From Actinoallomurus bryophytorum (GTDB taxonomy: Bacteria; Actinomycetota; Actinomycetes; Streptosporangiales; Streptosporangiaceae), in NCBI RefSeq assembly GCF_006716425.1, contig NZ_VFOZ01000001.1:2604001-2668000 (forward strand): 64,000 bases of DNA. Direction: 5' to 3'. Shown here piece after piece: positions 1 through 64,000 of this stretch. Position numbers and translations under genes: made by a program. Below the pieces are notes generated by a model. The model was not told where the DNA came from. It was given only the letters and a program-made list of their open reading frames with translations, and made no database searches. Each line of letters opens with the position of its first letter. Position 1 is the first letter of the stretch.

Positions 1-44
1 CCTGGTGTCACGCAAGATCTTCCTTGCCTCGTACGGTGGCCGGC

Positions 45-434
45 GTGAGCGGAGAAACCGACCTTGACCGGCTGCTGTCCGGCCTGGACCCCGAGCTGCA
101 CGAGGGCGTGTACGTCTTCGCGACCCTGCCGGAGGACGTGCCGGGCCTGAACCCGGTGATGACCTTCACCGAGGCGGAGGGACGTACGGTGGTCCTCCCC
201 GCGGAGGAGGCGGACCGCGCCGGCGTCCCGTACGTCTCACCCAGCGCGTGGATCACCCTGCGCGTCCATTCGTCTTTGGAGGCGGTCGGCATGATGGCCG
301 CGATCGCCACGGCCCTGACCGAGGCCGGGATCAGCTGTAACGCCGTCTCGGCCTACCACCACGACCATCTCTTCGTCCCGTGGCCGCGCGCCCGCGACGC
401 CGTGGACGTGCTGCACGCCCTGGGCAGGCGATGA
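45..434 (+). CDS. ACT domain-containing small protein
   Basis: The product starts SGETDL-DRLLSGLDPEL and continues with EGVYVFATLPED, a pattern I associate with the ACT-domain (DUF2241-like) small proteins of bacteria. The second half (WITLRVHSSLEAVGMMAAIATALTEAGISCNAVSAYHHDHLFVP) reads as the beta-alpha-beta-beta-alpha-beta fold of an ACT domain, which binds small ligands such as amino acids. About 129 residues, a usual length. I chose the GTG at 45 because family members start close to SGETDL; the frame stays open to the window edge and a TTG at 24 is an alternative, so the true start may lie outside. The ligand is unknown. Confidence 0.7.
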   Translation: MSGETDLDRLLSGLDPELHEGVYVFATLPEDVPGLNPVMTFTEAEGRTVVLPAEEADRAGVPYVSPSAWITLRVHSSLEAVGMMAAIATALTEAGISCNAVSAYHHDHLFVPWPRARDAVDVLHALGRR

Positions 435-441
435 GCGCCCG

Positions 442-1380
442 TCACCGGGCCGCGACGGCCCTCGGCCTGACGGCGTCGTGCTCGGGGCCGCCGCGCGCCG
501 TGATGACGTCGCGGGCCGCCTCGTCGAAGGCGCGGACTCTGCTCGTCTCGGCGGAGGTTCGCCAGATGAGACCCCATTCGAGGGGTGGGGCGCCGCGGAA
601 CGGGACGTAGGTGACGTCCGGCCGCGTGTAGTACCGGGTCGCGTGGGCGCCGACGGGATAGATGCCTCGCCCCGCACCGATGAGGGTGAGCATCTCCTGG
701 AACGTCGCGGTCGGCTGCCCGCGTTCGATGGGTCGGCCACCGGGCGTCCGCTCGGGTACCCGCGCGGCCTCCCAGTAGTCCAGGTCCGAACACGGGGCGC
801 GCAGGACCTCGTCGCGGGCCAGGTCCTCGAGTGACACCGACTCCCGGCGCGCGAAGGGATGCCGGGAGGAGACGGCGAGTACGCGGGGTTCGCTCAGGAG
901 CACGGAACCGGTGGTGAGGTCGGCCTCCTCGATCGGGAAGGTGGCGAGCAGGACGTCGATCTCGCCGGCGCGGAGCGCGACGAGGCAGTCGCCGACCTGG
1001 ACCTCGCGGATCTCGACCGCACAACGGGGATGACGCACGCGGAAGCCGTCCGCGACCAGCAGGATGAGCCGGCCCGCCGCCGCGTTGACGAAGCCGACGC
1101 GCAGGACACCGTCGACGCCACGGCCCGCGGCGATCGCTCGCTCCAGTCCCTCCTGAATCCCCTGGTACGCCGGTCGCAGGTCCTCGTGAAGGCGGCGTCC
1201 CAGCGGGGTCAGCGCCACCCGGCGGCTGGTCCGCTCGAACAGCGGAGCGCCGACCCTGCGCTCCAGCGTCTTGATCGCCTGACTGATCCGGGCCGTCGAC
1301 ACGTGGAGGCGTTCGGCGGTACGGCCGAAGTGCAGCTCGTCGGCGAGCGTCAGAAACGCCTCGATCTCCCGCTGTTCCAT
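442..1380 (-). CDS. LysR-family transcriptional regulator
   Basis: The 312-aa product has an N-terminal winged helix-turn-helix (EAFLTLADELHFGRTAERLHVS, about residues 6-27, then ISQAIKTLERRVGAPLFER) followed by a periplasmic-binding-protein-like effector domain from about residue 90. This is the standard LysR layout and length. The start ATG at 1380 places the HTH at the N-terminus; the longer open frame upstream crosses into the divergent promoter region. It is transcribed away from the NTF2-like gene at 1490, so it probably regulates that gene and itself from the shared intergenic region. The inducer is unknown. Confidence 0.9.
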   Translation of the reverse strand: MEQREIEAFLTLADELHFGRTAERLHVSTARISQAIKTLERRVGAPLFERTSRRVALTPLGRRLHEDLRPAYQGIQEGLERAIAAGRGVDGVLRVGFVNAAAGRLILLVADGFRVRHPRCAVEIREVQVGDCLVALRAGEIDVLLATFPIEEADLTTGSVLLSEPRVLAVSSRHPFARRESVSLEDLARDEVLRAPCSDLDYWEAARVPERTPGGRPIERGQPTATFQEMLTLIGAGRGIYPVGAHATRYYTRPDVTYVPFRGAPPLEWGLIWRTSAETSRVRAFDEAARDVITARGGPEHDAVRPRAVAAR

Positions 1381-1386
1381 CCGTGA

Positions 1387-1412
1387 CTCCTCGTTAATCC
1401 TCGCTAAAGGAG
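1387..1412. promoter_or_regulatory. Candidate LysR operator in divergent intergenic region
   Basis: An interrupted palindrome CTCCT-cg-TTA-(8 nt)-TAA-AGGAG lies directly upstream of the LysR start and about 80 bp before the NTF2-like gene. Its position and dyad symmetry fit an autoregulatory LysR site; this is inference only. Confidence 0.35.
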
Positions 1413-1489
1413 CGTTGCGGCACCCGCCGTTGTTCCGAGCACGCCACGGCCTGATCGTGAAGACATCGAAGGATTCCGAAGGAGAGAAC

Positions 1490-1972
1490 ATGTACGTCAC
1501 CACGCATCAGGCGCTGTCGGCCGAGGACGGGCTCAGGGACCGTACGGAGGTGATCGACGCGCTGTACCGGTTCGGCCTCGGGCAGGATCTGCACGACCGG
1601 GAACTGTTCGCCTCGGCGTTCTCCGCCGACGCCGAACTCGACTTCCGCCCGGCGGCGGTCAAGGCCGGGATCGAGAGCGACCTCATGACCGGGCGCGACA
1701 CGATCGTAAACGTGATCTTCGGTCTGTTCGCGGACCGCGTCGACACCACCCACGTGGTCACCAACCCCCGCGTACGGGTGGACGGCGACACCGCCCGGCT
1801 CACCGCGATCGTCGAGGCCCAGCACCTGCTCAAGGCCGACCACACGAAGTACGCCCTGCTCAAGAACCTCTACGACACCGACCTCGTACGCGACGGCGCG
1901 CGGTGGACGATCCGGCGGATCCGCATCGACAACGTCTGGTACACCGGTGAGCCCAAGGCCATCTTCGGCTGA
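1490..1972 (+). CDS. Nuclear transport factor 2 (SnoaL-like) family protein
   Basis: The 160-aa protein is a single-domain NTF2/SnoaL-like fold: an N-terminal helix (EVIDALYRFGLGQDLHDRELFASAFSADAELDF), then alternating strands (THVVTNPRVRVDGDTARLTAIVEAQHLLK) and a C-terminal WTIRRIRIDNVWYTGEP strand pair. Members are small cone-shaped barrels acting as isomerases, dehydratases or ligand binders. The ATG at 1490 is preceded by GGAGAG at a proper distance. It is divergent from the LysR gene, suggesting it is that regulator's target. The catalytic residues cannot be assigned, so the substrate is open. Confidence 0.8.
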   Translation: MYVTTHQALSAEDGLRDRTEVIDALYRFGLGQDLHDRELFASAFSADAELDFRPAAVKAGIESDLMTGRDTIVNVIFGLFADRVDTTHVVTNPRVRVDGDTARLTAIVEAQHLLKADHTKYALLKNLYDTDLVRDGARWTIRRIRIDNVWYTGEPKAIFG

Positions 1973-2092
1973 GCCGGCGTGCCGTCGCGCGTCTGAGAGC
2001 CGGATTCGGTCATCGGTGCCACCCGTCCACAGCGCGGCTCTATCTCCGCATGTGGGGGCCACACAACCCAATCTGTTGCACCAAGTTTCCAC

Positions 2093-2108
2093 AAATATCG
2101 AAATATTT
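2093..2108. promoter_or_regulatory. AT-rich inverted repeat upstream of hydrolase gene
   Basis: AAATAT-CGAA-ATATTT is a perfect 6-bp-arm dyad in an AT-rich island (about 2060-2150) that stands out from the GC-rich surroundings and lies 43 bp before the start of the secreted hydrolase. It is a candidate regulator or promoter site. Confidence 0.35.
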
Positions 2109-2150
2109 TATCTGTCCACTTTTGCCGCATCAGGTGTGTTTGATCTTGCT

Positions 2151-3596
2151 ATGGTCTTCGATGTGAAAATCCGGGGAATAGGTACACGTGCCTTCGTCGG
2201 CCTCGCGGCGACGACGGCATTGCTGGGTACCGCCATCGCGCCGGCCCAGGCGGCCGAGCACTCGAATGACTCCGCGAGCGGCGTAGCACAGAAGCTTCAG
2301 CAGGCGATGGACCAGCTGCATTTCGAGCAGGTCCTCGACCTTGCTCCGCCGACAACAACAGCGCAGGCCCGTACCCTCGCCGCCCAGTCGGTGGACAAGG
2401 ACGCAGCGTCGCCGGCCCAGCGCGCACAGAGGTTCTCCACCCTTGCCGCACCGGCGCCGATCTCGCAGCAGCCGCAGATCGACATGAGCGTCATCGAGCT
2501 GGACAAGAACGGTCGGCCGCTGTCCTCCGGCACCGTGCTGATGAGCCCGCAGTATCCGCACGGAGTCGTCGTACCGGTCGACAAGAATTACCACACGGAC
2601 GCCGTTCGCTGGCGTCAATGGGATGACGCCGGCTGGTACACCAACCATGCTCAGGGCACCATCGACATCGTTCCCGGCCGGGAAAGCGCTCCTCTCGATT
2701 TCATGGAGCCCTATCCGGCATCGGTACTCAAGCTGATGGTCAACTTCGGTGTACTCCGCCTGGTCGACCAGGGTGTCATCAGCCTTGACGACACTTACGA
2801 CTATCAGCCGACGACGCCGAGTTCGCTGTGCGGCGACGCGTCGAGCAACACCATTCGCAATTACATCGACGCGTCGATCACGTACTCCTCGAACGGCGCG
2901 TCCTGCGCACTCACCAAGCTGCTCTGGGACCACAACGCGGTCGACGGGCTCAACCAGACGTTCCAGGACCTCGGCCTGGAGACGATGCAGCTGAAGGAGA
3001 CCAACCCGGCGAACGGCGGGCACTGGTCCAACCCCGTCACCATGACGTCGCTGGACACCGCCAAGCTGCTGATGATCATCAACGGCGGCTCGGGCAAGCT
3101 GTGGACGACGCCGAACGGCACGGCCGTCACGAGCGCGGCGCTGAGCCCGTCCTCGCGGCAGTTCTTCAAGAGCGAGCTGGCGCAGCAGGGCTTCAACGAC
3201 GTGCTGTCGACCACGAGCTGGTGCGGCGCCGACTACCCGGCGCCGGGCATCCCCCAGCTCACCGCGTCCCGCTGGATCGCCGCGGACGGCACCACGACCG
3301 TCGACGGCGACGCGTACGCCCACGACGTGCGCCCGTGCAACCAGGCCGCTCAGGTGACGTTCGCCCACAAGACCGGGCTGGTCGGCAACTCGGGCTCGGA
3401 CGCCGGCATCGTGAAGTCCCTGCCCGGCAAGCAGGGCCGGAGCTACATCATCACGATGTTCTCCAACCTCGGTGACCAGTACCAGGACCCGAACCGTCCC
3501 CCGACGGAGCCGGGCGCCCACCCGGTCGCCTACACCGAGAAGTTCGCCCAGCTGGGCAAGATCATGGACCAGTTCGAAGCCGCACACTCGCACTGA
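2151..3596 (+). CDS. Secreted class A beta-lactamase-like serine hydrolase
   Basis: The 481-aa protein has an N-terminal signal peptide (positive MVFDVKIRGIGTR then a hydrophobic stretch ending APAQA-AEH). The catalytic half carries the three penicillin-recognising motifs: SVLK (SxxK, Ser191/Lys194), SNG (SxN, Ser247-Asn248) and KTG (Lys407). The order and spacing fit the class A beta-lactamase / PBP fold. It is longer than a classical beta-lactamase because of an N-terminal region of about 150 residues of unknown role. ATG 2151 was chosen because it gives the signal peptide; the frame is open further upstream. It may act on peptidoglycan precursors or beta-lactams outside the cell; substrate not predictable. 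Confidence 0.82.
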   Translation: MVFDVKIRGIGTRAFVGLAATTALLGTAIAPAQAAEHSNDSASGVAQKLQQAMDQLHFEQVLDLAPPTTTAQARTLAAQSVDKDAASPAQRAQRFSTLAAPAPISQQPQIDMSVIELDKNGRPLSSGTVLMSPQYPHGVVVPVDKNYHTDAVRWRQWDDAGWYTNHAQGTIDIVPGRESAPLDFMEPYPASVLKLMVNFGVLRLVDQGVISLDDTYDYQPTTPSSLCGDASSNTIRNYIDASITYSSNGASCALTKLLWDHNAVDGLNQTFQDLGLETMQLKETNPANGGHWSNPVTMTSLDTAKLLMIINGGSGKLWTTPNGTAVTSAALSPSSRQFFKSELAQQGFNDVLSTTSWCGADYPAPGIPQLTASRWIAADGTTTVDGDAYAHDVRPCNQAAQVTFAHKTGLVGNSGSDAGIVKSLPGKQGRSYIITMFSNLGDQYQDPNRPPTEPGAHPVAYTEKFAQLGKIMDQFEAAHSH

Positions 3597-3610
3597 CCCG
3601 ATCCGCGTCG

Positions 3611-3640
3611 CGGCCTGGCACCCCTGTGGGTGCCAGGCCG
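3611..3640. terminator. Bidirectional hairpin terminator
   Basis: A perfect 13-bp stem (CGGCCTGGCACCC / GGGTGCCAGGCCG) with a 4-nt loop lies between convergent genes ending at 3596 (+) and 3648 (-). There is no T-tract, as is usual for actinomycete terminators. Confidence 0.8.
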
Positions 3641-3647
3641 TCGCCGT

Positions 3648-4271
3648 TCAGTGGGCGAACGTGATGTGGCGGTCGGCCGCCGCGCCTTTCTCCAGCTCGT
3701 CCACCAGCCCGATGGCGAAGTCCTCGGCGCTGATCTCACTCCGGCCCTCGGCGTCGGTGACCAGCCGGCCGACGCCTCTCCGGTACGTCCCGGTCCGCTC
3801 GCCGGGCTGGATCTCGGCCGCGGGCGAGATGTAGGTCCAGTCGAGGTCCTCGGCCTCCGCGCGGATCACGTCGAGCAGCGCGCACTGGGCCAGCGCCTCG
3901 TTCTTGTAGATCTCGGGGAACTCCGGCGTGTCGATCAGCCGTACGCTCGGCGCGACCTCCAGGCTGCCCGCTCCCCCGACGACGAACAGCCGTCGTACCC
4001 CGGCCTGGCGCATGGCGTCGAGCACGGCTCGCCCGGCCGCGAGCAGCGGGCCCTCCGCGGGGGTACCGTCGCGCCCCGCCGAGATCGAGAAGACGACGGC
4101 GTCCTTACCGGCGGCAAGTGCGGCGATGGCCGCGGTGTCGCTCGCGTCCGCCTTCTCCGTTCCGTCGGCACCGCTGCGGGTGGCGCCGGTGACCTCGTGT
4201 CCCCGGTCGCGGGTCTCGGCCGCGACCCGGCTTCCGATCATGCCGCTCGCACCGATCAGCAGAATCCTCAT
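3648..4271 (-). CDS. NAD(P)-binding oxidoreductase (atypical SDR)
   Basis: The 207-aa protein starts MRILLIGASGMIGSRVAAE, a Rossmann glycine-rich motif (GASGMIG, residues 7-13) of the NAD(P)H-binding NmrA/atypical SDR group. A later segment RRLFVVGGAGSLEVAP and DLDWTYISPAAEIQPGERTG is typical of this group. It lacks a clear catalytic YxxxK. It is divergent from an HxlR regulator at 4357, a common pairing in actinomycetes for redox- or quinone-responsive enzymes. The substrate is unknown. Confidence 0.85.
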   Translation of the reverse strand: MRILLIGASGMIGSRVAAETRDRGHEVTGATRSGADGTEKADASDTAAIAALAAGKDAVVFSISAGRDGTPAEGPLLAAGRAVLDAMRQAGVRRLFVVGGAGSLEVAPSVRLIDTPEFPEIYKNEALAQCALLDVIRAEAEDLDWTYISPAAEIQPGERTGTYRRGVGRLVTDAEGRSEISAEDFAIGLVDELEKGAAADRHITFAH

Positions 4272-4303
4272 GGCACATCTCCCTGTGACGTTGGAGAATG
4301 ACG

Positions 4304-4318
4304 GTATCCACCGGATAT
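4304..4318. promoter_or_regulatory. Candidate HxlR operator
   Basis: GTATCC-ACC-GGATAT is a near-perfect dyad in the 85-bp gap between the divergent oxidoreductase and HxlR genes, placed to control both. Inference from position and symmetry. Confidence 0.35.
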
Positions 4319-4356
4319 CGGTTACTTCAACGTGCTATTGGTACCCTTAGGAAACC

Positions 4357-4713
4357 ATGACCCAGGGAAACGCCTTCGACCCGGAGTGCCCGACGCGGCA
4401 GGTCCTCGACCGCATCGGCGACAGGTGGACCGTACTGATCGTCCTCAGCCTGCGCGACGGCGCCCGGAGGTTCACCGAGCTGCGCAAGGCGGTCAACGGC
4501 GTCACGCCGAAGGTCCTCACCCAGACACTGCGCGCGATGGAACGCGACGGCCTGCTGACCCGCCGGGTCTTCGCCGAGGTGCCCCCGAGAGTGGAGTACG
4601 AGCTGACCCCGCTCGGCATGTCACTTCAGGGTCCGATCCAGGCCATCACCGACTGGGCCGAGAAGAACATGAGCGAGGTCATGGCCGCCCGCGAGGCGGC
4701 ACTCCAGACCTGA
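4357..4713 (+). CDS. HxlR-family winged-helix transcriptional regulator
   Basis: The 118-aa protein has the full HxlR signature: an N-terminal cysteine (ECPTRQVLDRIGDRWTVLIVLSL), then the winged helix GARRFTELRKAVNGVTPKVLTQTLRAMERDGLLTRR and the wing PPRVEYELTPLG. Size and domain match the family. The single Cys near the N-terminus (FDPECPTR) is the position used for thiol redox sensing in some members. Divergent transcription from the oxidoreductase at 3648-4271 suggests it represses that gene in response to electrophiles or quinones; this last point is inference. Confidence 0.92.
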   Translation: MTQGNAFDPECPTRQVLDRIGDRWTVLIVLSLRDGARRFTELRKAVNGVTPKVLTQTLRAMERDGLLTRRVFAEVPPRVEYELTPLGMSLQGPIQAITDWAEKNMSEVMAAREAALQT

Positions 4714-4736
4714 CCGGCGGCGAGGATTGCCGCCGG
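4714..4736. terminator. Bidirectional hairpin terminator
   Basis: CCGGCGGC / GCCGCCGG, an 8-bp stem with a 7-nt loop, sits between the convergent HxlR gene and the SDR gene ending at 4751. Confidence 0.65.
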
Positions 4737-4750
4737 CCCCCTCTTCGTGG

Positions 4751-5494
4751 TCAGCCTCGGCCGATGAACGGCATCTTCGTCGCGGTGATGGTCATGAACT
4801 GCACGTTGGCGTCGAGCGGCAGCCCCGCCATGTACAGCACGGCACGGGCCACGTGCTCGACGTCGAACGTCGGCTCCGGGATCCGGCGTCCGTCCGGCTG
4901 GAGGGCGCCCTGTGCGATCCCCGCGGTCATCTCCGTGGCTGCGTTGCCGATGTCGATCTGGCCGCACGCGACGTCGTACGCGCGCCCGTCGAGAGAGATC
5001 GCCTTGGTCAGGCCCGTGATCGCATGCTTCGTCGCGGTGTAGGCGACGCTGCCGGGCCGGGGAGTGTGCGCGGAGATCGAGCCGTTGTTGATGATCCTGC
5101 CGCCGCGTGGCCGCTGCTCCTTCATCAGCCGCACCGCGTGCTGTGAGCACAGGAACGTACCCGTGAGGTTCGTGTCGACGGCGTGCTGCCAGTCCTCGTA
5201 GGAGATCTCGTCGACCGCACCGGCGGGGCCGAACGTACCCGCGTTGTTGACGAGCAGGTCGATCCGGCCCCACGCGCGGCGCACCTCCTCGAACAGGTGC
5301 GCCACCGACTCCGGCGACCCGACGTCGGCCGGCACCACCAGCGCGTCGCCGGAGCCCTCCGCCGTCGCCCGCAGGGCCTCGGCGCGCCGGCCCGCGAGCG
5401 CCACCCGGTAACCGGCTCCGAGCAGCGCCCGCGCGACGTGCCGTCCGATCCCGGAACCGGCTCCGGTGACCACCGCGACGCCACTCGATGTCAC
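4751..5494 (-). CDS. SDR-family oxidoreductase
   Basis: The 247-aa classical short-chain dehydrogenase has the cofactor motif TGAGSGIG near residue 11, the NNAG motif ([11 protein letters not shown]), the catalytic serine ([10 protein letters not shown]) and YTATKHA (YxxxK). The GTG start at 5494 overlaps the stop of the upstream MetE-like gene by four bases (GTGA), so the two are translationally coupled. The C-terminal [19 protein letters not shown] is usual for NAD(P)-dependent ketoreductases. It probably acts in the same pathway as the MetE-like protein; substrate unknown. Confidence 0.9.
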
Positions 5495-6639
5495 AGCGAA
5501 CCCCACACCTCTTCGGCCGTCTCGACGATCAGGGCCAGCTTCGCCCACTGCTGCTCCTGCGTGAGGTCGTTGCCCTCCTTGGTCGAGGAGAAGCCGCACT
5601 GGGGCGACAGGCACAGCTGGTCGACGTCGACGAAGCGCGACGCGTCCTCGATGCGCCGCTTGAGGTCGTCCTTGCTCTCGAGCTCGCCGCGCTTGGTCGT
5701 GACGAGCCCGAGCACGACGCGCTTGCCCTTCGGCACGAAGCGGAGCGGTTCGAACCCGCCGGACCGCTCGTCGTCCCACTCGCAGAAGAAACCGTCGACG
5801 GCGAGCTCGTTGAACAGCGTCTCGGCGATGAAGTCGTAGCCGCCCTCGGCCGCCCACATGCTCTGGTTGTTACCCCGGCACATGTGGGTGGTCACCGTGA
5901 GATCCGCCGGGCGGTCCGCCAGGACGCGGTTGATGTTCGCGATGTACTGCTCGTGCTGGTGTTCCGGGTCGCCACCGATCTCGGCGACATGACGGCGCTG
6001 GGCGGGATCGTTCACGTACGCGAGGCTCGTGTCGTCGAGCTGCAGGTAGCGGCAGCCGAGGTCGTACACCCGGCGGACCTCCTCGGCGTACGCCGCCGTC
6101 AGGTCGGCCCAGAAACGGTCGAGGTCGGGGTAGACCGACTCGTCGATCGCCGAACGCCCGCCGCGGTAGTGCACCATGCTCGGCGAGGGGATGGTGAGCT
6201 TCGGTGTGGAGCCGTCCGCGTTGTCACGCAGGAACGTGAACGCCTCGCCGAAGATCGTGTCTTCGAGGGTCAGCGGCGCGACGACGTGAGCCGACGGTGG
6301 CGCCCACTCGTAGGTCTTCTCCTTGTTGTGGAAGGCCACCTTGATCGTGCCGTCCTGGACCTGTTTGATGCCGCCGAGCTGGTAGATGAAGTCCATGTGC
6401 CACGACTCACGGCGGAACTCGCCGTCGGTCGCCGTGCGCAGCCCGGCTTCGCGCTGCCTCCGTACGACCTCGCGGATCGCCTCGTCCTCGATCGCCCGGA
6501 GCTGCTCCGCGTCGATCCGCCCGGCCGCGAAGTCGTCGCGGGCTCGCAGCAGCGCTGGCGGGCGCAACAGACTCCCGACGTGGTCGGCACGGAACGGCGG
6601 ACGTCCGGCGGTCTCGGCAGTGATCGGTGTTTCGGCCAT
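5491..6639 (-). CDS. MetE-like cobalamin-independent methionine synthase C-terminal domain protein
   Basis: The 382-aa protein begins after the start with [17 protein letters not shown], the hallmark of the MetE C-terminal (UROD/MetE-like) barrel, followed by DGEFRRESW and [29 protein letters not shown] and [12 protein letters not shown] supply the conserved His/Glu/Cys zinc-type positions. It is a single-barrel protein, about half the length of full MetE. Such stand-alone copies act as methyltransferases with substrates other than polyglutamylated methyl-THF, often in catabolism. It is first in a two-gene unit with the SDR at 4751-5494. Confidence 0.88.
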
Positions 6640-6719
6640 GCGCTGCGCCTCCTGGATGTGTACGAGATCTTCGACAATATCGGTGTACATTGCCCGGGTC
6701 GCCTGAGAGGAGCCAGCCG

Positions 6720-7550
6720 TTGAACGTCCGCGTCGTCAAGGGAGTCGAGTACGCGTCGGTGCTGGGATTCCGTCCGCTCCTGCTGGATCTTCACCTCCCA
6801 TCGTCCGGGCCGGAACGACCGGTGATCCTGTTCATACACGGCGGTGCCTGGAGGTCCGGCGACCGTACGCGCGGCGGGCCGGCGTTCGAGGACGGGTTCT
6901 TCGAGCGGCTCGTACTGGCCGGCTTCGCGGTCGCGTCCGTCGACTACCGGCTGTCCGGTGAGGCGATCTTCCCTGCCCAGCTGGATGACGTGAAGGCGGC
7001 CGTACGGTGGCTGCGCCGACACGCCTCCGAACACGGCCTCGACGGGCGGCGGATCGTGGCGTGGGGCGAGTCGGCGGGCGCGCACCTGGCCTCACTGCTC
7101 GGCCTGACGGGCGACAGTGCGGGCGATGAAGAGTCCAGTGCGGTCGCCGCGGTCATCGACTGGTACGGGCCGGCCGATTTCACCACGATGCAGGCCCAGA
7201 TGCCGCCCGGAGCCGGCATCGAGCACGACTCTCCGGAGTCCCCGGAGGGAAGGCTCATCGGCGGCCGGGTCAGCGAGCTCCACGACGCGGCGATCGCGGC
7301 CAGCCCGATCGGCTACGTACGGCCCGGGGCCCCGCCGTTCCAGATCAAGCACGGCGTCGACGACAAGATCGTCCCCTGTGCCCAGAGCGAGCAACTGGCC
7401 ACCGCCCTGCGTACGGCGGGCGTGAGCGTCGACACCGAATGGATCGAAGGCGCCGACCACGTATGGACGGGCGTCACCGACCTGCGCGCGATCTTCAACG
7501 ACTCCGTGGCCTTCGCCAAGAAGGTCACCGGACCAGACGGCGAAGACTGA
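6720..7550 (+). CDS. Alpha/beta hydrolase (HSL/BD-FAE-like esterase)
   Basis: The 276-aa protein has the oxyanion-hole motif HGGAWRSGD and the nucleophile elbow GESAGAHLA, with Asp and His supplied by HGVDDKIVP and GADHVW. This is the esterase/lipase group that includes hormone-sensitive-lipase-like and kynurenine-formamidase-like enzymes. The TTG at 6720 is favoured over upstream codons because GAGAGGAG lies 8-10 bases before it and homologous sequence starts there. It is divergent from the MetE-like gene, so the two may share regulation. Substrate unknown. Confidence 0.85.
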   Translation: MNVRVVKGVEYASVLGFRPLLLDLHLPSSGPERPVILFIHGGAWRSGDRTRGGPAFEDGFFERLVLAGFAVASVDYRLSGEAIFPAQLDDVKAAVRWLRRHASEHGLDGRRIVAWGESAGAHLASLLGLTGDSAGDEESSAVAAVIDWYGPADFTTMQAQMPPGAGIEHDSPESPEGRLIGGRVSELHDAAIAASPIGYVRPGAPPFQIKHGVDDKIVPCAQSEQLATALRTAGVSVDTEWIEGADHVWTGVTDLRAIFNDSVAFAKKVTGPDGED

Positions 7551-7692
7551 CCCTCCTGCGGGGCGTACCGTACGGGCGTTTGCGCTGTTCAGATGCGCTA
7601 GAGGTAGCGTGGGGGTATCTGACCCAGTCGGATGCGTTCATCCAGACGCCTGTGGCGTACCCGGCGGATCCTGTATCCGGAGGCGGGTTGCC

Positions 7693-8409
7693 ATGGCTGT
7701 TGATCGTGTACGGCTGACGGGAGCGTTGGCGAAGATCGTCGCCGACCCTTCGTGGACCGGGGAGTTCCCGAAGAGGTTGTGCGGGGCGTGTAGCGCGGCG
7801 TTGCCCGTGGATGGGGTGGGGCTGTCGTTGATAGTGCATGATCGGCCCGACAGCCGTGTGCTGCTGGGTGCGAGCGACCAGCGCGGCGCTCGGATCGAAG
7901 AGTTGCAGTTCGGTCTGGGCGAGGGCCCGTGCGTGTCGGCGTTCACCGCGGGACGGCCGGTACTCGTGCCGGACCTGCGGGCCCACGACGCCGCGGTGCG
8001 GTGGCCGATGTTCACCCGGGAGGCCGTGCGCTCCGGGATCGGCGCGGTGTTCGCGTTTCCGCTGCAGATCGGCGCTATCGGCATCGGAGTGCTCGACTGC
8101 CACCGATCGCGGGCGGGGCCATTGGCAGAGGTCGCGGAAGCCCTCGCGGTCACCGACGCGGTCACGATGGCCCTGCTGAACGCCCAGACGCCTGGCTGGG
8201 ACGGCGCGGACACCGATGTCGACCTGTTCGACCTGTCCTGGCGAAATCACGCGGTGGTGCATCAGGCCACAGGAGCGCTGTCGGCCGATCTCGGGATCTC
8301 CATCGCCGAGGCGCTGGTCAGGTTGCGTGCACATGCGTTCCGCTATTCACGGCTGGTGGATGCGGTCGCCGACGACGTGCTGGCCGGGAGGCTGCAGCTC
8401 GCCCGGTAG
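7693..8409 (+). CDS. GAF-ANTAR regulator
   Basis: The 238-aa protein has a GAF domain (about residues 30-160; LQFGLGEGPCVSAFTAGRPVLVPDLR is diagnostic) followed by an ANTAR RNA-binding domain (about 180-235; AVVHQATGALSADLGISIAEALVRLRAHAFRYSR). ANTAR proteins bind paired hexanucleotide loops in mRNA leaders and cause antitermination; the GAF domain senses a small ligand or redox state. ATG 7693 is chosen at the beginning of the GAF region. It lies directly upstream of a second GAF-ANTAR gene, likely a duplicated pair. Confidence 0.85.
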   Translation: MAVDRVRLTGALAKIVADPSWTGEFPKRLCGACSAALPVDGVGLSLIVHDRPDSRVLLGASDQRGARIEELQFGLGEGPCVSAFTAGRPVLVPDLRAHDAAVRWPMFTREAVRSGIGAVFAFPLQIGAIGIGVLDCHRSRAGPLAEVAEALAVTDAVTMALLNAQTPGWDGADTDVDLFDLSWRNHAVVHQATGALSADLGISIAEALVRLRAHAFRYSRLVDAVADDVLAGRLQLAR

Positions 8410-8456
8410 GGCAGGGTCCGGCGCGGATCACCTCACTGCCGTTGTGAGGGGGAGAG

Positions 8457-9209
8457 ATGTCAACTACGGTTCCACGCGAATCAGCGTTGACCGCGGCGTT
8501 CATCGATATCGCCGACACCATGGTCGCGGACTACGACCTGATCGAGGTGGCGCACCGTCTGAGCCGCCATTGCGTCGATCTGCTGGACGTCGCGGCGGCT
8601 GGGCTGCTGCTGGCCGACGGTCAGGGCAGGCTCGGGGTGCTGGCCTCGTCCAATGAGCAGGCGCGGCTGATCGAGCTGTTCCAGTCACAGGCCGAAGGTC
8701 AAGGTCCATGTCTGGAGTGCTTCCACACCGGAAAGGCGGTCAGCGCCGTGGACCTGTCCCGCTGGTGGGAAAGGTGGCCCCGGTTCGTCCGCGAGGCGCG
8801 ACGGCTGAGCTTCCAGACCGTGCACGCCCTGCCCATGCTGTTGCGGGAGCACACCGTCGGCACACTCAACCTGTTCCGTACCGGCATCACGCCGCTGTCC
8901 GCGGAGGACCTGGCGCTCGGCCAGGCACTGGCCGACATCACGACCATCGCGATCCTGCAGGAGCGTGCCCTCGCCCACACTGAGAGTCTGGTGGAGCAAC
9001 TCCAGGGAGCGTTGAACAGCCGGGTGATCATCGAGCAGGCCAAGGGTGTGCTGTCCCGGCATGGGCGGGTCAGCGTCGACGATGCGTTCAAGGCGCTGCG
9101 GGGCTACGCGCGCGCCCACAACGTGTTCCTCGCCGAACTCGCCCGCGAGGTCGTCTCCGACGAGGACCAGGCGCTGGAGGTCTTCCGTTTCGCCCAGAAG
9201 GTGCGTTGA
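8457..9209 (+). CDS. GAF-ANTAR regulator
   Basis: The 250-aa protein contains a GAF domain (VDLLDVAAAGLLLADGQGRLGVLASS, GQGPCLECFHTGKAVSAVDLSR, RTGITPLSAEDLALGQALADITTIAI) and a C-terminal ANTAR domain (LNSRVIIEQAKGVLSRHGRVSVDDAFKALRGYARAHN). Its ANTAR is closer to the consensus (IEQAKGxL) than that of its neighbour. Preceded by GGGGGAGAG close to the ATG. It follows the first GAF-ANTAR gene by 47 bp and probably shares its transcript. The regulated leaders cannot be identified here. Confidence 0.9.
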   Translation: MSTTVPRESALTAAFIDIADTMVADYDLIEVAHRLSRHCVDLLDVAAAGLLLADGQGRLGVLASSNEQARLIELFQSQAEGQGPCLECFHTGKAVSAVDLSRWWERWPRFVREARRLSFQTVHALPMLLREHTVGTLNLFRTGITPLSAEDLALGQALADITTIAILQERALAHTESLVEQLQGALNSRVIIEQAKGVLSRHGRVSVDDAFKALRGYARAHNVFLAELAREVVSDEDQALEVFRFAQKVR

Positions 9210-9226
9210 CGCCCTGGTGCCGCCGG

Positions 9227-9727
9227 TCAGGCTCCGAGCGCGCACAACATGTCACGGACCGCACCGCCGGACAGGCCCATCTTCGACAGGTACCCGTCGG
9301 CGTCGCTCAGCCCGTAGAGCTCACGGAGGTCGTCCTCGGCCCAGCTCGAAACCAAGATCATGAACATCTGCGGCGCCAGGCCCAGGCGGACGAAGTCCGC
9401 GATCAGCTCGACACCGCTCTCCCTTCCGAGACAGAGATCGATGAGTGCGACGTCGGGACACATCTCGGCGGCCAGCCACAGTCCCTGTGTCCGGTCACAG
9501 GCCGTACCGACCACGTCGAACCCATCCCGCACGAGCAGCTCGGAGAGCGCATGGACGAAGCGATCGTTGTCGTCGACGATCACGCACCGAGCTCCGTAAG
9601 CATCGGCCGGCGCTTTGACCCAGGGGGTCCCCGCCGTACGTCCCGCGCACAGGTTCCCCGTGGCACATCGCAGGGGGAACGCGTCCGCGGGATTCGGAGA
9701 CGCCGCGTCGAACAGGCTCACGCTCAT
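9227..9727 (-). CDS. Stand-alone response-regulator receiver domain protein
   Basis: The 166-aa protein carries one receiver domain at about residues 50-166: CVIVDDNDRF (acidic pocket), PDVALIDLCLG (phosphoacceptor Asp in LID), ILVSSW (Thr/Ser switch position) and DGYLSKMG (conserved Lys). The N-terminal 45 residues show no domain. No output domain is present. It converges on the second GAF-ANTAR gene with 17 bp between stops. It may act as a phosphate-accepting partner for an unlinked kinase. An upstream GTG at 9742 is a possible alternative start. Confidence 0.75.
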   Translation of the reverse strand: MSVSLFDAASPNPADAFPLRCATGNLCAGRTAGTPWVKAPADAYGARCVIVDDNDRFVHALSELLVRDGFDVVGTACDRTQGLWLAAEMCPDVALIDLCLGRESGVELIADFVRLGLAPQMFMILVSSWAEDDLRELYGLSDADGYLSKMGLSGGAVRDMLCALGA

Positions 9728-9742
9728 GAAACCCCCACCCAC

Positions 9743-9948
9743 GTCGAAGTCGATGTGAGTGCCACACGGGTCTGGAGCGGCGACTCTGGTCCGGAGACCA
9801 ACCAGCGCTGCATACCTGGTCAGACCGACTTTAGGCGAGCTGACGCATCCGGCAAAACGCCTGTCTCAGATACCAGACGCGCCTGTCCGGATGGAGCGTT
9901 GGCCCTCCGGCGTTCCCTTCACGCCTGCGACGTCCCTGTCGTCCGTCC
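9743..9948. other. Intergenic, no gene seen
   Basis: About 200 bp upstream of the receiver gene and downstream of the questin-oxidase-like gene. I see no conserved ORF, RNA or clear repeat. Confidence 0.4.
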
Positions 9949-11034
9949 CTACTGGCGTTCGAAGAGTGCGGTGGCGTGCACGGCCGCCGCGAGGGCGTCG
10001 GGATCGCCGGTACGTGCGTAGACCTCGACCGCCGTGTCGGTGAACTTGATGACGTGCTCGTCGCCGTGCGCGAACGCGCGATCCAGTACCTCGGCGGCCG
10101 GGTCGTTCCCGCGTGGCGCCGTCGGCAGATCGCTCCTCGGCAGCGCCTCCGACGGACCGTACATCGAGGTGATCGCCGCGCTCGCCGCCCACGCCACCGT
10201 CAAACTGGCCGCCCATTGCTCGCGGGGCAATGCCGGGAGGGTGTGCAGGATCGCGTTCGGCGCCGTCGCGGTGTGGACCAGAAGGGTCGGGCCGGCGTGA
10301 CCATGCGTGAGGTACCGCAACGTCGCGGCGTCGACCACTTCGGTCAGCCGGTCGCGTACCTGCTCAGGCTCGATCGCCGGCCGTAGGGCCGTCACCGACT
10401 CCGGCCATCCGCGCAGCTCGCCCAGCATGCCGAGCCGGATCCGGATCGGCCCCTCCTGCTGGTCGATCCGCGGTACGGCATCGAGTGCGTGGGCGGCGTC
10501 GAGCGTCCCCGCCGGCGTTGCCACGCCGGGAACCCCGCGGAACCGGGCCGCCCAGTACGCCAGCCCGTGCGCGAGCTCGTCCAGTGCCGGGGCGCTCTCG
10601 CCGCTCTCGCCGCTTTCGCTCTCGATGGCGAGGAGGGTTCGTACGGCGTGTCCCGTCCTGATCGTCCCGTGCGTGGCGCCGGCCGTGATGCCCGGGAGCA
10701 GCCTGGGCCACCAGGTGGCGAGCACCTCACGCCACGGCCGTTCCCTCATCTGCCAGGTCAGGTACACGCACCAGTCCCCGACGCGATCGCCCAGCGCCGC
10801 CTGCCAGGTGGCGTCGGTGATGGGCTCACTGGGCGCGGGCGCCTCCATGAGCCGCGGCGCGTAGGCGTCGATCCAGCCCGGGATCTCGTCGGCCCGATCG
10901 CGGCGCGCCATCACCTCGGCGGCCATCGGAGCGTGGTTCGCCATGTTGCCGCCCCACTCCGGCCCACTCTGATGCAGACGCTCGTAGGCTCCGTCGAGGT
11001 TCTGGTCCTTCACCACATTCCCCGATTCGCTCAT
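9949..11034 (-). CDS. Questin oxidase-like (DUF4243) family protein
   Basis: The 361-aa protein has features of the DUF4243 questin-oxidase-like family: LDGAYERLHQSGPEWGGNMANHAPMAAEV near the N-terminus, a histidine-rich helical core (TAGATHGTIRTGHAVRTLLAIE), and the C-terminal HVIKFTDTAVEVYARTGDPDALAAAVHA. In fungi, family members are Baeyer-Villiger-type oxygenases on anthraquinones; bacterial roles are mostly unknown. ATG 11034 was preferred as the best-spaced of several clustered starts. It is a single-gene unit, so its metabolic context is open. Confidence 0.75.
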   Translation of the reverse strand: MSESGNVVKDQNLDGAYERLHQSGPEWGGNMANHAPMAAEVMARRDRADEIPGWIDAYAPRLMEAPAPSEPITDATWQAALGDRVGDWCVYLTWQMRERPWREVLATWWPRLLPGITAGATHGTIRTGHAVRTLLAIESESGESGESAPALDELAHGLAYWAARFRGVPGVATPAGTLDAAHALDAVPRIDQQEGPIRIRLGMLGELRGWPESVTALRPAIEPEQVRDRLTEVVDAATLRYLTHGHAGPTLLVHTATAPNAILHTLPALPREQWAASLTVAWAASAAITSMYGPSEALPRSDLPTAPRGNDPAAEVLDRAFAHGDEHVIKFTDTAVEVYARTGDPDALAAAVHATALFERQ

Positions 11035-11293
11035 CATGCGCACGCAAACGGTCGAATCACCAGGTTATGGAACGGAGCGATCCGCCAGAAGGGCCACTTC
11101 ATGCATAAACCGCCAGGCCACTTGGGCCGTACGTTCGGCGTTTCCTTGGTGGCTGTAATGATGTCGATGGGTCGAATTCCTCAGGGCTAACACGGCCTGT
11201 GGTGGATGCCGTTCAGTGGTACAGCCTGCTATACCGTGAAATGGCGTGGCTGCACCATCGATCGGGATTCATTCCGTGCCTAGCGTTATCGGC
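11035..11293. other. Intergenic between divergent genes
   Basis: About 260 bp containing the promoters of the questin-oxidase-like gene (-) and the secreted hydrolase (+). The ORF-like run at 11101-11190 has no recognisable features. No clear operator seen. Confidence 0.4.
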
Positions 11294-12460
11294 ATGAAAA
11301 GTAATCGGTTCCGCACTCGTATCGCCGCCGTCGCAGCCGTGGGCGGCCTCGCCGCACTGGGCAGCCTGGTAACGCCGGGCGCTCATTCCATCGCCGACGC
11401 ACTTACCGCGCAGACCCGTCCGGCCACCGGTTCCGTTCAGCAACACCTGGACGGGCTGGTCCGCGATGACGGGTTCCCCGCCGCGCTCGCCGCCGTGCAG
11501 GACCGGAGCGGGCGCATCCGTAACTACACCGCCGGGGTCGGCGACCTGAAGACGGGGGCGAAGGTTCCGGTGGACGGGCAGGTGCGCATCGGCAGCAACA
11601 CCAAGTCCTTCACGTCCGTGGTCGTGATGCAGCTCGTCGGCGAGGGCAAGGTCGACCTCGATAAACCGATCGATACGTACCTGCCGAAGCTCCTCCGCGG
11701 TGACGGCATCGACGGCCGGCGCATCACCGTACGGCAGCTCCTCCAGCACACCAGCGGACTGCCGAACTACACGAACTTCCTGGCCGACGGTTTCCTGCCC
11801 TACCAGCACACCTACTTCCAGCCGCGTCAGCTGCTCGACATGGCCCTGGCGCAGAAGGCCGACTTCAAGCCGGGCGCGAAGTGGGAGTACAGCAACACCA
11901 ATTACGTCGTCCTCGGGCTGCTCGTCGAGAAGATCACGCAGCGGCCGCTGGTCGAGGAGATCACCCAACGGGTGATCGACCGCGCCGGTCTCCGCCATAC
12001 CTACTTCCCGAACGTCGGCGACCAGACCATCCACGAGCCGCACGCCCACGGCTACACACGGGACAAGCCGGACCAGCCGCTCACCGACGTCACAGAGCTG
12101 GACCCCTCGTGGGGCTGGGCGGCCGGCCAGATGGTCGCCACCCCGAGCGACATCGACCGGTTCTTCTCCGCGCTGCTGGGCGGGCGGCTGGTCAAGCCCG
12201 AGCAGCTGAAGGAGATGCGCAAGACCGTCAGCGCCCCCGACCTGTGGCCCGGCGCCCGGTACGGGCTCGGTCTGATCAGTACCCCGATGAGCTGCGGCGG
12301 CGTGGCCTGGGGCCACGGCGGTGACATCGACGGCTACCACACCAGCGACTTCGCCACGGACGATGGCCGCGCCGTGACGATCGCCGTCACCCATCTGCTG
12401 GAGAACGACGACCAGGTCGGCCACGTGCTGTCCGCCGTCGACAACGCCCTCTGCGAGTGA
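11294..12460 (+). CDS. Secreted class C beta-lactamase / D-Ala-D-Ala carboxypeptidase-like serine hydrolase
   Basis: The 388-aa protein starts with a signal peptide (MKSNRFRTR then a hydrophobic stretch to LVTPGAHS). It has SNTK (Ser101/Lys104, SxxK), YSN (Tyr199-Asn201, YxN) and HGG (His341-Gly343), the class C/DD-peptidase (serine hydrolase, beta-lactamase-like) motif set in the correct order. TDYLPKLLRGDGIDGRRITVRQLLQHTSGLPNY-type sequence before the YxN motif is diagnostic of this family. It likely acts outside the cell on peptidoglycan or a related ester. A single-gene unit. Confidence 0.88.
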   Translation: MKSNRFRTRIAAVAAVGGLAALGSLVTPGAHSIADALTAQTRPATGSVQQHLDGLVRDDGFPAALAAVQDRSGRIRNYTAGVGDLKTGAKVPVDGQVRIGSNTKSFTSVVVMQLVGEGKVDLDKPIDTYLPKLLRGDGIDGRRITVRQLLQHTSGLPNYTNFLADGFLPYQHTYFQPRQLLDMALAQKADFKPGAKWEYSNTNYVVLGLLVEKITQRPLVEEITQRVIDRAGLRHTYFPNVGDQTIHEPHAHGYTRDKPDQPLTDVTELDPSWGWAAGQMVATPSDIDRFFSALLGGRLVKPEQLKEMRKTVSAPDLWPGARYGLGLISTPMSCGGVAWGHGGDIDGYHTSDFATDDGRAVTIAVTHLLENDDQVGHVLSAVDNALCE

Positions 12461-12630
12461 GCGTCCCAGCCACCGGTGCCGGCGCGTACAACGAAATCAT
12501 GTGAGTCCGTGACGGGCCTGGCAGGGGCCATGACCCCCGCCCGGCCGTCGTCGCGGTCATCGAGAACCTCGACCGGCCGACGGGCTCGGCATCGCGCGAC
12601 CGCCGCCGGCGGGCGCGCGTACTTGGCATC
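12461..12630. other. Intergenic, convergent genes
   Basis: About 170 bp between the convergent serine hydrolase and hydroxymethylbilane synthase genes. GC-rich inverted stretches could serve as terminators but no clean hairpin is seen. Confidence 0.3.
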
Positions 12631-13590
12631 TCAGCGGGCGGTGCCGGCGATGAGTCGGTGTGCGCCCTTGCGGGCGAGGGCGGCGGCGACGTTCGCGCCG
12701 AGTCGCTGGGCGTGGTCGAGGGTGTCCCACTCCTGGACGTGGGCGAACTCGCCGCCTTCGCCGCTGAAGACCATGCCGAGCAGGGAGAGCCGTCCGTCCG
12801 CCGTGGTGGTGCAGTGGCCGGCGATCGGGCTGTTGCAGTGGCCTCGCAGGTCGTGCAGCATCGCGCGTTCGGCGGTGACGTAGGTGCGGGTCTCCTGGTC
12901 GTCGAGCAGGCGCAGAAGCTCGACGATGCCCTCGTCGGCCGTACGGCACTGGATCCCGATCACTCCAGCGCCGACCGGCGGGCACATCACGTCGAGGGGC
13001 AGAACCTCCACCGCGCGGTCTTCCATCCCGATCCGGCGCAGGCCCGCGAGAGCGAGCACCATCGCGTCGAAGCCGTGCTCGGAGCCGTGTTCGGAGTCGA
13101 AGCGCAAGATGCGGGAGTTGACGTTGCCGCGGATCCGGTCAACCTGCAGATCGGGTCGCCTGCGCAGGATCTGGGCCTTGCGGCGTACGGCCGAGGTCCC
13201 GACATGCGCGCCCGCCGGCAGCTCGTCGAGACTGCGGTACGGGGAGCCGGCCGGGAAGAGCACGACGTCGTGCACGTCCTCGCGCGGCAGGTACGCGGCG
13301 AACGCGGTGCCCTCCGGCATCGGGACATCGCCCGGTACGTCCTTGATGCAGTGCACCGCGACGTCGATGGCGCCCATGACCAGCTGCCGGTCGATCTCCT
13401 TGAGAAACGCGCCCTTGCCGCCCAGCTCGGCGAGTTCGCCCTGCCACCGGTCCCCTGAGGTCTCGATACCGATCAGCTCGACGTCGAGGTTCTCGGAGAA
13501 CTTGAGCAGCAGATCTCGGACATGTGCGGCCTGGGCGACCGCCATGGGTGAGGTACGGGAGCCGACGCGGATGCGAAGATCGGGAGGCAC
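12631..13590 (-). CDS. hemC: Hydroxymethylbilane synthase (porphobilinogen deaminase), probable paralogue
   Basis: The 319-aa enzyme condenses four porphobilinogens to hydroxymethylbilane in tetrapyrrole synthesis. Seen: LRIRVGSRTSPMAVAQ at the start, GGKGAFLKEIDRQL, HCIKDVP with the catalytic Asp at residue 84, HVGTSAVRRKAQ, IRGNVNSRI and the dipyrromethane-cofactor Cys in RGHCNSPIAGHC (Cys252). Two deviations from the common sequence are notable: HCIKDVP instead of HSxKDxP, and GHC instead of GGC. It is not beside other hem genes, so a second, diverged copy is likely. GTG 13590 is chosen because it precedes the first conserved strand; an upstream GTG/ATG is possible. Confidence 0.88.
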   Translation of the reverse strand: MPPDLRIRVGSRTSPMAVAQAAHVRDLLLKFSENLDVELIGIETSGDRWQGELAELGGKGAFLKEIDRQLVMGAIDVAVHCIKDVPGDVPMPEGTAFAAYLPREDVHDVVLFPAGSPYRSLDELPAGAHVGTSAVRRKAQILRRRPDLQVDRIRGNVNSRILRFDSEHGSEHGFDAMVLALAGLRRIGMEDRAVEVLPLDVMCPPVGAGVIGIQCRTADEGIVELLRLLDDQETRTYVTAERAMLHDLRGHCNSPIAGHCTTTADGRLSLLGMVFSGEGGEFAHVQEWDTLDHAQRLGANVAAALARKGAHRLIAGTAR

Positions 13591-13753
13591 GCGCTCAACG
13601 GTAGGGCCTGCCCGCCCGGCGCTGCAGCACACCTCCGCCGTACTCACCCGACCACCTGCTCGGTGAGCGGCGGCGGGACCCCGTCGCGGTCCGTGCCCAG
13701 GGGATCGGGGAACTCAAAGGTTCGAGGCGTTGACCAGCGGCCGCTCGCCCCTG
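13591..13753. other. Intergenic upstream of hemC
   Basis: About 160 bp between hemC (-) and the PucR gene end (-), including the hemC promoter. No notable motif seen. Confidence 0.3.
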
Positions 13754-14938
13754 CTAAGGATCTCCCGGCCCGTCCTTAACCGCCGGGGCCGCGCCGCCCT
13801 CGGACGCCGTGGTGGCGCGGGCCATCCGTATCGCCACGATCGATCGGGCGAGGCCTTCGAAGTCCTTCAGGTGCCATCCCGTCAGGTGTTCCCAGCGCTC
13901 CAGCCGGTAGGCGGCGCTGTTGGCGTGCAGGTGCTGGGCACGCGCGGCGCCGGCCGCGGAGAATCCGGCTTCGGCGAACGCCAGCACCGTGTCCGCGACA
14001 TGGGGATTCTCAGTCGCCGCCTCGATGCCGGAGGAAAGGTCGTCCCGGCGTTCGGTGTCGGCGACGATCGTGGCCAGCAGCCAGTGTCGTTCGAACTCCA
14101 CGTCGTGCCCGACCGCCGTCGCCAGGCCGAGAGCGCGCTCGGCATCCTCGACGGAGAGCCGGGCGCCGTTGAGGCCCTGACGGCTCCGCCCGATCCCCAG
14201 GACACCGTCGCGGGCGAACCGGCGGGCGAGACCCTCCGCCGACTTTCGCGCCCCACGTCTTTGGAACAGGACGAAGCACACCGAGCCGTCCGAGCCTGCC
14301 ACGCCGATCGGGCGCAGGCGTACACGCAGCCGGGCGATCGTGTGTTCCCCGCCGTGCGAGACGAACGCGACCGCCTGAAACTCCCCGTCCGGATCGAGCC
14401 CGAGCTCGCGGGCAAGGTCGGCGGACCGCGCGCTGCTCGGATCGCTCTGGATCGCGGCACAGAACTCGCCGCAGAGCCTGGTGTCGTCGGCGAGGATGTC
14501 GGCGGTCGCCATCTGGTACCCATCGGCCGCCGCTCCGCCGAGACGATGGCCCCACAACAGAATTTCGGGCACCACGTCGAGCAGCGCCCGCATCGCGTAC
14601 GGGTCCTCATCCAGGCCCGTCGCGAACCGGGTCCAGAGCTCGCGGCTCGCCACGATGTAGGCCTCCATGACGGCCGAGACCGGTACACCGGCGTGAGCGC
14701 GCTCGCGGCCGAGCCGCTCGGCTATCGCGAGGCCGGCGGGATCGGGAGGCCGGCCGTGATGCAGTCCGAGGAGTACATGCCGGATCTGTTCCCGGACGGC
14801 CGCCCGGTGGTTCTCGATGGGGATCTTCTCGTAGCCGGGCAGCTCGGAGCGGATTCCGCCGACGATCCGCGCCGTCAGCTCGTCGACCTCGCCCAGCAGG
14901 GCCTGACTACGCCGCGCGGTCCACTCGCCGACCGTCAT
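13754..14938 (-). CDS. PucR/CdaR-family transcriptional regulator
   Basis: The 394-aa protein has an N-terminal sensory region, a GGDEF-like/PucR central region, and a C-terminal PucR HTH (TVLAFAEAGFSAAGAARAQHLHANSAAYRLERWEHLTG, about residues 335-375), the helix-turn-helix_30 seen in CdaR and PucR. ATG 14938 is chosen because it precedes the first conserved helix; the frame is open farther upstream into the promoter. It is divergent from an MFS exporter at 15124, so control of that transporter is the likely role. Confidence 0.85.
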   Translation of the reverse strand: MTVGEWTARRSQALLGEVDELTARIVGGIRSELPGYEKIPIENHRAAVREQIRHVLLGLHHGRPPDPAGLAIAERLGRERAHAGVPVSAVMEAYIVASRELWTRFATGLDEDPYAMRALLDVVPEILLWGHRLGGAAADGYQMATADILADDTRLCGEFCAAIQSDPSSARSADLARELGLDPDGEFQAVAFVSHGGEHTIARLRVRLRPIGVAGSDGSVCFVLFQRRGARKSAEGLARRFARDGVLGIGRSRQGLNGARLSVEDAERALGLATAVGHDVEFERHWLLATIVADTERRDDLSSGIEAATENPHVADTVLAFAEAGFSAAGAARAQHLHANSAAYRLERWEHLTGWHLKDFEGLARSIVAIRMARATTASEGGAAPAVKDGPGDP

Positions 14939-15123
14939 CGGGCGGCGCTTCGGGGATTCCTCGAAGCGATCGCCACGGACTTCGGGGAACCGCCGTGCTC
15001 TGAGGTGCGGACGATCTCCAGCATGGGGGGAGTATACGAATCCGTTGGCCAAAGCCCCACAAACCAAAGGATTCCAATGTTCGACACGCACCAGGAGACC
15101 GCTCGCCGTACGGGAGACCGGCA

Positions 15124-16539
15124 GTGAGCGAACGTCTGGAGACTGCGGGCACCGGCACCGCAGGGGTTCCGCGGTCCCCGCTCCGCGGAGGGCTGGTCCT
15201 GGTGTTGGTGAGCGCCGGACAGTTCCTCGCGACGTTGGACCTGTTCGTCGTCAATGTGGCGTTCCCCTCGATTCACGCCGACTTCCCCGGGGCGACCAAC
15301 AGCGGTCTGTCCTGGGTTCTCAGCGCGTACGCGATCGCGTTCGCCGCGCTGCTCGTGCCGTCAGGCCGTCTCGCCGACCGGTACGGCAGGCGGCGGCTGT
15401 TCCGCGCCGGGATGACGTTGTTCGCGGTCGCGAGTGCGGGATGCGCCGCGTCGCCCTGGCTGGGCCTGCTGGTGGCCTGGCGTGCGGTGCAGGCGGGAGG
15501 AGCGGCGCTGATGGTCCCGACGAGCCTCGGTCTGTTGCTGGCGGTGTTCCCCGAACGACGGCACCGGAACGTGGTCGCGATCTGGTCGGTCGCCGGTGCG
15601 GTGGGCTCCGCGCTGGGCCCGTTCCTGGGCGGGCTCCTGGTCGAGGCGGACTGGCGATGGATCTTCGTCTTGAACCTGCCGATCGCCCTTGTGGTCGTGT
15701 ACGCCGTGCGGAACCTGCCCGAAACCCGGTCCGGGGAGCGCGGGGGCCTGCCCGACCTGGTGGGCGCGGCGCTGTTCGCCGCGGGGGTCGCGGCGGCCGT
15801 GGCCGCCCTGGCCAACGCCAACACCTGGGGTGCCGGGAGCCTCGGCCTGTGGCTCTGCCTCTCAGCCGCGGTCGTGGCACTCGTCGCCTTCGTACGCCGC
15901 TCGGCGCGCCACCCACGGCCCGCGATCAACCTCGCGCTGCTCCGCCAGGCCGGTTTCGCTTTCGCGAACCTCGCGATGATCTGCTTTTTCGTGGGCTTCG
16001 CCATGGTCCTGCTCGCCACGATCCTCTTCTTGACGACGGTCTGGCACTACGGCTCCGTACGTGCGGGCCTCGCGTTCGTACCGGCGCCCGCCATCGCCAT
16101 CCCGGCGGGCCTCCTGACAGGGCGGCTGTCCACGCCGCGCCGGACGCTGGCCGTGGCGGGAGCCACCATGTGGTGTGTGGCAGGGATTCTCTGGTTCGTG
16201 TCACTGGGTGATCAGCCCGCCTATGTCGCAGGCATGCTTCCCGGGCTGCTGATCTGCGGCGTCGGGTTCGGGTTGTTCGCCGCGTCGATCATCGGCGCGG
16301 GTACCGCGGTACTGCCGCCCGACTGGTACGCGACCGGCACCGGGATGATCAACGCGGCGCGCCAGACGGGATCGGCCGCCGGGGTCGCGCTCGCCGTGGC
16401 CCTCATCGGCGCCGGTACGTCCTCGGCCGACTATCGGTCGTCCTGGCTCGGTAACTGTGGGTTCGGTGCGCTCGCCGCCGTCTTCGCCCTCGGCACCGGC
16501 CGAAAGACAGTGTCAAAGGACGCCGGAGGGACGTCGTAG
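15124..16539 (+). CDS. MFS transporter, DHA2/EmrB-QacA-like
   Basis: The 471-aa membrane protein has the N-terminal signature ATLDLFVVNVAFPSI and the motif GRLADRYGRRRLF between the second and third helices. Fourteen predicted helices, including LSWVLSAYAIAFAALLVPSG and WSVAGAVGSALGPFLGGLLV, place it in the 14-TMS drug:H+ antiporter group. It probably exports a toxic compound or secondary metabolite. Divergent from the PucR regulator, which likely controls it. GTG start with upstream GGGAGA. Substrate not predictable. Confidence 0.88.
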   Translation: MSERLETAGTGTAGVPRSPLRGGLVLVLVSAGQFLATLDLFVVNVAFPSIHADFPGATNSGLSWVLSAYAIAFAALLVPSGRLADRYGRRRLFRAGMTLFAVASAGCAASPWLGLLVAWRAVQAGGAALMVPTSLGLLLAVFPERRHRNVVAIWSVAGAVGSALGPFLGGLLVEADWRWIFVLNLPIALVVVYAVRNLPETRSGERGGLPDLVGAALFAAGVAAAVAALANANTWGAGSLGLWLCLSAAVVALVAFVRRSARHPRPAINLALLRQAGFAFANLAMICFFVGFAMVLLATILFLTTVWHYGSVRAGLAFVPAPAIAIPAGLLTGRLSTPRRTLAVAGATMWCVAGILWFVSLGDQPAYVAGMLPGLLICGVGFGLFAASIIGAGTAVLPPDWYATGTGMINAARQTGSAAGVALAVALIGAGTSSADYRSSWLGNCGFGALAAVFALGTGRKTVSKDAGGTS

Positions 16540-16570
16540 ACCCGGTGTGCTCCGACGGTGGGGAGGTACG

Positions 16571-16750
16571 GTGAGCAAGGTCGCCGAGCGTGCGGTGTCG
16601 CGCACGCATGCGGACTTCTTCCGCCGTCTACCCAACGTCGCCTGGGCCGGCGGTGTGCCGTGGCGGCTGATCATGTACTCGACCTGGGAAGCGGCCGCCG
16701 TGCGACATGGCTCGGACAACGTGGCCGCAGGCTCCAGGTTGGCCTTGTGA
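16571..16750 (+). CDS. Possible small ORF, unknown
   Basis: A 59-codon ORF beginning GTG with GGGAGG 8-10 bases upstream, reading SKVAERAVSRTHADFFRRLPNV then AGGVPWRLIMYST. No domain is recognised. It lies 32 bp after the MFS gene. It may be a chance ORF, because the region after it contains transposase debris. Confidence 0.25.
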   Translation: MSKVAERAVSRTHADFFRRLPNVAWAGGVPWRLIMYSTWEAAAVRHGSDNVAAGSRLAL

Positions 16751-16919
16751 GGCGACCCTGCCGTATTCACGGTGCCGCGCTAGCTGTCCTGCAAATGCTT
16801 CTGGCGTAGTACGGCCTTGGGAAGAATTGCTCGATGGAAACGGTCTGCGGCCCCCATTCCCGACGGACATCTCGACGCCACGGCCGCGCACGCCGCCTGG
16901 ATGTCCGGACCAGCCCCCG

Positions 16920-17147
16920 GCCTGCCCACCCACGTTCAACGGATCGTCTCGGCAGCGGCTCGCTCATGATCGCCAGCACCAAGTTCCCATCGGACACGCC
17001 CACCGCGGCAAGGTCGTCACCGTCGTCCTTGAAGACACCCAGGTCCGCATCCTCCACCAAGGACAAGAACTGGCCACCCACCCCCGAACCACCACTATGG
17101 AGGTCACCCGCACCCGAGCAAGCGGACACATCAACTACGAAACCTAG
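16920..17147 (+). pseudogene. IS481-like transposase remnant (frameshifted C-terminus)
   Basis: The stretch ending at the TAG at 17145 reads GKVVTVVLEDTQVRIL then GQELATHPRTTTMEVTRTRASGHI, which matches the C-terminal tail of IS481-family integrase-core transposases (VEDTxFRVLxxGEELAxHPR..KEVTRxKA.GHI). The preceding STDRLGSGSLMIASTKF segment is in a different frame, so a frameshift lies near 16985-17000. The DDE core is absent. The remnant lies between the MFS gene and the SMP-30 gene and shows past IS activity in this intergenic gap. Confidence 0.7.
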
Positions 17148-17276
17148 GGTCGGCGGAAAGCATCACCCGACAACGAAACGTCGCCCATCAACCGAGGTTG
17201 CACGCGTGCGTCTACGTCGTGTCGGGTCCGATGACCTGCGTGACACTCTGCCGAATGCTGGTGGAGTCGAGCGGGG

Positions 17277-18140
17277 TCAGCCCGCCCGTGGGACCGGTGC
17301 TTCGGTCACGAAGATCGTGGCGGATCGGCGGGCCTGCACTGCCTGCATCTGGCCGACACCCTCGAACTCGTTGCAGAGCAGGAACAGCTGGCGGCCGTCG
17401 GGACCGCCGAGGGTGGCAGCGAAGCATGGCAGCTCGGTCTCGACACGGTGGGTGACCGTCCCCCCGTCGAGTACCCGGACACAAGCGCCGGCCGGAGCGT
17501 TCGGATCATCGGTGTGTGCGGCCGTGTCGGCGGTCTGCGTCCAGATCGCCGATTCGGCGTCCATGCAGATACCGTCCGGCCCCTGCCCGTCGGCCCACAC
17601 TCTGCGGCCGGTGAGTGCACCGTCGTCCTGGATGTCGAACGCGCTGAGCCGGCCGGCGAAGGACTCGGCGACGACCAGGGTGGAGCCGTCCGGCGTCACC
17701 ACCATGCCATTGGGAAACTCGATGTCACCGGCCACTTGACGGTAGGTCCCGTCGGCCGCGACGAGGTTGATCCAGCCCGGCTCCGGCGTGCCGCCCCCGA
17801 TGAAGTCGAAGTCGAAACCATTGACGTACATGTGCCCGCGCGGATCGATCACGATCTCGTTACCGCCCCGCTCGCAGTACGTCACCAGCGCACCGTCCGA
17901 CTCGTGACGGGTCACGGCCGGGCCGGTCGTCAACAGACGCCCGTCGGCCAGCCAGTCGATCGCCCAGCCCATCCTGGGCGGGCCTTCGGCCATCACCTCG
18001 GCTTTACCGTCCATGTCGACGGCGACGACCTCGCCCGCACCCCAGTGGGCGAACCACAGCCGATCGTCGTGCCACCGGGCGGACTCGACCATGGCCAGGC
18101 CGGTCAACAGCGTGCGGGGTGGAGGCAGGTACTCAATCAT
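17277..18140 (-). CDS. SMP-30/gluconolactonase-like protein
   Basis: The 287-aa protein is a six-bladed beta-propeller hydrolase of the SMP-30/LRE family. Seen: LTGLAMVESARWHDDRLWFAHW at the start (metal ligand Glu), GGNEIVIDPRGHMYVNGFDFDF, IEFPNGMVVTPDGSTLVVAES (Asn ligand) and ADGQGPDGICMDAESAIW (Asp ligand). It probably hydrolyses a sugar-acid lactone or related lactone in a divalent-metal-dependent way. Start ATG 18140 follows a good position; a longer frame is open. The neighbourhood gives no pathway. Confidence 0.88.
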   Translation of the reverse strand: MIEYLPPPRTLLTGLAMVESARWHDDRLWFAHWGAGEVVAVDMDGKAEVMAEGPPRMGWAIDWLADGRLLTTGPAVTRHESDGALVTYCERGGNEIVIDPRGHMYVNGFDFDFIGGGTPEPGWINLVAADGTYRQVAGDIEFPNGMVVTPDGSTLVVAESFAGRLSAFDIQDDGALTGRRVWADGQGPDGICMDAESAIWTQTADTAAHTDDPNAPAGACVRVLDGGTVTHRVETELPCFAATLGGPDGRQLFLLCNEFEGVGQMQAVQARRSATIFVTEAPVPRAG

Positions 18141-18408
18141 GGGTGTGTCCTTCCGCTCGTGTGGGCCGTATCGCCGGCCCCTCACCACCTACACGAACCG
18201 GCGACCATCAGATCGACATCCACCAGCCCGGACACATCCAGGAACATTCCGCCCGCACAGCGCTACCCCAAGCCAGCCCAAGAACAACAGATCATCTAGC
18301 CGGAGCCGCCCACTGAGCCGGGGTCGTCCGCCCTCTGGTCTGGGTCTTAGGAAGCGGGCGCTGCTGTTGACCAGTCACTCATGCAGCCGATGTGACCAGG
18401 CCGCTCAC
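18141..18408. other. Intergenic, no gene seen
   Basis: Promoter side of the SMP-30 gene. No conserved ORF or repeat was recognised. Confidence 0.3.
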
Positions 18409-18816
18409 CTAGCCACGCAGGACACATCGGTCTGGCGGCCATCCGCTCAGGTGAGGGAACTGGCGCATGAACCTCTCACACTGGAGGGCGAAGTCTCCTT
18501 GCCGCCCGGCCAGCCGAGTCCGCTCGATGAACGTCAACGGATCCTCGATGGGCGGCCGAAGCATACCGACCTCGTCGTCGACGATCTCACCTTGTCCGAT
18601 GATGGCGGCGGCGAGCCCGAACCCGGTTGCCAAGACAACGCCCACACACGTCCGCGTCGGGCTGACCACGGCCTCCACCGGTGAGTCCTCCTCACCCATG
18701 TGGTGGTCGATCAGCATCACCTGCGTCCTCTCGGAGAACCCCGCGATGTCCGCCTCGAAAAAGCGGCTTCCCGACCGGCCGGCGGAGCCCGAGGGGATCG
18801 GCTCACCGATCGTCAT
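18409..18816 (-). CDS. Hypothetical protein
   Basis: A 135-aa ORF begins MTIGEPIPSG, then RFFEADIAGFSERTQVMLIDHHMG, SPTRTCVGVVLATGFGLAAAII and EIVDDEVGMLRPPIEDPL, ending WPPDRCVLRG. I do not recognise a family. The middle segment may be a buried helix or short membrane helix. An upstream ATG allows a longer frame to 18981 but that would enter the operator region of the TetR gene. It is likely a real but poorly conserved gene; moderate doubt remains. Confidence 0.45.
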   Translation of the reverse strand: MTIGEPIPSGSAGRSGSRFFEADIAGFSERTQVMLIDHHMGEEDSPVEAVVSPTRTCVGVVLATGFGLAAAIIGQGEIVDDEVGMLRPPIEDPLTFIERTRLAGRQGDFALQCERFMRQFPHLSGWPPDRCVLRG

Positions 18817-18994
18817 CGCGGACAGGGCATCATCACTGCAACTGTGGCCGGCCAGGCGCGCTCTACCCGAGCCTGCCAGTCGAGAGGAGCCTCGGGCCAT
18901 GAGCACTGAGCCATTTTCAACCTGATCTTGCAGGCCGGTGAGGGGTCGGCAGGGGCCGTTGTGCGTTGAGGGCGAGGCCACACACCTTGCCTAT

Positions 18995-19012
18995 CTACCA
19001 ACTAGATGGTAG
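18995..19012. promoter_or_regulatory. TetR operator (self)
   Basis: CTACCAACTAGATGGTAG lies 9 bp before the TetR start codon. It matches, in 16 of 18 positions, the palindrome at 19660-19677 upstream of the SDR gene. Two near-identical dyads at these positions imply autoregulation and control of the downstream gene. Confidence 0.75.
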
Positions 19013-19021
19013 AAATCTCGT

Positions 19022-19594
19022 GTGGCGACGACAGCGGATCGGATCTTGGACAGCGCTCAGACGCTGGTGCAGGTTCGGGGGTACAACGGCTTCTCCTACG
19101 CCGACATCAGTGCCGGGCTGTCCATCACGAAACCGAGCATCCACTACTACTTTCCTACCAAGGCGGCGCTGGCCGAGGCGTTGATCGCGCGCTATCGGGA
19201 GCAGTTCGCCGCAGCACTGAAGGAGGTCGAGGACAACACCGGCGGCGCGCGACAGCGTCTGGTGGACTACGCCGGGCTGTACGCCGCGACCTTTGCCCGA
19301 GGCGGCCGCATCTGTCTCTGTGGCGTCTTCGCCGTGGACGCGGAGAGTTTGCCCGCTGAAGTGCGGCGGGCGACGGACGCATTCTTCGACGATCAGCGGC
19401 GATGGGTGGCAGGCGTGCTGGCCGAGGCGGGCGTGCCCGCCGCCCGGACCAGCGCGTCGGCGGAGGCTTATCTGGCCGCCCTGGAGGGGGCCCTGCTGCT
19501 GGCCCGTGCTCACGGCCAGCCGGAGGGCATCACCGAGCCCGACCGGGATGTGGTCCGGTCGGTGGCGACGACCCTGATCGACGCCCTGCTCTGA
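19022..19594 (+). CDS. TetR/AcrR-family regulator
   Basis: The 190-aa protein has an N-terminal TetR HTH (ILDSAQTLVQVRGYNGFSYADISAGLSITKPSIHYYFPTKAALAEAL, about residues 9-55) and an all-helical ligand domain ending in a cysteine-bearing segment (GRICLCGVFAVDAESLP). The GTG at 19022 is chosen because it lies at the expected distance before the HTH. It is transcribed toward the SDR gene at 19697, with shared operators before each, so it probably represses both genes until a small ligand binds. Confidence 0.92.
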   Translation: MATTADRILDSAQTLVQVRGYNGFSYADISAGLSITKPSIHYYFPTKAALAEALIARYREQFAAALKEVEDNTGGARQRLVDYAGLYAATFARGGRICLCGVFAVDAESLPAEVRRATDAFFDDQRRWVAGVLAEAGVPAARTSASAEAYLAALEGALLLARAHGQPEGITEPDRDVVRSVATTLIDALL

Positions 19595-19659
19595 AAACGC
19601 ACCATCCAAGGTAGCTGCGCGCGAGATGTGCGCGGTGGATTTCGGCACGACCAAGCAAC

Positions 19660-19677
19660 CTACCAACTAGTAGGTAG
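19660..19677. promoter_or_regulatory. TetR operator of the SDR gene
   Basis: CTACCAACTAGTAGGTAG, an 18-bp near-perfect dyad, lies 19 bp before the SDR start. It is nearly identical to the site before the TetR gene (18995-19012). Confidence 0.78.
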
Positions 19678-19696
19678 TCACGTGAGGAGAACGAAC

Positions 19697-20470
19697 ATGG
19701 GACAGGACTTCACCGGACATAAGATCGTCGTGGTCGGCGGCAGCAGCGGCATGGGCCGTCAGGTCGCCGCGGACGTCGTCAGCCGTGGCGGCAGCGCGGT
19801 CGTCATCGGCTCCCGCCGGGAGCGTGTCGACAAGACGGTGGCCGACCTGGCCACCCGAGGACAGGCGTGGGGCATCACCGCCGACCTGCGTGACCCCGCC
19901 GAGACGATCCGGGTGCGGGAGGAACTGACCGGCCAGCACGCTGACGCGACGCTGCTGGTCAACGCGGCCGGAGTGTTCAAACCACTGCCGTTCCTCGAGC
20001 ACACCGAGGCCGACTACGACAGCTACCACGACCTGAACAAGGCCACGTTCCTGATCACCCAGACCGTGGCACAGAACATGGTGCGCGGTGACCGCGGCGG
20101 CGCCATCGTCAACATCGGCAGCATGTGGGCCAAGCAGGCCATCGCCGCGACCCCGTCGTCGGCGTACTCGATGGCCAAGGCCGGCCTGCACGCACTGACC
20201 AAGAACCTGGCCATGGAGCTGGCCGCCCACAAGATCCGGGTCAACGCCATCTCCCCGGCCGTGGTCGCCACCCCCATCTACGAGAGCTTCATCCCGCCGG
20301 CCGACGTCAGCACCGTGCTGGCCGGGTTCGACAAACTCCACCCGATCGGCCGGATCGGCACCACCCAGGACGTCTCTGCCGTCATCACCTTCCTGCTCTC
20401 CGACCAGGCCAGCTGGGTCACCGGCGCGATCTGGGACGTCGACGGCGGCTTCATAGCCGGCCGCAACTAG
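19697..20470 (+). CDS. SDR-family oxidoreductase
   Basis: The 257-aa classical SDR has GGSSGMG (cofactor motif near residue 13), LVNAAG, the catalytic serine ([10 protein letters not shown]) and YSMAKAG (YxxxK), plus the C-terminal [13 protein letters not shown] typical of NAD(P)-dependent ketoreductases. ATG 19697 is preceded by GAGGAGA. It is the likely target of the TetR regulator upstream. Such TetR/SDR pairs often respond to and modify a xenobiotic or antibiotic; substrate unknown. Confidence 0.92.
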
Positions 20471-20498
20471 TAACCACGTCGGTCACGCGGGGACGATC

Positions 20499-20597
20499 GT
20501 GACGGAGAAGGTCTACCGGAAGCAGATTCGGCACGTCCTGCTCGCTAGCGCTGACGCGATGGACGGCATCTTCCCGCCGCCCGACGCTGGGTCGTAG
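20499..20597 (+). pseudogene. Tyrosine recombinase C-terminal remnant
   Basis: The frame reads VTEKVYRKQIRHVLLA then SADAMDGIFPPPDAGS, which matches the C-terminal tail of actinobacterial tyrosine integrases (VYRxQLRPVxxxGAxxMDxIF). The catalytic domain is absent. It lies 29 bp outside the attL repeat of the AICE. A likely reading is the remnant of an earlier or neighbouring integrated element that used the same tRNA-Thr site. Confidence 0.6.
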
Positions 20598-20626
20598 TCA
20601 CCCAGTTGGTCACTCACTCGTTAGCC

Positions 20627-20712
20627 AAAGGCCCCTTCCGAAGATCGGAAGGGGCCTTTGAGCTGGGAGCCGCCTATCGGAATCGAACCGATGACCTATT
20701 CATTACGAGTGA
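20627..20712. repeat. attL: direct repeat copy, tRNA-Thr 3' part plus terminator
   Basis: Identical over 86 bases to 43342-43427. It contains the tRNA-Thr terminator hairpin (AAAGGCCCCTTCC / GGAAGGGGCCTTT) and the tRNA 3' part on the minus strand up to the anticodon stem (ending ATTACGAGTGA). The left copy is the displaced chromosomal 3' end. The distance between copies (22,715 bp) gives the element length. Confidence 0.92.
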
Positions 20713-20806
20713 GGCGAGCCATGTCCACGGCGGTCCAGATCTGACCTGTGACCTGGCCTCCCGTTTAAGAAGAGTCCGTATGTGTCCAGCGTCGTCCGGA
20801 GCAGTT

Positions 20807-20826
20807 GTTAGCAACCGCGTTAGCAA
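20807..20826. promoter_or_regulatory. Paired GTTAGCAA repeats, candidate integrase arm sites (left)
   Basis: GTTAGCAA occurs at 20807-20814 and 20819-20826, 12 bp apart and in the same orientation, about 95 bp inside the attL repeat. The right end has the same octamer pair at 43323-43330 and 43335-43342, also 12 bp apart and on the same strand. After excision both pairs would flank the attP core. Confidence 0.55.
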
Positions 20827-21049
20827 GCGCCCGCGCTAGCCGCGTCGTCTGGGCTCGGTCGCACGGTTTAGGAATCCACAGGCGACCTGACAGCCGTAGT
20901 GGGCCTGACCCGCGCCGGACTACCGTCGAGATCAGGCTGAGACGGGCGTCATCCCGCGCATATCCCGCACGGTGCTCGTGGCGTAGGCGCTGACTTCGCT
21001 CGCCGTAAGGTCGGCGGCCGTGCGACACTCGTGGTGTCGGTGACACGAG
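20827..21049. other. Element left end, no gene seen
   Basis: No conserved ORF seen. It lies between the arm-like repeats and the degraded toxin-antitoxin pair. Confidence 0.4.
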
Positions 21050-21253
21050 GTGACGGTGACCAGCAGCGCGGAGTACGCGGCCGAGCCGCCCGAGCGCGGC
21101 TCAGTGTCGCTCGACGAACTGGCGCGGCGCAAGCACGTCCGGTTAATCGAGTGTGCCGACGACCCCGCCTAGGACGACGTCTTCGACACCGACGAGGACC
21201 TTGACGCCTTCCTGGCGCACGTCCACGCCCCCCGCCACGCCAACCTCGCCTGA
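21050..21253 (+). pseudogene. Antitoxin-like ORF interrupted by a stop
   Basis: From a GTG preceded by ACGAGG the frame reads TVTSSAEYAAEPPERGSVSLDEL, ARRKHVRLIECADDPA, then TAG (21170), then DDVFDTDEDLDAFLAHVHA to a TGA at 21251. The same frame continues, so the TAG looks like a nonsense mutation (perhaps from TGG). Size and acidic C-terminus suit an antitoxin and a PIN-like start follows immediately, so I read it as a dead antitoxin. Family assignment is inference. Confidence 0.5.
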
Positions 21254-21259
21254 GCCGCC

Positions 21260-21325
21260 GTGGATCGCGTAGTCCTCGACACGGACGTCTCATCCCTCAG
21301 CCCTGCAGCGTCCGTACGACCTTGA
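21260..21325 (+). pseudogene. Truncated PIN-domain toxin start
   Basis: A GTG 6 bp after the antitoxin stop begins VDRVVLDTDVSSLS, the usual first strand and catalytic Asp of VapC-like PIN toxins (VILDTDVxSLS). It ends after 21 codons, so the rest of the toxin has been lost. Confidence 0.5.
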
Positions 21326-21488
21326 CCAGGTGCGCCGCGGCGGCCTCCGCCAGGGCGAGCAGCCATAGCGCCATGGCGTGAGCGGCGACGAACGACCAGG
21401 CGAGCACGAGCGCTGGGCCCGCGACCATCACGGTGATCAGCGCCGTGCAGCCGCCGCCGTTCCCGAGCCGGCGGTCCAGCCCTTGCAT
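21297..21488 (-). CDS. Possible small membrane protein
   Basis: A 63-aa ORF on the minus strand holds one or two hydrophobic helices (CTALITVMVAGPALVLAW, AMALWLLALAEAAAAHLV) between basic ends. No family recognised. It overlaps the truncated toxin by 29 bases. It may be real, as small membrane proteins are common in AICEs, but conservation is unknown. Confidence 0.3.
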   Translation of the reverse strand: MQGLDRRLGNGGGCTALITVMVAGPALVLAWSFVAAHAMALWLLALAEAAAAHLVKVVRTLQG

Positions 21489-21658
21489 CGCACTCCGGGC
21501 GGCCTGCGGTAATTGGCACGACTCGTCTAGGATGGCGGTGATTTACGGGGCGGGAAGCTTGCGTCGTGGCGGGCAAGGAAGCGCTGGTTCGTGCAAATGC
21601 CGTGCCGCGCAGAAAATCCCCGCAAGAGTGACGTCTAGCTCGAACAGGGAGACCAAAG

Positions 21659-21868
21659 ATGGTGCATCTCACGCTTAAAGACGAAGAGGTCGTTAACCAA
21701 CTATCGTTCGACCACCGCGTAAGCATCCTGGCTGCAGTCTATACCGCATATGTCGAGCTAACTCCTAGTAACAAGAAGCCTGTCTCTCAGCGCGAGTTCT
21801 TCCAAAGGTACAAGGACAACTGGAACGCATTCGCCAACATCGAGAATGACTCCTACGACGAGGACTAA
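21659..21868 (+). CDS. Hypothetical protein (69 aa)
   Basis: A 69-residue ORF begins MVHLTLKDEEVVNQLS, with FDHRVSILAAVYTAYVELT and KPVSQREFFQRYKDNW following. A purine-rich stretch (GGGAGACC) lies upstream. Its codons (aaa, gta, cta, aat) are lower in GC than the neighbours, suggesting recent arrival. It looks like a compact helical protein. No family recognised. Confidence 0.45.
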   Translation: MVHLTLKDEEVVNQLSFDHRVSILAAVYTAYVELTPSNKKPVSQREFFQRYKDNWNAFANIENDSYDED

Positions 21869-21897
21869 ACTAAACGGCCGGGGTTCTGGACTCAAGC

Positions 21898-21949
21898 GAC
21901 CGGCCGACCGGCCGACCGGCGGGTACCTCTTCGTCCCGAACTACCGGCG
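21898..21949. repeat. Cargo-flank repeat copy A1 (with short GACCGGCC tandem)
   Basis: The 24 bases at 21926-21949 (CCTCTTCGTCCCGAACTACC and four more) are identical to 32702-32725, and weaker similarity continues for about 45 bp. Just upstream, 21898-21920 is two and a half copies of GACCGGCC. Both 24-mers encode FVPNYRRD-like residues in one frame. It appears to be a duplicated scaffold segment on either side of the cargo. Confidence 0.6.
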
Positions 21950-22018
21950 CGATCGAGGCTGGCTGTTGCTCGGCCTGCTCGGACGTGTGGTGACGTGTGG
22001 CCGCGACAGGGACTGTAT

Positions 22019-22058
22019 GGGCGTGTTGCTGTCTCCCGTGCTGTACAGCAACACGCCC
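22019..22058. repeat. Strong nested inverted repeat
   Basis: GGGCGTGTTGCTGT (22019-22032) and ACAGCAACACGCCC (22045-22058) are perfect 14-bp arms around a 12-nt loop. The loop also overlaps a second perfect palindrome, GCTGTACAGC (22040-22049). There is no T-tract. It could be a terminator, a single-strand-origin structure or an operator. Confidence 0.6.
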
Positions 22059-22296
22059 CAGCGAGCGCGGAGGCGTGGGCGGCACAGATCCCGGCGTGGC
22101 GGGCGCCACCGGCCTGTGCTGTGACAGCGTTCGCGGCGACTGCGCTGGGGCTGTGGGGGGCACAAGATGCGGTCATCGTCCGCTCGGCCTCACTCAGCGC
22201 ACCTGACCGACGTAGCGCGCAGCTGGGCACGGTACCGCCTTGAGGACGACAGGCTGTCCTCTTGAAATCTCTCGTGAGTCTTGAGACTCTCTAGAT
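22059..22296. other. Intergenic in AICE cargo
   Basis: Between the nested inverted repeat and the Phd-like gene. No conserved gene seen. Confidence 0.35.
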
Positions 22297-22620
22297 ATGA
22301 GCGAACCACTTCACATGAAATCCGACCAGGCCCGGCTGGCTTGGCGAGACGTCCTCGACCGCGCGAAGCGTGGCGAGAGCACTGTCGTAATCCACTACAA
22401 CCGCACTATCGCCCGCATCATCCCTGAGACCGACGACATCGTCGTCATCCGAACCAAGGACGCCAATCAGGCCGAGCGGCTGCGGAACCTCGTGCGCGAG
22501 CACCGCTCCATCGGCATTCCGTTTCCGAACAACACCCACCCCGACTGGACGGTGGTCGATGGGCAGCGGGAGCCGGTCAACGTGCACGAGGTCCCAAGCG
22601 TCGGTGTCGAACTTGCCTGA
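22297..22620 (+). CDS. Phd/YefM-like antitoxin, orphan
   Basis: The 107-aa product opens MSEPLHMKSDQARLAWRDVLDRAKRGESTVVIHYNRTIARIIP, which matches the N-terminal DNA-binding strand-helix of Phd/YefM (prevent-host-death) antitoxins. The rest of the sequence (residues 50-107) has no recognised partner domain. No toxin gene follows; the next genes encode a nucleotidyltransferase and an unknown protein. It could control the downstream cargo or be an orphan. An ATG at 22315 is an alternative start. Confidence 0.6.
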   Translation: MSEPLHMKSDQARLAWRDVLDRAKRGESTVVIHYNRTIARIIPETDDIVVIRTKDANQAERLRNLVREHRSIGIPFPNNTHPDWTVVDGQREPVNVHEVPSVGVELA

Positions 22621-22889
22621 TCCGCTGCGACAAGCCCCCGCCATCCCGGCGAACCGGAGGGAGTGGGGGCTTCACGTCGTAGGGGCCAGGGCCGACTACT
22701 GTCCGCCTATCCGCGGGGTGTCATATCAGGCGCGACAGCCGGCGACTCCGGCACCGACGTTGGAAGCCGACCCCGGCACGCCCTTGCCTATGGCAAGATC
22801 CGGCCATCCAATCGCAAACCTGGGCGTAACCCATGCCTGGCGCCAGAGCGTCTCATGGAGACAATCTCGGCATTCAGGAGGAGCCTGGC

Positions 22890-23489
22890 GTGCTTGCATC
22901 TGGTGTCACACCCGCATTCGGAACGGACGGACATCTGCCGTGCGGCCGGTACCGGGTCGACATGGAAGCCGCGTACGACCTTCTGGTCGGTGCTGACCGT
23001 TTTAAAAGCTCGGCGACCAGGCCGCACCTTTGGCGCAACCTCACGATATACCTACTGGTCTTTGATGACCTCGAACGTGAGTACGCCGGCATCCTAGGCG
23101 GCTGCTCGATCATCCATAACCTGTGGATCGGTGGCAGCTTCGTCAGCACCAAGAACGAGCCCGACGACATCGACCTCACCGTGTTCACCGATGCCGAAGC
23201 CATCGATGCGCTCAAAAACAAGCCGGGGTCGGGCTGGATCAAGGATGCCTTTAACCGAGACAAGATCCAGGTTAGGTATGGACTCGATCCCCACCAGGTG
23301 AACTACGTGGCGGTCCCGAGGGTATTCAGACCTACTGACATGACTCTGCGAGAACGCGACTACTTCAGGGACCGGGGACGGTTCGATGACTGGTGGCAGC
23401 GAACTCATCCGCCGGGAACGGTGGACAAGCAAGCCCCGACGGTGGAGTCTTGCGTTCCGGCGAGGGGATACCTGGAGGTGACCCTGTGA
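22890..23489 (+). CDS. Nucleotidyltransferase-fold protein (DUF6932-like)
   Basis: The 199-aa protein contains the minimal nucleotidyltransferase signature GGSF (residues 87-90) followed by DDIDLTVF (two Asp), the metal-binding hG[GS]-DxD pattern. The N-terminus (LASGVTPAFGTDGHLPCGRYRVDMEAAYDLLV) resembles the DUF6932 family that surrounds such folds. GTG 22890 is chosen because AGGAG lies just upstream; an in-frame ATG 57 bp earlier lacks an RBS. It overlaps the next gene by four bases (GTGA), so they form a coupled pair. This size of lone NTase fits transfer of nucleotides to RNA, tRNA or protein in toxin or defence modules; function is inference. Confidence 0.75.
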   Translation: MLASGVTPAFGTDGHLPCGRYRVDMEAAYDLLVGADRFKSSATRPHLWRNLTIYLLVFDDLEREYAGILGGCSIIHNLWIGGSFVSTKNEPDDIDLTVFTDAEAIDALKNKPGSGWIKDAFNRDKIQVRYGLDPHQVNYVAVPRVFRPTDMTLRERDYFRDRGRFDDWWQRTHPPGTVDKQAPTVESCVPARGYLEVTL

Positions 23490-24427
23490 GCGGCACCTGG
23501 CGAGACCGCGCCCGCGAACAGGTAGGCGCCGAAGTCGAAGCACGCTTCCAGGAGCTCCTGCGAGATGAGCCGCTGACCTCCGATGAGCTTGAGACCGCGA
23601 TGCGTGTCAACCGCCTCACCGCGATGCAGGCCGTCGAGCCCGACGCTAAACTCGACGAAGAGATCACCATCAGGCTGATCAGCGAGCAGATCCGCACCGG
23701 CTTGCTCATGCCCGGGACCGCCGATCCGATCCTGCGGAACCTGCAAAAGGCAATCAGCGCCTCGGCCGACGAAGACATCCAGCTCGGCATCGTTGGTATC
23801 TCATCGGGCAGTACGGTCCTGCACGTCTGCCCGGTATACCTGCACGGACAGACCGGCGACGAGCCCGAACCGGACGACGACCAGGATGACGACCTTCCCG
23901 GCATCCCGGTTGCCGTACCGGCCGCGGAATCTTCCCTAGACGCGGCGATGCACCAGCTCCTAGAGCTCTTTGACGCAGCGCAAAACGATGAGCCGCTTTA
24001 CGCGGAGCCGGAAATGCTGGAGGCGTTCGAGGGTTTGGTCAGGACCCTCGACAAGTCCGCAATCGATGTGGATTTCGGCTGGCACGCCGGCACTGGGACG
24101 GTCCGCACAGGCCGCCTCACCGCCGAGGGCCGCCAATACGCACAGCGCCGCATGCAGCCACAGATCAAACGCAGCCTGCGAACCATGCGGGGTTACGTAA
24201 GCGAACTAAGCGCACCATCCGGGAAGGGCCGCATCAGGCTGCGAACATCAACGGCCGGCCGCAGCGGTCCCAAGATTGACATCACAACGGATGAGCTGAT
24301 CGGACTCGGTCTCGCCTTCGGCGAATGGGTAGCGGTCGAGGTCACCGTGGAAGAGCGGATCGACCCGCTAAGCAGGCGAAGCACCACCGAATACACCTAT
24401 CATGCGCTAATCGAGCGACGGCGTTAG
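23486..24427 (+). CDS. Unknown protein coupled to the nucleotidyltransferase
   Basis: The 313-aa protein starts with GTG 23486 inside the stop of the NTase gene. The first 110 residues are helical (RAREQVGAEVEARFQELL, TSDELETAMRVNRLTAM, ISEQIRTGLLMPGTADPI). A beta segment IQLGIVGISSGSTVLHVCPVYL follows, then an acidic linker (DEPEPDDDQDDD). The last 90 residues form a probable beta-rich domain (GRIRLRTSTAGRSGPKIDITTDELIGLG to VAVEVTVEERID). No family recognised. Strict coupling to an NTase suggests that it is the antitoxin, effector or sensor of a two-gene module. Confidence 0.7.
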   Translation: MSGTWRDRAREQVGAEVEARFQELLRDEPLTSDELETAMRVNRLTAMQAVEPDAKLDEEITIRLISEQIRTGLLMPGTADPILRNLQKAISASADEDIQLGIVGISSGSTVLHVCPVYLHGQTGDEPEPDDDQDDDLPGIPVAVPAAESSLDAAMHQLLELFDAAQNDEPLYAEPEMLEAFEGLVRTLDKSAIDVDFGWHAGTGTVRTGRLTAEGRQYAQRRMQPQIKRSLRTMRGYVSELSAPSGKGRIRLRTSTAGRSGPKIDITTDELIGLGLAFGEWVAVEVTVEERIDPLSRRSTTEYTYHALIERRR

Positions 24428-24443
24428 CAGGCGCACGACAAGA

Positions 24444-24476
24444 GCCGCCCGGCCCTCCGAGGAGGGACCGGGCGGC
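24444..24476. terminator. Hairpin terminator of the NTase module
   Basis: GCCGCCCGGCCCTCC and its complement GGAGGGaCCGGGCGGC form an almost perfect 15-bp stem with a 3-nt loop, 16 bp after the stop of the coupled gene at 24427. It separates the module from the convergent XRE gene. Confidence 0.8.
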
Positions 24477-24491
24477 TTCGTGTGGTTCATA

Positions 24492-24866
24492 TCAGTCTTC
24501 CCGGGGATCGTCCTGAGCACGTAGGAGTGATGCCGCAGTGATCGAGTCGCGGCCGGCGAGGACTCCGTAAGCGGCCAAGAGTGAATCCTGTTCCTTTCGC
24601 GTCAGGCTGGATTTGACGATCGCCCGTTCCACGGGATCGACCAATCCATGCCACTCCACGAGGAGGCGTTTTAGGCTGACCTCGAGAGCTTCAGACAAAC
24701 GGAGAGCATTATCCCCGTTCGGCCAACTCTCTCCGCGCTCCCACGTCGACACCGTCGGCTGGCTGGCACCCACCGCGGCCCCCAACTCCCCTTGCGTTAA
24801 GCCAGCCGACTCTCTGCGCTCCCTGATGTACCGCCCGAATGATCTACGTTCTGAATCTGGATCCAT
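24492..24866 (-). CDS. XRE-family helix-turn-helix regulator
   Basis: The 124-aa protein has a Cro/C1-type HTH (IRERRESAGLTQGELGAAVGASQPTVSTWERGESWPNGDNALRLSEALEVS, about residues 14-64), followed by a helical tail with VEWHGLVDPVERAIVKSS. It faces the NTase module and converges on it. A perfect dyad (24871-24894) lies 5 bp before the start, so autorepression is likely. It may control the cargo on one or both sides. Confidence 0.85.
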   Translation of the reverse strand: MDPDSERRSFGRYIRERRESAGLTQGELGAAVGASQPTVSTWERGESWPNGDNALRLSEALEVSLKRLLVEWHGLVDPVERAIVKSSLTRKEQDSLLAAYGVLAGRDSITAASLLRAQDDPRED

Positions 24867-24870
24867 ATTT

Positions 24871-24894
24871 GGATATTAATGCATACTAATATCC
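24871..24894. promoter_or_regulatory. XRE operator, perfect dyad
   Basis: GGATATTA-ATGCATAC-TAATATCC has 8-bp perfect arms around an 8-nt spacer. It starts 5 bp upstream of the XRE start codon and is AT-rich compared with its surroundings. Confidence 0.7.
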
Positions 24895-25212
24895 CGTGCA
24901 ACGGTTCGCTGCCCTGGGCACCAAAAAGCCGCCAGCCCCTCCGAAAGGAACCGGGCGGTCTCGTGACAGGGTGGCCCGGCGCCCAGTAGGAACCGCCGGA
25001 GCCTTAGAGCGTGTTTGAGAACGGCCCTACTCGCCACCGCACTGACGAGGGGTGTTCGAGTAAAACCGGGAATAGAACCCGCAGTGGCACGGGGTTGCAG
25101 ACTGGATCCGTTGCGACATCGAAGCGAACACTGACGCCGCGGTCACGACGGTCAATCAGATCCACGCCGCCCCACCGTCTTAAGCGGTGGTGTGATCGAG
25201 CGATTGACCTTA
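24895..25212. other. Intergenic in AICE cargo
   Basis: About 320 bp without a convincing gene. A GC-rich hairpin-like stretch (CCGCCAGCCCC / CCGGGCGGT, about 24924-24960) follows the operator, and a GAGCGTGTTTGAGAACGG motif near 25008 resembles some IS ends. Nothing more is supported. Confidence 0.35.
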
Positions 25213-25854
25213 CTATCGCTGGACGCCAAGGATCTGTTCAAGAAGCGATTCGACGGTTTCGATGCCATCAGATACCAAGATCCGTCGAGTCTCACGATTA
25301 TTCACGGGGAGGCTCTTATCTTCTATCATTTCCTTGACCTTCTCCTGAGTTTCATAAAGATCAAGCCAACCAAGTTGGCCGGTGCGAGCAGCAATGGCCG
25401 CAGCTACCTGCCGACTAAAAATGTCGTAGCCGAAAGCAACGGCGACTGCGGCGAGTACCATATCAAGGCCGTGCTTACTGCGAGTCGCTCGTCGCGGTGA
25501 AGTTAGCGGAAGCTCAGCCATGGCTGCTTTAAGCGATACCACTGAGCCCATTGCCTTACGAGCTGCATCCACCGTGAAAGGTTCGAGTCTTTTCCTGGTG
25601 TCACCATCTGCAATGATCTCCGAAGTGGCTTCATCCGAAGAGACTTCTTCGGCCTCGAATCGCGTTTCGGCAAGAGCCTCCTGCACCTCTCGAGTCTCTT
25701 CAGCAAGTTTCATATTTATGCCCATGGCGTCAATCGACCGCGCGCGCCGAAGGGCGTCTCGTATCTGGTTACGAAAAACTACGATGACCAAAACTGCGGT
25801 CATCGGCCACACAGATGCTTTCCAATAATCCAAGATGAGCTTCGATATTTCCAC
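25213..25854 (-). CDS. Membrane-anchored protein of unknown function
   Basis: The 213-aa protein has one N-terminal transmembrane segment (VWPMTAVLVIVVFRNQI, about residues 14-30), then a charged coiled-coil-like stretch (REVQEALAETRFEAEEVSSDEATSE), and a helical C-terminal domain (VDAARKAMGSVVSLKAAMAELP, DMVLAAVAVAFGYDIFSR, RRILVSDGIETVESLLEQI). Topology suggests a cytoplasmic helical domain tethered to the membrane. No family recognised. It sits between the NTase/XRE cargo and the restriction system, on the opposite strand; a defence function is only inferred from neighbours. Confidence 0.6.
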   Translation of the reverse strand: MEISKLILDYWKASVWPMTAVLVIVVFRNQIRDALRRARSIDAMGINMKLAEETREVQEALAETRFEAEEVSSDEATSEIIADGDTRKRLEPFTVDAARKAMGSVVSLKAAMAELPLTSPRRATRSKHGLDMVLAAVAVAFGYDIFSRQVAAAIAARTGQLGWLDLYETQEKVKEMIEDKSLPVNNRETRRILVSDGIETVESLLEQILGVQR

Positions 25855-26558
25855 TCAAGACCCCTTCGACAGACCAGGCCCGTCGACGGTACCCGCACCT
25901 CCTGGCACGACAAACTCTCCGCCGATGCTGCTGCGATGTTTCCAGAGGCTGCATGCCCGACCGGGTCGTTAGCTCGACCAGCACCGATCTGGCTCCTGAC
26001 AGGTTTGGTGCCGCTCTCACCGCTCCCGACCGATCGTGACCCAGGCCACTTGTTCACACAAATGGTGATCAACTCGACATCCCGATCGACAAGCTGCGCT
26101 AGAGCGACCCGGTCCAGCTAGACCATCCCGACATCGAACCTCGTCCCTCTACGCCTGGCCGCTCGCCTCCGCTTCATCCACGGCGACCAAAGCACGCCGA
26201 GTGTCCAAGGGCAAGCGGACCCGGAGCGCAGGGCCGGCCACGGCCCGAGCACCGAAAGCCGCGCGGCAGCGATCGCCCCCGGCCACGACTGGCGATAACC
26301 ACAAGCGTCGATCATCTTGAACAGCAACCGCCCGAACGACGCTGCGTGACCTTTCGTTGCTCGCGCTTCGTGTCGCCGCCCTCCGCTACGGTGCGGGCGG
26401 ACCTGAAACTCCGCCTGACTCCCGCGTACGCAGGAGGCCGAGGTGCGCGAAGATGGCCTCATGACGCCCCGTTAGCGATGTGCGTTGCTTTGCGGGGCGC
26501 GACTACCCCAGTGGGCCGGCGCAGCCATACACGTTGAGTGATTCCCGTGAGGAGCCTT
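25855..26558. other. Intergenic upstream of hsdM with cargo-flank repeat copy B1
   Basis: About 700 bp without a convincing gene. The stretch at 26215-26295 resembles 33785-33865: (T/P)(D/E)RRAGHGP in one frame, with about 75% identity over 80 bp. The hsdM promoter must lie here. The rest shows no recognised feature. Confidence 0.5.
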
Positions 26559-28304
26559 GTGAGCACGCTCGGTAGTTTCATCTGGTCGATCGCCGAACAG
26601 CTTCGGGGTCCCTACCGCCCCAACCAGTACGGGAACGTGATCCTTCCGTTCACGATCCTTCGGCGCCTCGACTGCATCCTGGAGCCGGACCGCGAGACCG
26701 TCCGAGACCTGGCTGCGGCATACGAGAACCCGAGCCGGCTCCGGATCGAGGTCAAGAAGGCCACCGGCCGACCGTTCTACAACACGTCGAAGTACAGCTT
26801 CGCCAACCTTCTGAAGGACGCGGACGGGCTCGAGGACAACCTCGTCGACTACGTCGACCGGTTCTCCGCCGATGTCGATGTGTTCGAGTACTTCGACTTC
26901 AAAAAGGAGATCATCGCCCTGGAGAAAGCCGGTCTCCTGCGCGAGATCGTGAAGTCCTTCGGCGCCGTCGACCTGCACCCCGATGTCGTTTCCAACGCCG
27001 ACATGGGGGACGCGTTCGAGTACATCATCCGCAAGTTCAACGAGGCCGCGAACGAGACCTCCGGTGACCACTACACGCCGCGTGACGCGATCCGGCTGCT
27101 GGTCGACCTACTCTTCGCCGAGAAGGACGCCGACCTGACCGAGTCGGGCATCGTCCGCACGCTCTACGACCCCACCGCCGGCACCGGCGGCATGCTCTCC
27201 CTGGCCGAGGAGCACCTGCTCGCACAGAACCCGGACGCCCGGCTGAGCCTGTACGGCCAGGAGTACAACCCGCAGTCGTACGCGATCTGCAAGTCCGACC
27301 TGCTCGCCAAGGGCCACGACGCGTCCAACATCGCCTTCGGCAACACACTCACCAACGACGCCTTTAAGGGCCGCCAGTTCGACTTCTGCATGTCCAACCC
27401 GCCGTACGGCGTCGACTGGAAGCAGTACGCCAAGGCCGTCACCAAAGAGCGCGACGAGGCAGGCCCGTACGGCCGCTTCGCGCCAGGCCTGCCCGCCACC
27501 TCGGACGGGCAGATGCTCTTCCTGCTGCACCTGGTGCACAAGATGCGCGCCCCCGAGGACGGCGGCGGCCGGGTTGGGATCGTCATGAACGGCTCGCCGC
27601 TCTTCAACGGGGCCGCCGAGTCCGGCCCGTCCAACATCCGCAAGTGGCTGGTGGAGAACGACCTGGTCGAGGCGATCGTCGCGCTGCCGACCAACATGTT
27701 CTTCAACACCGGCATCGCCACCTACATCTGGATCCTCGACAACACCAAGCACCCCGACCGCAAGGGCCTGGTCCAGCTCATCGACGGCACCTCGTTCTGG
27801 ACCAAGATGCGCAAGAACCTCGGCAACAAGAACCGCGAACTCAGCGACACCGACCGCGCCAAAGTTCTCCGCCTGTACGCCGACTTCACCGACGCCGACC
27901 CCGACTACTCCAAAGTGCTGCGCAACGACGAGTTCGGCTACTGGACCATCACCATCGAACGCCCTCTGCTGGACGAGGACGGAAAGCCCGTCGTCGACCG
28001 CAAGGGGAAGCCGAAGCCTGACTCCAAGAAGCGCGACACTGAGAACGTGCCCTTCACCTACGGCGGCTCGACCGCCGGACCTGCGGGCAAGGCCGAGGTG
28101 ATCCAGACATACTTTGGCACAGAGGTGAAGCCACACGTTCCCGACGCCTGGATCGACTGGGCAAAGATCAAGACCGGCTGCGAGATCCCCTTCACTCGTT
28201 ACTTCTACGAGTACATTCCACCTCGCCCTCTCGCAGAGATCGACGCTGACCTGGAGAAGCAGGTCGCCAAGATCCTTGACCTGCTGCGGGAGGTCGAGCA
28301 GTGA
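26559..28304 (+). CDS. hsdM: Type I restriction-modification system, methyltransferase subunit HsdM
   Basis: The 581-aa protein has an N-terminal HsdM-type helical domain (FIWSIAEQLRGPYRPNQYGNVILPFTILRRLD). The SAM-dependent N6-adenine methyltransferase core shows DPTAGTGGM (motif I, from about residue 204) and NPPYG (motif IV, residues 280-284). GTG 26559 is chosen because GTGAGGAG precedes it at the right spacing; the upstream GTG at 26538 lacks a site. The last codon overlaps the hsdS start. It methylates the target adenines and forms the M2S1 or R2M2S1 complex with HsdS and HsdR. Confidence 0.93.
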   Translation: MSTLGSFIWSIAEQLRGPYRPNQYGNVILPFTILRRLDCILEPDRETVRDLAAAYENPSRLRIEVKKATGRPFYNTSKYSFANLLKDADGLEDNLVDYVDRFSADVDVFEYFDFKKEIIALEKAGLLREIVKSFGAVDLHPDVVSNADMGDAFEYIIRKFNEAANETSGDHYTPRDAIRLLVDLLFAEKDADLTESGIVRTLYDPTAGTGGMLSLAEEHLLAQNPDARLSLYGQEYNPQSYAICKSDLLAKGHDASNIAFGNTLTNDAFKGRQFDFCMSNPPYGVDWKQYAKAVTKERDEAGPYGRFAPGLPATSDGQMLFLLHLVHKMRAPEDGGGRVGIVMNGSPLFNGAAESGPSNIRKWLVENDLVEAIVALPTNMFFNTGIATYIWILDNTKHPDRKGLVQLIDGTSFWTKMRKNLGNKNRELSDTDRAKVLRLYADFTDADPDYSKVLRNDEFGYWTITIERPLLDEDGKPVVDRKGKPKPDSKKRDTENVPFTYGGSTAGPAGKAEVIQTYFGTEVKPHVPDAWIDWAKIKTGCEIPFTRYFYEYIPPRPLAEIDADLEKQVAKILDLLREVEQ

Positions 28305-29548
28305 CCGGGCCACTGTGGACGAGATTGCCGGACGGTTGGCTGACTGGCCAGGTCAGGAATGTCGCGACGGTTACGCTCGGCAAGATGCTCCAGAGCAAGG
28401 ACAGCGGCAGTGACATGCCCACGCCATACATGCGCGCAGCCAACGTGCAACCCAATGGCGTGCTTGCCCTCGACGACGTGAACGAGATGTGGTTCAGCGA
28501 AGCTGAACTGGAGCAGTTGAGCATTCGGGCGGGCGATGTCGTCGTTGTCGAAGGCGGGCAAGGCGGATTCGGCCGTGCTGCCTACGTCGAAAACGACCTT
28601 CCGGGCTGGGGTTTCCAGAATTCAATCAACCGACTCCGCCCCATCGGCGACTTCGATGGACGCTTCATCGCGTTCTACCTCATCGCGCTGCGGGCAAGCG
28701 GCTACATCCGCGCCTACTGCAACGTCGTGTCGATGCCACACCTTACGGCCGAAAAGCTCGCACGCATACCGATCCCGCTGCCGCCGGTGAAGCAGCAGCG
28801 CGCCATCGCCGACTACCTCGACCGAGAGACCGCCCGCATCGATACGCTCATCGAGGAGCAGCAGACCCTTGTCAGACTCCTCGCTGAGCGCCGTGTTGCT
28901 GTCATGGCGGATCCATTCGGTCAGGCACATCCAACGGCGCCCCTTGGCGCGGTGCTTGAGGAACTGATCGATCACAGGGGAAAGACGCCTGGCAAGGTTG
29001 GGGACAAGACCGACGACTTCACCGATGAGGGCGTGCCTGTTGTTTCGGCCATTCACATTAAGAACGGACAGATCTCCTGGGATGAGCGTGAGCGGTTTGT
29101 GCCCTACTGGATGTTCGAGAAGTGGATGCCCGTTCGGCTGCGCACAGGGGATGTGCTGCTCACATCGGAAGCACCGCTGGGCAACGTTGCGCAGGTTCCC
29201 ACAGACGCGCCTCTTGTCTTGAGTCAGCGTCTGTTCGCACTTCGGAGCCGTGAAGATATTCTGGACTCCACCTACCTCCGGTTCTTCCTTGAAAGTGACC
29301 GAGGTCAAGCGCTCTTGCGGGATGGAGCAAGCGGGTCCACCGTCTCGGGTATCCGGCAGTCGAGATTGGTGCAAGTTCCGGTGCCAGTCCCTCCAGTCGA
29401 TGAGCAGCGCCGAGTTTCACAGCGGATCAGGGAGCAGATCACAAAGATCGACACACTCATGGCCGAAACCGCACGGTTCGTCGAGCTATCGAAGGAACGC
29501 CGCGCGGCGCTGATCACGGCCGCAGTGACTGGCCAGATCGACGTATGA
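28301..29548 (+). CDS. hsdS: Type I restriction-modification system, specificity subunit HsdS
   Basis: The 415-aa protein holds two target-recognition domains (about residues 1-160 and 205-370), each followed by a conserved helix. The central helix is AIADYLDRETARIDTLIEEQQTLVRLL and the C-terminal one is RVSQRIREQITKIDTLMAETARFVELS, the paired spacers that set bipartite recognition. The GTG start overlaps the hsdM stop by 4 bases (GTGA). The second domain includes SGSTVSGIRQSRLVQVPVPVPP, typical of S subunits. The bipartite DNA sequence recognised cannot be read from the protein. Confidence 0.93.
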   Translation: MTGPLWTRLPDGWLTGQVRNVATVTLGKMLQSKDSGSDMPTPYMRAANVQPNGVLALDDVNEMWFSEAELEQLSIRAGDVVVVEGGQGGFGRAAYVENDLPGWGFQNSINRLRPIGDFDGRFIAFYLIALRASGYIRAYCNVVSMPHLTAEKLARIPIPLPPVKQQRAIADYLDRETARIDTLIEEQQTLVRLLAERRVAVMADPFGQAHPTAPLGAVLEELIDHRGKTPGKVGDKTDDFTDEGVPVVSAIHIKNGQISWDERERFVPYWMFEKWMPVRLRTGDVLLTSEAPLGNVAQVPTDAPLVLSQRLFALRSREDILDSTYLRFFLESDRGQALLRDGASGSTVSGIRQSRLVQVPVPVPPVDEQRRVSQRIREQITKIDTLMAETARFVELSKERRAALITAAVTGQIDV

Positions 29549-29558
29549 GGAGCATGTG

Positions 29559-32500
29559 ATGGCCGACCACAACGAGGTCGTCTTCGAGGCCGAGATCTGC
29601 GAGCACCTCGCGGCCCACGGGTGGCTCTATTCGGCAAATGACACGGGCTATGACCGTGAGCGGGCGTTGTTCCCCGAGGATCTGTTCGCGTGGCTGGAGG
29701 CGACCCAGAAGCTGGCGTACGAGAAGGCGTTAAAGGCGGCTGGGTCGCGGGTGAAATTCCTCGATGTGTTGAGCACGGCGCTCGATAAGCCGCTGGAACA
29801 TGGCGGTGGGATACTGAGCATCCTGCGGAGCGGGGTGCGGTACGTCGGCGGTGGCCGATTGAAGATGGCGCAGTTCCGGCCCGAGACGACGCTGAACGCG
29901 ACGACGAACGCCGAGTATGCGGCGATGCGGGTTCGAGTAATGCGACAGGTGCATTTCTCGACCGCTGACCAGCGCAGCATCGACCTGGTGTTCTTCGTCA
30001 ACGGGCTCCCGGTCGCAACGGTGGAGCTGAAGACCGACTTCACCCAGTCGCTGGACGAGGCGGTCCAGCAGTACCGCAAGGACCGCAGCCCGCTGACGAA
30101 AGGTCGGCCGGAGCCGCTGCTGTCGTTCGGGCATCGGGCGTTGGTCCACTTCGCCGTCTCCAACGACCTGGCCGCGATGACCACCCGACTGGAGGGTGAG
30201 AAGACGCACTTCCTGCCGTTCAACACCGGCTACGACGACGGCGCCGGGAACCCGCCCGGCGCCGACGGGAAGGCGGCGACGGCGTACCTGTGGGAGCGGG
30301 TCTGGGAGAAGCACGCATGGCTCAACATCATCGGCCGGCTGATGATCGTGGAGACCAAGGAGGAGTGGGATGTCGCGACCGGCACGTCGGTGCGTCGTAC
30401 GAGCATGCTGTTCCCCCGGTTCCACCAGTGGGAGGCGGTCACGAACATCGTGGCCGCCGTGGCTGAGGAGGGTGTCGGCCAGCGCTACTTGATCGAGCAC
30501 TCCGCTGGGTCGGGGAAGACGAACACGATCGCCTGGACGGCGCACCGTCTCGCCCGGCTGCACGTCAACGACGAGAAGGTCTTCGACTCGGTCATCGTGG
30601 TCGTCGACCGCACGGTACTCGACGGGCAGCTCCAGGACGCGATCCAGCAGATGGACGGCTCCAAGAAAATCGTCACGACGATCAGCCCCGAGGACGTGCG
30701 CAAGGCCGGCGCGAAGTCGAAGTCCGGCCTGCTGGCCCAGGCGCTGAAGAACGGCGAGTTGATCATCGCGGTGACGGTGCAGACCTTCCCGTACGCACTC
30801 GATGAGATCCGGGCCGACTCCGGCCTGAAAGGCAAGCGGTTCGCCGTCATCGCCGATGAGGCACACTCCTCGCAGTCCGGGCAGATCTCCTCGAAGCTGA
30901 AGCAGGTCCTGACCGCCGACGAGATAAAAGAGATCGAGGAAGGTGGCCCGGTCGACGTCGAGACGGTCCTGGCCTCGGAGATGACCGAGCGGGCCGAGTC
31001 GGAGAACATCTCCTACTTCGCTTTCACCGCGACCCCGAAGAACAAGACCCTGGAGCTGTTCGGCCGCAAGGGACCGGACGGCAAGCCGCGTGAGTACCAC
31101 CTGTACTCGATGAAGCAGGCGATCGAGGAGGACTACATCCTCGACGTGCTCAAGGGCTACCAGTCCTACGACACCGCGTTGAAGATCGCCGGCAAGGCCG
31201 AGAGCGGCGACGGTGGCGAGGTCGAGGAGTCGGCGGCGCGTAAGGGGCTGATGCGGTGGGTGCAACTGCACCCGACCAACATCAGCCAGAAGGTGCAGAT
31301 CATCGTCGAGCACTTCCACGCCAACGTCGCCCACCTCCTGGAGGGCAAGGCGAAGGCGATGGTCGTCACCGACTCGCGCAAGGCCGCGGTGAAGTACAAG
31401 AAGGCGATCGACGCCTACATCGCCAAGCGGGCCGCCAAGGACGCGTCGTACGACTACCGGACCCTGGTCGCGTTTTCCGGGTCGGTGTCGATGGCCGAGA
31501 ACGAGAAGTGGAGCCAAGACTGGGGGCCGACGCCGTCCAAGGACGACGAGTTCACCGAGACCACCATGAACCCCGGAGCGGGCGCCGACCTGGCCGCGGC
31601 GTTCAAGGGCGAGACGTACAAGATCATGCTGGTCGCCAATAAGTTCCAGACCGGCTTCGACCAACCGCTGCTCTCGGCGATGTACGTCGACAGGAAGCTC
31701 TCCGGGGTCACCGCCGTGCAGACGCTCTCCCGGCTCAACCGCACCCACCGCACGGCCGGCGGGGAGAAGAAGGCGAAGACGTTCATCATCGACTTCGTTA
31801 ACAAGCCCGACGACATCAGGACCGCTTTCGAGCCGTACTTCACCAACGCCACCCTGGAGACCGAGACCGACCCGTACGTCGTCGTACATCTCGCGAACAA
31901 GCTCGCCCAGGCGGGGATCTACACCGAGGAGCAGGTCCGCCAGGTCGCCGGGCTGTGGGTCGCCCGCAAGGGCAACAACGCGCTCTCGGCGGCGATTAGC
32001 CCCGCCCAGCACGACTTCCGGCGTCGCTACGCGGCAGCGATCGAGGCCGAGGACAAGGTCACGCTAAATAACCTCGACCTCTTCCGAAAGGATGTCTCCA
32101 CCTACGTCAGGCTCTACGACTTCATGAGCCAGATCGTCGACTACGGCGACGCGTACATGGAGATGCTCTCGATCTTCCTCCGACTCTTGGAGAAGGTCAT
32201 TGCCGAGTCCTCCTGGAGCGCCGACGTCGACCTTTCCGACGTGGTCTTGGTCGGGGTGAAGCACACCAAGAAGATCGCCGTCGATATCTCTCTGATCGGA
32301 GACGGCGAGTTGAAGGGGATCAGCGGAGCAGGTACCGGCACCAAGAAGGAGCCGAAGTATGTCGCGCTCCAGGTCGTCATCGACAAGATGAACGACCTCT
32401 TCGGCGCCGAGTCGTTCGCCGAGTCCCAGATCCGGGAGTTCGTGCAGGGTCTCGTGCAGCGGCTGCTCGCCAACCCTAACCTGGTCCAGCAGACCCAGGT

Positions 32501-32687
32501 GAACTCGAAGAAGCAGTTCATGGAGTCGCAGGACTTCCAGGCCGCCGTCACCGAGGCCATCGCCGACAACCAGGAGGCGCACAACACCATGGCCGACTAC
32601 TTCTTCACCGACGGGCCTGCGATCAACGGGATCATCGTGGCGCTCGCCGACGCGTTCTACGAGACCGCGATCGACAAGAACGCCTGA
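29559..32687 (+). CDS. hsdR: Type I restriction enzyme, motor/endonuclease subunit HsdR
   Basis: The 1042-aa subunit has an N-terminal nuclease domain with the D..ExK motif (SIDLVFFVNGLPVATVELKTDF), a superfamily 2 helicase motor with Walker A HSAGSGKT (about residues 314-321), DEAH (433-436) and FTATPKNK, and a C-terminal helicase lobe (ANKFQTGFDQPLLSAMYVD). The ATG at 29559 directly follows a GTG at 29556, so the start is one of the two; GAGGAGC lies upstream. It cuts distant from the HsdS site after ATP-driven translocation. With hsdM and hsdS it forms an intact three-gene operon. Confidence 0.95.
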   Translation: MADHNEVVFEAEICEHLAAHGWLYSANDTGYDRERALFPEDLFAWLEATQKLAYEKALKAAGSRVKFLDVLSTALDKPLEHGGGILSILRSGVRYVGGGRLKMAQFRPETTLNATTNAEYAAMRVRVMRQVHFSTADQRSIDLVFFVNGLPVATVELKTDFTQSLDEAVQQYRKDRSPLTKGRPEPLLSFGHRALVHFAVSNDLAAMTTRLEGEKTHFLPFNTGYDDGAGNPPGADGKAATAYLWERVWEKHAWLNIIGRLMIVETKEEWDVATGTSVRRTSMLFPRFHQWEAVTNIVAAVAEEGVGQRYLIEHSAGSGKTNTIAWTAHRLARLHVNDEKVFDSVIVVVDRTVLDGQLQDAIQQMDGSKKIVTTISPEDVRKAGAKSKSGLLAQALKNGELIIAVTVQTFPYALDEIRADSGLKGKRFAVIADEAHSSQSGQISSKLKQVLTADEIKEIEEGGPVDVETVLASEMTERAESENISYFAFTATPKNKTLELFGRKGPDGKPREYHLYSMKQAIEEDYILDVLKGYQSYDTALKIAGKAESGDGGEVEESAARKGLMRWVQLHPTNISQKVQIIVEHFHANVAHLLEGKAKAMVVTDSRKAAVKYKKAIDAYIAKRAAKDASYDYRTLVAFSGSVSMAENEKWSQDWGPTPSKDDEFTETTMNPGAGADLAAAFKGETYKIMLVANKFQTGFDQPLLSAMYVDRKLSGVTAVQTLSRLNRTHRTAGGEKKAKTFIIDFVNKPDDIRTAFEPYFTNATLETETDPYVVVHLANKLAQAGIYTEEQVRQVAGLWVARKGNNALSAAISPAQHDFRRRYAAAIEAEDKVTLNNLDLFRKDVSTYVRLYDFMSQIVDYGDAYMEMLSIFLRLLEKVIAESSWSADVDLSDVVLVGVKHTKKIAVDISLIGDGELKGISGAGTGTKKEPKYVALQVVIDKMNDLFGAESFAESQIREFVQGLVQRLLANPNLVQQTQVNSKKQFMESQDFQAAVTEAIADNQEAHNTMADYFFTDGPAINGIIVALADAFYETAIDKNA

Positions 32688-32701
32688 GGCTCCCCCTCTG
32701 G

Positions 32702-32725
32702 CCTCTTCGTCCCGAACTACCGGCG
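32702..32725. repeat. Cargo-flank repeat copy A2
   Basis: Exact 24-base match to 21926-21949, 10.8 kb away, with partial similarity extending about 45 bp downstream (CTGCTCCGACGTGAGG against CTGCTCGGACGTGTGG). The two copies bracket the NTase module, XRE gene, membrane gene and the type I system. Confidence 0.65.
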
Positions 32726-33784
32726 GGACCGTGGCCAGCGCTAGCCCGCCCTGCTCCGACGTGAGGCGGCGTTCCTAGTGCGATGAACTCGGTCGCCAGT
32801 ACCCCGAGATTGTCCGTCCGGCCGATGTAGTCGACCCGGCTTCGCGCCGGCATCGATGCTCGCCGCCGTCAGGTCAACTCGTGCCGTGGGCGGCATCTGC
32901 GAGGACATCATGATGCGCGGCAAGAAGACGTCGATCATCTTCACGACGTGCTCCCTGGCGGCCGGACGCCGAAGCAGCCCTTCTGAACAGGGATGCACGG
33001 GGAGATCGATACAAGTTCGCAGTGGGTCTTTGACCGACGAAAAGTTCTATTGCTCACCCTAAGTGCGCGAGCTACCACACTCGGCGTCCAGAATGGCCTG
33101 TTCGCACCCGAGTACGAAACAACTTCAGGGGGCATTCCGGGCATCTGGGGGTTCGTCGGCGCACGACTGTCGTGCTGCGCGGTACCGTCTTCAACATCAC
33201 CACCGAGTGGTCCACACAGCCGTCGCGGTACCGGTCGACTGCGTGGACAGTCGCCGGGCCGGTCAACCAGACCGGTACCGAGGCCGACCTCAGCGGGTCG
33301 GCACGTGGAGGTGATGCAGATGCGGGACAAGCGCCCGCCGTCTGGAGATCCGTGGAGGGCCGGTACGTTCTTCGTCACCCTGGCGAGGTTCGTGCTCGAC
33401 CTGTTCCGCGGTGACGGCCCTGGGCCTCTCCTCTGACGAGGAGAGGATCCCAGAGCCACCGTTAGGGATGCCCTCGCGTTGCGCCTTGGCCGGGTCAGCG
33501 CGGGGGCCATCTCTATGTGTACCCACAGTACAGGTGTGGGTGGTTTGTTACGTATGCCCCTTTTGTCGCCAAAAGTTGTTCATGATGATTACAGCAGCTT
33601 TCATCAACTTGCACCAAGCTATAGCCGCAGAACGCTGCCTGACCTGCCATAACACGCTGTCGCGTGTGCTGCCAAGTTCGTGCTAGGTAGTCGGGCGCGC
33701 AGGCGTGAACCAGGGCAAAGCGTGCAGCAGTCCTTAGGTAGCTTCGGCGCGACTTGCTTCCTTGGCTCAGGGTTGCGGTGTCGA

Positions 33785-33865
33785 TCACGGACCGCAGGGC
33801 TGGCCATGGCCCGAGGACCGGAATCGCCGCGTTAGCCGATCGCCCAAACCAATGCCGGGCTGGTA
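33785..33865. repeat. Cargo-flank repeat copy B2
   Basis: About 75% identical over 80 bp to 26215-26295: both contain CGCAGGGC(C/T)GGCCA(C/T)GGCCCGAG. One frame reads RRAGHGP in both. It may be a fragment of an ancestral gene or end of an inserted element. Confidence 0.55.
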
Positions 33866-34215
33866 CCACCTACAGTCATCGTCACGGCCTCAGCCTCGAG
33901 AACTCCATTTCTTCCCCCGTCCTCCTCGTAGCTGCCATACCCCAAGGCTGCGGCTGGCGGGTCAAGACTCGACGTTGTCGACCGCGTAGCGGCTTGGTCT
34001 TGACGCGCCGGACGTGGCCGGGAGACTCGTGCAGCGTGGAGAACGGGATGAACGGGATCGAGGGGCTTCTCTCGCCTTCTTGGGTGCCTCTGTGCTGCTG
34101 GGCGGTCGGCCGGTTCGGGACGGGTCGGCCCGAAGAGGCCGCATGCCCGGCCCGAGGGCGGCCGGCCACCGGCGGTCCGCGTAGCGGAGCGCCCTTGAAG
34201 ACGTAGAGAAAGTTC

Positions 34216-34623
34216 TCATCCGGCGACGTCGTTGGCGCCGTCCGTGCTCGGGTGATGCTTGACACTCGGCCCGGGACGTTCGGCTCCGCCGCGGGGTCTC
34301 AAGGTCGTGTGTCTTGCGAGGATGCGGCGCATGGCGCCGTAGGTGGATTCGAACCGCTCGGCGACCTGGCGGACGCTCCAGCCCTGGTCGTACAGCCGGA
34401 CGGCGTCTTGTTCGAGTTGCTGCTGCTCGGCAGAGGTCTCGTCGAGGCCGAGGAGTTCACCTACATCGCTCGCGCGGTAGCGGCGGTGGCCGCCGGGGGT
34501 CATTAAGGGTTGTAGCTGGCCCGTACGGGCCCATCGGGCGATGGTGGCCGGGCGTACGCCGAACAGGGCCGCTACCTCACGCGGCCGCAGCAACGGCTCG
34601 TCAGGTTCTGAAGCAAAGCGCAT
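34216..34623 (-). CDS. BldC/MerR-type helix-turn-helix protein
   Basis: The 135-aa protein has an N-terminal MerR/BldC-like winged HTH (LLRPREVAALFGVRPATIARWARTGQLQPLMTPGGHRRYR, about residues 10-50), then DVGELLG, then a second helix-turn-helix-like stretch (AVRLYDQGWSVRQVAERFESTYGAMRRILARH). The ATG at 34623 was taken since the first HTH starts shortly after. Such proteins are common regulators in AICE and actinomycete plasmid backbones. It is read away from the ATPase gene at 34815. Confidence 0.8.
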   Translation of the reverse strand: MRFASEPDEPLLRPREVAALFGVRPATIARWARTGQLQPLMTPGGHRRYRASDVGELLGLDETSAEQQQLEQDAVRLYDQGWSVRQVAERFESTYGAMRRILARHTTLRPRGGAERPGPSVKHHPSTDGANDVAG

Positions 34624-34814
34624 AACAACAGGGCCGATCTGGTCGAGGGGAAGGCGGGGAGGTCGGCTGAGGGATGAAGAAGGGGGCGCCGGCCCTCCCC
34701 TGCTCCGGCGCCCCCTACTGCAGGACCGCGACGGCGGCAGGTTGCCTAAGCTCACCGCGGTCTCCTGCGCCGCGCGACGATCCCCTCGGGGGGTTAGGGA
34801 TGGTCGCGCGGGGC

Positions 34815-35219
34815 TCATTTGAATTCGGCCCAGACGACTCGGCCGCTGGTGTCGCCGGACACGCCCCACTCCACAGTCAGGGCGTCGACGATGCCGAGTC
34901 CGCGGCCTCCCTCGTCGTCGGGCTTGGGTTGGCCGAAGACGAACGGTCCCCCGTTGTCCTCGACCTCCAGGCGGATCGAGTCGTCTGGGCGTAACCGGGC
35001 GCAGACGCTGAATGTGCCTTGTGGCGTGCTGCTCTCGGTGTGCTCCCACGCGTTGGTGGTCAGTTCGCTCGCCACCAGCGTGACGTCCTCAAGGCGGTGG
35101 TGGTCGGCCAGGTGCTCGCGGACGAAGCGGCGGACCTCACCGATCTGGTCAGGGCATCCAGGAAAGATCCGGCGGTACGTACGGGTACCCGGATCCTCTT
35201 GCGGCTCGTTGAGCGCCAT
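34815..35219 (-). CDS. ATP-binding (anti-sigma RsbW-like) protein
   Basis: The 134-aa protein has the Bergerat fold of the anti-sigma/HATPase_c_2 family: VTLVASELTTNAWEHT (N box), VEDNGGPFV (D-x-G, G1) and GGRGLGIVDAL (G2). It matches the stand-alone ATP-binding regulators common in streptomycetes and actinomycete elements. No partner anti-anti-sigma is adjacent. It is divergent from the monooxygenase/XRE operon and shares the operator-rich intergenic region at 35273-35305. Confidence 0.88.
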   Translation of the reverse strand: MALNEPQEDPGTRTYRRIFPGCPDQIGEVRRFVREHLADHHRLEDVTLVASELTTNAWEHTESSTPQGTFSVCARLRPDDSIRLEVEDNGGPFVFGQPKPDDEGGRGLGIVDALTVEWGVSGDTSGRVVWAEFK

Positions 35220-35272
35220 GGCGACTCACCTCGCGATCACACAGCTTGTAGCGGCTTGGTTACTCAGCTTTG

Positions 35273-35305
35273 GTACTCAAAGTACGGGTACAGTATTTGA
35301 AGTAC
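35273..35305. promoter_or_regulatory. Twin 13-mer operators upstream of the ABM/XRE operon
   Basis: GTACTCAAAGTAC (35273-35285) and GTATTTGAAGTAC (35293-35305) start 20 bp apart, two helical turns. A third copy, ATACTCGAAGTAC, is at 36901-36913 after the XRE gene. These share the consensus (G/A)TA(C/T)T(C/T)(A/G)AAGTAC and look like the binding sites of the XRE regulator encoded between them. Confidence 0.68.
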
Positions 35306-35375
35306 AAGCGCTTTGGCGTACCTGTGCCGCACAATTAGTACTGCTTAACTGGATGATCTATCCCGGGAGGTTGCG

Positions 35376-35684
35376 ATGTTCGGTCTCGTCGTCCGCTTCA
35401 CGTGCAAGGATCAGGCGAGCGCTGAGGGGTTCGATCGGCTCGTGGCGGCGACCGTCGACAAGATCCGTACGGACGAGCCTGGGACGCTGGTCTACGCGGT
35501 CAACCGCGTCGACGGCGAACCGCTTCAGCGCGTCTTCTACGAGCTCTACCGTGACCGTGCCGGGTTCGACGCGCACGAGGAGCAGGAGCACACAAAGAAG
35601 TTCCTCGACGAGCGTGGGCAGTACCTGTCGGCTACCGAGGTCGACTGGCTGACGCTCCTGACCGGAAAAGGAACAGACGGGTGA
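35376..35684 (+). CDS. Antibiotic biosynthesis monooxygenase (ABM) domain protein
   Basis: The 102-aa protein is a single ABM/ferredoxin-like domain: MFGLVVRFTCKDQASAEGFDRLVAATVDKIRTDEPGTLVYAVNR, then RVFYELYRDRAGFDAHEEQEHTKKFLDE (the His pair and EY/EL of the family). It is a typical quinone-type monooxygenase or related fold. GGGAGG lies just before the ATG. The stop overlaps the XRE start (GTGA), so the two are coupled. In AICEs such ABM genes ride with a regulator, but the substrate is not known. Confidence 0.85.
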   Translation: MFGLVVRFTCKDQASAEGFDRLVAATVDKIRTDEPGTLVYAVNRVDGEPLQRVFYELYRDRAGFDAHEEQEHTKKFLDERGQYLSATEVDWLTLLTGKGTDG

Positions 35685-36883
35685 GTACGGAGTATCAGGA
35701 AGCGCTCGGACGCAAGATCGCTCAGCATCGACGCCGGCGCGGCCTGTCTCAGCCGGAGCTTGCCCGCCAGATCGATCGGTCTGTGGCGTGGGTATCGCAG
35801 GTCGAACGCGGCGTGCGCAAGGTCGATCGGATGTCGGTCCTGGAGACCGTCGCCCAGGCGCTCGACGTACCGCTCGCGGAGTTGGCCGCCGAGGCGCCCG
35901 TTGTCGCGGCGGCGACCGACGGACCACCCGAGGCAACCGGCCTAAGGCTTGTCCTGTCCGGCGCGCACGCCCTCCGCGCCATGCTCAGCGGTCAGATCAC
36001 CCCCGACCCCGCCGCGTTGCGGGAGAAGGTCGACGAGGCGTGGGAGCTGACGCACGCCGGCCGCTACACCGAGCTGACCGAACTCCTGCGGGGCCTCATA
36101 CCGGAGCTTGAGACGGCCGCGCGTGCGGTGACGCAGGAAGAGCGGGCCGAGCTCTTCGAGCTGCTGTCTGCGGCCTACCAGGCATGCTCGGCCGCACTTA
36201 CCAAACTGGCCGAACCCGAAGCGGCCTGGATCGCGGCAGACCGGTCCATGGCCGCGGCCGAGCGGGCGGAGGCTCCGCTCCTGGTCGCCGCCGGGGCCTT
36301 CCGGCTCGCCTTCGTCTTCCTCAGCGCCAAGCACTTCGACCAGGCGGAGGAAACCGCCCGTACGGCGGCCGAAGCCCTGTGGCCACTGGCCGACCAGGGA
36401 GAGCCCGAGGCGATGTCGCTGTGGGGCGGGCTCACTCTGCAGCGCGCCGTTACCGCCTCGCGTACGAACGACAGCGAAGCCGCGTACGCACACCTCGACC
36501 GGGCGCGGGATATCGCCGCGCGGCTTAGTGAGGGCCGCAACGACTACAACACCGAGTTCGGGCCCGCGAATGTCGGGCTGTACGAGATCGCCGTCGCCGT
36601 CGAGCTGGGTGACGCCGGTCGCGCCCTGCGAGCCGCCGAGCAGGTCGACACCTCCGGCCTGTCGGCCGAACGTCAAGCGCGCATGCTCATCGACGTCGCC
36701 CGCGCGCACGCGCAGCGCCGCCAGGTCGACGAGGCCGTCGCCGTGCTCTGTCGAGGCGAAGAGATCACACCCGAGCAGATTCGCGCCCATCCTCGGGTCC
36801 GGCAGCTCGTCGCCGACCTGCTCACGATGCAGAATCCCCCGAGCCAAGCACTGCGTGACCTGGCCCAACGAGTGGCCGCGTAG
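35681..36883 (+). CDS. XRE regulator with C-terminal TPR-like domain
   Basis: The 400-aa protein has an N-terminal Cro-type HTH (IAQHRRRRGLSQPELARQIDRSVAWVSQVERGVRKVDRMSVLETVAQALDVP, about residues 13-64) followed by a long all-helical solenoid of TPR-like repeats (TEEWELTHAGRYTELTELLRGLIPELE-type, VAAGAFRLAFVFLSAKHFDQAEETARTAAEALWPLADQ). It resembles regulators of AICE transfer in which the solenoid could bind a peptide or partner. The GTG start overlaps the previous stop. Operators flank the gene (35273-35305 and 36901-36913), so it probably autoregulates and silences the replication/transfer operon that follows. Confidence 0.85.
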   Translation: MSTEYQEALGRKIAQHRRRRGLSQPELARQIDRSVAWVSQVERGVRKVDRMSVLETVAQALDVPLAELAAEAPVVAAATDGPPEATGLRLVLSGAHALRAMLSGQITPDPAALREKVDEAWELTHAGRYTELTELLRGLIPELETAARAVTQEERAELFELLSAAYQACSAALTKLAEPEAAWIAADRSMAAAERAEAPLLVAAGAFRLAFVFLSAKHFDQAEETARTAAEALWPLADQGEPEAMSLWGGLTLQRAVTASRTNDSEAAYAHLDRARDIAARLSEGRNDYNTEFGPANVGLYEIAVAVELGDAGRALRAAEQVDTSGLSAERQARMLIDVARAHAQRRQVDEAVAVLCRGEEITPEQIRAHPRVRQLVADLLTMQNPPSQALRDLAQRVAA

Positions 36884-36886
36884 AAA

Positions 36887-36926
36887 AAGTACGTGTCCTG
36901 ATACTCGAAGTACTAGACACGTACTT
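36887..36926. promoter_or_regulatory. Inverted repeat and 13-mer operator before the transfer operon
   Basis: AAGTACGTGTC (36887-36897) and GACACGTACTT (36916-36926) form a perfect 11-bp inverted repeat around 18 nt. That spacer holds the third 13-mer, ATACTCGAAGTAC (36901-36913). The block follows the XRE stop by 4 bp and lies upstream of the transfer genes, consistent with a repressor site. Confidence 0.65.
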
Positions 36927-36947
36927 GGGGTGCGACTAGCGTACGTG

Positions 36948-37007
36948 ATGAAGGTCAACACCACCGTCAAGGAGGGAACGACCACACCACGTGCGCCGAT
37001 CGCATGA
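36948..37007 (+). CDS. Possible leader peptide
   Basis: A 19-codon ORF, MKVNTTVKEGTTTPRAPIA, follows the operator block and precedes the transfer operon. No clear RBS is seen. A small inverted repeat (GGCCGC / GCGGCC, 37024-37043) lies downstream. Weak evidence for a real peptide. Confidence 0.2.
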   Translation: MKVNTTVKEGTTTPRAPIA

Positions 37008-37187
37008 GAGCGGTTGGCGGACAGGCCGCAAAGAAAAGCGGCCTGAGCGGGAGGCACCCGCCCAGGCCGAACGCGGTAAGCACCGCTTAGTTGGCGCTTT
37101 CGATGCTATCTCGCGTTCGCCCTGATGGGCGCCTCTCTCGTATCCGACAGCGGCCCGTACGCGGGTCCGTCACGAGTGGGGTTTCGC

Positions 37188-37532
37188 ATGCGCAACATTC
37201 CGATTCCCGTCGACACCAACCGGCTCAGCTTCGTCTGCGTGGCCGTGCCGCGCCCGCGTCTGGTCAACAAGGACACCGGCGAAGTGAAGGTCGACAAGCA
37301 GGGCCACACCGTTTTCCAGGTGGGCTTGTCCGCGGCCGAGATCGACTCCGGCCGAGTCGAGCTGATCAACGTCAATGTCTCCGGCGACCCCGATGTCGCG
37401 GTCGGCCAGGTCGTCGAACCGGTCGGGCTGGTCGGGTTCGTCTGGGAGCAGGCCCGAGGCGGCGAGATGCGCTGGGGCATCGCCTACCGGGCCAGCTCCA
37501 TCAGGCCCATCGCCGAGCAGGCAGCGGCCTGA
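37188..37532 (+). CDS. SCO3933-like regulatory protein of AICE backbones
   Basis: The 114-aa protein begins MRNIPIPVDTNRLSFVCVAVPRPRLVNKDTGEVK, typical of the small protein placed immediately before the FtsK/TraB translocase in pSAM2-type and related elements (the SCO3933 family). It is rich in beta strands (VELINVNVSGDPDVAVGQVVEPVGLVGFVWE). Start at ATG 37188 from alignment to the family start. It probably influences transfer or replication; mechanism unknown. Confidence 0.8.
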   Translation: MRNIPIPVDTNRLSFVCVAVPRPRLVNKDTGEVKVDKQGHTVFQVGLSAAEIDSGRVELINVNVSGDPDVAVGQVVEPVGLVGFVWEQARGGEMRWGIAYRASSIRPIAEQAAA

Positions 37533-37543
37533 GGACCTCGACC

Positions 37544-38917
37544 GTGAACTACACGACGATGCTCGTCGCGCTCGGCGCCCTGGCCGCTCTTGCGGCCGGG
37601 GGCTGGGCGTGGCGCAAGTGGGCTCCTCGGTCCTTCTGGTATGCCGTCGAGTTCCCTGCCAAAGCCACATTGGTCTACCTGACCTGGACACATGTCGCCT
37701 CGGGCTGCGGCCTGGCCCGGAAGCGCCGCCGCTGGCGCTTCACTCTCGACGCCGTCTCGCTGGCCGGCTCCGTCTCGCGATCGGCTAAAGACACGTCAGC
37801 CGTGATGGTCCAGCAGCGGCGGGTCCGGAGCGTGCAAGTCGAGAAGGCTCCGCGGTTGCGGCTGCTGCGACCGACGCCACTCGGCTGGCGGGTGTGGGTC
37901 AAGCTGCACGACGGTCAGGTGCCCGACGACTACGTGAAAGTAGGCGAGCGACTCGCGCACGCCTGGCGGGTCCACGCCGTCCGAGTGATCGCGTCCAAGC
38001 CGGGCCGCGTGCAGCTACTGGCCACCATGCGCGACCCGCTCACCGTGGTGAACATCGCCCCGGAGACCGGCGAGCTGCTGACCGTACGGCCCGGCATGCT
38101 CGAGAACGGACAGCCGTGGATCATCGACTTCCGTACGGTGCCGCACTGGCTCAACGCCGGAGCGACCCAGTCCGGCAAGTCCAACCTCGCAAACGCCATC
38201 ATCAAGGGCCTCGCGCCTCAGCCGGTCGCCCTGGTCGGCTTCGACCTCAAGGGCGGCGTGGAGTTCACCCCGTACGCTCCGCGGCTGTCGGCACTCGCAA
38301 CCACACGCGGCGAATGCGTCGGACTCCTCGATGACCTCGTCCAGGTCGTCACCGACCGGATGGCGCTCTGCCGCACCCATGGCGCACGGAACATCTGGCG
38401 GCTTCCCGATCACCTTCAGCCTGTGCCGATCGTGGTCCTGGTCGACGAGGTCGCCGAGCTGTTCCTGATGGCGGACAAGCGAGAGAAGGAGGAGGTCTCC
38501 AAGAGCGCGACCGCGCTACTGCGGGTGGCCCAGCTCGGCCGCGCCTTCGGCGTCTACCTGGTCGTGTGCGGCCAGCGCATCGGCTCCGATCTCGGGCCCG
38601 GTGTGACCGCACTCCGCTCGCAACTCTCTGGCCGTATCTGCCACCGCGTCAACGATCCCGAGACCGCCAACATGACCCTTGGCGACATGGACCCCGACGC
38701 CCTCGACGCCGCACGTGCCATCGCGGCTGAGACTCCCGGCGTCGCCGTGATCGCCGGACAAGACGGGAGCTGGCATCGCGCCCGCTCGGTCTATGTGAGC
38801 GAAGAGGAAGCCGAGGCAGCTGCCCGCCGCTTCGCTCACCTGTCCCCCGGCTGGTCCGAACTGACCGCCACGGGGCCGGCAACCGGCGGCCAGGCCGCCG
38901 AGCCTCTGGCCGCATAA
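37544..38917 (+). CDS. TraB/FtsK-SpoIIIE-type DNA translocase
   Basis: The 457-aa protein has a short N-terminal hydrophobic segment (MLVALGALAALAAGGWAW), then an ATPase core with Walker A GATQSGKSNLAN (about residues 206-217) and Walker B VVLVDEVAEL, and FGVYLVVCGQRIGSDL. This is the single-protein conjugal DNA pump of actinomycete elements, moving double-stranded DNA between mycelial compartments. The GTG at 37544 is 11 bp after the previous stop. It would be the main transfer protein of the AICE. Confidence 0.92.
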   Translation: MNYTTMLVALGALAALAAGGWAWRKWAPRSFWYAVEFPAKATLVYLTWTHVASGCGLARKRRRWRFTLDAVSLAGSVSRSAKDTSAVMVQQRRVRSVQVEKAPRLRLLRPTPLGWRVWVKLHDGQVPDDYVKVGERLAHAWRVHAVRVIASKPGRVQLLATMRDPLTVVNIAPETGELLTVRPGMLENGQPWIIDFRTVPHWLNAGATQSGKSNLANAIIKGLAPQPVALVGFDLKGGVEFTPYAPRLSALATTRGECVGLLDDLVQVVTDRMALCRTHGARNIWRLPDHLQPVPIVVLVDEVAELFLMADKREKEEVSKSATALLRVAQLGRAFGVYLVVCGQRIGSDLGPGVTALRSQLSGRICHRVNDPETANMTLGDMDPDALDAARAIAAETPGVAVIAGQDGSWHRARSVYVSEEEAEAAARRFAHLSPGWSELTATGPATGGQAAEPLAA

Positions 38918-38994
38918 CCCGAACCCAACCGCTCCGGCGCGGGCCTTCGCGCCAAGTCCTTACCCGACGCATGCCCAAAATCAGGAGACCGCTA

Positions 38995-39246
38995 ATGGCG
39001 AACGCCAAGATCGTCCCGCTTCGTCCCCGCGCTGCTCGTCCCGTCCCCGCTCGTCCTGACCAGGACGGCCCCGTCTCCGTCGAGTGGGACGAGGGACGGG
39101 AGACGTACGTCGCGGTGTGCGAACGCTGTACCGAGACCCTCATCACCGAACGCTTCGACCAGGCCTATGGCTGGGCCGACGAGCATCGCTGTGACCCTGA
39201 GCTTGTCGCCTTGCTGGCGGAAGTCCTCGACCGGCGGGCCGCCTGA
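38995..39246 (+). CDS. Small hypothetical protein of the transfer operon
   Basis: The 83-aa product has a basic, proline-rich N-terminus (IVPLRPRAARPVPARPDQD) and a C-terminal segment with YVAVCERCTETLITERFDQAYGWADEHRCDPEL, in which CxxC and a later HxC could form a zinc site. AGGAG lies upstream. One base overlap with the next gene (TGATG). Similar small ORFs are common between traB and spdB in AICEs. Function unknown. Confidence 0.7.
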   Translation: MANAKIVPLRPRAARPVPARPDQDGPVSVEWDEGRETYVAVCERCTETLITERFDQAYGWADEHRCDPELVALLAEVLDRRAA

Positions 39247-39896
39247 TGCGACCTCGCCTGGCAGGCGTTGCGGCCGACTCCGGGCCGGTGGTGGTCCTGG
39301 CCTCGATCGCTGCGGCTGGCTCGTTTACTCACATCCGCGACACGGCCGACCAGCACGGACAGCACGGCTGGATGGCCTGGGCAATCGCGGTCTGTATCGA
39401 CCTGACCTGCGTCATGGCCGCCCGCGAACGCCAACGCGACCGCCGTACGGGTCGGACGGTGCGAGGCGTGTCATGGCCGACCGTGGTCCTGGTCGGCGGA
39501 GTTCTGCTGTCCCTCGCCGCAAACCTCGCCCAAGCCGAGCGGACGGTGTGGGGGTGGCTAACCGCGGCCACCCCGGCGGGTGCGTTCCTCGTCGCCGTCT
39601 CGATGCTCGAACGCCGCTCCTCGGCTCACCATCCGGTGACCGAGTCGTCCCCGATTCCCCCGTCGTTCGGACGACCGTCCCCTGCTCTGGCTCCCGTCCC
39701 GGACGACCAGCTCGGCCAGGACGAGTCCGCCGAGCCTGAGCGTCCGGCGGCCGAGTTGCTCACCTTCGCCCGCCGGGTCGCTGACGAGCACCAGGCCCGG
39801 CACGGACGGCCGATCACCCGCGATGCCCTCCGCGCGCGGCTGGGCGTGTCCAACCAACTCGCCTCCGACCTGCTCCGCCAGATCCGCACCGCCTGA
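39246..39896 (+). CDS. DUF2637/SpdB-like spread protein
   Basis: The 216-aa membrane protein begins with hydrophobic segments (VVVLASIAAAGSFTHI, WMAWAIAVCIDLTCVMAA, TVVLVGGVLLSLAANLAQA, WGWLTAATPAGAFLVAVSM), matching DUF2637. The C-terminus is a cytoplasmic helix-turn-helix-like domain (RRVADEHQARHGRPITRDALRARLGVSNQLASDLLRQI). These are Spd-type proteins implicated in intramycelial spread of plasmids. It overlaps the previous stop by one base. Confidence 0.85.
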   Translation: MRPRLAGVAADSGPVVVLASIAAAGSFTHIRDTADQHGQHGWMAWAIAVCIDLTCVMAARERQRDRRTGRTVRGVSWPTVVLVGGVLLSLAANLAQAERTVWGWLTAATPAGAFLVAVSMLERRSSAHHPVTESSPIPPSFGRPSPALAPVPDDQLGQDESAEPERPAAELLTFARRVADEHQARHGRPITRDALRARLGVSNQLASDLLRQIRTA

Positions 39897-39907
39897 AGGG
39901 AAACCAG

Positions 39908-40276
39908 ATGACCGCACAGCCGATCGTTCCGGGCGACCTGTTCGCCCGCGCCCAGACCATCGCCGGCCTCCGGACCCTGGCCGACTTCCTGGAGACCAAC
40001 CCCGCCGTGCCCGTCCGGGAGTACGGCGCCGAGTACACCGTCTTCCCACGTGCCGACGACGACCCAACCGAGCGGGCCGAGATCGACCGCATCGCCGCCG
40101 CACTCGGCGAGACTGTCACCGACGACACCGGACGCGGCGGGCACTACCGGGTCTCCAAGACCTTCGGACGCATCACCTACAGCGCCGTCCACGTCTCCGC
40201 CCGTCAGCAGGCCGCGCACCAGGCGCACATGAGCTACGCCCCGGCTTTTCACATCGGCGACACAGCGGCGGCCTGA
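39908..40276 (+). CDS. Hypothetical protein of the replication/transfer operon
   Basis: The 122-aa protein has TIAGLRTLADFLETNPAVPVREYGAEYTVF and RAEIDRIAAALGETVTDDTGRGGHYRVSKTFGRITYSAVHVS. Similar small alpha/beta ORFs are common in AICE operons upstream of rep. AGGGAAA precedes ATG. No known domain. Confidence 0.65.
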   Translation: MTAQPIVPGDLFARAQTIAGLRTLADFLETNPAVPVREYGAEYTVFPRADDDPTERAEIDRIAAALGETVTDDTGRGGHYRVSKTFGRITYSAVHVSARQQAAHQAHMSYAPAFHIGDTAAA

Positions 40277-40404
40277 TGGACAGAGACGACCGGCCGCCGT
40301 ACGTCCCGCCCGTCGAGACCTACCAGTGCTGCCACTGCGGCGGTACCGGCCTCGACTCACACGGCGAGATCTGCGAGCACTGCGAGGGCCTCGGCTTCTG
40401 CTGA
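40276..40404 (+). CDS. Small zinc-knuckle protein
   Basis: A 42-codon ORF, starting one base inside the previous stop (TGATG), encodes a probable zinc-binding peptide with CCHCGGTG and CEHCEGLG (two CxxC repeats followed by GxG, a DnaJ-like zinc finger). Too short for automated callers with common cutoffs; its coupling to the previous gene and motif order support it. Confidence 0.7.
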   Translation: MDRDDRPPYVPPVETYQCCHCGGTGLDSHGEICEHCEGLGFC

Positions 40405-40499
40405 AGCTCTGCGCCCCCGGCGTGGCCACACAACCACCAAGTTCCGCGCCACGTCGGGGGCCATCCCCAACCGTTGCCAACGGAGGAGACCAGTTCATC

Positions 40500-41891
40500 T
40501 TGCCTGCCGACAACATCATCCGGCTGGCCGCCCGCGAACTCGGCGAACGGCTGACCACCATCGACATGCGACACCTGGCCGCCCAGGCAAGACGCACCGG
40601 AGGATGCGCCCAGCCGATCCAACTCCGCGGACGCGTCGATCACCTCGACGTGGCCACCGGGGAAGTCCTGCACCACTACTCAACGGTCCACGAGCCCGGC
40701 GGCGTACTCCGCGTGGCTTGCAAGACCCGCCGCGCCTCCCGCTGCCCGGCCTGCGCCGAGATCTACCGCGCCGACACCTACCAACTCGTCCGCGCCGGCC
40801 TGATCGGCGGCAAAGGCGTACCGGAGACCGTCACCAGCCATCCGACCGTCTTCGCCACCCTGACCGCACCGTCCTTTGGTCCGGTGCACACACGGCGGGA
40901 AAAGGCCGGTCGTGTCCTGCCGTGCCACCCCCGACGCAGTGCAGGTGCCTGCTCACACGGTTCATCACTGTCGTGCACGATCCGCCATGCCGAGGACGCA
41001 CCGGGCCTGGGCGAGCCGCTGTGCCCGGACTGCTACGACTACACCGCCTCGGTGCTCTTCAACGCGTACGCACCCGAACTGTGGCGCCGCTTCGTTCTGG
41101 CCTTCCGGCGACGCCTCGCCAAATCCGCAGGTCTACGCACGAAGGAACTGAAGAACGTCCTGGTGGTGTCCTTCGCCAAGGTCGCCGAATACCAGCGCCG
41201 AGGCGTCGTCCACTTCCACGCCGTTATCCGATTCGACGGACCAGACGGCCCAACCTGCCAGCCGCCAGGCTGGGCCACCCTCGATCGCCTGGACGACGCC
41301 GTCCAACACGCCGCCGCGGCAGTCTCGGCCGTCAGCCCTGTCGCGCCTGGCGTGCAGGCGCGTGCGCTGCGGTGGGGTGACCAAGTCGACGTACGACCGA
41401 TCACGATGAGCGGCGAACTCACCGAACGAGCGGTTGCCGGCTACATCGCCAAGTACGCCACCAAGGCCGCCGAATGTGTCGGCACACTCGACCGTCGTGT
41501 GCACCCAACGGATGAACTGGAGACGCTCCCGGTCAGCGAACACGCTCGACGGCTCATCGCCGAGTGTCTACGTCTCGGAGCGCTCGATGAGCTGACTCAC
41601 CTGAAGTTGACCGACTGGGCGCACATGCTCGGCTTCCGCGGCCACTTCTCCACCAAGTCACGGCGTTACTCCACGACCCTCGGCGCGCTCAGAGCCGCCC
41701 GCATCGAGCACAACCAGACCGAACACGAGATCACGACCGGACGACTTCCGTACTTCGACGAGGACCAGGTCCTCAAAGTCGCCCGCTGGCGCTACCTCGG
41801 CCAGGGCCTCACCCATGGCGAAGCACTCCTGACCGCTGCACTCAGCGGCCAACCCATGCGACCGCACGACACAACCCGGAGGGCCGCATGA
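40500..41891 (+). CDS. RepSA-type rolling-circle replication initiator
   Basis: The 463-aa protein has the RepSA layout: zinc-type Cys pairs (RCPACAEIY, CPDCYDY), the HUH metal motif VHFHAV (His238, His240), and YIAKYATK with two candidate catalytic tyrosines (Tyr315, Tyr319). The TTG at 40500 is preferred since GGAGGAG lies 11-17 bases upstream; the frame is open farther upstream over a region of low conservation. It initiates rolling-circle replication of the excised element. It overlaps the excisionase start by 4 bases (ATGA). Confidence 0.88.
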   Translation: MPADNIIRLAARELGERLTTIDMRHLAAQARRTGGCAQPIQLRGRVDHLDVATGEVLHHYSTVHEPGGVLRVACKTRRASRCPACAEIYRADTYQLVRAGLIGGKGVPETVTSHPTVFATLTAPSFGPVHTRREKAGRVLPCHPRRSAGACSHGSSLSCTIRHAEDAPGLGEPLCPDCYDYTASVLFNAYAPELWRRFVLAFRRRLAKSAGLRTKELKNVLVVSFAKVAEYQRRGVVHFHAVIRFDGPDGPTCQPPGWATLDRLDDAVQHAAAAVSAVSPVAPGVQARALRWGDQVDVRPITMSGELTERAVAGYIAKYATKAAECVGTLDRRVHPTDELETLPVSEHARRLIAECLRLGALDELTHLKLTDWAHMLGFRGHFSTKSRRYSTTLGALRAARIEHNQTEHEITTGRLPYFDEDQVLKVARWRYLGQGLTHGEALLTAALSGQPMRPHDTTRRAA

Positions 41892-42067
41892 CACGGCTCC
41901 TGTTGACCGTCCCGGAAGCGGCCGAAGCTCTCGGCATCTCTCGCAGCAAGCTCTACGAGCTCATCAAGGCCGGCGCCGTCGCCTCACTACGCATCGACGG
42001 TTCACGCCGCGTGCCGTACCGCGCCCTGACCTCCTACGTCGACCAGCTCATGGAAGAGGCCGCCTGA
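41888..42067 (+). CDS. xis: Excisionase (helix-turn-helix, MerR-like)
   Basis: The 59-aa product, MTRLLLTVPEAAEALGISRS and then KLYELIKAGAVASLRIDGSRRVP, matches excisionase-type winged-HTH proteins (MerR/Xis). It overlaps both rep (ATGA) and int (TGATG). It likely binds near attP/attR and directs the integrase to excision. Below common ORF length cutoffs. Confidence 0.85.
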   Translation: MTRLLLTVPEAAEALGISRSKLYELIKAGAVASLRIDGSRRVPYRALTSYVDQLMEEAA

Positions 42068-43314
42068 TGACGAAGACCTCAATCGCCACCCCGGAAGAGC
42101 CGAACCGTCGCAAGCGGACCAGGACGACCAAGCCGAAGCTTCGCGATGGCGTCATGAAGCGTGGCAGCACCTGGTCCTACGTCATTCGCGTCAAAGATCC
42201 AGAGACCGGCGTCAGCAAGCCGCGCTGGATGGGCGGATTTCCTACCGAGGACGAGGCGAAAGCCGCCCGAGACGAAGCGCGCGTCAAGGCACGTCGCGGC
42301 GAGTACATCGACCGGAACGAGATCACCGTTGCCGAGTACCTCGACCAGTGGCTGGAGAGCCACGCCATGGAGATCAAGCCGGGGACGCTGGAGGACTACC
42401 GCAAGGGCATCCGGCTCTACGTCAACCCGTACATCGGCGGCCTGAAGGTCCAGGCAGTCCGGCCGTCCGCGATCACGAAGCTCTACCGAGACCTACTGAA
42501 GGGCGGCGGCCGGAAGGGAAAGCCGCTCGCCGTGTCCACGGTCGTCCACACTCACGCCATCCTTCGCCGCGCGTTCCGAGATGCCGTCGTGGTCGACCAG
42601 CTCATCGACAACTCCCCCGTCGAACGGGCGAAGCGGCCACGCGTTCACATGGCGGAGCCCGGAACCGTCTGGACACCCGCCCAGCTCAGGGCCTTCCTGG
42701 CTGTGGCACGACGACACCGCCTGTTCGCCTTCTTCCACGTCGCCGCCTACACCGGCGCCCGGCGAGGCGAACTCCTCAACCTCCGCTGGGCCGACGTCGA
42801 TCTGGACGGCAAGCAGATCACCATCACCGGCTCGGCCGGCGTCGTCGAGGGTGAGCGGCTCGAAGGAACGACGAAGAGCGGAAGAAAACGCATCGTGAGC
42901 ATTGATGACGAGACGGTGACCGTTCTTCGCGAGCACCACACGGCCCAGTCAGCCGACAAACTCGCCGCTGGCGAAGCATGGCGCGGCGACAAGAACGGCC
43001 ACGTCTTCGCTACGGCCTGGGGCAAGCCCATTTACCCGGACACCGTGACCGCACTTCCGCGCAAGCTCATCAACGCCCACAACGACCCGAAGGACGGAAA
43101 GCCACTGGCCGAGCCGCTCCCGTACGCGCGGCTGCACGATCTCCGCCACATCCACGCCACGACGCTGCTCCTGGCCGGCGTCCCCGTCCACGTCGTCGCC
43201 GCGAGGCTCGGCCACGGCGACCCGGCCATCACCCTGAGGGTCTACGCCCACGTCATCCGATCCGCCGAGACGGCAGCCGCGGACGTCTTCGCCAAGGCCA
43301 TCAAGGCCGCGTAA
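42067..43314 (+). CDS. int: Site-specific tyrosine recombinase (AICE integrase)
   Basis: The 415-aa integrase has an N-terminal arm-type/SAM-like domain (WMGGFPTEDEAKAARDEARVK, AEYLDQWLESHAMEIKPGTLEDYRKGI) and a C-terminal catalytic domain: TGARRGELLNLRW (first catalytic Arg), HDLRHIHATTLL (HxxR), LGHGDPAITLRVYAHV (catalytic Tyr). It ends 28 bp before the attR repeat, in the standard int-next-to-tRNA position. It integrates into the 3' end of tRNA-Thr(CGT). Confidence 0.94.
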   Translation: MTKTSIATPEEPNRRKRTRTTKPKLRDGVMKRGSTWSYVIRVKDPETGVSKPRWMGGFPTEDEAKAARDEARVKARRGEYIDRNEITVAEYLDQWLESHAMEIKPGTLEDYRKGIRLYVNPYIGGLKVQAVRPSAITKLYRDLLKGGGRKGKPLAVSTVVHTHAILRRAFRDAVVVDQLIDNSPVERAKRPRVHMAEPGTVWTPAQLRAFLAVARRHRLFAFFHVAAYTGARRGELLNLRWADVDLDGKQITITGSAGVVEGERLEGTTKSGRKRIVSIDDETVTVLREHHTAQSADKLAAGEAWRGDKNGHVFATAWGKPIYPDTVTALPRKLINAHNDPKDGKPLAEPLPYARLHDLRHIHATTLLLAGVPVHVVAARLGHGDPAITLRVYAHVIRSAETAAADVFAKAIKAA

Positions 43315-43322
43315 CCCGTCCT

Positions 43323-43342
43323 GTTAGCAAGGCCGTTAGCAA
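43323..43342. promoter_or_regulatory. Paired GTTAGCAA repeats, candidate integrase arm sites (right)
   Basis: GTTAGCAA at 43323-43330 and 43335-43342 has the same 12-bp period and orientation as the pair at 20807-20826 near the left end. It abuts the attR repeat. Confidence 0.55.
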
Positions 43343-43427
43343 AAGGCCCCTTCCGAAGATCGGAAGGGGCCTTTGAGCTGGGAGCCGCCTATCGGAATCG
43401 AACCGATGACCTATTCATTACGAGTGA
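43342..43427. repeat. attR: direct repeat copy, tRNA-Thr 3' part plus terminator
   Basis: Identical to 20627-20712. It supplies the 3' part of the functional tRNA-Thr (CGT) and its terminator hairpin, restoring the gene after integration. Integration occurred within the tRNA, near the anticodon stem. Confidence 0.92.
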
Positions 43428-43455
43428 ATCGCTCTGCCGACTGAGCTAAGGCGGC
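43383..43455 (-). tRNA. tRNA-Thr (CGT)
   Basis: On the minus strand: acceptor GCCGCCT pairs with AGGCGGC, D arm GCTC/GAGC, anticodon arm ATTCA-CTCGTAA-TGAAT (anticodon CGT, codon ACG), T arm TCGG-TTCGATT-CCGA. It is the attachment target of the AICE and the 3' half is shared with attL. Confidence 0.95.
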
Positions 43456-43457
43456 TT

Positions 43458-43476
43458 GTCGCACCAGGGGTGCGAC
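43458..43476. other. Hairpin at the tRNA-Thr 5' side
   Basis: GTCGCACC-AGG-GGTGCGAC is an 8-bp perfect stem directly upstream (minus-strand sense) of the tRNA-Thr 5' end. It may be a terminator of upstream transcription or a precursor leader structure. Confidence 0.45.
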
Positions 43477-43521
43477 GCCCGACGAGTCTACCGGGTTCCC
43501 CGTACTCCTCGTGCAACCCAG

Positions 43522-45021
43522 TCAGTGGCACATGCTGTTCTTCTTCGGCGGGTTGCCCGTGACCAGGTAGCGGTCGACCGCGCTCGTGATGCACGGGTTG
43601 CCCTGAAGGTATGCGGTGTGGCCGTCGCCGTCCAGCGACAGCAGGACTCCGGACCGGAGTTCGGCGGCGAGGTTCTGGGCCCACTTGTACGGTGTGGCCG
43701 GGTCGCGTGTCGTGCCGACGACCACGATCGGCCTGGAGCCGCCGGCGTGCAGGGGGCGGGGCTGTTCGTGGCTCTGGACCGGCCAGTAGGCGCACGGCAG
43801 TGTGCCCCACACCACGAACTGGCCGAAGATCGGGGCGGCCTTCTTCGCCTTGGCCGCCTCGTCCTTCCATGGGCCGAGCGACCGCGAGTACGGCTTGTCC
43901 ACGCAGTTGACGGCCATGTTGGCCTCGCTCTGGTTGGAGTACGAGCCGTCCTTGTTGCGCTCGACCAAGAGGTCGCCCAGGCGCAGCAGTGTCGTGCCGT
44001 CGCCCTGTTCGATGGCGCTCTTCAGGGCCAGGCGCAGGATCGGCCAGGTCTGCTTGTTGTACAGCGCCGATGCCACGCCGAGTTCGACCAGGGACTCGTC
44101 GACCACGCGTCCGTCGCCCAGGTTGTTCTTCAACGGCTTCTTGTCCGTCTGGGCGAACAGCTTCTGGAGCCGTACGAGCGCGGAGTGCGTCGTGCCGCTG
44201 CCCAGGGGGCAGTCGGCGACCTTCACGCAGTCCGCGGCGAACGCGTGCACCGCCGTGTCGAAGCCCTTGGCCTGTTCGATGTTGACCGCGTCGCCGGACA
44301 GTTTCGGGTCGACGGCGCCGTCCAGGACCATGGCGCGTACGCGGCGCGGGAACAGGTCGGCGTAGTAGGCGCCCAGGTACGTGCCGTACGACGCCCCGTA
44401 GTACGTCATGCCGGCGTCGCCGACGGCGGCTCGGAGGATGTCCATGTCCTTGGCTGCGTTGATCGTGCCGACGTAGGGCAGCAGGGACGGGATGCGGGTC
44501 CTGCAGTCGTCGGCCCAGTTCTTGCTGACGCGCACCAGGTCGTTCATCTCGCCGGCGTCATCGGGCGAGGTGTCGGTGGCGAAGAACCGGTCGAGCTCCT
44601 TGCTCGAGAGGCAACGGACGGCGGGCTTGGTCTGGTTGACGCCTCGAGGGTCGAAGCCGACGAGGTCGAAGTTCTTGCGCAGGTCCGCGCCGTACTGGCG
44701 GGCGGCGTCGCGGACGAACTGCACGCCCGAGCCGCCGGGGCCGCCCGGGTTGATCAGCAGGGAGCCCTTGCGCTGGCCCTCGGCGGGCAGGCGGATGACC
44801 GACATCGTGATGCGCGTGCCGTCCGGGCGGGCGTAGTCGAGTGGCATGTGGAGGGTTCCGCACTGGAAGCCGCCGCCGCAGTCCTTCCAGGAGACGCGCT
44901 GCGCATAGAAATGCGCGATCCCGCTCGGCGACGGGGCCGCCTTCGAATTCGGGGTGCCCGTGCATGCTGCCGCCACGAAGGCGGCCACGGCCAGCCCGGT
45001 CACCGTACGGAACTTTTTCAC
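43522..45021 (-). CDS. Secreted alpha/beta-hydrolase lipoprotein, tripeptidyl aminopeptidase-like
   Basis: The 499-aa lipoprotein has a lipobox (VAAACTG, Cys20), the oxyanion/GxG motif NPGGPGGSG, nucleophile elbow GASYGTYLG (Ser211), and C-terminal TTRDPATPY (Asp) and DGDGHTAY (His). This is the tripeptidyl-aminopeptidase-like clan S33 family (SlpD/E, Tap). It probably trims peptides outside the membrane. It is transcribed toward the tRNA-Thr/AICE boundary. In several actinomycetes this gene lies next to the PSP1/ricT gene, consistent with the neighbour. Confidence 0.88.
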   Translation of the reverse strand: MKKFRTVTGLAVAAFVAAACTGTPNSKAAPSPSGIAHFYAQRVSWKDCGGGFQCGTLHMPLDYARPDGTRITMSVIRLPAEGQRKGSLLINPGGPGGSGVQFVRDAARQYGADLRKNFDLVGFDPRGVNQTKPAVRCLSSKELDRFFATDTSPDDAGEMNDLVRVSKNWADDCRTRIPSLLPYVGTINAAKDMDILRAAVGDAGMTYYGASYGTYLGAYYADLFPRRVRAMVLDGAVDPKLSGDAVNIEQAKGFDTAVHAFAADCVKVADCPLGSGTTHSALVRLQKLFAQTDKKPLKNNLGDGRVVDESLVELGVASALYNKQTWPILRLALKSAIEQGDGTTLLRLGDLLVERNKDGSYSNQSEANMAVNCVDKPYSRSLGPWKDEAAKAKKAAPIFGQFVVWGTLPCAYWPVQSHEQPRPLHAGGSRPIVVVGTTRDPATPYKWAQNLAAELRSGVLLSLDGDGHTAYLQGNPCITSAVDRYLVTGNPPKKNSMCH

Positions 45022-45087
45022 GCCGTTACCGTTCTCGTCGCCGATGTGTTCGCAGGCAGCCTACGCTCGCTGACTGCCACAACACCG

Positions 45088-45936
45088 TTACCCAGCGTTC
45101 GGCGAGTCATCCTGATTGTCGTCGTAGCGCTCCTCGTGCTGCTGGCGTGGTGAGCAGACCGAGGCGACCGGGCAGGCGCATTTGCGGCCGCCGTCCAGGC
45201 GGACGTTCACGGTGTCGGAGGGGACATTGCGGCCGACGACCTGCCCGTTGCCGGACGGTGTGCCGACGCGCTCGCCGAGCTTGGGCATGCGGTCGTGCGC
45301 CTCGACGTACAGCGGGTGTTCGTACTTCAGGCAGCACATGAGCCGGCCGCAGGCACCCGCGATGCGCAGCGGGTTGACCGGCAGGTCCTGCTCCTTGGCC
45401 ATCCGTACGGACACCGGCTCGAAGTCCTTCAGGAACGTCGCGCAGCACAGGTCACGCCCGCAGGGGCCGATGCCGCCCTGGAGCCGTGCCTCGTCGCGCG
45501 GTCCGACCTGCCGCAGCTCGACCCGGGCCTTCATGGAACGTGCCAGGTCGCGGACCAGGGCGCGGAAGTCGACGCGGTGCGGCGCGGAGAAGTAGACGCG
45601 GAAGACGTTGTCGGCGTCGAGATAGTCGACCCCGATGACCTTCATCGGCAGTTCGTGCTTGCGGATCAGCTTCTTGGCGATCGAGCGGGACTCGGCCCGC
45701 CGGCGCCGGTTGGCCTCGTCGCGGGCCAGGTGCTCCTCGTCGGCGATGCCCGCGCACAGGGGCAGGCCCTCGACGTCCTCGGAGATGTACTGCGGCGCCC
45801 AGATGCATTCGGCCACCTCGGGGCCGGAGTCGGTGGGCACGAGCACCTTGTCGCCGACCTTGGGGGTGTGCGGCCCCGGATCGAGGTAGTAGAGCCGTCC
45901 GTACCGCGTGAAGCTGACGGCCATCATCATGCCCAT
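45088..45936 (-). CDS. ricT: RicT/PSP1-like protein (regulatory iron-sulfur complex subunit)
   Basis: The 282-aa protein is a PSP1-domain (RicT/YaaT) family member: VSFTRYGRLYYLDPG at the start, GIGPCGRDLCCATFLKDFEPV and GACGRLMCCLKYEH hold the conserved CxxxxCC and CxxxxCC clusters. In Bacillus subtilis RicT with RicA/RicF forms a [4Fe-4S] complex that stimulates RNase Y. Actinobacterial role is less known. Usually it stands beside holB; here about 9.5 kb of other genes lies between, see findings. Confidence 0.9.
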   Translation of the reverse strand: MGMMMAVSFTRYGRLYYLDPGPHTPKVGDKVLVPTDSGPEVAECIWAPQYISEDVEGLPLCAGIADEEHLARDEANRRRRAESRSIAKKLIRKHELPMKVIGVDYLDADNVFRVYFSAPHRVDFRALVRDLARSMKARVELRQVGPRDEARLQGGIGPCGRDLCCATFLKDFEPVSVRMAKEQDLPVNPLRIAGACGRLMCCLKYEHPLYVEAHDRMPKLGERVGTPSGNGQVVGRNVPSDTVNVRLDGGRKCACPVASVCSPRQQHEERYDDNQDDSPNAG

Positions 45937-46068
45937 GCCTCGCTCCGTCCGGTCGACTCAATGGTCAGCCTACGCGCCCGCGAACCAGCATCAAACGGGC
46001 AAGATCATCGGGTGGCCAGGTGGTGACAGATTCCTTGACTGTGCCACCGCGGCGGCGTACGAGTGATC

Positions 46069-46082
46069 TGACAACGTTGTCA
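46069..46082. promoter_or_regulatory. LacI-type operator
   Basis: TGACAACGTTGTCA is a perfect 14-bp palindrome with a central CG, 38 bp before the mannosidase start. Palindromes of this type are classic sites for LacI-family sugar regulators in actinomycetes; here it would control the GH92 gene. Confidence 0.72.
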
Positions 46083-46119
46083 TGAGCCCTGTCTCCCCTC
46101 CGCGAAAGGGCGCATCCGC

Positions 46120-48873
46120 ATGGCCTTGCCCCGCCCCCTCGGCCTGCTCGTGTCCGCCGGCACGCTGCTCGCCGCACTGATCGTCCCCGTCCAAGGAGCG
46201 GCGTACGCCGCCGTCTCCGACCCCGCCTCCCTGGTCAACCCGCTGCTCGGCACGACGAACGGGGCGAACGACTTCCCCGGCGCCGACGTGCCGTTCGGCA
46301 TGACCCAGTGGAGCCCTGACACCGCCTCACGCGCACAGGGAGGCGGCTACACCTACACCAGCCCCACGATCACCGGATTCAGCCTCACTCACATGGCCGG
46401 CCCCGGCTGCGGCGCGTACGGTGACGTGCCGATCATGCCGACCACCGGCGCGATCAGCAGTCCGAGCACGGCGAGCTCGTCGTACACGCACGCGAACGAA
46501 TCCGCCTCCCCCGGCTACTACGGCGTGACGCTGGGGAACGCCGTCAAGACCGAGCTGACCACCACCACGCGCGGCGGGATCGGGCGCTTCACCTTCCCGG
46601 CCACGACGCAGGCGAACCTGCTGTTCAAGCTGACCGGCAGCCAGAACGGCGACTACGCCGACTCCTGGCAGGCGGTCAGCAACACCGAGGTCGTCGGCTC
46701 GGTGACGAGCGGCCACTTCTGCGGCGCCGGCAACACCTACACGCTGCACTTCTCGGTCGCCTTCGACCAGCCGTTCACCACCGGCACGTGGCTCGCCTCG
46801 GGCGTCAAGGCCGGCGCCAGGACGATCTCGGCGAAGTCCGCGCAGCAGACGACCCGCAAGGCGGCCGCCAAGAACGCCGCCGAGCAGGTCGGCAAGCCGA
46901 AGCTGCACGGTACGCAACAGGCCCAGGCGGCACCGCTCGCGGACCCGAACGGCGGCTACCTGACGTTCAACACCACGACGAACCACGTCGTGAACGCCCG
47001 GATCGGCATCTCGTTCACCTCGGACGCGAACGCGAAGGCCAACCGTGACGCGGAGGTGGCGAACTTCGACTTCGACGGCAAGCGCACCGCCGCTTACAAC
47101 GCCTGGAACGACGCGCTCGGCAAGATCCAGACGTCGGGCGGCACGACCGCGCAGCAGCACGTCTTCTACACCGCGCTCTACCACGCGCTGCTGCACCCGA
47201 ACGTGTTCAGCGACGCCAACGGCCAGTACATGGGCTTCGACAACGCCGTCCACTCGGTCGCCTCGGGCCACGCCCAGTACGCGAACTACTCGGGCTGGGA
47301 CATCTATCGCAGTCAGGCGCAGCTCATCGGCATGATCGCGCCATCGCAGGCGAGTGACGTGGCGCAGTCGGCGGTCAACGACTACGCGCAGAGCACCCGG
47401 CTGCCCAAGTGGGCCCAGGCCAACGGCGAGTCCTACGTCATGGTCGGCGACCCGGCCGACTCGATCATCGCCGACATCTACGCCTTCGGCGGTAAGGGCT
47501 TCGACACCACCGCGGCCAAGAACGCGATGATCCACGGGGCGACCGTAGCCAACAACGACCGCCCCGGCCTGAACTACCTTGACAGCATCGGTTACCTGCC
47601 GAGCGACGGGTCGTACGGCTGCTGCAACTACTACGGGTCGGTCTCGACCACTCTGGAGTACAACACCGCCGACTTCGCACTCGGGGCCTTCGCCGGGGCA
47701 CTCGGGGACACCGCGAACCAGACGAAGTTCGTCAACCGCGCCCAGGACTGGAAGAACGTCCTCAACACCTCCAGCGGCTTCGTACAGCCACGTACGGCCA
47801 GCGGCGGGTGGGCGGGCGGCTTCAGCCCGACCAGCGGCGACAACATGGTCGAGGGAACATCCTGGCAGTACACCGGCATGGTGCCGTTCAACGTGCGCGG
47901 TCTCGCCGACGCCAAGGGCGGCAACGCCGGGCTGATCTCCTACCTCGACCACGTGCTCGGCGCCTTCAACGGCAGCGGCGGTGACCACGCCGACCTCGGC
48001 AACGAGCCGAGCGTCGAACTGCCCTGGGAGTACGACTACGTCGGCCAGCCGTGGAAGACCCAGTCGGTCATCCGCAACGTGCAGAACCAGCTGTGGCCGG
48101 ACTCCCCGACCGGCTGGGGCGTCGGCAACGACGACCTCGGCACGATGAGCGCCTGGTACGTCTGGTCGGCGATGGGAATCTTCCCCGAGACGCCCGGCAC
48201 GGCCGACCTGGCACTGGGCAGCTCGATGTTCACGCAGGTCGTGATCACGCTCAGCACCGGGAACAAGCTGACGATCAACGCACCCCAGGCCGCCACCAAC
48301 GCGCCGTACGTGCAGAGTGCGACGTGGAACGGCGGAAACTGGAACAACGCGTACCTGCCGGCGTCCGCGGTGTCGAGCGGCGGCACGCTCAACACCACGC
48401 TGGGCACCGCCGCCAACACGTCCTGGGCGACCGCGGCGTCCTCCGCGCCCCCGTCCTACGCGGGGTCCGGCGGATCCGGTGGGCACACCGGTCCGATCAC
48501 CTCGGGCATCGCCGGGAAGTGCGTCGACGTGAAGAACAGCGGTACGGCCAACGGCACCGCGGTGCAGATCTACACCTGTAACTCCTCCAACGCCCAGCAG
48601 TGGACGGTGCCGGGGAACGGGACGCTGACCGCGTTCGGGAAGTGCCTGGACGTCAGCAACAGCGGCACGGCGAACGGCACCAAGGTCCAGTTGTACGACT
48701 GCAACAGCTCCGGCGCCCAGCAATGGACCTACAACGCCACGGCCAAGTCACTGACCAACCCCGGGTCGGGCAAGTGCCTGGACGACCCGAACAGTACGAC
48801 GACGGATGGCACCCAGTTGCAGATCTACACCTGCAACGCGAGTACCGCTCAGCAGTGGACGCTGCCGAGCTGA
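46120..48873 (+). CDS. Secreted GH92 alpha-mannosidase-like enzyme with ricin-type lectin domain
   Basis: The 917-aa protein has a signal peptide (MALPRPLGLLVSAGTLLAALIVPVQGAAYA), a two-domain GH92 catalytic region (residues about 30-760) with NPLLGTTNGANDFPGADVPFG, YSGWDIYRSQAQLIGMIAP, NTADFALGAFAGALGD and DDLGTMSAWYVWSAMGIFPETPG, and a C-terminal ricin-type beta-trefoil (about 785-917) with three QQW repeats (AQQWTVPGNG, AQQWTYNATA, AQQWTLPS). GH92 enzymes are calcium-dependent exo-alpha-mannosidases acting on alpha-1,2/1,3 mannose. An Ala/Lys/Gln-rich insert at about residues 230-275 is unusual. The lectin domain probably anchors the enzyme to its glycan substrate. Confidence 0.92.
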   Translation: MALPRPLGLLVSAGTLLAALIVPVQGAAYAAVSDPASLVNPLLGTTNGANDFPGADVPFGMTQWSPDTASRAQGGGYTYTSPTITGFSLTHMAGPGCGAYGDVPIMPTTGAISSPSTASSSYTHANESASPGYYGVTLGNAVKTELTTTTRGGIGRFTFPATTQANLLFKLTGSQNGDYADSWQAVSNTEVVGSVTSGHFCGAGNTYTLHFSVAFDQPFTTGTWLASGVKAGARTISAKSAQQTTRKAAAKNAAEQVGKPKLHGTQQAQAAPLADPNGGYLTFNTTTNHVVNARIGISFTSDANAKANRDAEVANFDFDGKRTAAYNAWNDALGKIQTSGGTTAQQHVFYTALYHALLHPNVFSDANGQYMGFDNAVHSVASGHAQYANYSGWDIYRSQAQLIGMIAPSQASDVAQSAVNDYAQSTRLPKWAQANGESYVMVGDPADSIIADIYAFGGKGFDTTAAKNAMIHGATVANNDRPGLNYLDSIGYLPSDGSYGCCNYYGSVSTTLEYNTADFALGAFAGALGDTANQTKFVNRAQDWKNVLNTSSGFVQPRTASGGWAGGFSPTSGDNMVEGTSWQYTGMVPFNVRGLADAKGGNAGLISYLDHVLGAFNGSGGDHADLGNEPSVELPWEYDYVGQPWKTQSVIRNVQNQLWPDSPTGWGVGNDDLGTMSAWYVWSAMGIFPETPGTADLALGSSMFTQVVITLSTGNKLTINAPQAATNAPYVQSATWNGGNWNNAYLPASAVSSGGTLNTTLGTAANTSWATAASSAPPSYAGSGGSGGHTGPITSGIAGKCVDVKNSGTANGTAVQIYTCNSSNAQQWTVPGNGTLTAFGKCLDVSNSGTANGTKVQLYDCNSSGAQQWTYNATAKSLTNPGSGKCLDDPNSTTTDGTQLQIYTCNASTAQQWTLPS

Positions 48874-48883
48874 CTCCTCCGAG

Positions 48884-48924
48884 GGGGACCGTCCAGGGCC
48901 GCAGCGGCGTCCTGGGCGGTCCCC
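48884..48924. terminator. Hairpin terminator of GH92 gene
   Basis: GGGGACCGTCCAGG / CCTGGGCGGTCCCC is a near-perfect 14-bp stem, loop GCCGCAGCGGCGT, 11 bp after the mannosidase stop. Confidence 0.75.
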
Positions 48925-48943
48925 TTCAGTACGGTGGGCGCCC

Positions 48944-49315
48944 ATGAAGTCCCTTTCACCCCTCGGGCTCGCCGCGTTTCTCGCCGGAGCCGGCATGACC
49001 CACTTCCTCCGCCCCCGCCCGTACGACGCGATCGTCCCCTCCCGGCTGCCGGGCAAGCCGCGTACCTGGACGTACGTGAGCGGTCTCGCCGAGCTCGGGT
49101 GCGCCGTCGCGGTGGCCACTCCCCGTACGCGGCGGGCCGGTGCGCTCGCCACCGCGGGCCTGTTCGTCGGCGTCTTCCCGGCCAACGTGAAAATGGCCTA
49201 TGACTGGCGCCACCGGCCGCTGCCGCACCGCGCCGCGGCGTACGGCCGCCTCCCCCTGCAGGCACCTCTGGTCGCCTGGGCCCTGGCCGTCGCGCGCGAT
49301 GCGGGGCGCCGTTGA
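48944..49315 (+). CDS. DoxX-like small membrane protein
   Basis: The 123-aa protein has three to four hydrophobic helices (LGLAAFLAGAGMTHFL, WTYVSGLAELGCAVAV, AGALATAGLFVGVFPANVKMAY, LQAPLVAWALAVAR). The PRPYDAIVP segment after the first helix and NVKMA in the third are typical of DoxX-like small membrane proteins. ATG 48944 lies within a few bases of the previous terminator, so it may have its own promoter. Role is not known. Confidence 0.75.
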   Translation: MKSLSPLGLAAFLAGAGMTHFLRPRPYDAIVPSRLPGKPRTWTYVSGLAELGCAVAVATPRTRRAGALATAGLFVGVFPANVKMAYDWRHRPLPHRAAAYGRLPLQAPLVAWALAVARDAGRR

Positions 49316-49358
49316 GGATCGCGGTGCGCGGCGGTTGATCGCGTTAAGACCGGATCGG

Positions 49359-49745
49359 TCAGGTGTTGCGCGATTTCTTCGCGTGCGGGCCGCTCCAGCC
49401 GTGTGTGGACCCGGCCGGCTGCTCGACCGAGGCGAGCGTTATCGCGAAAGCCGCTCCGGCCACAACGAGCATGAGGCTGATGAGTACGCCGATAACGATC
49501 GGCCCTTTTGTGACAACAGTGGCGGCCGCACCTAAGACTCCACCGGCAGTGATCGACCCGATGAGCGTAAGCGGCCTGGTCCGCCGGCGAAGCCGGGCGA
49601 TCTCACGACTTGCCTGATAGGTGCGGACTTCATCCAATGCCTGCACGTAAGCGGATCGCAGATAAGGCGCGTCCATGGCGGCGCCCTCACTTTCGATCCA
49701 GTGCACGGAGTCCTGATCAACGATCGTTTCGATTCGTGGTTTCAT
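49359..49745 (-). CDS. Membrane protein, possibly DUF-like
   Basis: The 128-aa protein has an N-terminal soluble part (KPRIETIVDQDSVHWIESEGAAMDAPYLRSAYVQALDEVRTYQASREIARLRRRTRPL) and two transmembrane helices (LIGSITAGGVLGAAATVV, IVIGVLISLMLVVAGAAFAITL). AGGAGGGG precedes ATG 49745. No family recognised. It is followed downstream by no same-strand gene and preceded by the GAF-like protein, so the two may form a unit. Confidence 0.6.
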   Translation of the reverse strand: MKPRIETIVDQDSVHWIESEGAAMDAPYLRSAYVQALDEVRTYQASREIARLRRRTRPLTLIGSITAGGVLGAAATVVTKGPIVIGVLISLMLVVAGAAFAITLASVEQPAGSTHGWSGPHAKKSRNT

Positions 49746-49800
49746 GAGCCCCTCCTCAAACCACACACTCATTACAGTTTCTTCCCCCACCGAACACTTC

Positions 49801-50586
49801 TCAAGCCTTTTTTGGAATAAGAGCCAGTCCGGCACCCAAGAGATTGCCGAGCGTCTTCATGATTGCCATATCGAGTTCGCTGAACGAATCGGCCTCCGGC
49901 GAATCGACCAGGAGCGCACCAAAACGCAGGTCCCCGGCGGTGACCGCAACTGCGATAAAAGTACGGTACGAACGATTTGGCCTCATCCCCTCGGGTGCAT
50001 CCTTTGTCAGGTCCGGGTAGATGAGGGACTGTCCCTCCCTCATCATCTTGAACATGTTCCGGCCACCCGGATCGCTTGGGTCGTCCGCGAAGATCGTCGT
50101 CGATGCCTCCGAGCGTGCGTCCTTGGCGGAGAAGCCGTCGCACTCCATCTTGGCGTCGGTCACCCGGAAGAACAGGCTCCGCGTGTCGGGAGCCGAGGGG
50201 AGCAGGCTGGCGGCGCTCAGGACGGCCTGGATGAAGTGGCCACCCAGTTGGATTTTCGTCACATCCGAGGTGGCACTTGCCAGTCTGCCCAGATAATGAT
50301 GCGCGGTGTTCAGCGAAGAGCGGAAGGCGACGATGGCGCGCTTCTGATCATTCAGGTGTGCACGTCTCACTTTCGTGGCGCGCAGCTGATTGATCGCAGA
50401 GGCGGCGATGGGCGCGATCGCACACGCTGCCGCTATCAAAAGGTTCTGGACCTGATGCTTGCCGGGAGAGCCCCCCAGCGCCCCGAAGACCACGCCGCCG
50501 AGGGTGCCGGCCACCGTCATGATCCACAAAACAGTGTACAGAGCCAGTCTCGGCAGCTCTCTTGAGATCTTTCGCGGGTCGCTCAA
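49801..50586 (-). CDS. Membrane protein with GAF-like domain
   Basis: The 261-aa protein has two N-terminal membrane helices (LALYTVLWIMTVAGTLGGVVFGAL, LLIAAACAIAPIAASAI), then a soluble alpha/beta region with FFRVTDAKMECDGFSA, SLIYPDLTKDAP, YRTFIAVAVTAGDLRFGALLVDSPEADSFSELD, which reads as a GAF domain (sensor). The TTG at 50586 with GGGGAGG upstream is preferred; a GTG at 50634 is possible. The ligand is unknown. A lone membrane-tethered GAF sensor with no output domain is unusual. Confidence 0.65.
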   Translation of the reverse strand: MSDPRKISRELPRLALYTVLWIMTVAGTLGGVVFGALGGSPGKHQVQNLLIAAACAIAPIAASAINQLRATKVRRAHLNDQKRAIVAFRSSLNTAHHYLGRLASATSDVTKIQLGGHFIQAVLSAASLLPSAPDTRSLFFRVTDAKMECDGFSAKDARSEASTTIFADDPSDPGGRNMFKMMREGQSLIYPDLTKDAPEGMRPNRSYRTFIAVAVTAGDLRFGALLVDSPEADSFSELDMAIMKTLGNLLGAGLALIPKKA

Positions 50587-50634
50587 ACTCGCCTCCCCCG
50601 TTCGCCCCAAGTTAGACCGAGAATACGGCGACAC

Positions 50635-50907
50635 AGTTCCAAATCACCCCCTGCCGACGTATACGACAAGAGCATCAGAATGTTACACCACGCCATATTG
50701 GCTCTAATGTAATGTTGATAGGTGAGGGCCAAAACCAGGAAACGCCTGAGCTCGGATGCATTTACGTGTCAAATGCCACTCGGGAATCGACAGAAATGCC
50801 GGTGGCGGAGCGACGACCGGTCCCGTGCTTTTGATCTCCGTGTACTCACGGCAAGACGGGAAGCGCCGCTCGCACCGCGCCGGAAAAGACTGTTCATCGC
50901 TCGCGGA
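50635..50907. other. Intergenic, no gene seen
   Basis: About 270 bp between the GAF-like membrane protein and the fructosamine kinase end. No conserved ORF. Confidence 0.35.
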
Positions 50908-51753
50908 TCAGAGACGCCGCGCCGCGGCGAGCACCTGGTCACGGTAGGTGGCGCCGAACAGCGCCAGGTGGACGAGGAGCGGGTGCAGCTGGTGCAGCGG
51001 CACCCTGGCCCGCCAGCCGTCCGCTAGCGGGTACGCCTCGTCGTAGGCGGCGAGGATCCGGTCGAGGTGCGGGGCGCCGAACAGGGCGAGCATGGCCAGG
51101 TCGGTCTCTCTGTGGCCGCCGTGCGCGGCCGGGTCGATCAGCCAGGCGTGGTCGTGGCCCCAAAGAACGTTGCCGGACCACAGGTCGCCGTGGATCCTGG
51201 CGGGCGGCTCCTGCGGGCCTGCGGTGTCGGCGATGTGGCCGGCGGCGCTTTCGATCTCCTGGGCGTCGCGCCCGGACATCGCGCCACGGTCCACCGCGAT
51301 GCGCACGTACGGCAGGACGCGGCGGCGGGCGTACCAGTCCGGCCAGTCGTCGCCGCCGGTGTTGTCGAGCGGGAGTTCGGCGATGTATCCCGGCCATGGG
51401 GCGCCGTAGGAGTCCGCGCCGCTCCCGTGCAGCGTGGCCAGGTCGCGGCCGAGGCGTTCGGCGGCCTGCGGCGTCGGTGATCCGCTCTCGATCCAGGGGA
51501 GGACGAGGGTCGTGTCGTCGGCGGCGAGCACGCCGGGCACCGGCGGTGGCTCGGTACGGGCGGAGGCGCGCCAGCCCTCGGCCAGCCAGCGCAGTCCGTT
51601 GGCCTCGGCGGCGAACAGGCCCTCCAGCACTCGACCGGCCTCTTTTACGAACACCCGGCGTCCGTCGGCGAGCGTCACGCGGCGCAGGCTCCATTCGTGG
51701 CCGGCACCGAGGTCGCTCTCCTCGGTGACCGTGCTGCCGAGCAGGCTCCTCAC
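50908..51753 (-). CDS. Fructosamine/ketosamine-3-kinase family protein
   Basis: The 281-aa protein has the aminoglycoside-phosphotransferase-like kinase fold: RRVFVKEAG (ATP-binding Lys), HGDLWSGNVLWG (Brenner's-type catalytic motif HGDL) and LIDPAAHGGHRETDLAM (metal-binding Asp). These residues match FN3K, which phosphorylates fructosamines or ribulosamines on proteins for deglycation. GTG start overlaps the stop of the upstream phosphatase gene by four bases (GTGA). A kinase and an LMW-PTP coupled in one unit suggests a shared step, since bacterial LMW-PTPs sometimes act on sugar phosphates in such pairs. Confidence 0.9.
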   Translation of the reverse strand: MRSLLGSTVTEESDLGAGHEWSLRRVTLADGRRVFVKEAGRVLEGLFAAEANGLRWLAEGWRASARTEPPPVPGVLAADDTTLVLPWIESGSPTPQAAERLGRDLATLHGSGADSYGAPWPGYIAELPLDNTGGDDWPDWYARRRVLPYVRIAVDRGAMSGRDAQEIESAAGHIADTAGPQEPPARIHGDLWSGNVLWGHDHAWLIDPAAHGGHRETDLAMLALFGAPHLDRILAAYDEAYPLADGWRARVPLHQLHPLLVHLALFGATYRDQVLAAARRL

Positions 51754-52235
51754 CTGCCCGAGGGCTCCTTGGCTCCGCGGCGTACGTACTCGATCAGACC
51801 AGGGACGGCGGCCTCGACCTGCTCGCGTACCTCCTCGAAGGCGGAGGCGCGGCCGTAGTACGGGTCGGCCACGTCGGGGTCGCGGGCGTCCGGGTCGAAC
51901 TCCCTCAGCAACCTGACCTTGCGACGTGCCGCCTCGTCGGGCGCCATCGCCTCCAGGTCGGTCTGGTGGCTCCGGTCCAGGGCGATGATCAGGTCGTAGT
52001 GGCCGAACCAGCCGGCCTCGAACTGGCGCGCCCGGTGCGCGGAGCGGTACCCCGCCTTGCGCAGGGTCGCCACCGTACGCTCGTCGGCCGGGTCGCCGAC
52101 GTGCCAGTGCCCGGTGCCGGAGCTGTCCACCTCGACGTCGAGTCCCTCGTCCTCGACGTGGCGGCGGAAGATGTGCTCGGCCATCGGCGAGCGGCAGATG
52201 TTGCCCGTGCAGACGAAGGTGACGCGGTACGGCAT
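51750..52235 (-). CDS. Low-molecular-weight protein-tyrosine phosphatase
   Basis: The 161-aa protein opens with VTFVCTGNICRSPMAEHIFR, the LMW-PTP active site CxxxxxRS (Cys and Arg seen), and has DPDVADPYYG, the catalytic acid DP motif. Length is standard. It is upstream in the unit with the fructosamine kinase. Its partner role could be dephosphorylation of tyrosines or of sugar phosphates. Confidence 0.93.
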   Translation of the reverse strand: MPYRVTFVCTGNICRSPMAEHIFRRHVEDEGLDVEVDSSGTGHWHVGDPADERTVATLRKAGYRSAHRARQFEAGWFGHYDLIIALDRSHQTDLEAMAPDEAARRKVRLLREFDPDARDPDVADPYYGRASAFEEVREQVEAAVPGLIEYVRRGAKEPSGR

Positions 52236-52393
52236 GCCGATCAGCCTACTCGGACGTCACTTCTCCGATGGAACCGCGACCTGTCCACTCTGCGTCAGAA
52301 CCTATGAAGGCTTCCTCGCGGTTAAATCGGTTTGATTCCCCGGAGCGACTTCTTATGCTGGATATCAGAAGGCGACAAGGAAGGACTCTCGCA

Positions 52394-52468
52394 GTGACGT
52401 ACGCAACCACCGCCAAGCCGTGTGGCCTGGCCAAAGAGTGCGATGAGCCTGTTGGTGCCTCTGGGTAG
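52394..52468 (+). CDS. Short Cys-containing ORF, HNH-endonuclease N-terminus-like
   Basis: GTG with AGGAAGG about 10 bases upstream encodes MTYATTAKPCGLAKECDEPVG and three more residues, then TAG. KPCGLAKECDEPV resembles the zinc-binding CxxxxxC-xxPV start of phage-type HNH endonucleases that often accompany tRNA arrays, so it may be a truncated remnant. The evidence is a weak motif match only. Confidence 0.3.
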   Translation: MTYATTAKPCGLAKECDEPVGASG

Positions 52469-52584
52469 GGACGATCAGTCCTGATTTCAGAGGCCGCCGG
52501 TGGAGACATCCCCAGCGGTCTTTTCTTATGCCTTCTCACCGGGCTTGTACGTTGACAAATCAACAGCGGAACACACCAAAGAAA

Positions 52585-52633
52585 GGCGGCTCAGTCCGCC
52601 GTTCGCCCCCAGGTTCGGGTCCTGGGGATGGCT
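52585..52633 (+). pseudogene. Degenerate tRNA-like segment
   Basis: An anticodon-arm-like GGCGG-CTCAGT(C)-CGCC and a perfect T arm (CCCCAGG-TTCGGGT-CCTGGGG) are followed by an acceptor-like GGATGGC-T, but no matching 5' half is present upstream. It is probably a tRNA fossil at the upstream end of the array. Confidence 0.4.
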
Positions 52634-52691
52634 GACCTCTGGTCAGGGCTCGTGGGGCCGCCGTAGGCGGGCAGGCCCGCGACGAGCGCAC

Positions 52692-52764
52692 GGGCCGATG
52701 GTGACAACGGAATCACGCCTCGCTCGCACCGAGGAGTTCCTGGGTTCGAATCCCGGTTGGTCCA
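52692..52764 (+). tRNA. tRNA-Ala (CGC)
   Basis: Acceptor GGGCCGA with TTGGTCC includes the G3:U70 pair diagnostic of tRNA-Ala. Anticodon arm CCTCG-CTCGCAC-CGAGG gives CGC (codon GCG). T arm CTGGG-TTCGAAT-CCCGG. First of a dense array. Confidence 0.85.
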
Positions 52765-52772
52765 CTCATCAC

Positions 52773-52845
52773 GCCGTACAGGCCAAAACGGTTGAGGCAC
52801 CTGCCTTCCAAGCAGGGGAACCGGGTTCGAATCCCGGGTACGGCT
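52773..52845 (+). tRNA. tRNA-Gly (TCC)
   Basis: Acceptor GCCGTAC/GTACGGC; anticodon arm CCTGC-CTTCCAA-GCAGG gives TCC (codon GGA). T arm CCGGG-TTCGAAT-CCCGG. Begins 9 nt after the previous tRNA. Confidence 0.88.
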
Positions 52846-52867
52846 CTGGCCGACCACGTCGGCCGCA

Positions 52868-52942
52868 CGGGATGTGGCGCAGTTTGGAGTGCGCGCCCGG
52901 TTCGGAACCGGGAGGACGTTGGTTCGAATCCAGCCATCCCGA
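52868..52942 (+). tRNA. tRNA-Pro (CGG)
   Basis: Acceptor CGGGATG/CATCCCG with C1:G72, characteristic of Pro. Anticodon arm CCCGG-TTCGGAA-CCGGG gives CGG (codon CCG). T arm GTTGG-TTCGAAT-CCAGC. Confidence 0.88.
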
Positions 52943-52963
52943 CGTGGGCGAGAGCCCATTCCA

Positions 52964-53035
52964 GCGCCGTGAGCATGACAGGTGATGCACCGGGCTCTTA
53001 CCCCGGGGAACAGAGATCGAGACTCTGACGGCGCA
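52964..53035 (+). tRNA. tRNA-Lys (CTT), atypical T loop
   Basis: Acceptor GCGCCGT/ACGGCGC; anticodon arm CCGGG-CTCTTAC-CCCGG gives CTT (codon AAG). T arm CAGAG-ATCGAGA-CTCTG: the T loop begins ATC instead of TTC, an unusual base for a functional tRNA. Confidence 0.78.
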
Positions 53036-53039
53036 CGAT

Positions 53040-53111
53040 GCCTCCGTAGCTCAGCAGGCAGAGCGACGCTCTTGTAAAGCGACGGCGCCGGTTCGATTCC
53101 GGCCGGAGGCT
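53040..53111 (+). tRNA. tRNA-Thr (TGT)
   Basis: Acceptor GCCTCCG/CGGAGGC; anticodon loop CTTGTAA gives TGT (codon ACA), anticodon stem ACGCT/AGCGA with one A-A mismatch. T arm GCCGG-TTCGATT-CCGGC. Starts 4 nt after the tRNA-Lys. Confidence 0.85.
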
Positions 53112-53141
53112 CGGGGCCCAGCGGGGGCCCGGTAAGTACTT

Positions 53142-53214
53142 GCCGCTCGCGCCCGACGGGACGGGCACCGGCCTTTTAAGCCGGACTGAAGGGGTTCGAG
53201 TCCTCTGGGCGGCA
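53142..53214 (+). tRNA. tRNA-Lys (TTT)
   Basis: Acceptor GCCGCTC/GGGCGGC; anticodon arm CCGGC-CTTTTAA-GCCGG gives TTT (codon AAA). D arm GCCC/GGGC, T arm AGGGG-TTCGAGT-CCTCT. Confidence 0.88.
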
Positions 53215-53218
53215 CTGG

Positions 53219-53291
53219 GCGTCGCAAGCTCAACAGGATGAGCAGCCGCCTTCTAAGCGGCAGGGTCCGGGTTCGAGTCCCGGGCGGCGCG
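53219..53291 (+). tRNA. tRNA-Arg (TCT)
   Basis: Acceptor GCGTCGC/GCGGCGC (one G-U pair); anticodon arm GCCGC-CTTCTAA-GCGGC gives TCT (codon AGA, a rare codon in such genomes). T arm CCGGG-TTCGAGT-CCCGG. Confidence 0.85.
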
Positions 53292-53295
53292 CCTT

Positions 53296-53370
53296 GGCGC
53301 AGTAGGCAAAATGGATACAGCCGCCGGACTTTCACTCCGGTGCATGCGGGTTCGAATCCCGTCTGCGCTG
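53296..53370 (+). tRNA. tRNA-Glu (TTC)
   Basis: Anticodon arm CCGGA-CTTTCAC-TCCGG gives TTC (codon GAA). Acceptor GGCGCAG with CTGCGCT contains a terminal G1-U72 pair. The D arm is short (GGC/GCC). T arm GCGGG-TTCGAAT-CCCGT. Confidence 0.8.
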
Positions 53371-53386
53371 CCATAGCCCCGATCGA

Positions 53387-53459
53387 GGTCGTGCGGAGCA
53401 GTGGAGTGCTCGCCTGTCCGTCGAACAGGAGACCGCGGGTTCGAGTCCCGCCACGACCG
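53387..53459 (+). tRNA. tRNA-Asp (GTC)
   Basis: Acceptor GGTCGTG/CACGACC; D arm GAGC/GCTC; anticodon arm CCTGT-CCGTCGA-ACAGG gives GTC (codon GAC). T arm GCGGG-TTCGAGT-CCCGC. Confidence 0.88.
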
Positions 53460-53470
53460 CATATCACCAG

Positions 53471-53544
53471 GGCGCGGTTCTCGCCGGTGCGGGCGGCGGC
53501 CTGCAAAGCCGACCGATGTCCGGGTTCGACTCCCGGCCGCGTCT
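53471..53544 (+). tRNA. tRNA-Cys (GCA)
   Basis: Acceptor GGCGCGG/CCGCGTC; anticodon arm GCGGC-CTGCAAA-GCCGA gives GCA (codon TGC). T arm CCGGG-TTCGACT-CCCGG. The D arm is irregular. Confidence 0.8.
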
Positions 53545-53545
53545 C

Positions 53546-53597
53546 CACGTAGCTCAGCGGACAGAGCAGCCGTGCTGACCCTACCCACGGCAGAAGT
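53546..53597 (+). pseudogene. tRNA remnant at array end
   Basis: TAGCTCAGCGGACAGAGC is a clear D arm, followed by GCCGTG...CACGGC with an 11-nt loop, and then the sequence leaves tRNA form with no T arm. It is the truncated end of the array; the identity is not readable. Confidence 0.6.
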
Positions 53598-53610
53598 ACG
53601 CATATGAGAA

Positions 53611-53638
53611 GGCACCCCGGGCCGCGGCCCGGGGTGCC
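53611..53638. terminator. Perfect 28-bp palindrome terminator
   Basis: GGCACCCCGGGCCG and its complement form a perfect 14-bp dyad with no loop bases, at the end of the tRNA array and the convergent S8 gene. Confidence 0.75.
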
Positions 53639-53655
53639 CTCGCGGAGAAACGCGA

Positions 53656-55371
53656 TCAGTGCGACACGGCGCCCAGGGCGTCGATGATGCCGTGGCCGTA
53701 GAAGCCGTTGCTGCTCTTCGAGCCCTCACAGGTGTGAGTGGTGGTCACCGTCAGGTAGGTGCCGTCGGACTGCAGGACCTGGCGCGTGTACGTGAACGCG
53801 CGCGGTGTCGGGCAGGCGTGTTCCGTGGCGGTACCCTCCAGGATCGACTGGGCGCGGGCCGGGGACAGTGTCAGGCCGCCGTGGACGCGGTCGCGCGAGC
53901 CGTACCGGCTCACGATCAGTGCCACCACGCCCGTCGCGTGTGGTGAGGCCATCGACGTGCCCTGCAGGTACTGGTAGTAGCCGCAGGTCGAGCCCTTGCA
54001 CGAGCGGACCACGTACGGGACGTTCGGCGTCCCGTCCGGGTTCAGCTCACCGCGCGCGACGGCCAGAGACTTCGGGTACGCCGCCAGGATGGCGTGGGTC
54101 ACGTCGGCCTTGTTGTCGGCGGTGTCGTACGAGTCGCCGCCCGGTGCGGACACCGCGACGTAGCCGTTGCCGTAGTCGGAGTAGTAGGACTTGCGGGTGC
54201 TGATGCCCAGCGCCGAGACGGCGATGACGTTCTGGCCCTCGCTCGGCTCGGAGACGCAGGACGGCGGGATCGTCCGCGAGTACGGCGCCTCGCCGGGCAC
54301 GGACGGGTAGTCCGGGCTCGACGCGTCCGTGATCGTCTTGGTGTAGTCGGTGGCGCCGTTGCCCGCCGCGGAGACGAGGGTGACGCCGTGCCGGTGCGCG
54401 TACGCCAGGGCCCGTTCCGAGGCCTGGATGACCGTACGCTGCTCGGCCTGGTTCTCCGGGGAGTCGGCCGGGTTGTTCGTGCAGTTGAACAGCCACGGGT
54501 CGGTGTAGAAGGACATGTTGACCACGTCGATGCCGTGGTCGCCCGAGTAGGTCAGCGCGTCGACGACCGGCTGCAGGAAGAAGTAGCCCGAGTCCTGGCC
54601 GGCTCGTACGTTCACGAGCGACACGTCCGGTGCCACGCCCGCGATGCCGAGCCCGTTCAGCGGAGCGCCGATCGTGGAGGCGACGTGCGTGCCGTGCTCG
54701 TTGTCGTCCTCGTCGACCGGGTCGACGCACGAGGGGTGCTCGCAGGGCCCGTCGACCTCGGTGCCGTTCGCGTCAACCGGGATGTCCGTGGTGAAGTTCC
54801 GGCTCAGCGCGCGGTTGAAGTTCGGCGCGATGTCGGGGTGCGTGCCGTCGATGCCGGTGTCGATGACGCCGACGAGCACGCGGTGGTCTCCCGGCTCCTT
54901 CTTGTACGAGCCGCCGGCCGTCGCGTGGATCTGCTTCATGTCCCACTGGAGGTTCGCCAGCGGCTCCGCCGACGGCTTGTGGGAGGAGGTGGATCCCCGG
55001 CTCCCGTGGCGGCCTTCCTTCTCGACCGCCTGGCTCTTGTTCACCGCGGCACGGGCGAGCTTCGGCGCCTCGCCGACCGCGCGGTTCCGCGCGACGCCGT
55101 CGACCGCCGACTGCTTGCGCGCGTCGACGGCGAACGCGGTGCTGGAGGAGCGTACGGTCGCCACGCCCACCGCGGCGTTCTCCTTGACGATGGTGCCGCC
55201 GGCCGCCTTCACGGCCGAGTGCGCCTTCTCCAGCGACACTCCGTCCTTGTACAGAACGACGTACTCAGTGGTCTGACCCTGAGTCTTGCTACTGCTCGGT
55301 CCCGCTTGCGCGGGTGCCGCGAGCGCCGCCGTGACGACGGCGCAGGCGACGAAGACGATGGCGCGCCGCAC
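53656..55371 (-). CDS. Secreted S8 subtilisin-like serine protease
   Basis: The 571-aa protein has a signal peptide (MRRAIVFVACAVVTAALAAPAQA), an I9-type propeptide (TEYVVLYKDGVSLEKAHSAVKAAGGTIV), and a subtilase catalytic domain with GVIDTGIDGTHPD (Asp), DDNEHGTHVAS (His) and QGTSMASPHATG (Ser). A cysteine-containing C-terminal tail (ACPTPRAFTYTRQVLQSDGTYLTVTTTHTCEGSK) follows. GGAGGT lies 6 bp before the GTG start. It is exported, self-processed and degrades extracellular proteins. Upstream, GCCAG-TAAAATT-CTGGC (55403-55419) is a candidate operator. Confidence 0.93.
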   Translation of the reverse strand: MRRAIVFVACAVVTAALAAPAQAGPSSSKTQGQTTEYVVLYKDGVSLEKAHSAVKAAGGTIVKENAAVGVATVRSSSTAFAVDARKQSAVDGVARNRAVGEAPKLARAAVNKSQAVEKEGRHGSRGSTSSHKPSAEPLANLQWDMKQIHATAGGSYKKEPGDHRVLVGVIDTGIDGTHPDIAPNFNRALSRNFTTDIPVDANGTEVDGPCEHPSCVDPVDEDDNEHGTHVASTIGAPLNGLGIAGVAPDVSLVNVRAGQDSGYFFLQPVVDALTYSGDHGIDVVNMSFYTDPWLFNCTNNPADSPENQAEQRTVIQASERALAYAHRHGVTLVSAAGNGATDYTKTITDASSPDYPSVPGEAPYSRTIPPSCVSEPSEGQNVIAVSALGISTRKSYYSDYGNGYVAVSAPGGDSYDTADNKADVTHAILAAYPKSLAVARGELNPDGTPNVPYVVRSCKGSTCGYYQYLQGTSMASPHATGVVALIVSRYGSRDRVHGGLTLSPARAQSILEGTATEHACPTPRAFTYTRQVLQSDGTYLTVTTTHTCEGSKSSNGFYGHGIIDALGAVSH

Positions 55372-55402
55372 TGCACACCTCCATAAGGGTTTCCAAGGAC
55401 TC

Positions 55403-55419
55403 GCCAGTAAAATTCTGGC
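55403..55419. promoter_or_regulatory. Candidate operator of the S8 gene
   Basis: GCCAG-TAAAATT-CTGGC, 5-bp arms around an AT-rich 7-nt spacer, lies about 35 bp before the S8 start codon. Confidence 0.35.
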
Positions 55420-55514
55420 AATGGAGGCATCAGAACGGCCAGCGCGGTGAATGTCCAGTACTGCGTCTTATGTGAGCTGTGGCCGCTTATGGTCAGCGCG
55501 GGGAAAGAGCGAGG

Positions 55515-56669
55515 TCAGCCGGTACGCAGCGCCATCGCCATGGCCTCGACCGCGAGCTGCGGGTTGACGTTGGCCTCGAGCCGCTCGCGGCAGGTCATGA
55601 TCGCCTCGAGCCGCTGCAACGTGGCCTCGGGCGTGCCGCCGGAGGATCGCAACTCACGCGAGCGTTCGACGTTGACCAGCTCGACGTCCGCGCCGAGCTG
55701 CACCACGAGCAGGTCGCGGTAGTACGACGCGAGGTCGAGCAGCGCCCGGTCGAGAGCGTCGCGCTTCGTACGGGTCGCGCGGGACTTCTGACGGTCCTCG
55801 AGCTCCTTGATGGCGCCGGCGGTACCCCGCGGCATCCGGCCCTTCGCGCTCTCTCCCAGCGCCTGCCGCATCGCGGTCGTCTCATCCGCGTCGCGTTCGA
55901 CGCCGGCCGCCTTGGCCTCGGCCTCCGCCGCCTTGACGAGTGCCCCGGCCGCCTCGACCGCCGGCCCGAGACCGGTCAGCCGCGACGGCACCGCGAGGAC
56001 GTCGGCACGGCGGCGCCGCGCCTCCTCGTCGGTGGCGAGCCGCCTGGCCCGGCCGATGTGCCCCTGCGCGGACCTGGCCGCGGCCACCGCGAGCTCGGGT
56101 TCGATGCCGTCGCGGCGCACGAGAACGTCCGCGACCGCGTCCGCGGGCGGCGTACGGAGTGTCACGAGGCGGCAACGGGAGCGGATGGTGACGACGAGGT
56201 CGTCCGGCGACGGCGCGCAGAGCAGCCACACCGTACGCGACGGCGGCTCCTCGATCGCCTTGAGCAGAGCGTTCGCGGCCTGTTCGGTGGAACGGTCGGC
56301 GTCCTCGAACAGCACGATCCGCCACCTGCCGCCGGTCGGCGACGACGCCGACCGCAACACCAGCTCACGGGTCTCGCGCACGCTGTACGACAGCCCGGCG
56401 GGCCGTACGACCTCGATGTCGGCGTGAGTGCCGGACAGGACCTGGTGACAGGAGGCGCAGTGACCGCAGCCCTGGTCGGGGCAGAGCAACGCGGCGGCGA
56501 ACGCACGGGCCGCGACCGACCGCCCGGAGCCGGGCGGGCCGGTGAACAGCCACGCGTGCGTCATGCCCGCGCCCGCGTCACCGGTCAGAACCCCGGCGGC
56601 GGCGTGCGCCGCGGCCTCCAGTTGCTCGATGACGGGCCCCTGCCCCACCAAGTCGTCGTAGACCGTCAC
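55515..56669 (-). CDS. holB: DNA polymerase III subunit delta' (HolB)
   Basis: The 384-aa AAA+ clamp-loader subunit has VYDDLVGQGPVIEQLEAAA (start), a Walker A variant TGPPGSGRSVAARAFAAAL, zinc-type cysteines GCGHCASCH, and EDADRSTEQAANALLKAIEEPPSRTVWLL (sensor/SRC-like region). The C-terminal part carries a Lys/Ala/Glu-rich stretch (ALVKAAEAEAKAAGV). It loads the beta clamp with DnaX and HolA. It is downstream of the MFS-thymidylate kinase fusion, 31 bp away, the standard order tmk-holB. Confidence 0.92.
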   Translation of the reverse strand: MTVYDDLVGQGPVIEQLEAAAHAAAGVLTGDAGAGMTHAWLFTGPPGSGRSVAARAFAAALLCPDQGCGHCASCHQVLSGTHADIEVVRPAGLSYSVRETRELVLRSASSPTGGRWRIVLFEDADRSTEQAANALLKAIEEPPSRTVWLLCAPSPDDLVVTIRSRCRLVTLRTPPADAVADVLVRRDGIEPELAVAAARSAQGHIGRARRLATDEEARRRRADVLAVPSRLTGLGPAVEAAGALVKAAEAEAKAAGVERDADETTAMRQALGESAKGRMPRGTAGAIKELEDRQKSRATRTKRDALDRALLDLASYYRDLLVVQLGADVELVNVERSRELRSSGGTPEATLQRLEAIMTCRERLEANVNPQLAVEAMAMALRTG

Positions 56670-56700
56670 ACCAGCGATGCTATTGCAGCGTGGACCCGGA

Positions 56701-58719
56701 TCAGTCCCTGATCGCGGGCATCGTGCTGGTCTCGTCCTCGGCGCTCGGCGGGACCGGGTCGGGCAGGATGGCGCGCACGCGGTCGTGGATCTTCCGCGTG
56801 ATGTCCGGCTGGGACTGCGTGCCGTCGATCACCAGGTAGCGGTGCGGCTCCGCGTCGGCGAGCGCACGGAACCCGCGGCGTACGCGCTCGTGGAACTCCC
56901 TCGGCTCGGACTCGATGCGGTCGGCCGGCGAGGCGAACCTCGTGAGGCCGATGTCGGAGGGCACGTCCAGGATGATCGTCAGGTCGGGCACCAGCCCGTT
57001 GGTCGCCCACCGGTTGACCTCGGCGATCTCGCCCACCTTCAGCTCGCGCCCGGAGCCCTGGTAGGCCAGCGAGGAGTCGATATAACGGTCGGTGACCACG
57101 ATCGCGCCCCGCCGCAGCGCCGGCTGGATGACCTCGGCGACGTGCTGGGCGCGGTCGGCGGCGTACAGCAGGGTCTCGGCGCGCGAGGACAGCCCGGAGC
57201 TCTCCTTGTCGAGCAGCAGCGCGCGCAGGCGCATGCCCATCTTCGTCGAACCGGGCTCGCGCGTCATCACCACGTCGAAGCCCTGGTCGCGCAGCCAGAT
57301 CGACAGCAGCCGTGCCTGGGTGGTCTTGCCCGCGCCCTCGCCGCCCTCCAGGGCGATGAAGACGCCGTGCTCGCGGGTGGATTCCTCCAGTGTGTAGTGC
57401 TCGCCGCGCAGGGCGGCCACGAAGTCGCGGATCAGCGGGATGCCCCGGCGGTCGTCCATGTGCCGATATGCAACCAGACCGACGATCACTGCGACCACCG
57501 CGGCGATCAGCAGGACGGCGTTGGGGCCGTCGAAGCGGTAGATGTTCTTGCCGGGAAGGTGGAGCCGGTGGTTGCCGACCACACCCGCGATGAAGGGCAC
57601 CGAGGCGACCACGAGCAGCAGCACCACGCGGACGAGCGACTGCAGGAACGCCCACGTGCGGCCGCGTACGCTGTCCTCCACCTCCAGGCCGATCAGCGTG
57701 TAGCCGATCACCCAGGCGATGCCCGCTCCCGCGCCGCACAGCGCGGTCAGCAGCGCGACGATCACCAGGTTGGGGATGATGCCGATGAGCGCCAGCGCGA
57801 CGCCCGCGCCGATGATGCCGAGCCCGAACAGCCGGCGGCGGCTGAACTCCTGAAGGATGCGCGGCGCGAGGAACATGCCGGCGGCCATGCCGACGAACAC
57901 CATCCCGAACACCACGCCGTACGCCGCGTCGCCGCCGCCGAGCTGCTTGACGTAGACCTTGGCGATGCCGATCACCGCGCCGCCGGCGGCGAACGCGCCG
58001 AGGATGCCGATGGTCAGGCCGCGTACGAGGGGCGTCGAGCCGACGAACTTCCAGCCCGCCACGATCTGCTTGAGGATCGAGGGCACCGAGACCTTGCCGC
58101 GCTGCTTCGGGATCTCCCGGAGCGAGAAGATCGTCGCGGCGGAGACGAGGAACGTCACGGCGTTGATGTACAGCGCGAGGTTGGCCTGCTGCTGCGGCTG
58201 GGAGAACAGCACCTTGGAGATCAGCGCCAGCACTGAGAACGTCGCCGCCGCGACCGGCGCGGACCCGTACGTCGAGGTCAGGCTGATCTGGTTGGCACGT
58301 TCGAGCTGGTCCTTGGGGACGAGGTTCGGGACGGTGGCCTCTTTGGCCGGGATCCAGAACAGCGTCACGACCTCGATCAGGAACGTCGCGATGTACAGCC
58401 AGTCGAGCCGCCCGACCAGCGGGATCGACAGGAAGAGCGCGAACCTCATGATGTCCGCGACGACCATCGTGATGCGACGGTCGAAGCGGTCCGCGACGGC
58501 GCCCGCGAGCGGGCCGAAGATCAGGGCCGGCAGCAGCTTGGCGACGAGCACGCCGCCGATGGCGTAATTCTCCGCCGATCCCTTGGTCAGGGAACCGGCC
58601 AGCGCGGTGAGCGCGAGAATGCTCAGCCAATCGCCGAAACTGGACAGGGAGAGGGCGATCCACAGCCGCCGGAACGGCTTGATCGAAAGCACGCCGGCGG
58701 GGCTGCCCGTTCTGGTCAT
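56701..58719 (-). CDS. tmk: Fused MFS transporter-like / thymidylate kinase
   Basis: The 672-aa protein has an N-terminal MFS-like half (about residues 1-430; FGDWLSILALTALAGSL, GPLAGAVADRFDRRITMVVADIMRF) and a C-terminal thymidylate kinase (from about residue 450) with Walker A ALEGGEGAGKTTQAR, the DRYIDSSLAYQG motif, and REPGSTKMG. Such MFS-Tmk fusions are known in actinobacteria. The kinase makes dTDP; the role of the membrane half is unknown. ATG 58719 is taken because it starts the MFS part and the frame upstream has no support. Confidence 0.92.
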   Translation of the reverse strand: MTRTGSPAGVLSIKPFRRLWIALSLSSFGDWLSILALTALAGSLTKGSAENYAIGGVLVAKLLPALIFGPLAGAVADRFDRRITMVVADIMRFALFLSIPLVGRLDWLYIATFLIEVVTLFWIPAKEATVPNLVPKDQLERANQISLTSTYGSAPVAAATFSVLALISKVLFSQPQQQANLALYINAVTFLVSAATIFSLREIPKQRGKVSVPSILKQIVAGWKFVGSTPLVRGLTIGILGAFAAGGAVIGIAKVYVKQLGGGDAAYGVVFGMVFVGMAAGMFLAPRILQEFSRRRLFGLGIIGAGVALALIGIIPNLVIVALLTALCGAGAGIAWVIGYTLIGLEVEDSVRGRTWAFLQSLVRVVLLLVVASVPFIAGVVGNHRLHLPGKNIYRFDGPNAVLLIAAVVAVIVGLVAYRHMDDRRGIPLIRDFVAALRGEHYTLEESTREHGVFIALEGGEGAGKTTQARLLSIWLRDQGFDVVMTREPGSTKMGMRLRALLLDKESSGLSSRAETLLYAADRAQHVAEVIQPALRRGAIVVTDRYIDSSLAYQGSGRELKVGEIAEVNRWATNGLVPDLTIILDVPSDIGLTRFASPADRIESEPREFHERVRRGFRALADAEPHRYLVIDGTQSQPDITRKIHDRVRAILPDPVPPSAEDETSTMPAIRD

Positions 58720-58747
58720 TGTGTCAGAGTATCGACACAGAGACCTG

Positions 58748-61384
58748 TCAGGAGCGGGACTTGGCCGGTCGCCGTCTCGTCGTCTTCTTACCGCCACCTG
58801 CGGCGACCTTTTCGCGACGCTCGGCGAGCAATTCGGCCGCTCGCTCGATCGTGATCGACTCGACTTCGTCACCCTTACGAAGGCTGGCGTTGGTCTCGCC
58901 GTCAGTCACATAAGGGCCGAAACGCCCCTCCTTGACCACGACATTCTCGCCGGACGCCGGGTCCTTGCCCAGCTCGCGCAGTGGCGGAGCCGCGGCGGCC
59001 CGCCCGCGTCCGCGCTGCTTGGGCTGGGCGAAGATCTCCTTGGCCTGCTCGATCGTCACCGTGAACAGCTGTTCTTCGCTCTCCAGCGAGCGGCTGTCGG
59101 TGCCCTTCTTGAGGTACGGGCCGAAGCGGCCGTTCTGCGCGGTGACGGGCTCCTTGTCGATGTCGCCGAGCACGCGCGGCAGTGACAGGAGCTTCAGCGC
59201 GTCCTCGAGCGTGACGGTGTCGAGCGTCATGGACTTGAGCAACGAACCGGTGCGCGGCTTGGCGGACTTGGGCGCGTTCTCGTCCAGGATCTCGGTGACG
59301 TACGGGCCGAACCGGCCGGTCTTGGCAACGATGAGACGTCCGGACTCGGGGTCGGGGCCCAGCTCGCGGTCGCCGCTCGGCTGCGCGAACAGCTCCTCGG
59401 CCTTCTCGATGGTCATCTCGTCCGGCGCGATGTCCTCGGGGATGTTGACCCGCTCGCCGTCGCGGTCGAGGTAGGGCCCGTAGCGCCCCACCCGGATCAC
59501 GATGTCGCTGCCGGCGATCGGGAACGAGCTGACCTCCTTGGCGTCGATGTCGCCGAGGTCGGAGACCAGCTCCTTGAGCCCCTCGTCACCGTTCACGCCG
59601 AAGTAGAAGGCCTGGAGCCAGCGCACGCGCTCGGCCTCGCCACGGGCGATCTCGTCGAGGATGTCCTCCATGTGCGCGGTGAAGTCGTAGTCGACCAGGT
59701 GGCCGAAGTGCTTCTCCAGGAGGTTGACCACGGCGAACGCCAGGAACGAGGGCACCAGCGCGGTGCCCTTCTTGAAGACGTAGCCGCGGTCGAGGATGGT
59801 GCCGAGGATGGTCGCGTACGTCGACGGGCGGCCGATCTCGCGGTCTTCCAGCTCCTTGACCAGGGTCGCCTCGGTGTAGCGCGCGGGCGGCCGGGTCGAG
59901 TGCCCCTCGGGGGCCAGTTCGGTCGCGGTGAGCGGGTCGGCCTCCTCCAGCGTGGGCAGCCGGCGCTCCTGGTCGTCCAGGTCGGACGCCGGGTCGTCGG
60001 AGCCCTCGACGTAGGCCTTGAGGAAGCCGTAGAACGTGATGGTCTTGCCGGAGGCGCCGAACTCGGCGGTCTCTCCGGCGGTCGACTGACCCGTCACGCG
60101 GACCGAGACCGACTGGCCGGCGGCGTCCTTCATCTGGCTGGCGACGGTGCGCTTCCAGATCAGCTCGTACAGCCGGAACTGGTCGCCCTTCAGACCGGTC
60201 TCACCCGGCGTACGGAACGTGTCGCCGGAAGGACGGATCGCCTCGTGCGCCTCCTGGGCGTTCTTGACCTTGCTCTTGTAGACGCGCGGCTTGTCCGGGA
60301 TGTAGTCGGCGCCGTACAGCGTCTGCGCCTGGCTGCGGGCCGCGTTGATGGCGGTCTCGGACAGCTGGATGCTGTCGGTACGCATGTAGGTGATGAAGCC
60401 GTTCTCGTACAGCTTCTGCGCGACCTGCATCGTGTACTTGGCGGAGTAGCCCAGCTTGCGGCTGGCCTCCTGCTGCAGCGTCGTCGTACGGAACGGGGCG
60501 TACGGGCTGCGCTTGTAGGGCTTGCGCTCGATCGACTTGACCGCGTACGGCCGGTCGCGCAGGCGGTCGGCGAGGCCGCGTGCGGCGTCCTCGTCGAGAT
60601 GGAGGATCTCGGCCGACCTGATCTGCCCCTGGGCGGAGAAGTCACGGCCCTGGGCGACGCGCTTGCCGTCGAGTGCCACGAGCGTGGCCTCGAAGTCGGA
60701 TGGCTTCTCGGTCTTGCCGGTGTCGAAGGTGGCGGAAAGGTCCCAGTAGCTCGCCGGGACGAAGGCGATGCGCTCACGCTCACGCTCGACGACCAGGCGG
60801 GTGGCGACACTCTGCACACGGCCCGCCGAGAGCTTCGGCATGACCTTCTTCCACAGCACCGGGCTGATCTCGTAGCCGTACAGCCGGTCGAGGATGCGGC
60901 GGGTCTCCTGGGCATCGACGAGCTTGATGTTCAGCTCGCGCGGGCTCTGCGCGGCGGCGCGGATGGCGTCCCTGGTGATCTCATGGAACACCATGCGGTG
61001 CACCGGCACCTTGGGCTTCAGGACCTCCTGCAGGTGCCAGGCGATCGCCTCGCCCTCGCGGTCCTCATCAGTGGCGAGCAGGAGCTCGTCGGCATCCTGC
61101 AGCAGTTTTTTGAGCTTGGCGACCTGCTGCTTCTTGTCCGCGTTGACGACATAAAGCGGCTCGAAGTCATGATCGACGTTGACTCCGAGTCGGGCCCAGG
61201 CCTCACCCTTGAACTTGGGCGGGATATCGGCCGCTCTCTCCGGAAGATCGCGGATATGGCCGATACTGGACTCCACGACGTATCCGCTGCCGAGATAGCC
61301 CGCGATGGTCTTGGCCTTCGCGGGTGACTCGACGATCACCAGCCGGATGCCGTCTGGCTTCTTTGTGCCGTTGTTGTCGGGCAC
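58748..61384 (-). CDS. topA: DNA topoisomerase I (TopA)
   Basis: The 878-aa type IA topoisomerase starts the Toprim domain with LVIVESPAKAKTIAGYLG and DEDREGEAIAWHL, the catalytic tyrosine in FITYMRTDSIQL, and C-terminal four tandem repeats of RFGPYVT/RYGPYL type with a basic tail (GGGKKTTRRRPAKSR). It relaxes negative supercoils. GTG 61384 is preferred due to the conserved Toprim start; a GTG at 61444 is possible. The gene heads the topA-tmk-holB unit. Confidence 0.93.
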   Translation of the reverse strand: MPDNNGTKKPDGIRLVIVESPAKAKTIAGYLGSGYVVESSIGHIRDLPERAADIPPKFKGEAWARLGVNVDHDFEPLYVVNADKKQQVAKLKKLLQDADELLLATDEDREGEAIAWHLQEVLKPKVPVHRMVFHEITRDAIRAAAQSPRELNIKLVDAQETRRILDRLYGYEISPVLWKKVMPKLSAGRVQSVATRLVVERERERIAFVPASYWDLSATFDTGKTEKPSDFEATLVALDGKRVAQGRDFSAQGQIRSAEILHLDEDAARGLADRLRDRPYAVKSIERKPYKRSPYAPFRTTTLQQEASRKLGYSAKYTMQVAQKLYENGFITYMRTDSIQLSETAINAARSQAQTLYGADYIPDKPRVYKSKVKNAQEAHEAIRPSGDTFRTPGETGLKGDQFRLYELIWKRTVASQMKDAAGQSVSVRVTGQSTAGETAEFGASGKTITFYGFLKAYVEGSDDPASDLDDQERRLPTLEEADPLTATELAPEGHSTRPPARYTEATLVKELEDREIGRPSTYATILGTILDRGYVFKKGTALVPSFLAFAVVNLLEKHFGHLVDYDFTAHMEDILDEIARGEAERVRWLQAFYFGVNGDEGLKELVSDLGDIDAKEVSSFPIAGSDIVIRVGRYGPYLDRDGERVNIPEDIAPDEMTIEKAEELFAQPSGDRELGPDPESGRLIVAKTGRFGPYVTEILDENAPKSAKPRTGSLLKSMTLDTVTLEDALKLLSLPRVLGDIDKEPVTAQNGRFGPYLKKGTDSRSLESEEQLFTVTIEQAKEIFAQPKQRGRGRAAAAPPLRELGKDPASGENVVVKEGRFGPYVTDGETNASLRKGDEVESITIERAAELLAERREKVAAGGGKKTTRRRPAKSRS

Positions 61385-61447
61385 GATGCCTGAACCTCGC
61401 AAGTCTCGACTCGGATGGGAGTCGCTCTGGGTGCCGTCTTGCACCCG

Positions 61448-61459
61448 GTCAACGTTGAC
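61448..61459. promoter_or_regulatory. Perfect palindrome upstream of topA
   Basis: GTCAACGTTGAC, a perfect 12-bp palindrome, lies between the divergent topA and DUF5703 genes. It may be a promoter element or regulator site. Confidence 0.35.
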
Positions 61460-61533
61460 AGACAGTAGACCGGTTCTGCCGTAAGAGGATCCGTGCCCCC
61501 CGTTAGGACCCTAGACGGAGCAGAATAAGGGCA

Positions 61534-61719
61534 ATGCTTGAGTACTCCTACCTAGTACTGCGTCTGCCGCGTGGCACCACACGGGATGCCGCCAGGCAAA
61601 TCCTGGTCGAGCACGCCGAGCGTGGTGGGTGGGAGCTCGTCCGCGTCCGGGTCTACCCGGACGGCAGACGCCGAATCCAACTACGCCGAAAGGTGATTCG
61701 CGCGAAGCGTACCTTCTGA
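61534..61719 (+). CDS. DUF5703 family small protein
   Basis: The 61-aa product, MLEYSYLVLRLPRGTTRDAA, then RQILVEHAERGGWELVRVRVYPDGRRRIQLRRKVIR, matches DUF5703, a conserved short protein beside topA in actinobacteria. The fold is one small alpha/beta domain. It is divergent from topA. Role unknown. Confidence 0.88.
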   Translation: MLEYSYLVLRLPRGTTRDAARQILVEHAERGGWELVRVRVYPDGRRRIQLRRKVIRAKRTF

Positions 61720-61813
61720 CCGGCAGCCACCCCTTGTCTCCTACGAAGCTACATCAATGTGCCGAACGCGCGACCCGAGGCGATCCGGGAGCAGTCGTCC
61801 CTTTAATAGGGCT

Positions 61814-61848
61814 TTGCCTGCCCCGGGCCGTGGCTCCGGGGCAGGCAA
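61814..61848. terminator. Strong hairpin terminator
   Basis: TTGCCTGCCCCGG / CCGGGGCAGGCAA, a perfect 13-bp stem with a 9-nt loop, between convergent DUF5703 and chaplin-like genes. Confidence 0.85.
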
Positions 61849-61895
61849 GGCGTTACCGCTTCACCCTGCGAGGCCAGGCCCCGCAAGGCTTTTCG

Positions 61896-63389
61896 CTAGC
61901 GGCGACCGGTGATCCGGCGCGCCACCGAGATCGTTCCGGCCGAGGCCGCGAACAGGCCACCGAGCACGAGCGCGAGAAGTGCCCCGCTCTGCGAACTCGT
62001 CGACGACTCGGCCGCGGCGATCTTGACCGGAGGCAGCTCCTTCGGCGGGCCGCCGACCGACGGGACGTGCAGTCCGCCGGTGAGGTTCTGCACGGGCGAG
62101 GACTGCGGCGTCATCGACCGGCCGAACAGGTCGAGCGACTTGCCCGGGAGCCCGAGGTTCGCCGGACGGACCGGCAGCTTCGGGAGCGCGGGCGTGGCGC
62201 CCATCGCCACCGGCATGGCGCCGGCGCCGAGCGAGTCGGGGTCGACCGGAAGTTGCGGCAGGCCGCTCATCCGGGCGCTCGACGGGGTGATGCAGTCGTC
62301 CCCGTTGTAGCCGTTGTAGCCGCCATCGGCGCCGCAGCTGCCGAGGGACCGTCCGAGAACGGCGGCGGCGTTGCCGCAGACGTCCACGGGCGCGTAGATC
62401 GGCGCGTGCACCTGGTTGCCGCCGCCGATGCTGTGCCGGCCGGACGTACGGCCGTGGAAGCCGCCGTAGTAGCCGCCGGCGCCCGGGACGACGCCCGCGC
62501 CACCGGCGCAGCCCGCGACGGCGTCGCCGAGGACGGCCGCGGTGTTGCCGCAGACGTCGATGGGCGCGTTGACCGGCGCGTGCAGCTGGTTGCCGCCCAG
62601 GATGCTGTGGTGGCCGGACGTACGACCGTGGAAGCCGCTGCCGCCGAAGCCGGCGACCGACGCTCCCCCGTGGCAGCCGGCGAGCGCGTGGCCGCCGATG
62701 GCGTTGCCGCAGACGTTCACGGGGGTGTTGACCGGCGCGTCCAGCTGGTTGCCGCCGCCGATGCTGTGCCGGCCGGACGTACGGCCGTGGAAGCCGCCTC
62801 CGGGGAGGCCCGCGGCCGTGGCGCCGCCTCGGCAGCCGGCGAGCGCGGCGCCGAGCACCGCGGCGCTGTTGCCGCAGACGTTGACCGGGGCGGTGATCGG
62901 CGCGTTCACCTGGTTGCCGCCGAGAATGCTGTGGCGACCTGAGGTGCGGTTGTGACCGCCGCCGTGGTAGCCGTCGTCGTCGTAGCCGCCGCTGCCGACC
63001 AGGCTGCCGCCGCGGCAGCCGGCGAGCGCGCCGCCGAGCACGGCGGCGCCGTTGCCGCAGGCGTTCACGGGGACGCTGATCGGTGCGTTGATCTGGTTGC
63101 CGCCACCGATGCTGTGGCGGCCGGAGGTACGGCTGTGACCGCCGCCGAAGCCGGCGCCGGCGCCGTGGACTGCCGCGCCACCGGTCGAGCCGGCGACAGA
63201 GTGGCCGAGGACCGCGAGCGCGTTGCCGCTGATGTCGACGGGAACGGAGATCGGGGCATTGACCTGGTTACCGCCCAGGATGCTGCCGTCGCCGTTGGTC
63301 ACGTCGGCGAGGGCCGGACCGGCCCCGAGCGCGACGAAGCTCGCGGTGAGCAGGGCGGCACGTGTCGTGCCTTTCGCCCACTTACGCAT
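61896..63389 (-). CDS. Six-repeat chaplin-like surface protein
   Basis: The 497-aa protein has a signal peptide (MRKWAKGTTRAALLTASFVALGAGPALA), six chaplin-like repeats (about residues 36-67, 93-125, 154-186, 209-239, 262-294, 320-352), a proline/leucine-rich linker and a C-terminal transmembrane helix (GALLALVLGGLFAASAGTI) with a basic tail RRITGRR, but no clear LPxTG. Each repeat has the form SI-(L/G)GGNQ-x-APxxxPV-xxCGNxAAVLG-xxLAGC. Cys pairs occur in repeats 2-6; repeat 1 has none. Spacers share GRTSGRHS. AGGAGC precedes the ATG. Chaplins are amyloid-forming hydrophobic coat proteins of aerial hyphae; usual members have one or two repeats. Confidence 0.9.
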   Translation of the reverse strand: MRKWAKGTTRAALLTASFVALGAGPALADVTNGDGSILGGNQVNAPISVPVDISGNALAVLGHSVAGSTGGAAVHGAGAGFGGGHSRTSGRHSIGGGNQINAPISVPVNACGNGAAVLGGALAGCRGGSLVGSGGYDDDGYHGGGHNRTSGRHSILGGNQVNAPITAPVNVCGNSAAVLGAALAGCRGGATAAGLPGGGFHGRTSGRHSIGGGNQLDAPVNTPVNVCGNAIGGHALAGCHGGASVAGFGGSGFHGRTSGHHSILGGNQLHAPVNAPIDVCGNTAAVLGDAVAGCAGGAGVVPGAGGYYGGFHGRTSGRHSIGGGNQVHAPIYAPVDVCGNAAAVLGRSLGSCGADGGYNGYNGDDCITPSSARMSGLPQLPVDPDSLGAGAMPVAMGATPALPKLPVRPANLGLPGKSLDLFGRSMTPQSSPVQNLTGGLHVPSVGGPPKELPPVKIAAAESSTSSQSGALLALVLGGLFAASAGTISVARRITGRR

Positions 63390-63500
63390 GTGTTGCTCCT
63401 CATTTTGGACAGGGTTAACCGAACAACTTCTCGGGGTGGTGGACACGGCCGCTGGAACGTGGACGTGTCTCAGACCGGTCCGTACGGACCGGTGGTGGGG

Positions 63501-63986
63501 TCAGTCAGGGGAGAAGGAGGGCTCGTCCGCCGCGGTGCGAACGGCCGGGGGAAGTGTCCCGATGCGCAGGATGGGGATGGCGGGAAGGCTGTAGGCCGTA
63601 CCCGGCTCGGTCTTGCGACGGACCCCGGCCTGGTGAGTGCCGCCGTCGCCGGCGGACGGGGGCAGTGCGTGCCCCCGCTCTGGCAGCGGTCGTGGCTGCC
63701 TGGGGAAGGACGGCGCCGTATGCGTCGCGCCATCGGTAGAAGCCTTCTCGGACGCCCCCGTTACGGCGTGCGGTCCGATGTGGCTCACCGGTCCGCCGGA
63801 GACTCCGGCTTGGGAACCGGCATCGCCGTGCCGTCGTGTCCGAGAAGGTCCGGCCGAGCCCACCGGCGTGCGGGGCCGCGGCGAGTCGAACTTGTCAAGC
63901 TCGCCGAGCTTGTCGATCACCGCGGGTGGCAGGGCGAGGATCGCCGATGGACGGGCGGGCGCAAGGACCGCTCCGGCTTTCCGCAC
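63501..63986 (-). CDS. Hypothetical secreted-like protein (5' partial at window edge)
   Basis: The ORF reads VRKAGAVLAPARPSAILALPPAVIDKLGELDKF and then a proline/serine/glycine-rich, low-complexity stretch, ending near 63501. The frame is open to the window edge, so the start may be outside. The composition and position upstream of the chaplin gene suggest a cell-surface related gene but no family is recognised. It could also be a chance low-complexity ORF. Confidence 0.35.
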   Translation of the reverse strand: MRKAGAVLAPARPSAILALPPAVIDKLGELDKFDSPRPRTPVGSAGPSRTRRHGDAGSQAGVSGGPVSHIGPHAVTGASEKASTDGATHTAPSFPRQPRPLPERGHALPPSAGDGGTHQAGVRRKTEPGTAYSLPAIPILRIGTLPPAVRTAADEPSFSPD

Positions 63987-64000
63987 GGCCGGGACGACGC

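Follow-up and report, generated by a model that had tools for sequence, protein, structure and literature searches.

The leader peptides of the trp, his and ilv operons act as ribosome-mediated transcription attenuators of amino-acid operons. In these systems, a short leader open reading frame (ORF) containing regulatory codons is followed by an antiterminator and a terminator, which compete with each other in front of the regulated genes, and the genes regulated are those of biosynthetic enzymes. For S. coelicolor WblC, the motif GAAAWY-N3-TKGMNN-N16..19-TANNNT was reported, six tRNA genes were described to be under direct WblC control, and tRNA aminoacylation was identified as enriched in the WblC regulon (PMC7157823). 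The whiB7 leader is thought to be a sensor of stalling in general, and the cleavage of tRNA by VapC5 was shown to raise whiB7 (PMC10287673). A silent reserve tRNA operon which is switched on at need is the trn operon of Anabaena, resembling in this respect the role proposed for the array presented here. It is controlled by the repressor TrcR, and the excerpt available of PMC10272220 mentions no leader peptide.

Dense tRNA arrays have been identified in actinobacteria as mycobacterial and plasmid units (PMC5966550, PMC12803027), and are considered a putative antidefence system in the abstract of PMC12803027. Such arrays have been catalogued for years, and their function has only been guessed at in the literature surveyed. 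The terms 'leader' and 'attenuat' are absent from the text of both articles, as are 'terminator' and 'promoter' from that of PMC12803027. Among the best-ranked results from the open-access literature, no tRNA array tied to a leader peptide or an attenuator was found. Here, an array of Actinoallomurus bryophytorum is described which very likely serves as a tRNA reserve and is controlled by ribosome-mediated transcription attenuation.

This array, designated array 1, is located in a window of 64,000 nucleotides, the whole stretch of DNA that was analysed. By ARAGORN, ten tRNA genes were identified on the + strand between window positions 52692 and 53547, with a smallest gap of 2 bases (Table 1). 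All ten tRNAs and anticodons named in an earlier, sequence-only reading were recovered, as was the start of the array; the end given there (53544) and the minimum gap of 4 bases have to be corrected, the tight spacing itself being borne out. The G1-U72 pair of tRNA-Glu and the odd T arm of tRNA-Lys (CTT), both pointed out earlier, are readable in the sequence, and the neighbours agree with those proposed, with a low-molecular-weight phosphatase and a fructosamine kinase on one side and a subtilase on the other. Eight of the ten genes are above the cut-off of the Rfam tRNA model, with tRNA-Lys (CTT) and tRNA-Cys (GCA) below it; the ten tRNAs are real.

At window positions 52323-52566, 5' of array 1, a regulatory region was identified which is absent from the sequence-only account. 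The host genome (9.47 Mb, 3 contigs) contains 65 matches to the tRNA model, and ARAGORN identified 68 tRNAs on the stretches fetched. A second array, array 2, consists of 11 tRNAs at C1:4694472-4695524 (9473-10525 of locus L031), namely Trp-CCA, Arg-GCG, Gln-CTG, Leu-GAG, Leu-CAG, Glu-CTC, Met-CAT, Asn-GTT, Arg-CCG, His-GTG and Tyr-GTA. On their 5' sides, both arrays have an AT-rich box, -35 and -10 elements, a ribosome-binding site and a leader ORF 24 or 25 codons long. At the stop codon of the leader there is a CCTCTGG or CCTCCGG, which is complementary to a CAGAGG or CGGAGG located shortly 3' and followed by a GC hairpin and a T run. The leader of array 1, MTYATTAKPCGLAKECDEPVGASG, contains eight of the nine amino acids of its array (Ala, Gly, Pro, Lys, Thr, Glu, Asp and Cys), with Arg missing, and the leader of array 2, MNTALWHLSQRMRYELRAVLAETSG, contains all nine (W, R, Q, L, E, M, N, H and Y). 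The boxA-like element 3' of the terminator reads TTGACAAATCAACAG in array 1 and TTGACAACTCAACAG in array 2.

Table 1. Elements of the control region and tRNA genes of array 1, in window positions.
Feature	Position	Strand	Basis or remark
WblC/WhiB7-type AT-rich box TAAATC	52323..52328	+	3 bp 5' of -35; PMC7157823 motif
-35 element TTGATT	52332..52337	+	motif scoring
-10 element TATGCT, spacer 16	52354..52359	+	motif scoring
Ribosome-binding site AAGGAAGGA of the leader ORF	52377..52385	+	
Leader ORF MTYATTAKPCGLAKECDEPVGASG, 24 codons, GTG start, TAG stop	52394..52468	+	
Proposed antiterminator 5' arm, end of leader	52453..52465	+	fold; covariation, 82 distinct sequences
Proposed antiterminator 3' arm, overlaps terminator 5' arm	52487..52498	+	covariation, fold
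Intrinsic terminator, GC hairpin then TTTTCTT	52492..52527	+	covariation, fold
rRNA-leader-like boxA element TTGACAAATCAACAG	52552..52566	+	own 16S rRNA leader has TTGAGAACTCAACAG
tRNA-Ala (CGC)	52692..52765	+	ARAGORN, Rfam
tRNA-Gly (TCC)	52773..52846	+	ARAGORN, Rfam
tRNA-Pro (CGG)	52868..52943	+	ARAGORN, Rfam
tRNA-Lys (CTT), odd T arm, below Rfam cut-off	52964..53036	+	ARAGORN
tRNA-Thr (TGT)	53040..53112	+	ARAGORN, Rfam
tRNA-Lys (TTT)	53142..53215	+	ARAGORN, Rfam
tRNA-Arg (TCT)	53219..53293	+	ARAGORN, Rfam
tRNA-Glu (TTC), G1-U72	53296..53373	+	ARAGORN, Rfam
tRNA-Asp (GTC)	53387..53460	+	ARAGORN, Rfam
tRNA-Cys (GCA), below Rfam cut-off	53471..53547	+	ARAGORN

For a survey of such loci, a covariance model (R1) reaching from the last codons of the leader to the T run was built from 10 loci. 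It has only two matches in the host genome, which are arrays 1 and 2, and matches at E 0.1 or better in 147 of 341 genomes of the host's family. The first 87 matches listed (to E 1.1e-4, from 76 genomes) formed the discovery set, and the 88th, with the same printed E, was assigned to the hold-out. Behind 84 of the 87 matches tRNAs are present, the exceptions being L225, L237 and L238 (405 bases short of a contig end). L225 (G259:C2) has a strong attenuator with leader and terminator and no detectable tRNA behind it; here, the array was perhaps lost and the switch left behind. Three loci from a plasmid search (L132, L133 and L135) brought the set to 90 items, and removal of the three without tRNAs and of two duplicates (L132 is the record of L174, and L133 matches L167 in both leader and array) left 85 pairs of leader and array. 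Leader starts were picked by the score of the ribosome-binding site, blind to the array. A Shine-Dalgarno match of at least 4 is present in 84 of the 85 leaders, the start having been chosen by that score, and the stop codon lies at the same model position in 80.

A second model, R2, was built from 86 aligned matches and identified a match in 190 of the 341 family genomes at E 0.01. In the discovery set and the hold-out, 107 matches from these 341 genomes were examined, 104 of which are followed by tRNAs. Class-wide, R1 matched 8 of 394 genomes, three of them outside the host's family, and no tRNA was found at any of these three loci. R2 matched 56 of the 394 genomes at E 0.005, and 42 of these do not belong to the family; at 13 of the outside loci and one inside, no tRNA array was found, one locus having a single tRNA-Val on the 5' side. 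Going by the 13 R2 loci and three R1 loci inspected outside, the attenuator was seen only in the host's family and on some plasmids. Array 1 belongs to a tRNA system with leader control that is widespread.

The strict boxA pattern is present at 21 of the 87 loci (duplicates included). In L031, L085, L132, L135, L236, L253, L255 and L256, tRNA-Trp is the first gene after the leader region, and a spacer with a boxA-like element often follows it. At several of the 21 loci with the strict boxA pattern (L086, L081, L194, L214 and L245), complementary arms which differ in sequence from locus to locus were identified by eye at the two ends of the arrays, like the stems enclosing rRNAs.

The structure of the attenuator was analysed on 82 distinct aligned sequences, in which 47 double-changed cells were counted compared to 8.3 after shuffling, the alignment having been fitted to that structure. 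In the helix formed by the leader end, four of seven pairs are changed on both sides. The terminator core is paired in 99% of the cells, the search model itself including the terminator, and the mean energy of the hairpin is -22.6 kcal/mol. In the window transcript folded up to 52510, the leader end folds onto a stretch including the 5' arm of the terminator. Over the 85 loci, the probability of an overlap between antiterminator and terminator arm was 0.76 compared to 0.59 with shuffled leader ends, a modest excess. The unmasked minimum-energy fold contains the terminator at 56 of the 85 loci and the antiterminator at 25; all 85 loci form the terminator once the stop region is masked. A T-box structure was not identified, tRNA being the only Rfam family above the cut-off in the window.

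The match between leaders and arrays is very strong. With the start codon and the two final codons excluded, the leaders of the 85 pairs contain 416 of 439 array amino acids (0.948), compared to a mean of 299 when leaders were swapped among arrays; none of 20,000 shuffles reached 416, and the Mantel-Haenszel odds ratio is 21.8. After removal of leaders more than 50% identical, the values for the remaining 41 pairs are 232 of 253 compared to 166 (again 0 of 20,000). Complete coverage of the own array was found for 74 of the 85 leaders. The 11 leaders missing at least one amino acid include that of array 1 and those of the biggest arrays, for example L174 (35 tRNAs, 15 of 20 amino acids), L236 (24 tRNAs, 10 of 15) and L177 (7 of 11). 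The match is a property of the coding frame (z 14.4, compared to -1.0 for the +1 frame, 2.3 for the +2 frame and 0.5 for antisense); the small signal kept by the +2 frame was reached by 86 of 5,000 shuffles, and in the reduced set the values are 10.5, -0.2, 1.2 and 1.0, respectively. Shuffling inside the two largest genera gave z 6.4 and 7.2, and the remainder z 6.7.

Along the leader, the match is found in the earlier codons (z 6.8 to 10.3), is lower at codons -5/-6 (z 3.7) and is absent from the last four codons (z -0.1 and -0.6). This is the prediction of attenuation, because a ribosome stalled in the last codons would cover the antiterminator arm. As a hold-out, the first 20 unused R2 matches of the family, ordered by E, were analysed. 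All 20 have a leader and tRNAs, and 57 of 62 array amino acids are covered, with 18 of the 20 arrays covered fully; shuffling gave a mean of 42.7, and none of 20,000 shuffles reached 57. The hold-out is not fully independent, since eight of its 20 leaders share at least 60% identity with a leader of the discovery set and ten of its arrays consist of Pro or Pro-Leu tRNAs. Examples are Leu and Ser tRNAs behind MSLQSSSPVLLSWQAAG and Pro and Leu tRNAs behind MRNTLPAFPSLLLSG; in L289, 14 of 18 array amino acids are present in the leader. At an additional locus, L251, the leader contains all six.

Upstream of the leader, the promoter of array 1, TAAATC-N3-TTGATT-N16-TATGCT, fits the WblC motif save for the first letter of the box. 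Over 86 of 87 tRNA-bearing loci (duplicates included, one locus being too near a contig end), the mean motif score was 10.99 compared to 8.37 for shuffled DNA, and a score of at least 11 was obtained for 77% of the loci compared to 0.9% of the shuffled DNA, using the S. coelicolor consensus, mononucleotide shuffles and allowed spacings of 2-4. In one genus, many promoters have CACCAT instead of TANNNT, that is, a -10 element without TA.

Attenuation is the natural reading of the leader-array match. The WblC/WhiB7-type promoter, which would be active under translation stress, is proposed to start a transcript whose first coding stretch is a short leader, made up of the amino acids that the tRNAs further downstream carry. 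With all aminoacyl-tRNAs at hand, the ribosome would reach the stop codon and cover the leader end, the terminator would form and the array would stay off. If one aminoacyl-tRNA were short, the ribosome would stall upstream of the last codons; the leader end could then pair with the 5' arm of the terminator as an antiterminator, and read-through of the polymerase would supply the spare tRNAs. For the longer arrays, the rRNA-like boxA and the stem joining the ends probably protect and process the long untranslated transcript. These loci likely constitute a self-referential class of attenuators, in which the leader is a tRNA checklist that is kept in step as tRNAs are gained and lost, up to a complete 20-amino-acid pangram on some plasmids. 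The short leader ORF and the proposed competing structures resemble those of the trp, his and ilv attenuators; however, the product is a set of tRNAs instead of biosynthetic enzymes, and the leaders comprise many amino acids, up to all 20, in a list which tracks the gene content of the array.

A leader that lists the products of its own array suggests a function, the replacement of what is missing, by which the cell would be rescued from tRNA shortage. tRNA arrays and ribosome stalling would then be joined in one circuit with the antibiotic-stress response of WblC/WhiB7. If this is true, the leaders would be ready-made sensors of tRNA shortage, some sampling all 20 amino acids, and each array would be a self-testing spare-parts kit for translation. 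The leader-array match provides a readout amenable to a simple reporter. The replacement of tRNAs cut by defence nucleases had been suggested in the sequence-only reading; of this, the idea that missing tRNAs are replaced agrees well with the evidence from the leaders, and starvation and antibiotics are candidate removers besides nucleases.

At the codon level, the array anticodons read 556 of 977 codons for array amino acids compared to 471 expected (z 5.9), and 245 of 439 compared to 215 in the reduced set (z 3.1). This effect is weak, and a tuning of the leaders to the anticodons of their own arrays was rejected. Since the match is found at the amino-acid level and the anticodon match is weak, the sensor may respond to the charging of all isoacceptors. 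The much better fit of the leaders to array amino acids than to array codons also favours the possibility that the leaders, like those of trp and his, sense amino-acid starvation or blocked synthetases, the loss of tRNA by nucleases being irrelevant and the extra tRNA helping in another way. The enrichment of tRNA aminoacylation in the S. coelicolor WblC regulon points in the same direction. However, extra tRNA would not be expected to cure a missing amino acid or synthetase, and it is tRNA genes that come after the terminator, the first within about 340 bases, which makes this explanation possible at best.

Very large arrays with such leaders were identified on plasmids of Nonomuraea and Micrococcales. 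Four Micrococcales plasmids, Pseudarthrobacter pACHL01, Paenarthrobacter pYJN5-1, Arthrobacter zg-Y1110 and Curtobacterium pS16, have 37 to 39 tRNAs for all 20 amino acids, and their leaders of 44-52 codons contain all 20 amino acids, those of pACHL01 and pYJN5-1 being homologous. For random peptides of that length, the complete set of 20 is expected in no more than 0.6% of cases if an actinobacterial composition is assumed, and in 6-19% with a flat composition. The 35-tRNA array on the Nonomuraea NBC_00507 plasmid has a leader with only 15 of 20. Among eight extra plasmid stretches (L253-L260), an R1 attenuator lies beside the array in two (L255 and L256), and in L253 a hairpin and a leader with all 20 amino acids are present at a place that R1 does not match. 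No leader or attenuator was found in the 900 bases upstream in L257, and no convincing match to R1 in L259 and L260. The two mycobacterial plasmid arrays inspected, L254 and L258, differ in having no adjoining attenuator by R1; they have only a longer ORF, of 88-93 codons, in which all 20 residues occur, and for an ORF this long that is weak evidence. Upstream of their first tRNA, the inverted repeat GCTTCCGG/CCGGAAGC and an rRNA-like boxA (TTGAGAACT.CACAGTG) were noticed by eye, which are possibly another form of the same control. On pS16 (L253 5528-5899 and 18679-19740), a WhiB-family gene precedes the array by about 4 kb, and a gene for an ATP RNA ligase lies within the array.

The very large plasmid arrays of Nonomuraea and Micrococcales speak for the view that the arrays are anti-defence cargo of phages or plasmids, replacing tRNAs cut by anticodon nucleases. 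It is also favoured by the array-1-like arrays, whose sites differ among three genomes of the genus. For the neighbouring phosphatase, the six closest named relatives (80-84% identity) are five Actinoallomurus records and one filed as Actinomadura sp. DC4; A. iriomotensis and DC4 are both listed in the same genus as the genome of the window. In five of six relatives, the interval between phosphatase and subtilase is 0.3 to 5.8 kb (about 270 bases in L096), with no tRNA in between, and in A. iriomotensis and DC4 the array-1-like array lies elsewhere. Array 2, however, has the same chromosomal flanks in DC4, at 79-81% DNA identity, no phage-type Pfam match was found in 10 ORFs neighbouring array 1, and one exact pattern of the attenuator had no match in viral contigs. 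No phage record among the matches listed covers 80% of either array, the best-ranked one for array 1 covering 12%, and two phage-comparison records at 95-99% identity are not among the matches listed. Array 1 as a phage tRNA cluster was rejected on the absence of phage-type neighbours and of array-level phage similarity among these matches. The horizontal acquisition proposed in the sequence-only reading is in line with the differing sites of the array-1-like arrays, but not with the flanks of array 2 or the missing phage traits. Cargo of this kind is unlikely overall; as it concerns origin and purpose, it is compatible with attenuation and does not exclude it.

All ten anticodons of array 1 have a further copy in the genome, which disposes of the possibility, raised earlier against the array's acquired status, that it is the sole source of its tRNAs. 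For array 2 this applies to 10 of 11, Arg-GCG being found in the array only. The anticodon Arg-GCG is unusual in bacteria; it is also present in the related arrays L085, L175, L177 and L245. Compared with core tRNAs of the same anticodon, those of the arrays show 55-84% identity. Arrays 1 and 2 have no anticodon in common, which was set aside as evidence, being expected by chance alone in about 4%. Nuclease-resistant anticodon loops were also considered and rejected, array and core loops differing by eye at few positions without a shared pattern. The duplication of anticodons bears on a compensation of codon bias, in which a mobile array would supply tRNAs for codons rare in the host, as the sequence-only reading had put forward. 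Several anticodons do read codons which were called rare in GC-rich genomes there, and the tRNAs of the Bifidobacterium plasmid pMP7017 were so interpreted (PMC10832533). However, besides the existing copies, many arrays contain tRNAs for G-ending codons, for example Leu-CAG and Gln-CTG, and such a role predicts neither the leader-array match nor the presence of a promoter, leader and terminator that suit the array, so that it is very improbable.

The host genome contains eight WhiB-family matches, one of them with the WblC/WhiB7 AT hook (RGRPRK, locus L271). Upstream of this wblC, GAAAAT-ACG-TTGCCT-18-TACGCT, a long leader ORF and a strong terminator were identified. The leader, on the - strand of L271, has at least 85 codons from the first well-placed GTG and contains all 20 residues; its region matches R2 weakly (19.6 bits) and is absent from the R1 matches of the genome. 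The whiB7/wblC leader and regulon resemble the array system in the promoter motif, the leader ORF with terminator and, as proposed here, translation stress as the signal. However, the whiB7 leader is believed to sense stalling generally, whereas the amino acids of the array leaders track the downstream tRNAs, and the wblC leader of the host is longer than those of the arrays. The attenuators of the arrays may descend from a wblC-type leader. That they are ordinary general stall sensors of the WhiB7 type which resemble their arrays by chance, as the leader ORF, terminator and weak R2 match of wblC might suggest, is contradicted by the 20,000 shuffles and by the frame, within-genus and hold-out controls, and can be dismissed.

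Further observations were made on the arrays and their surroundings. The tRNA-Leu genes of array 2 (L031 9858-10014) have 74 nt and are devoid of a long variable arm; short core tRNA-Leu genes were also identified by ARAGORN (CAA 74, TAA 77 and TAG 77) beside normal ones of 84 and 87. Near array 1, at window positions 49359-50634 on the - strand, two ORFs are located, one with a sub-threshold match to a GAF domain and the other without a Pfam match. The array itself is flanked by tRNA-like remnants recognized by eye, a 5' tRNA half after tRNA-Cys (window 53549-53600) and a T-arm-like stretch before tRNA-Ala (window 52575-52650), which suggests a turnover of array members.
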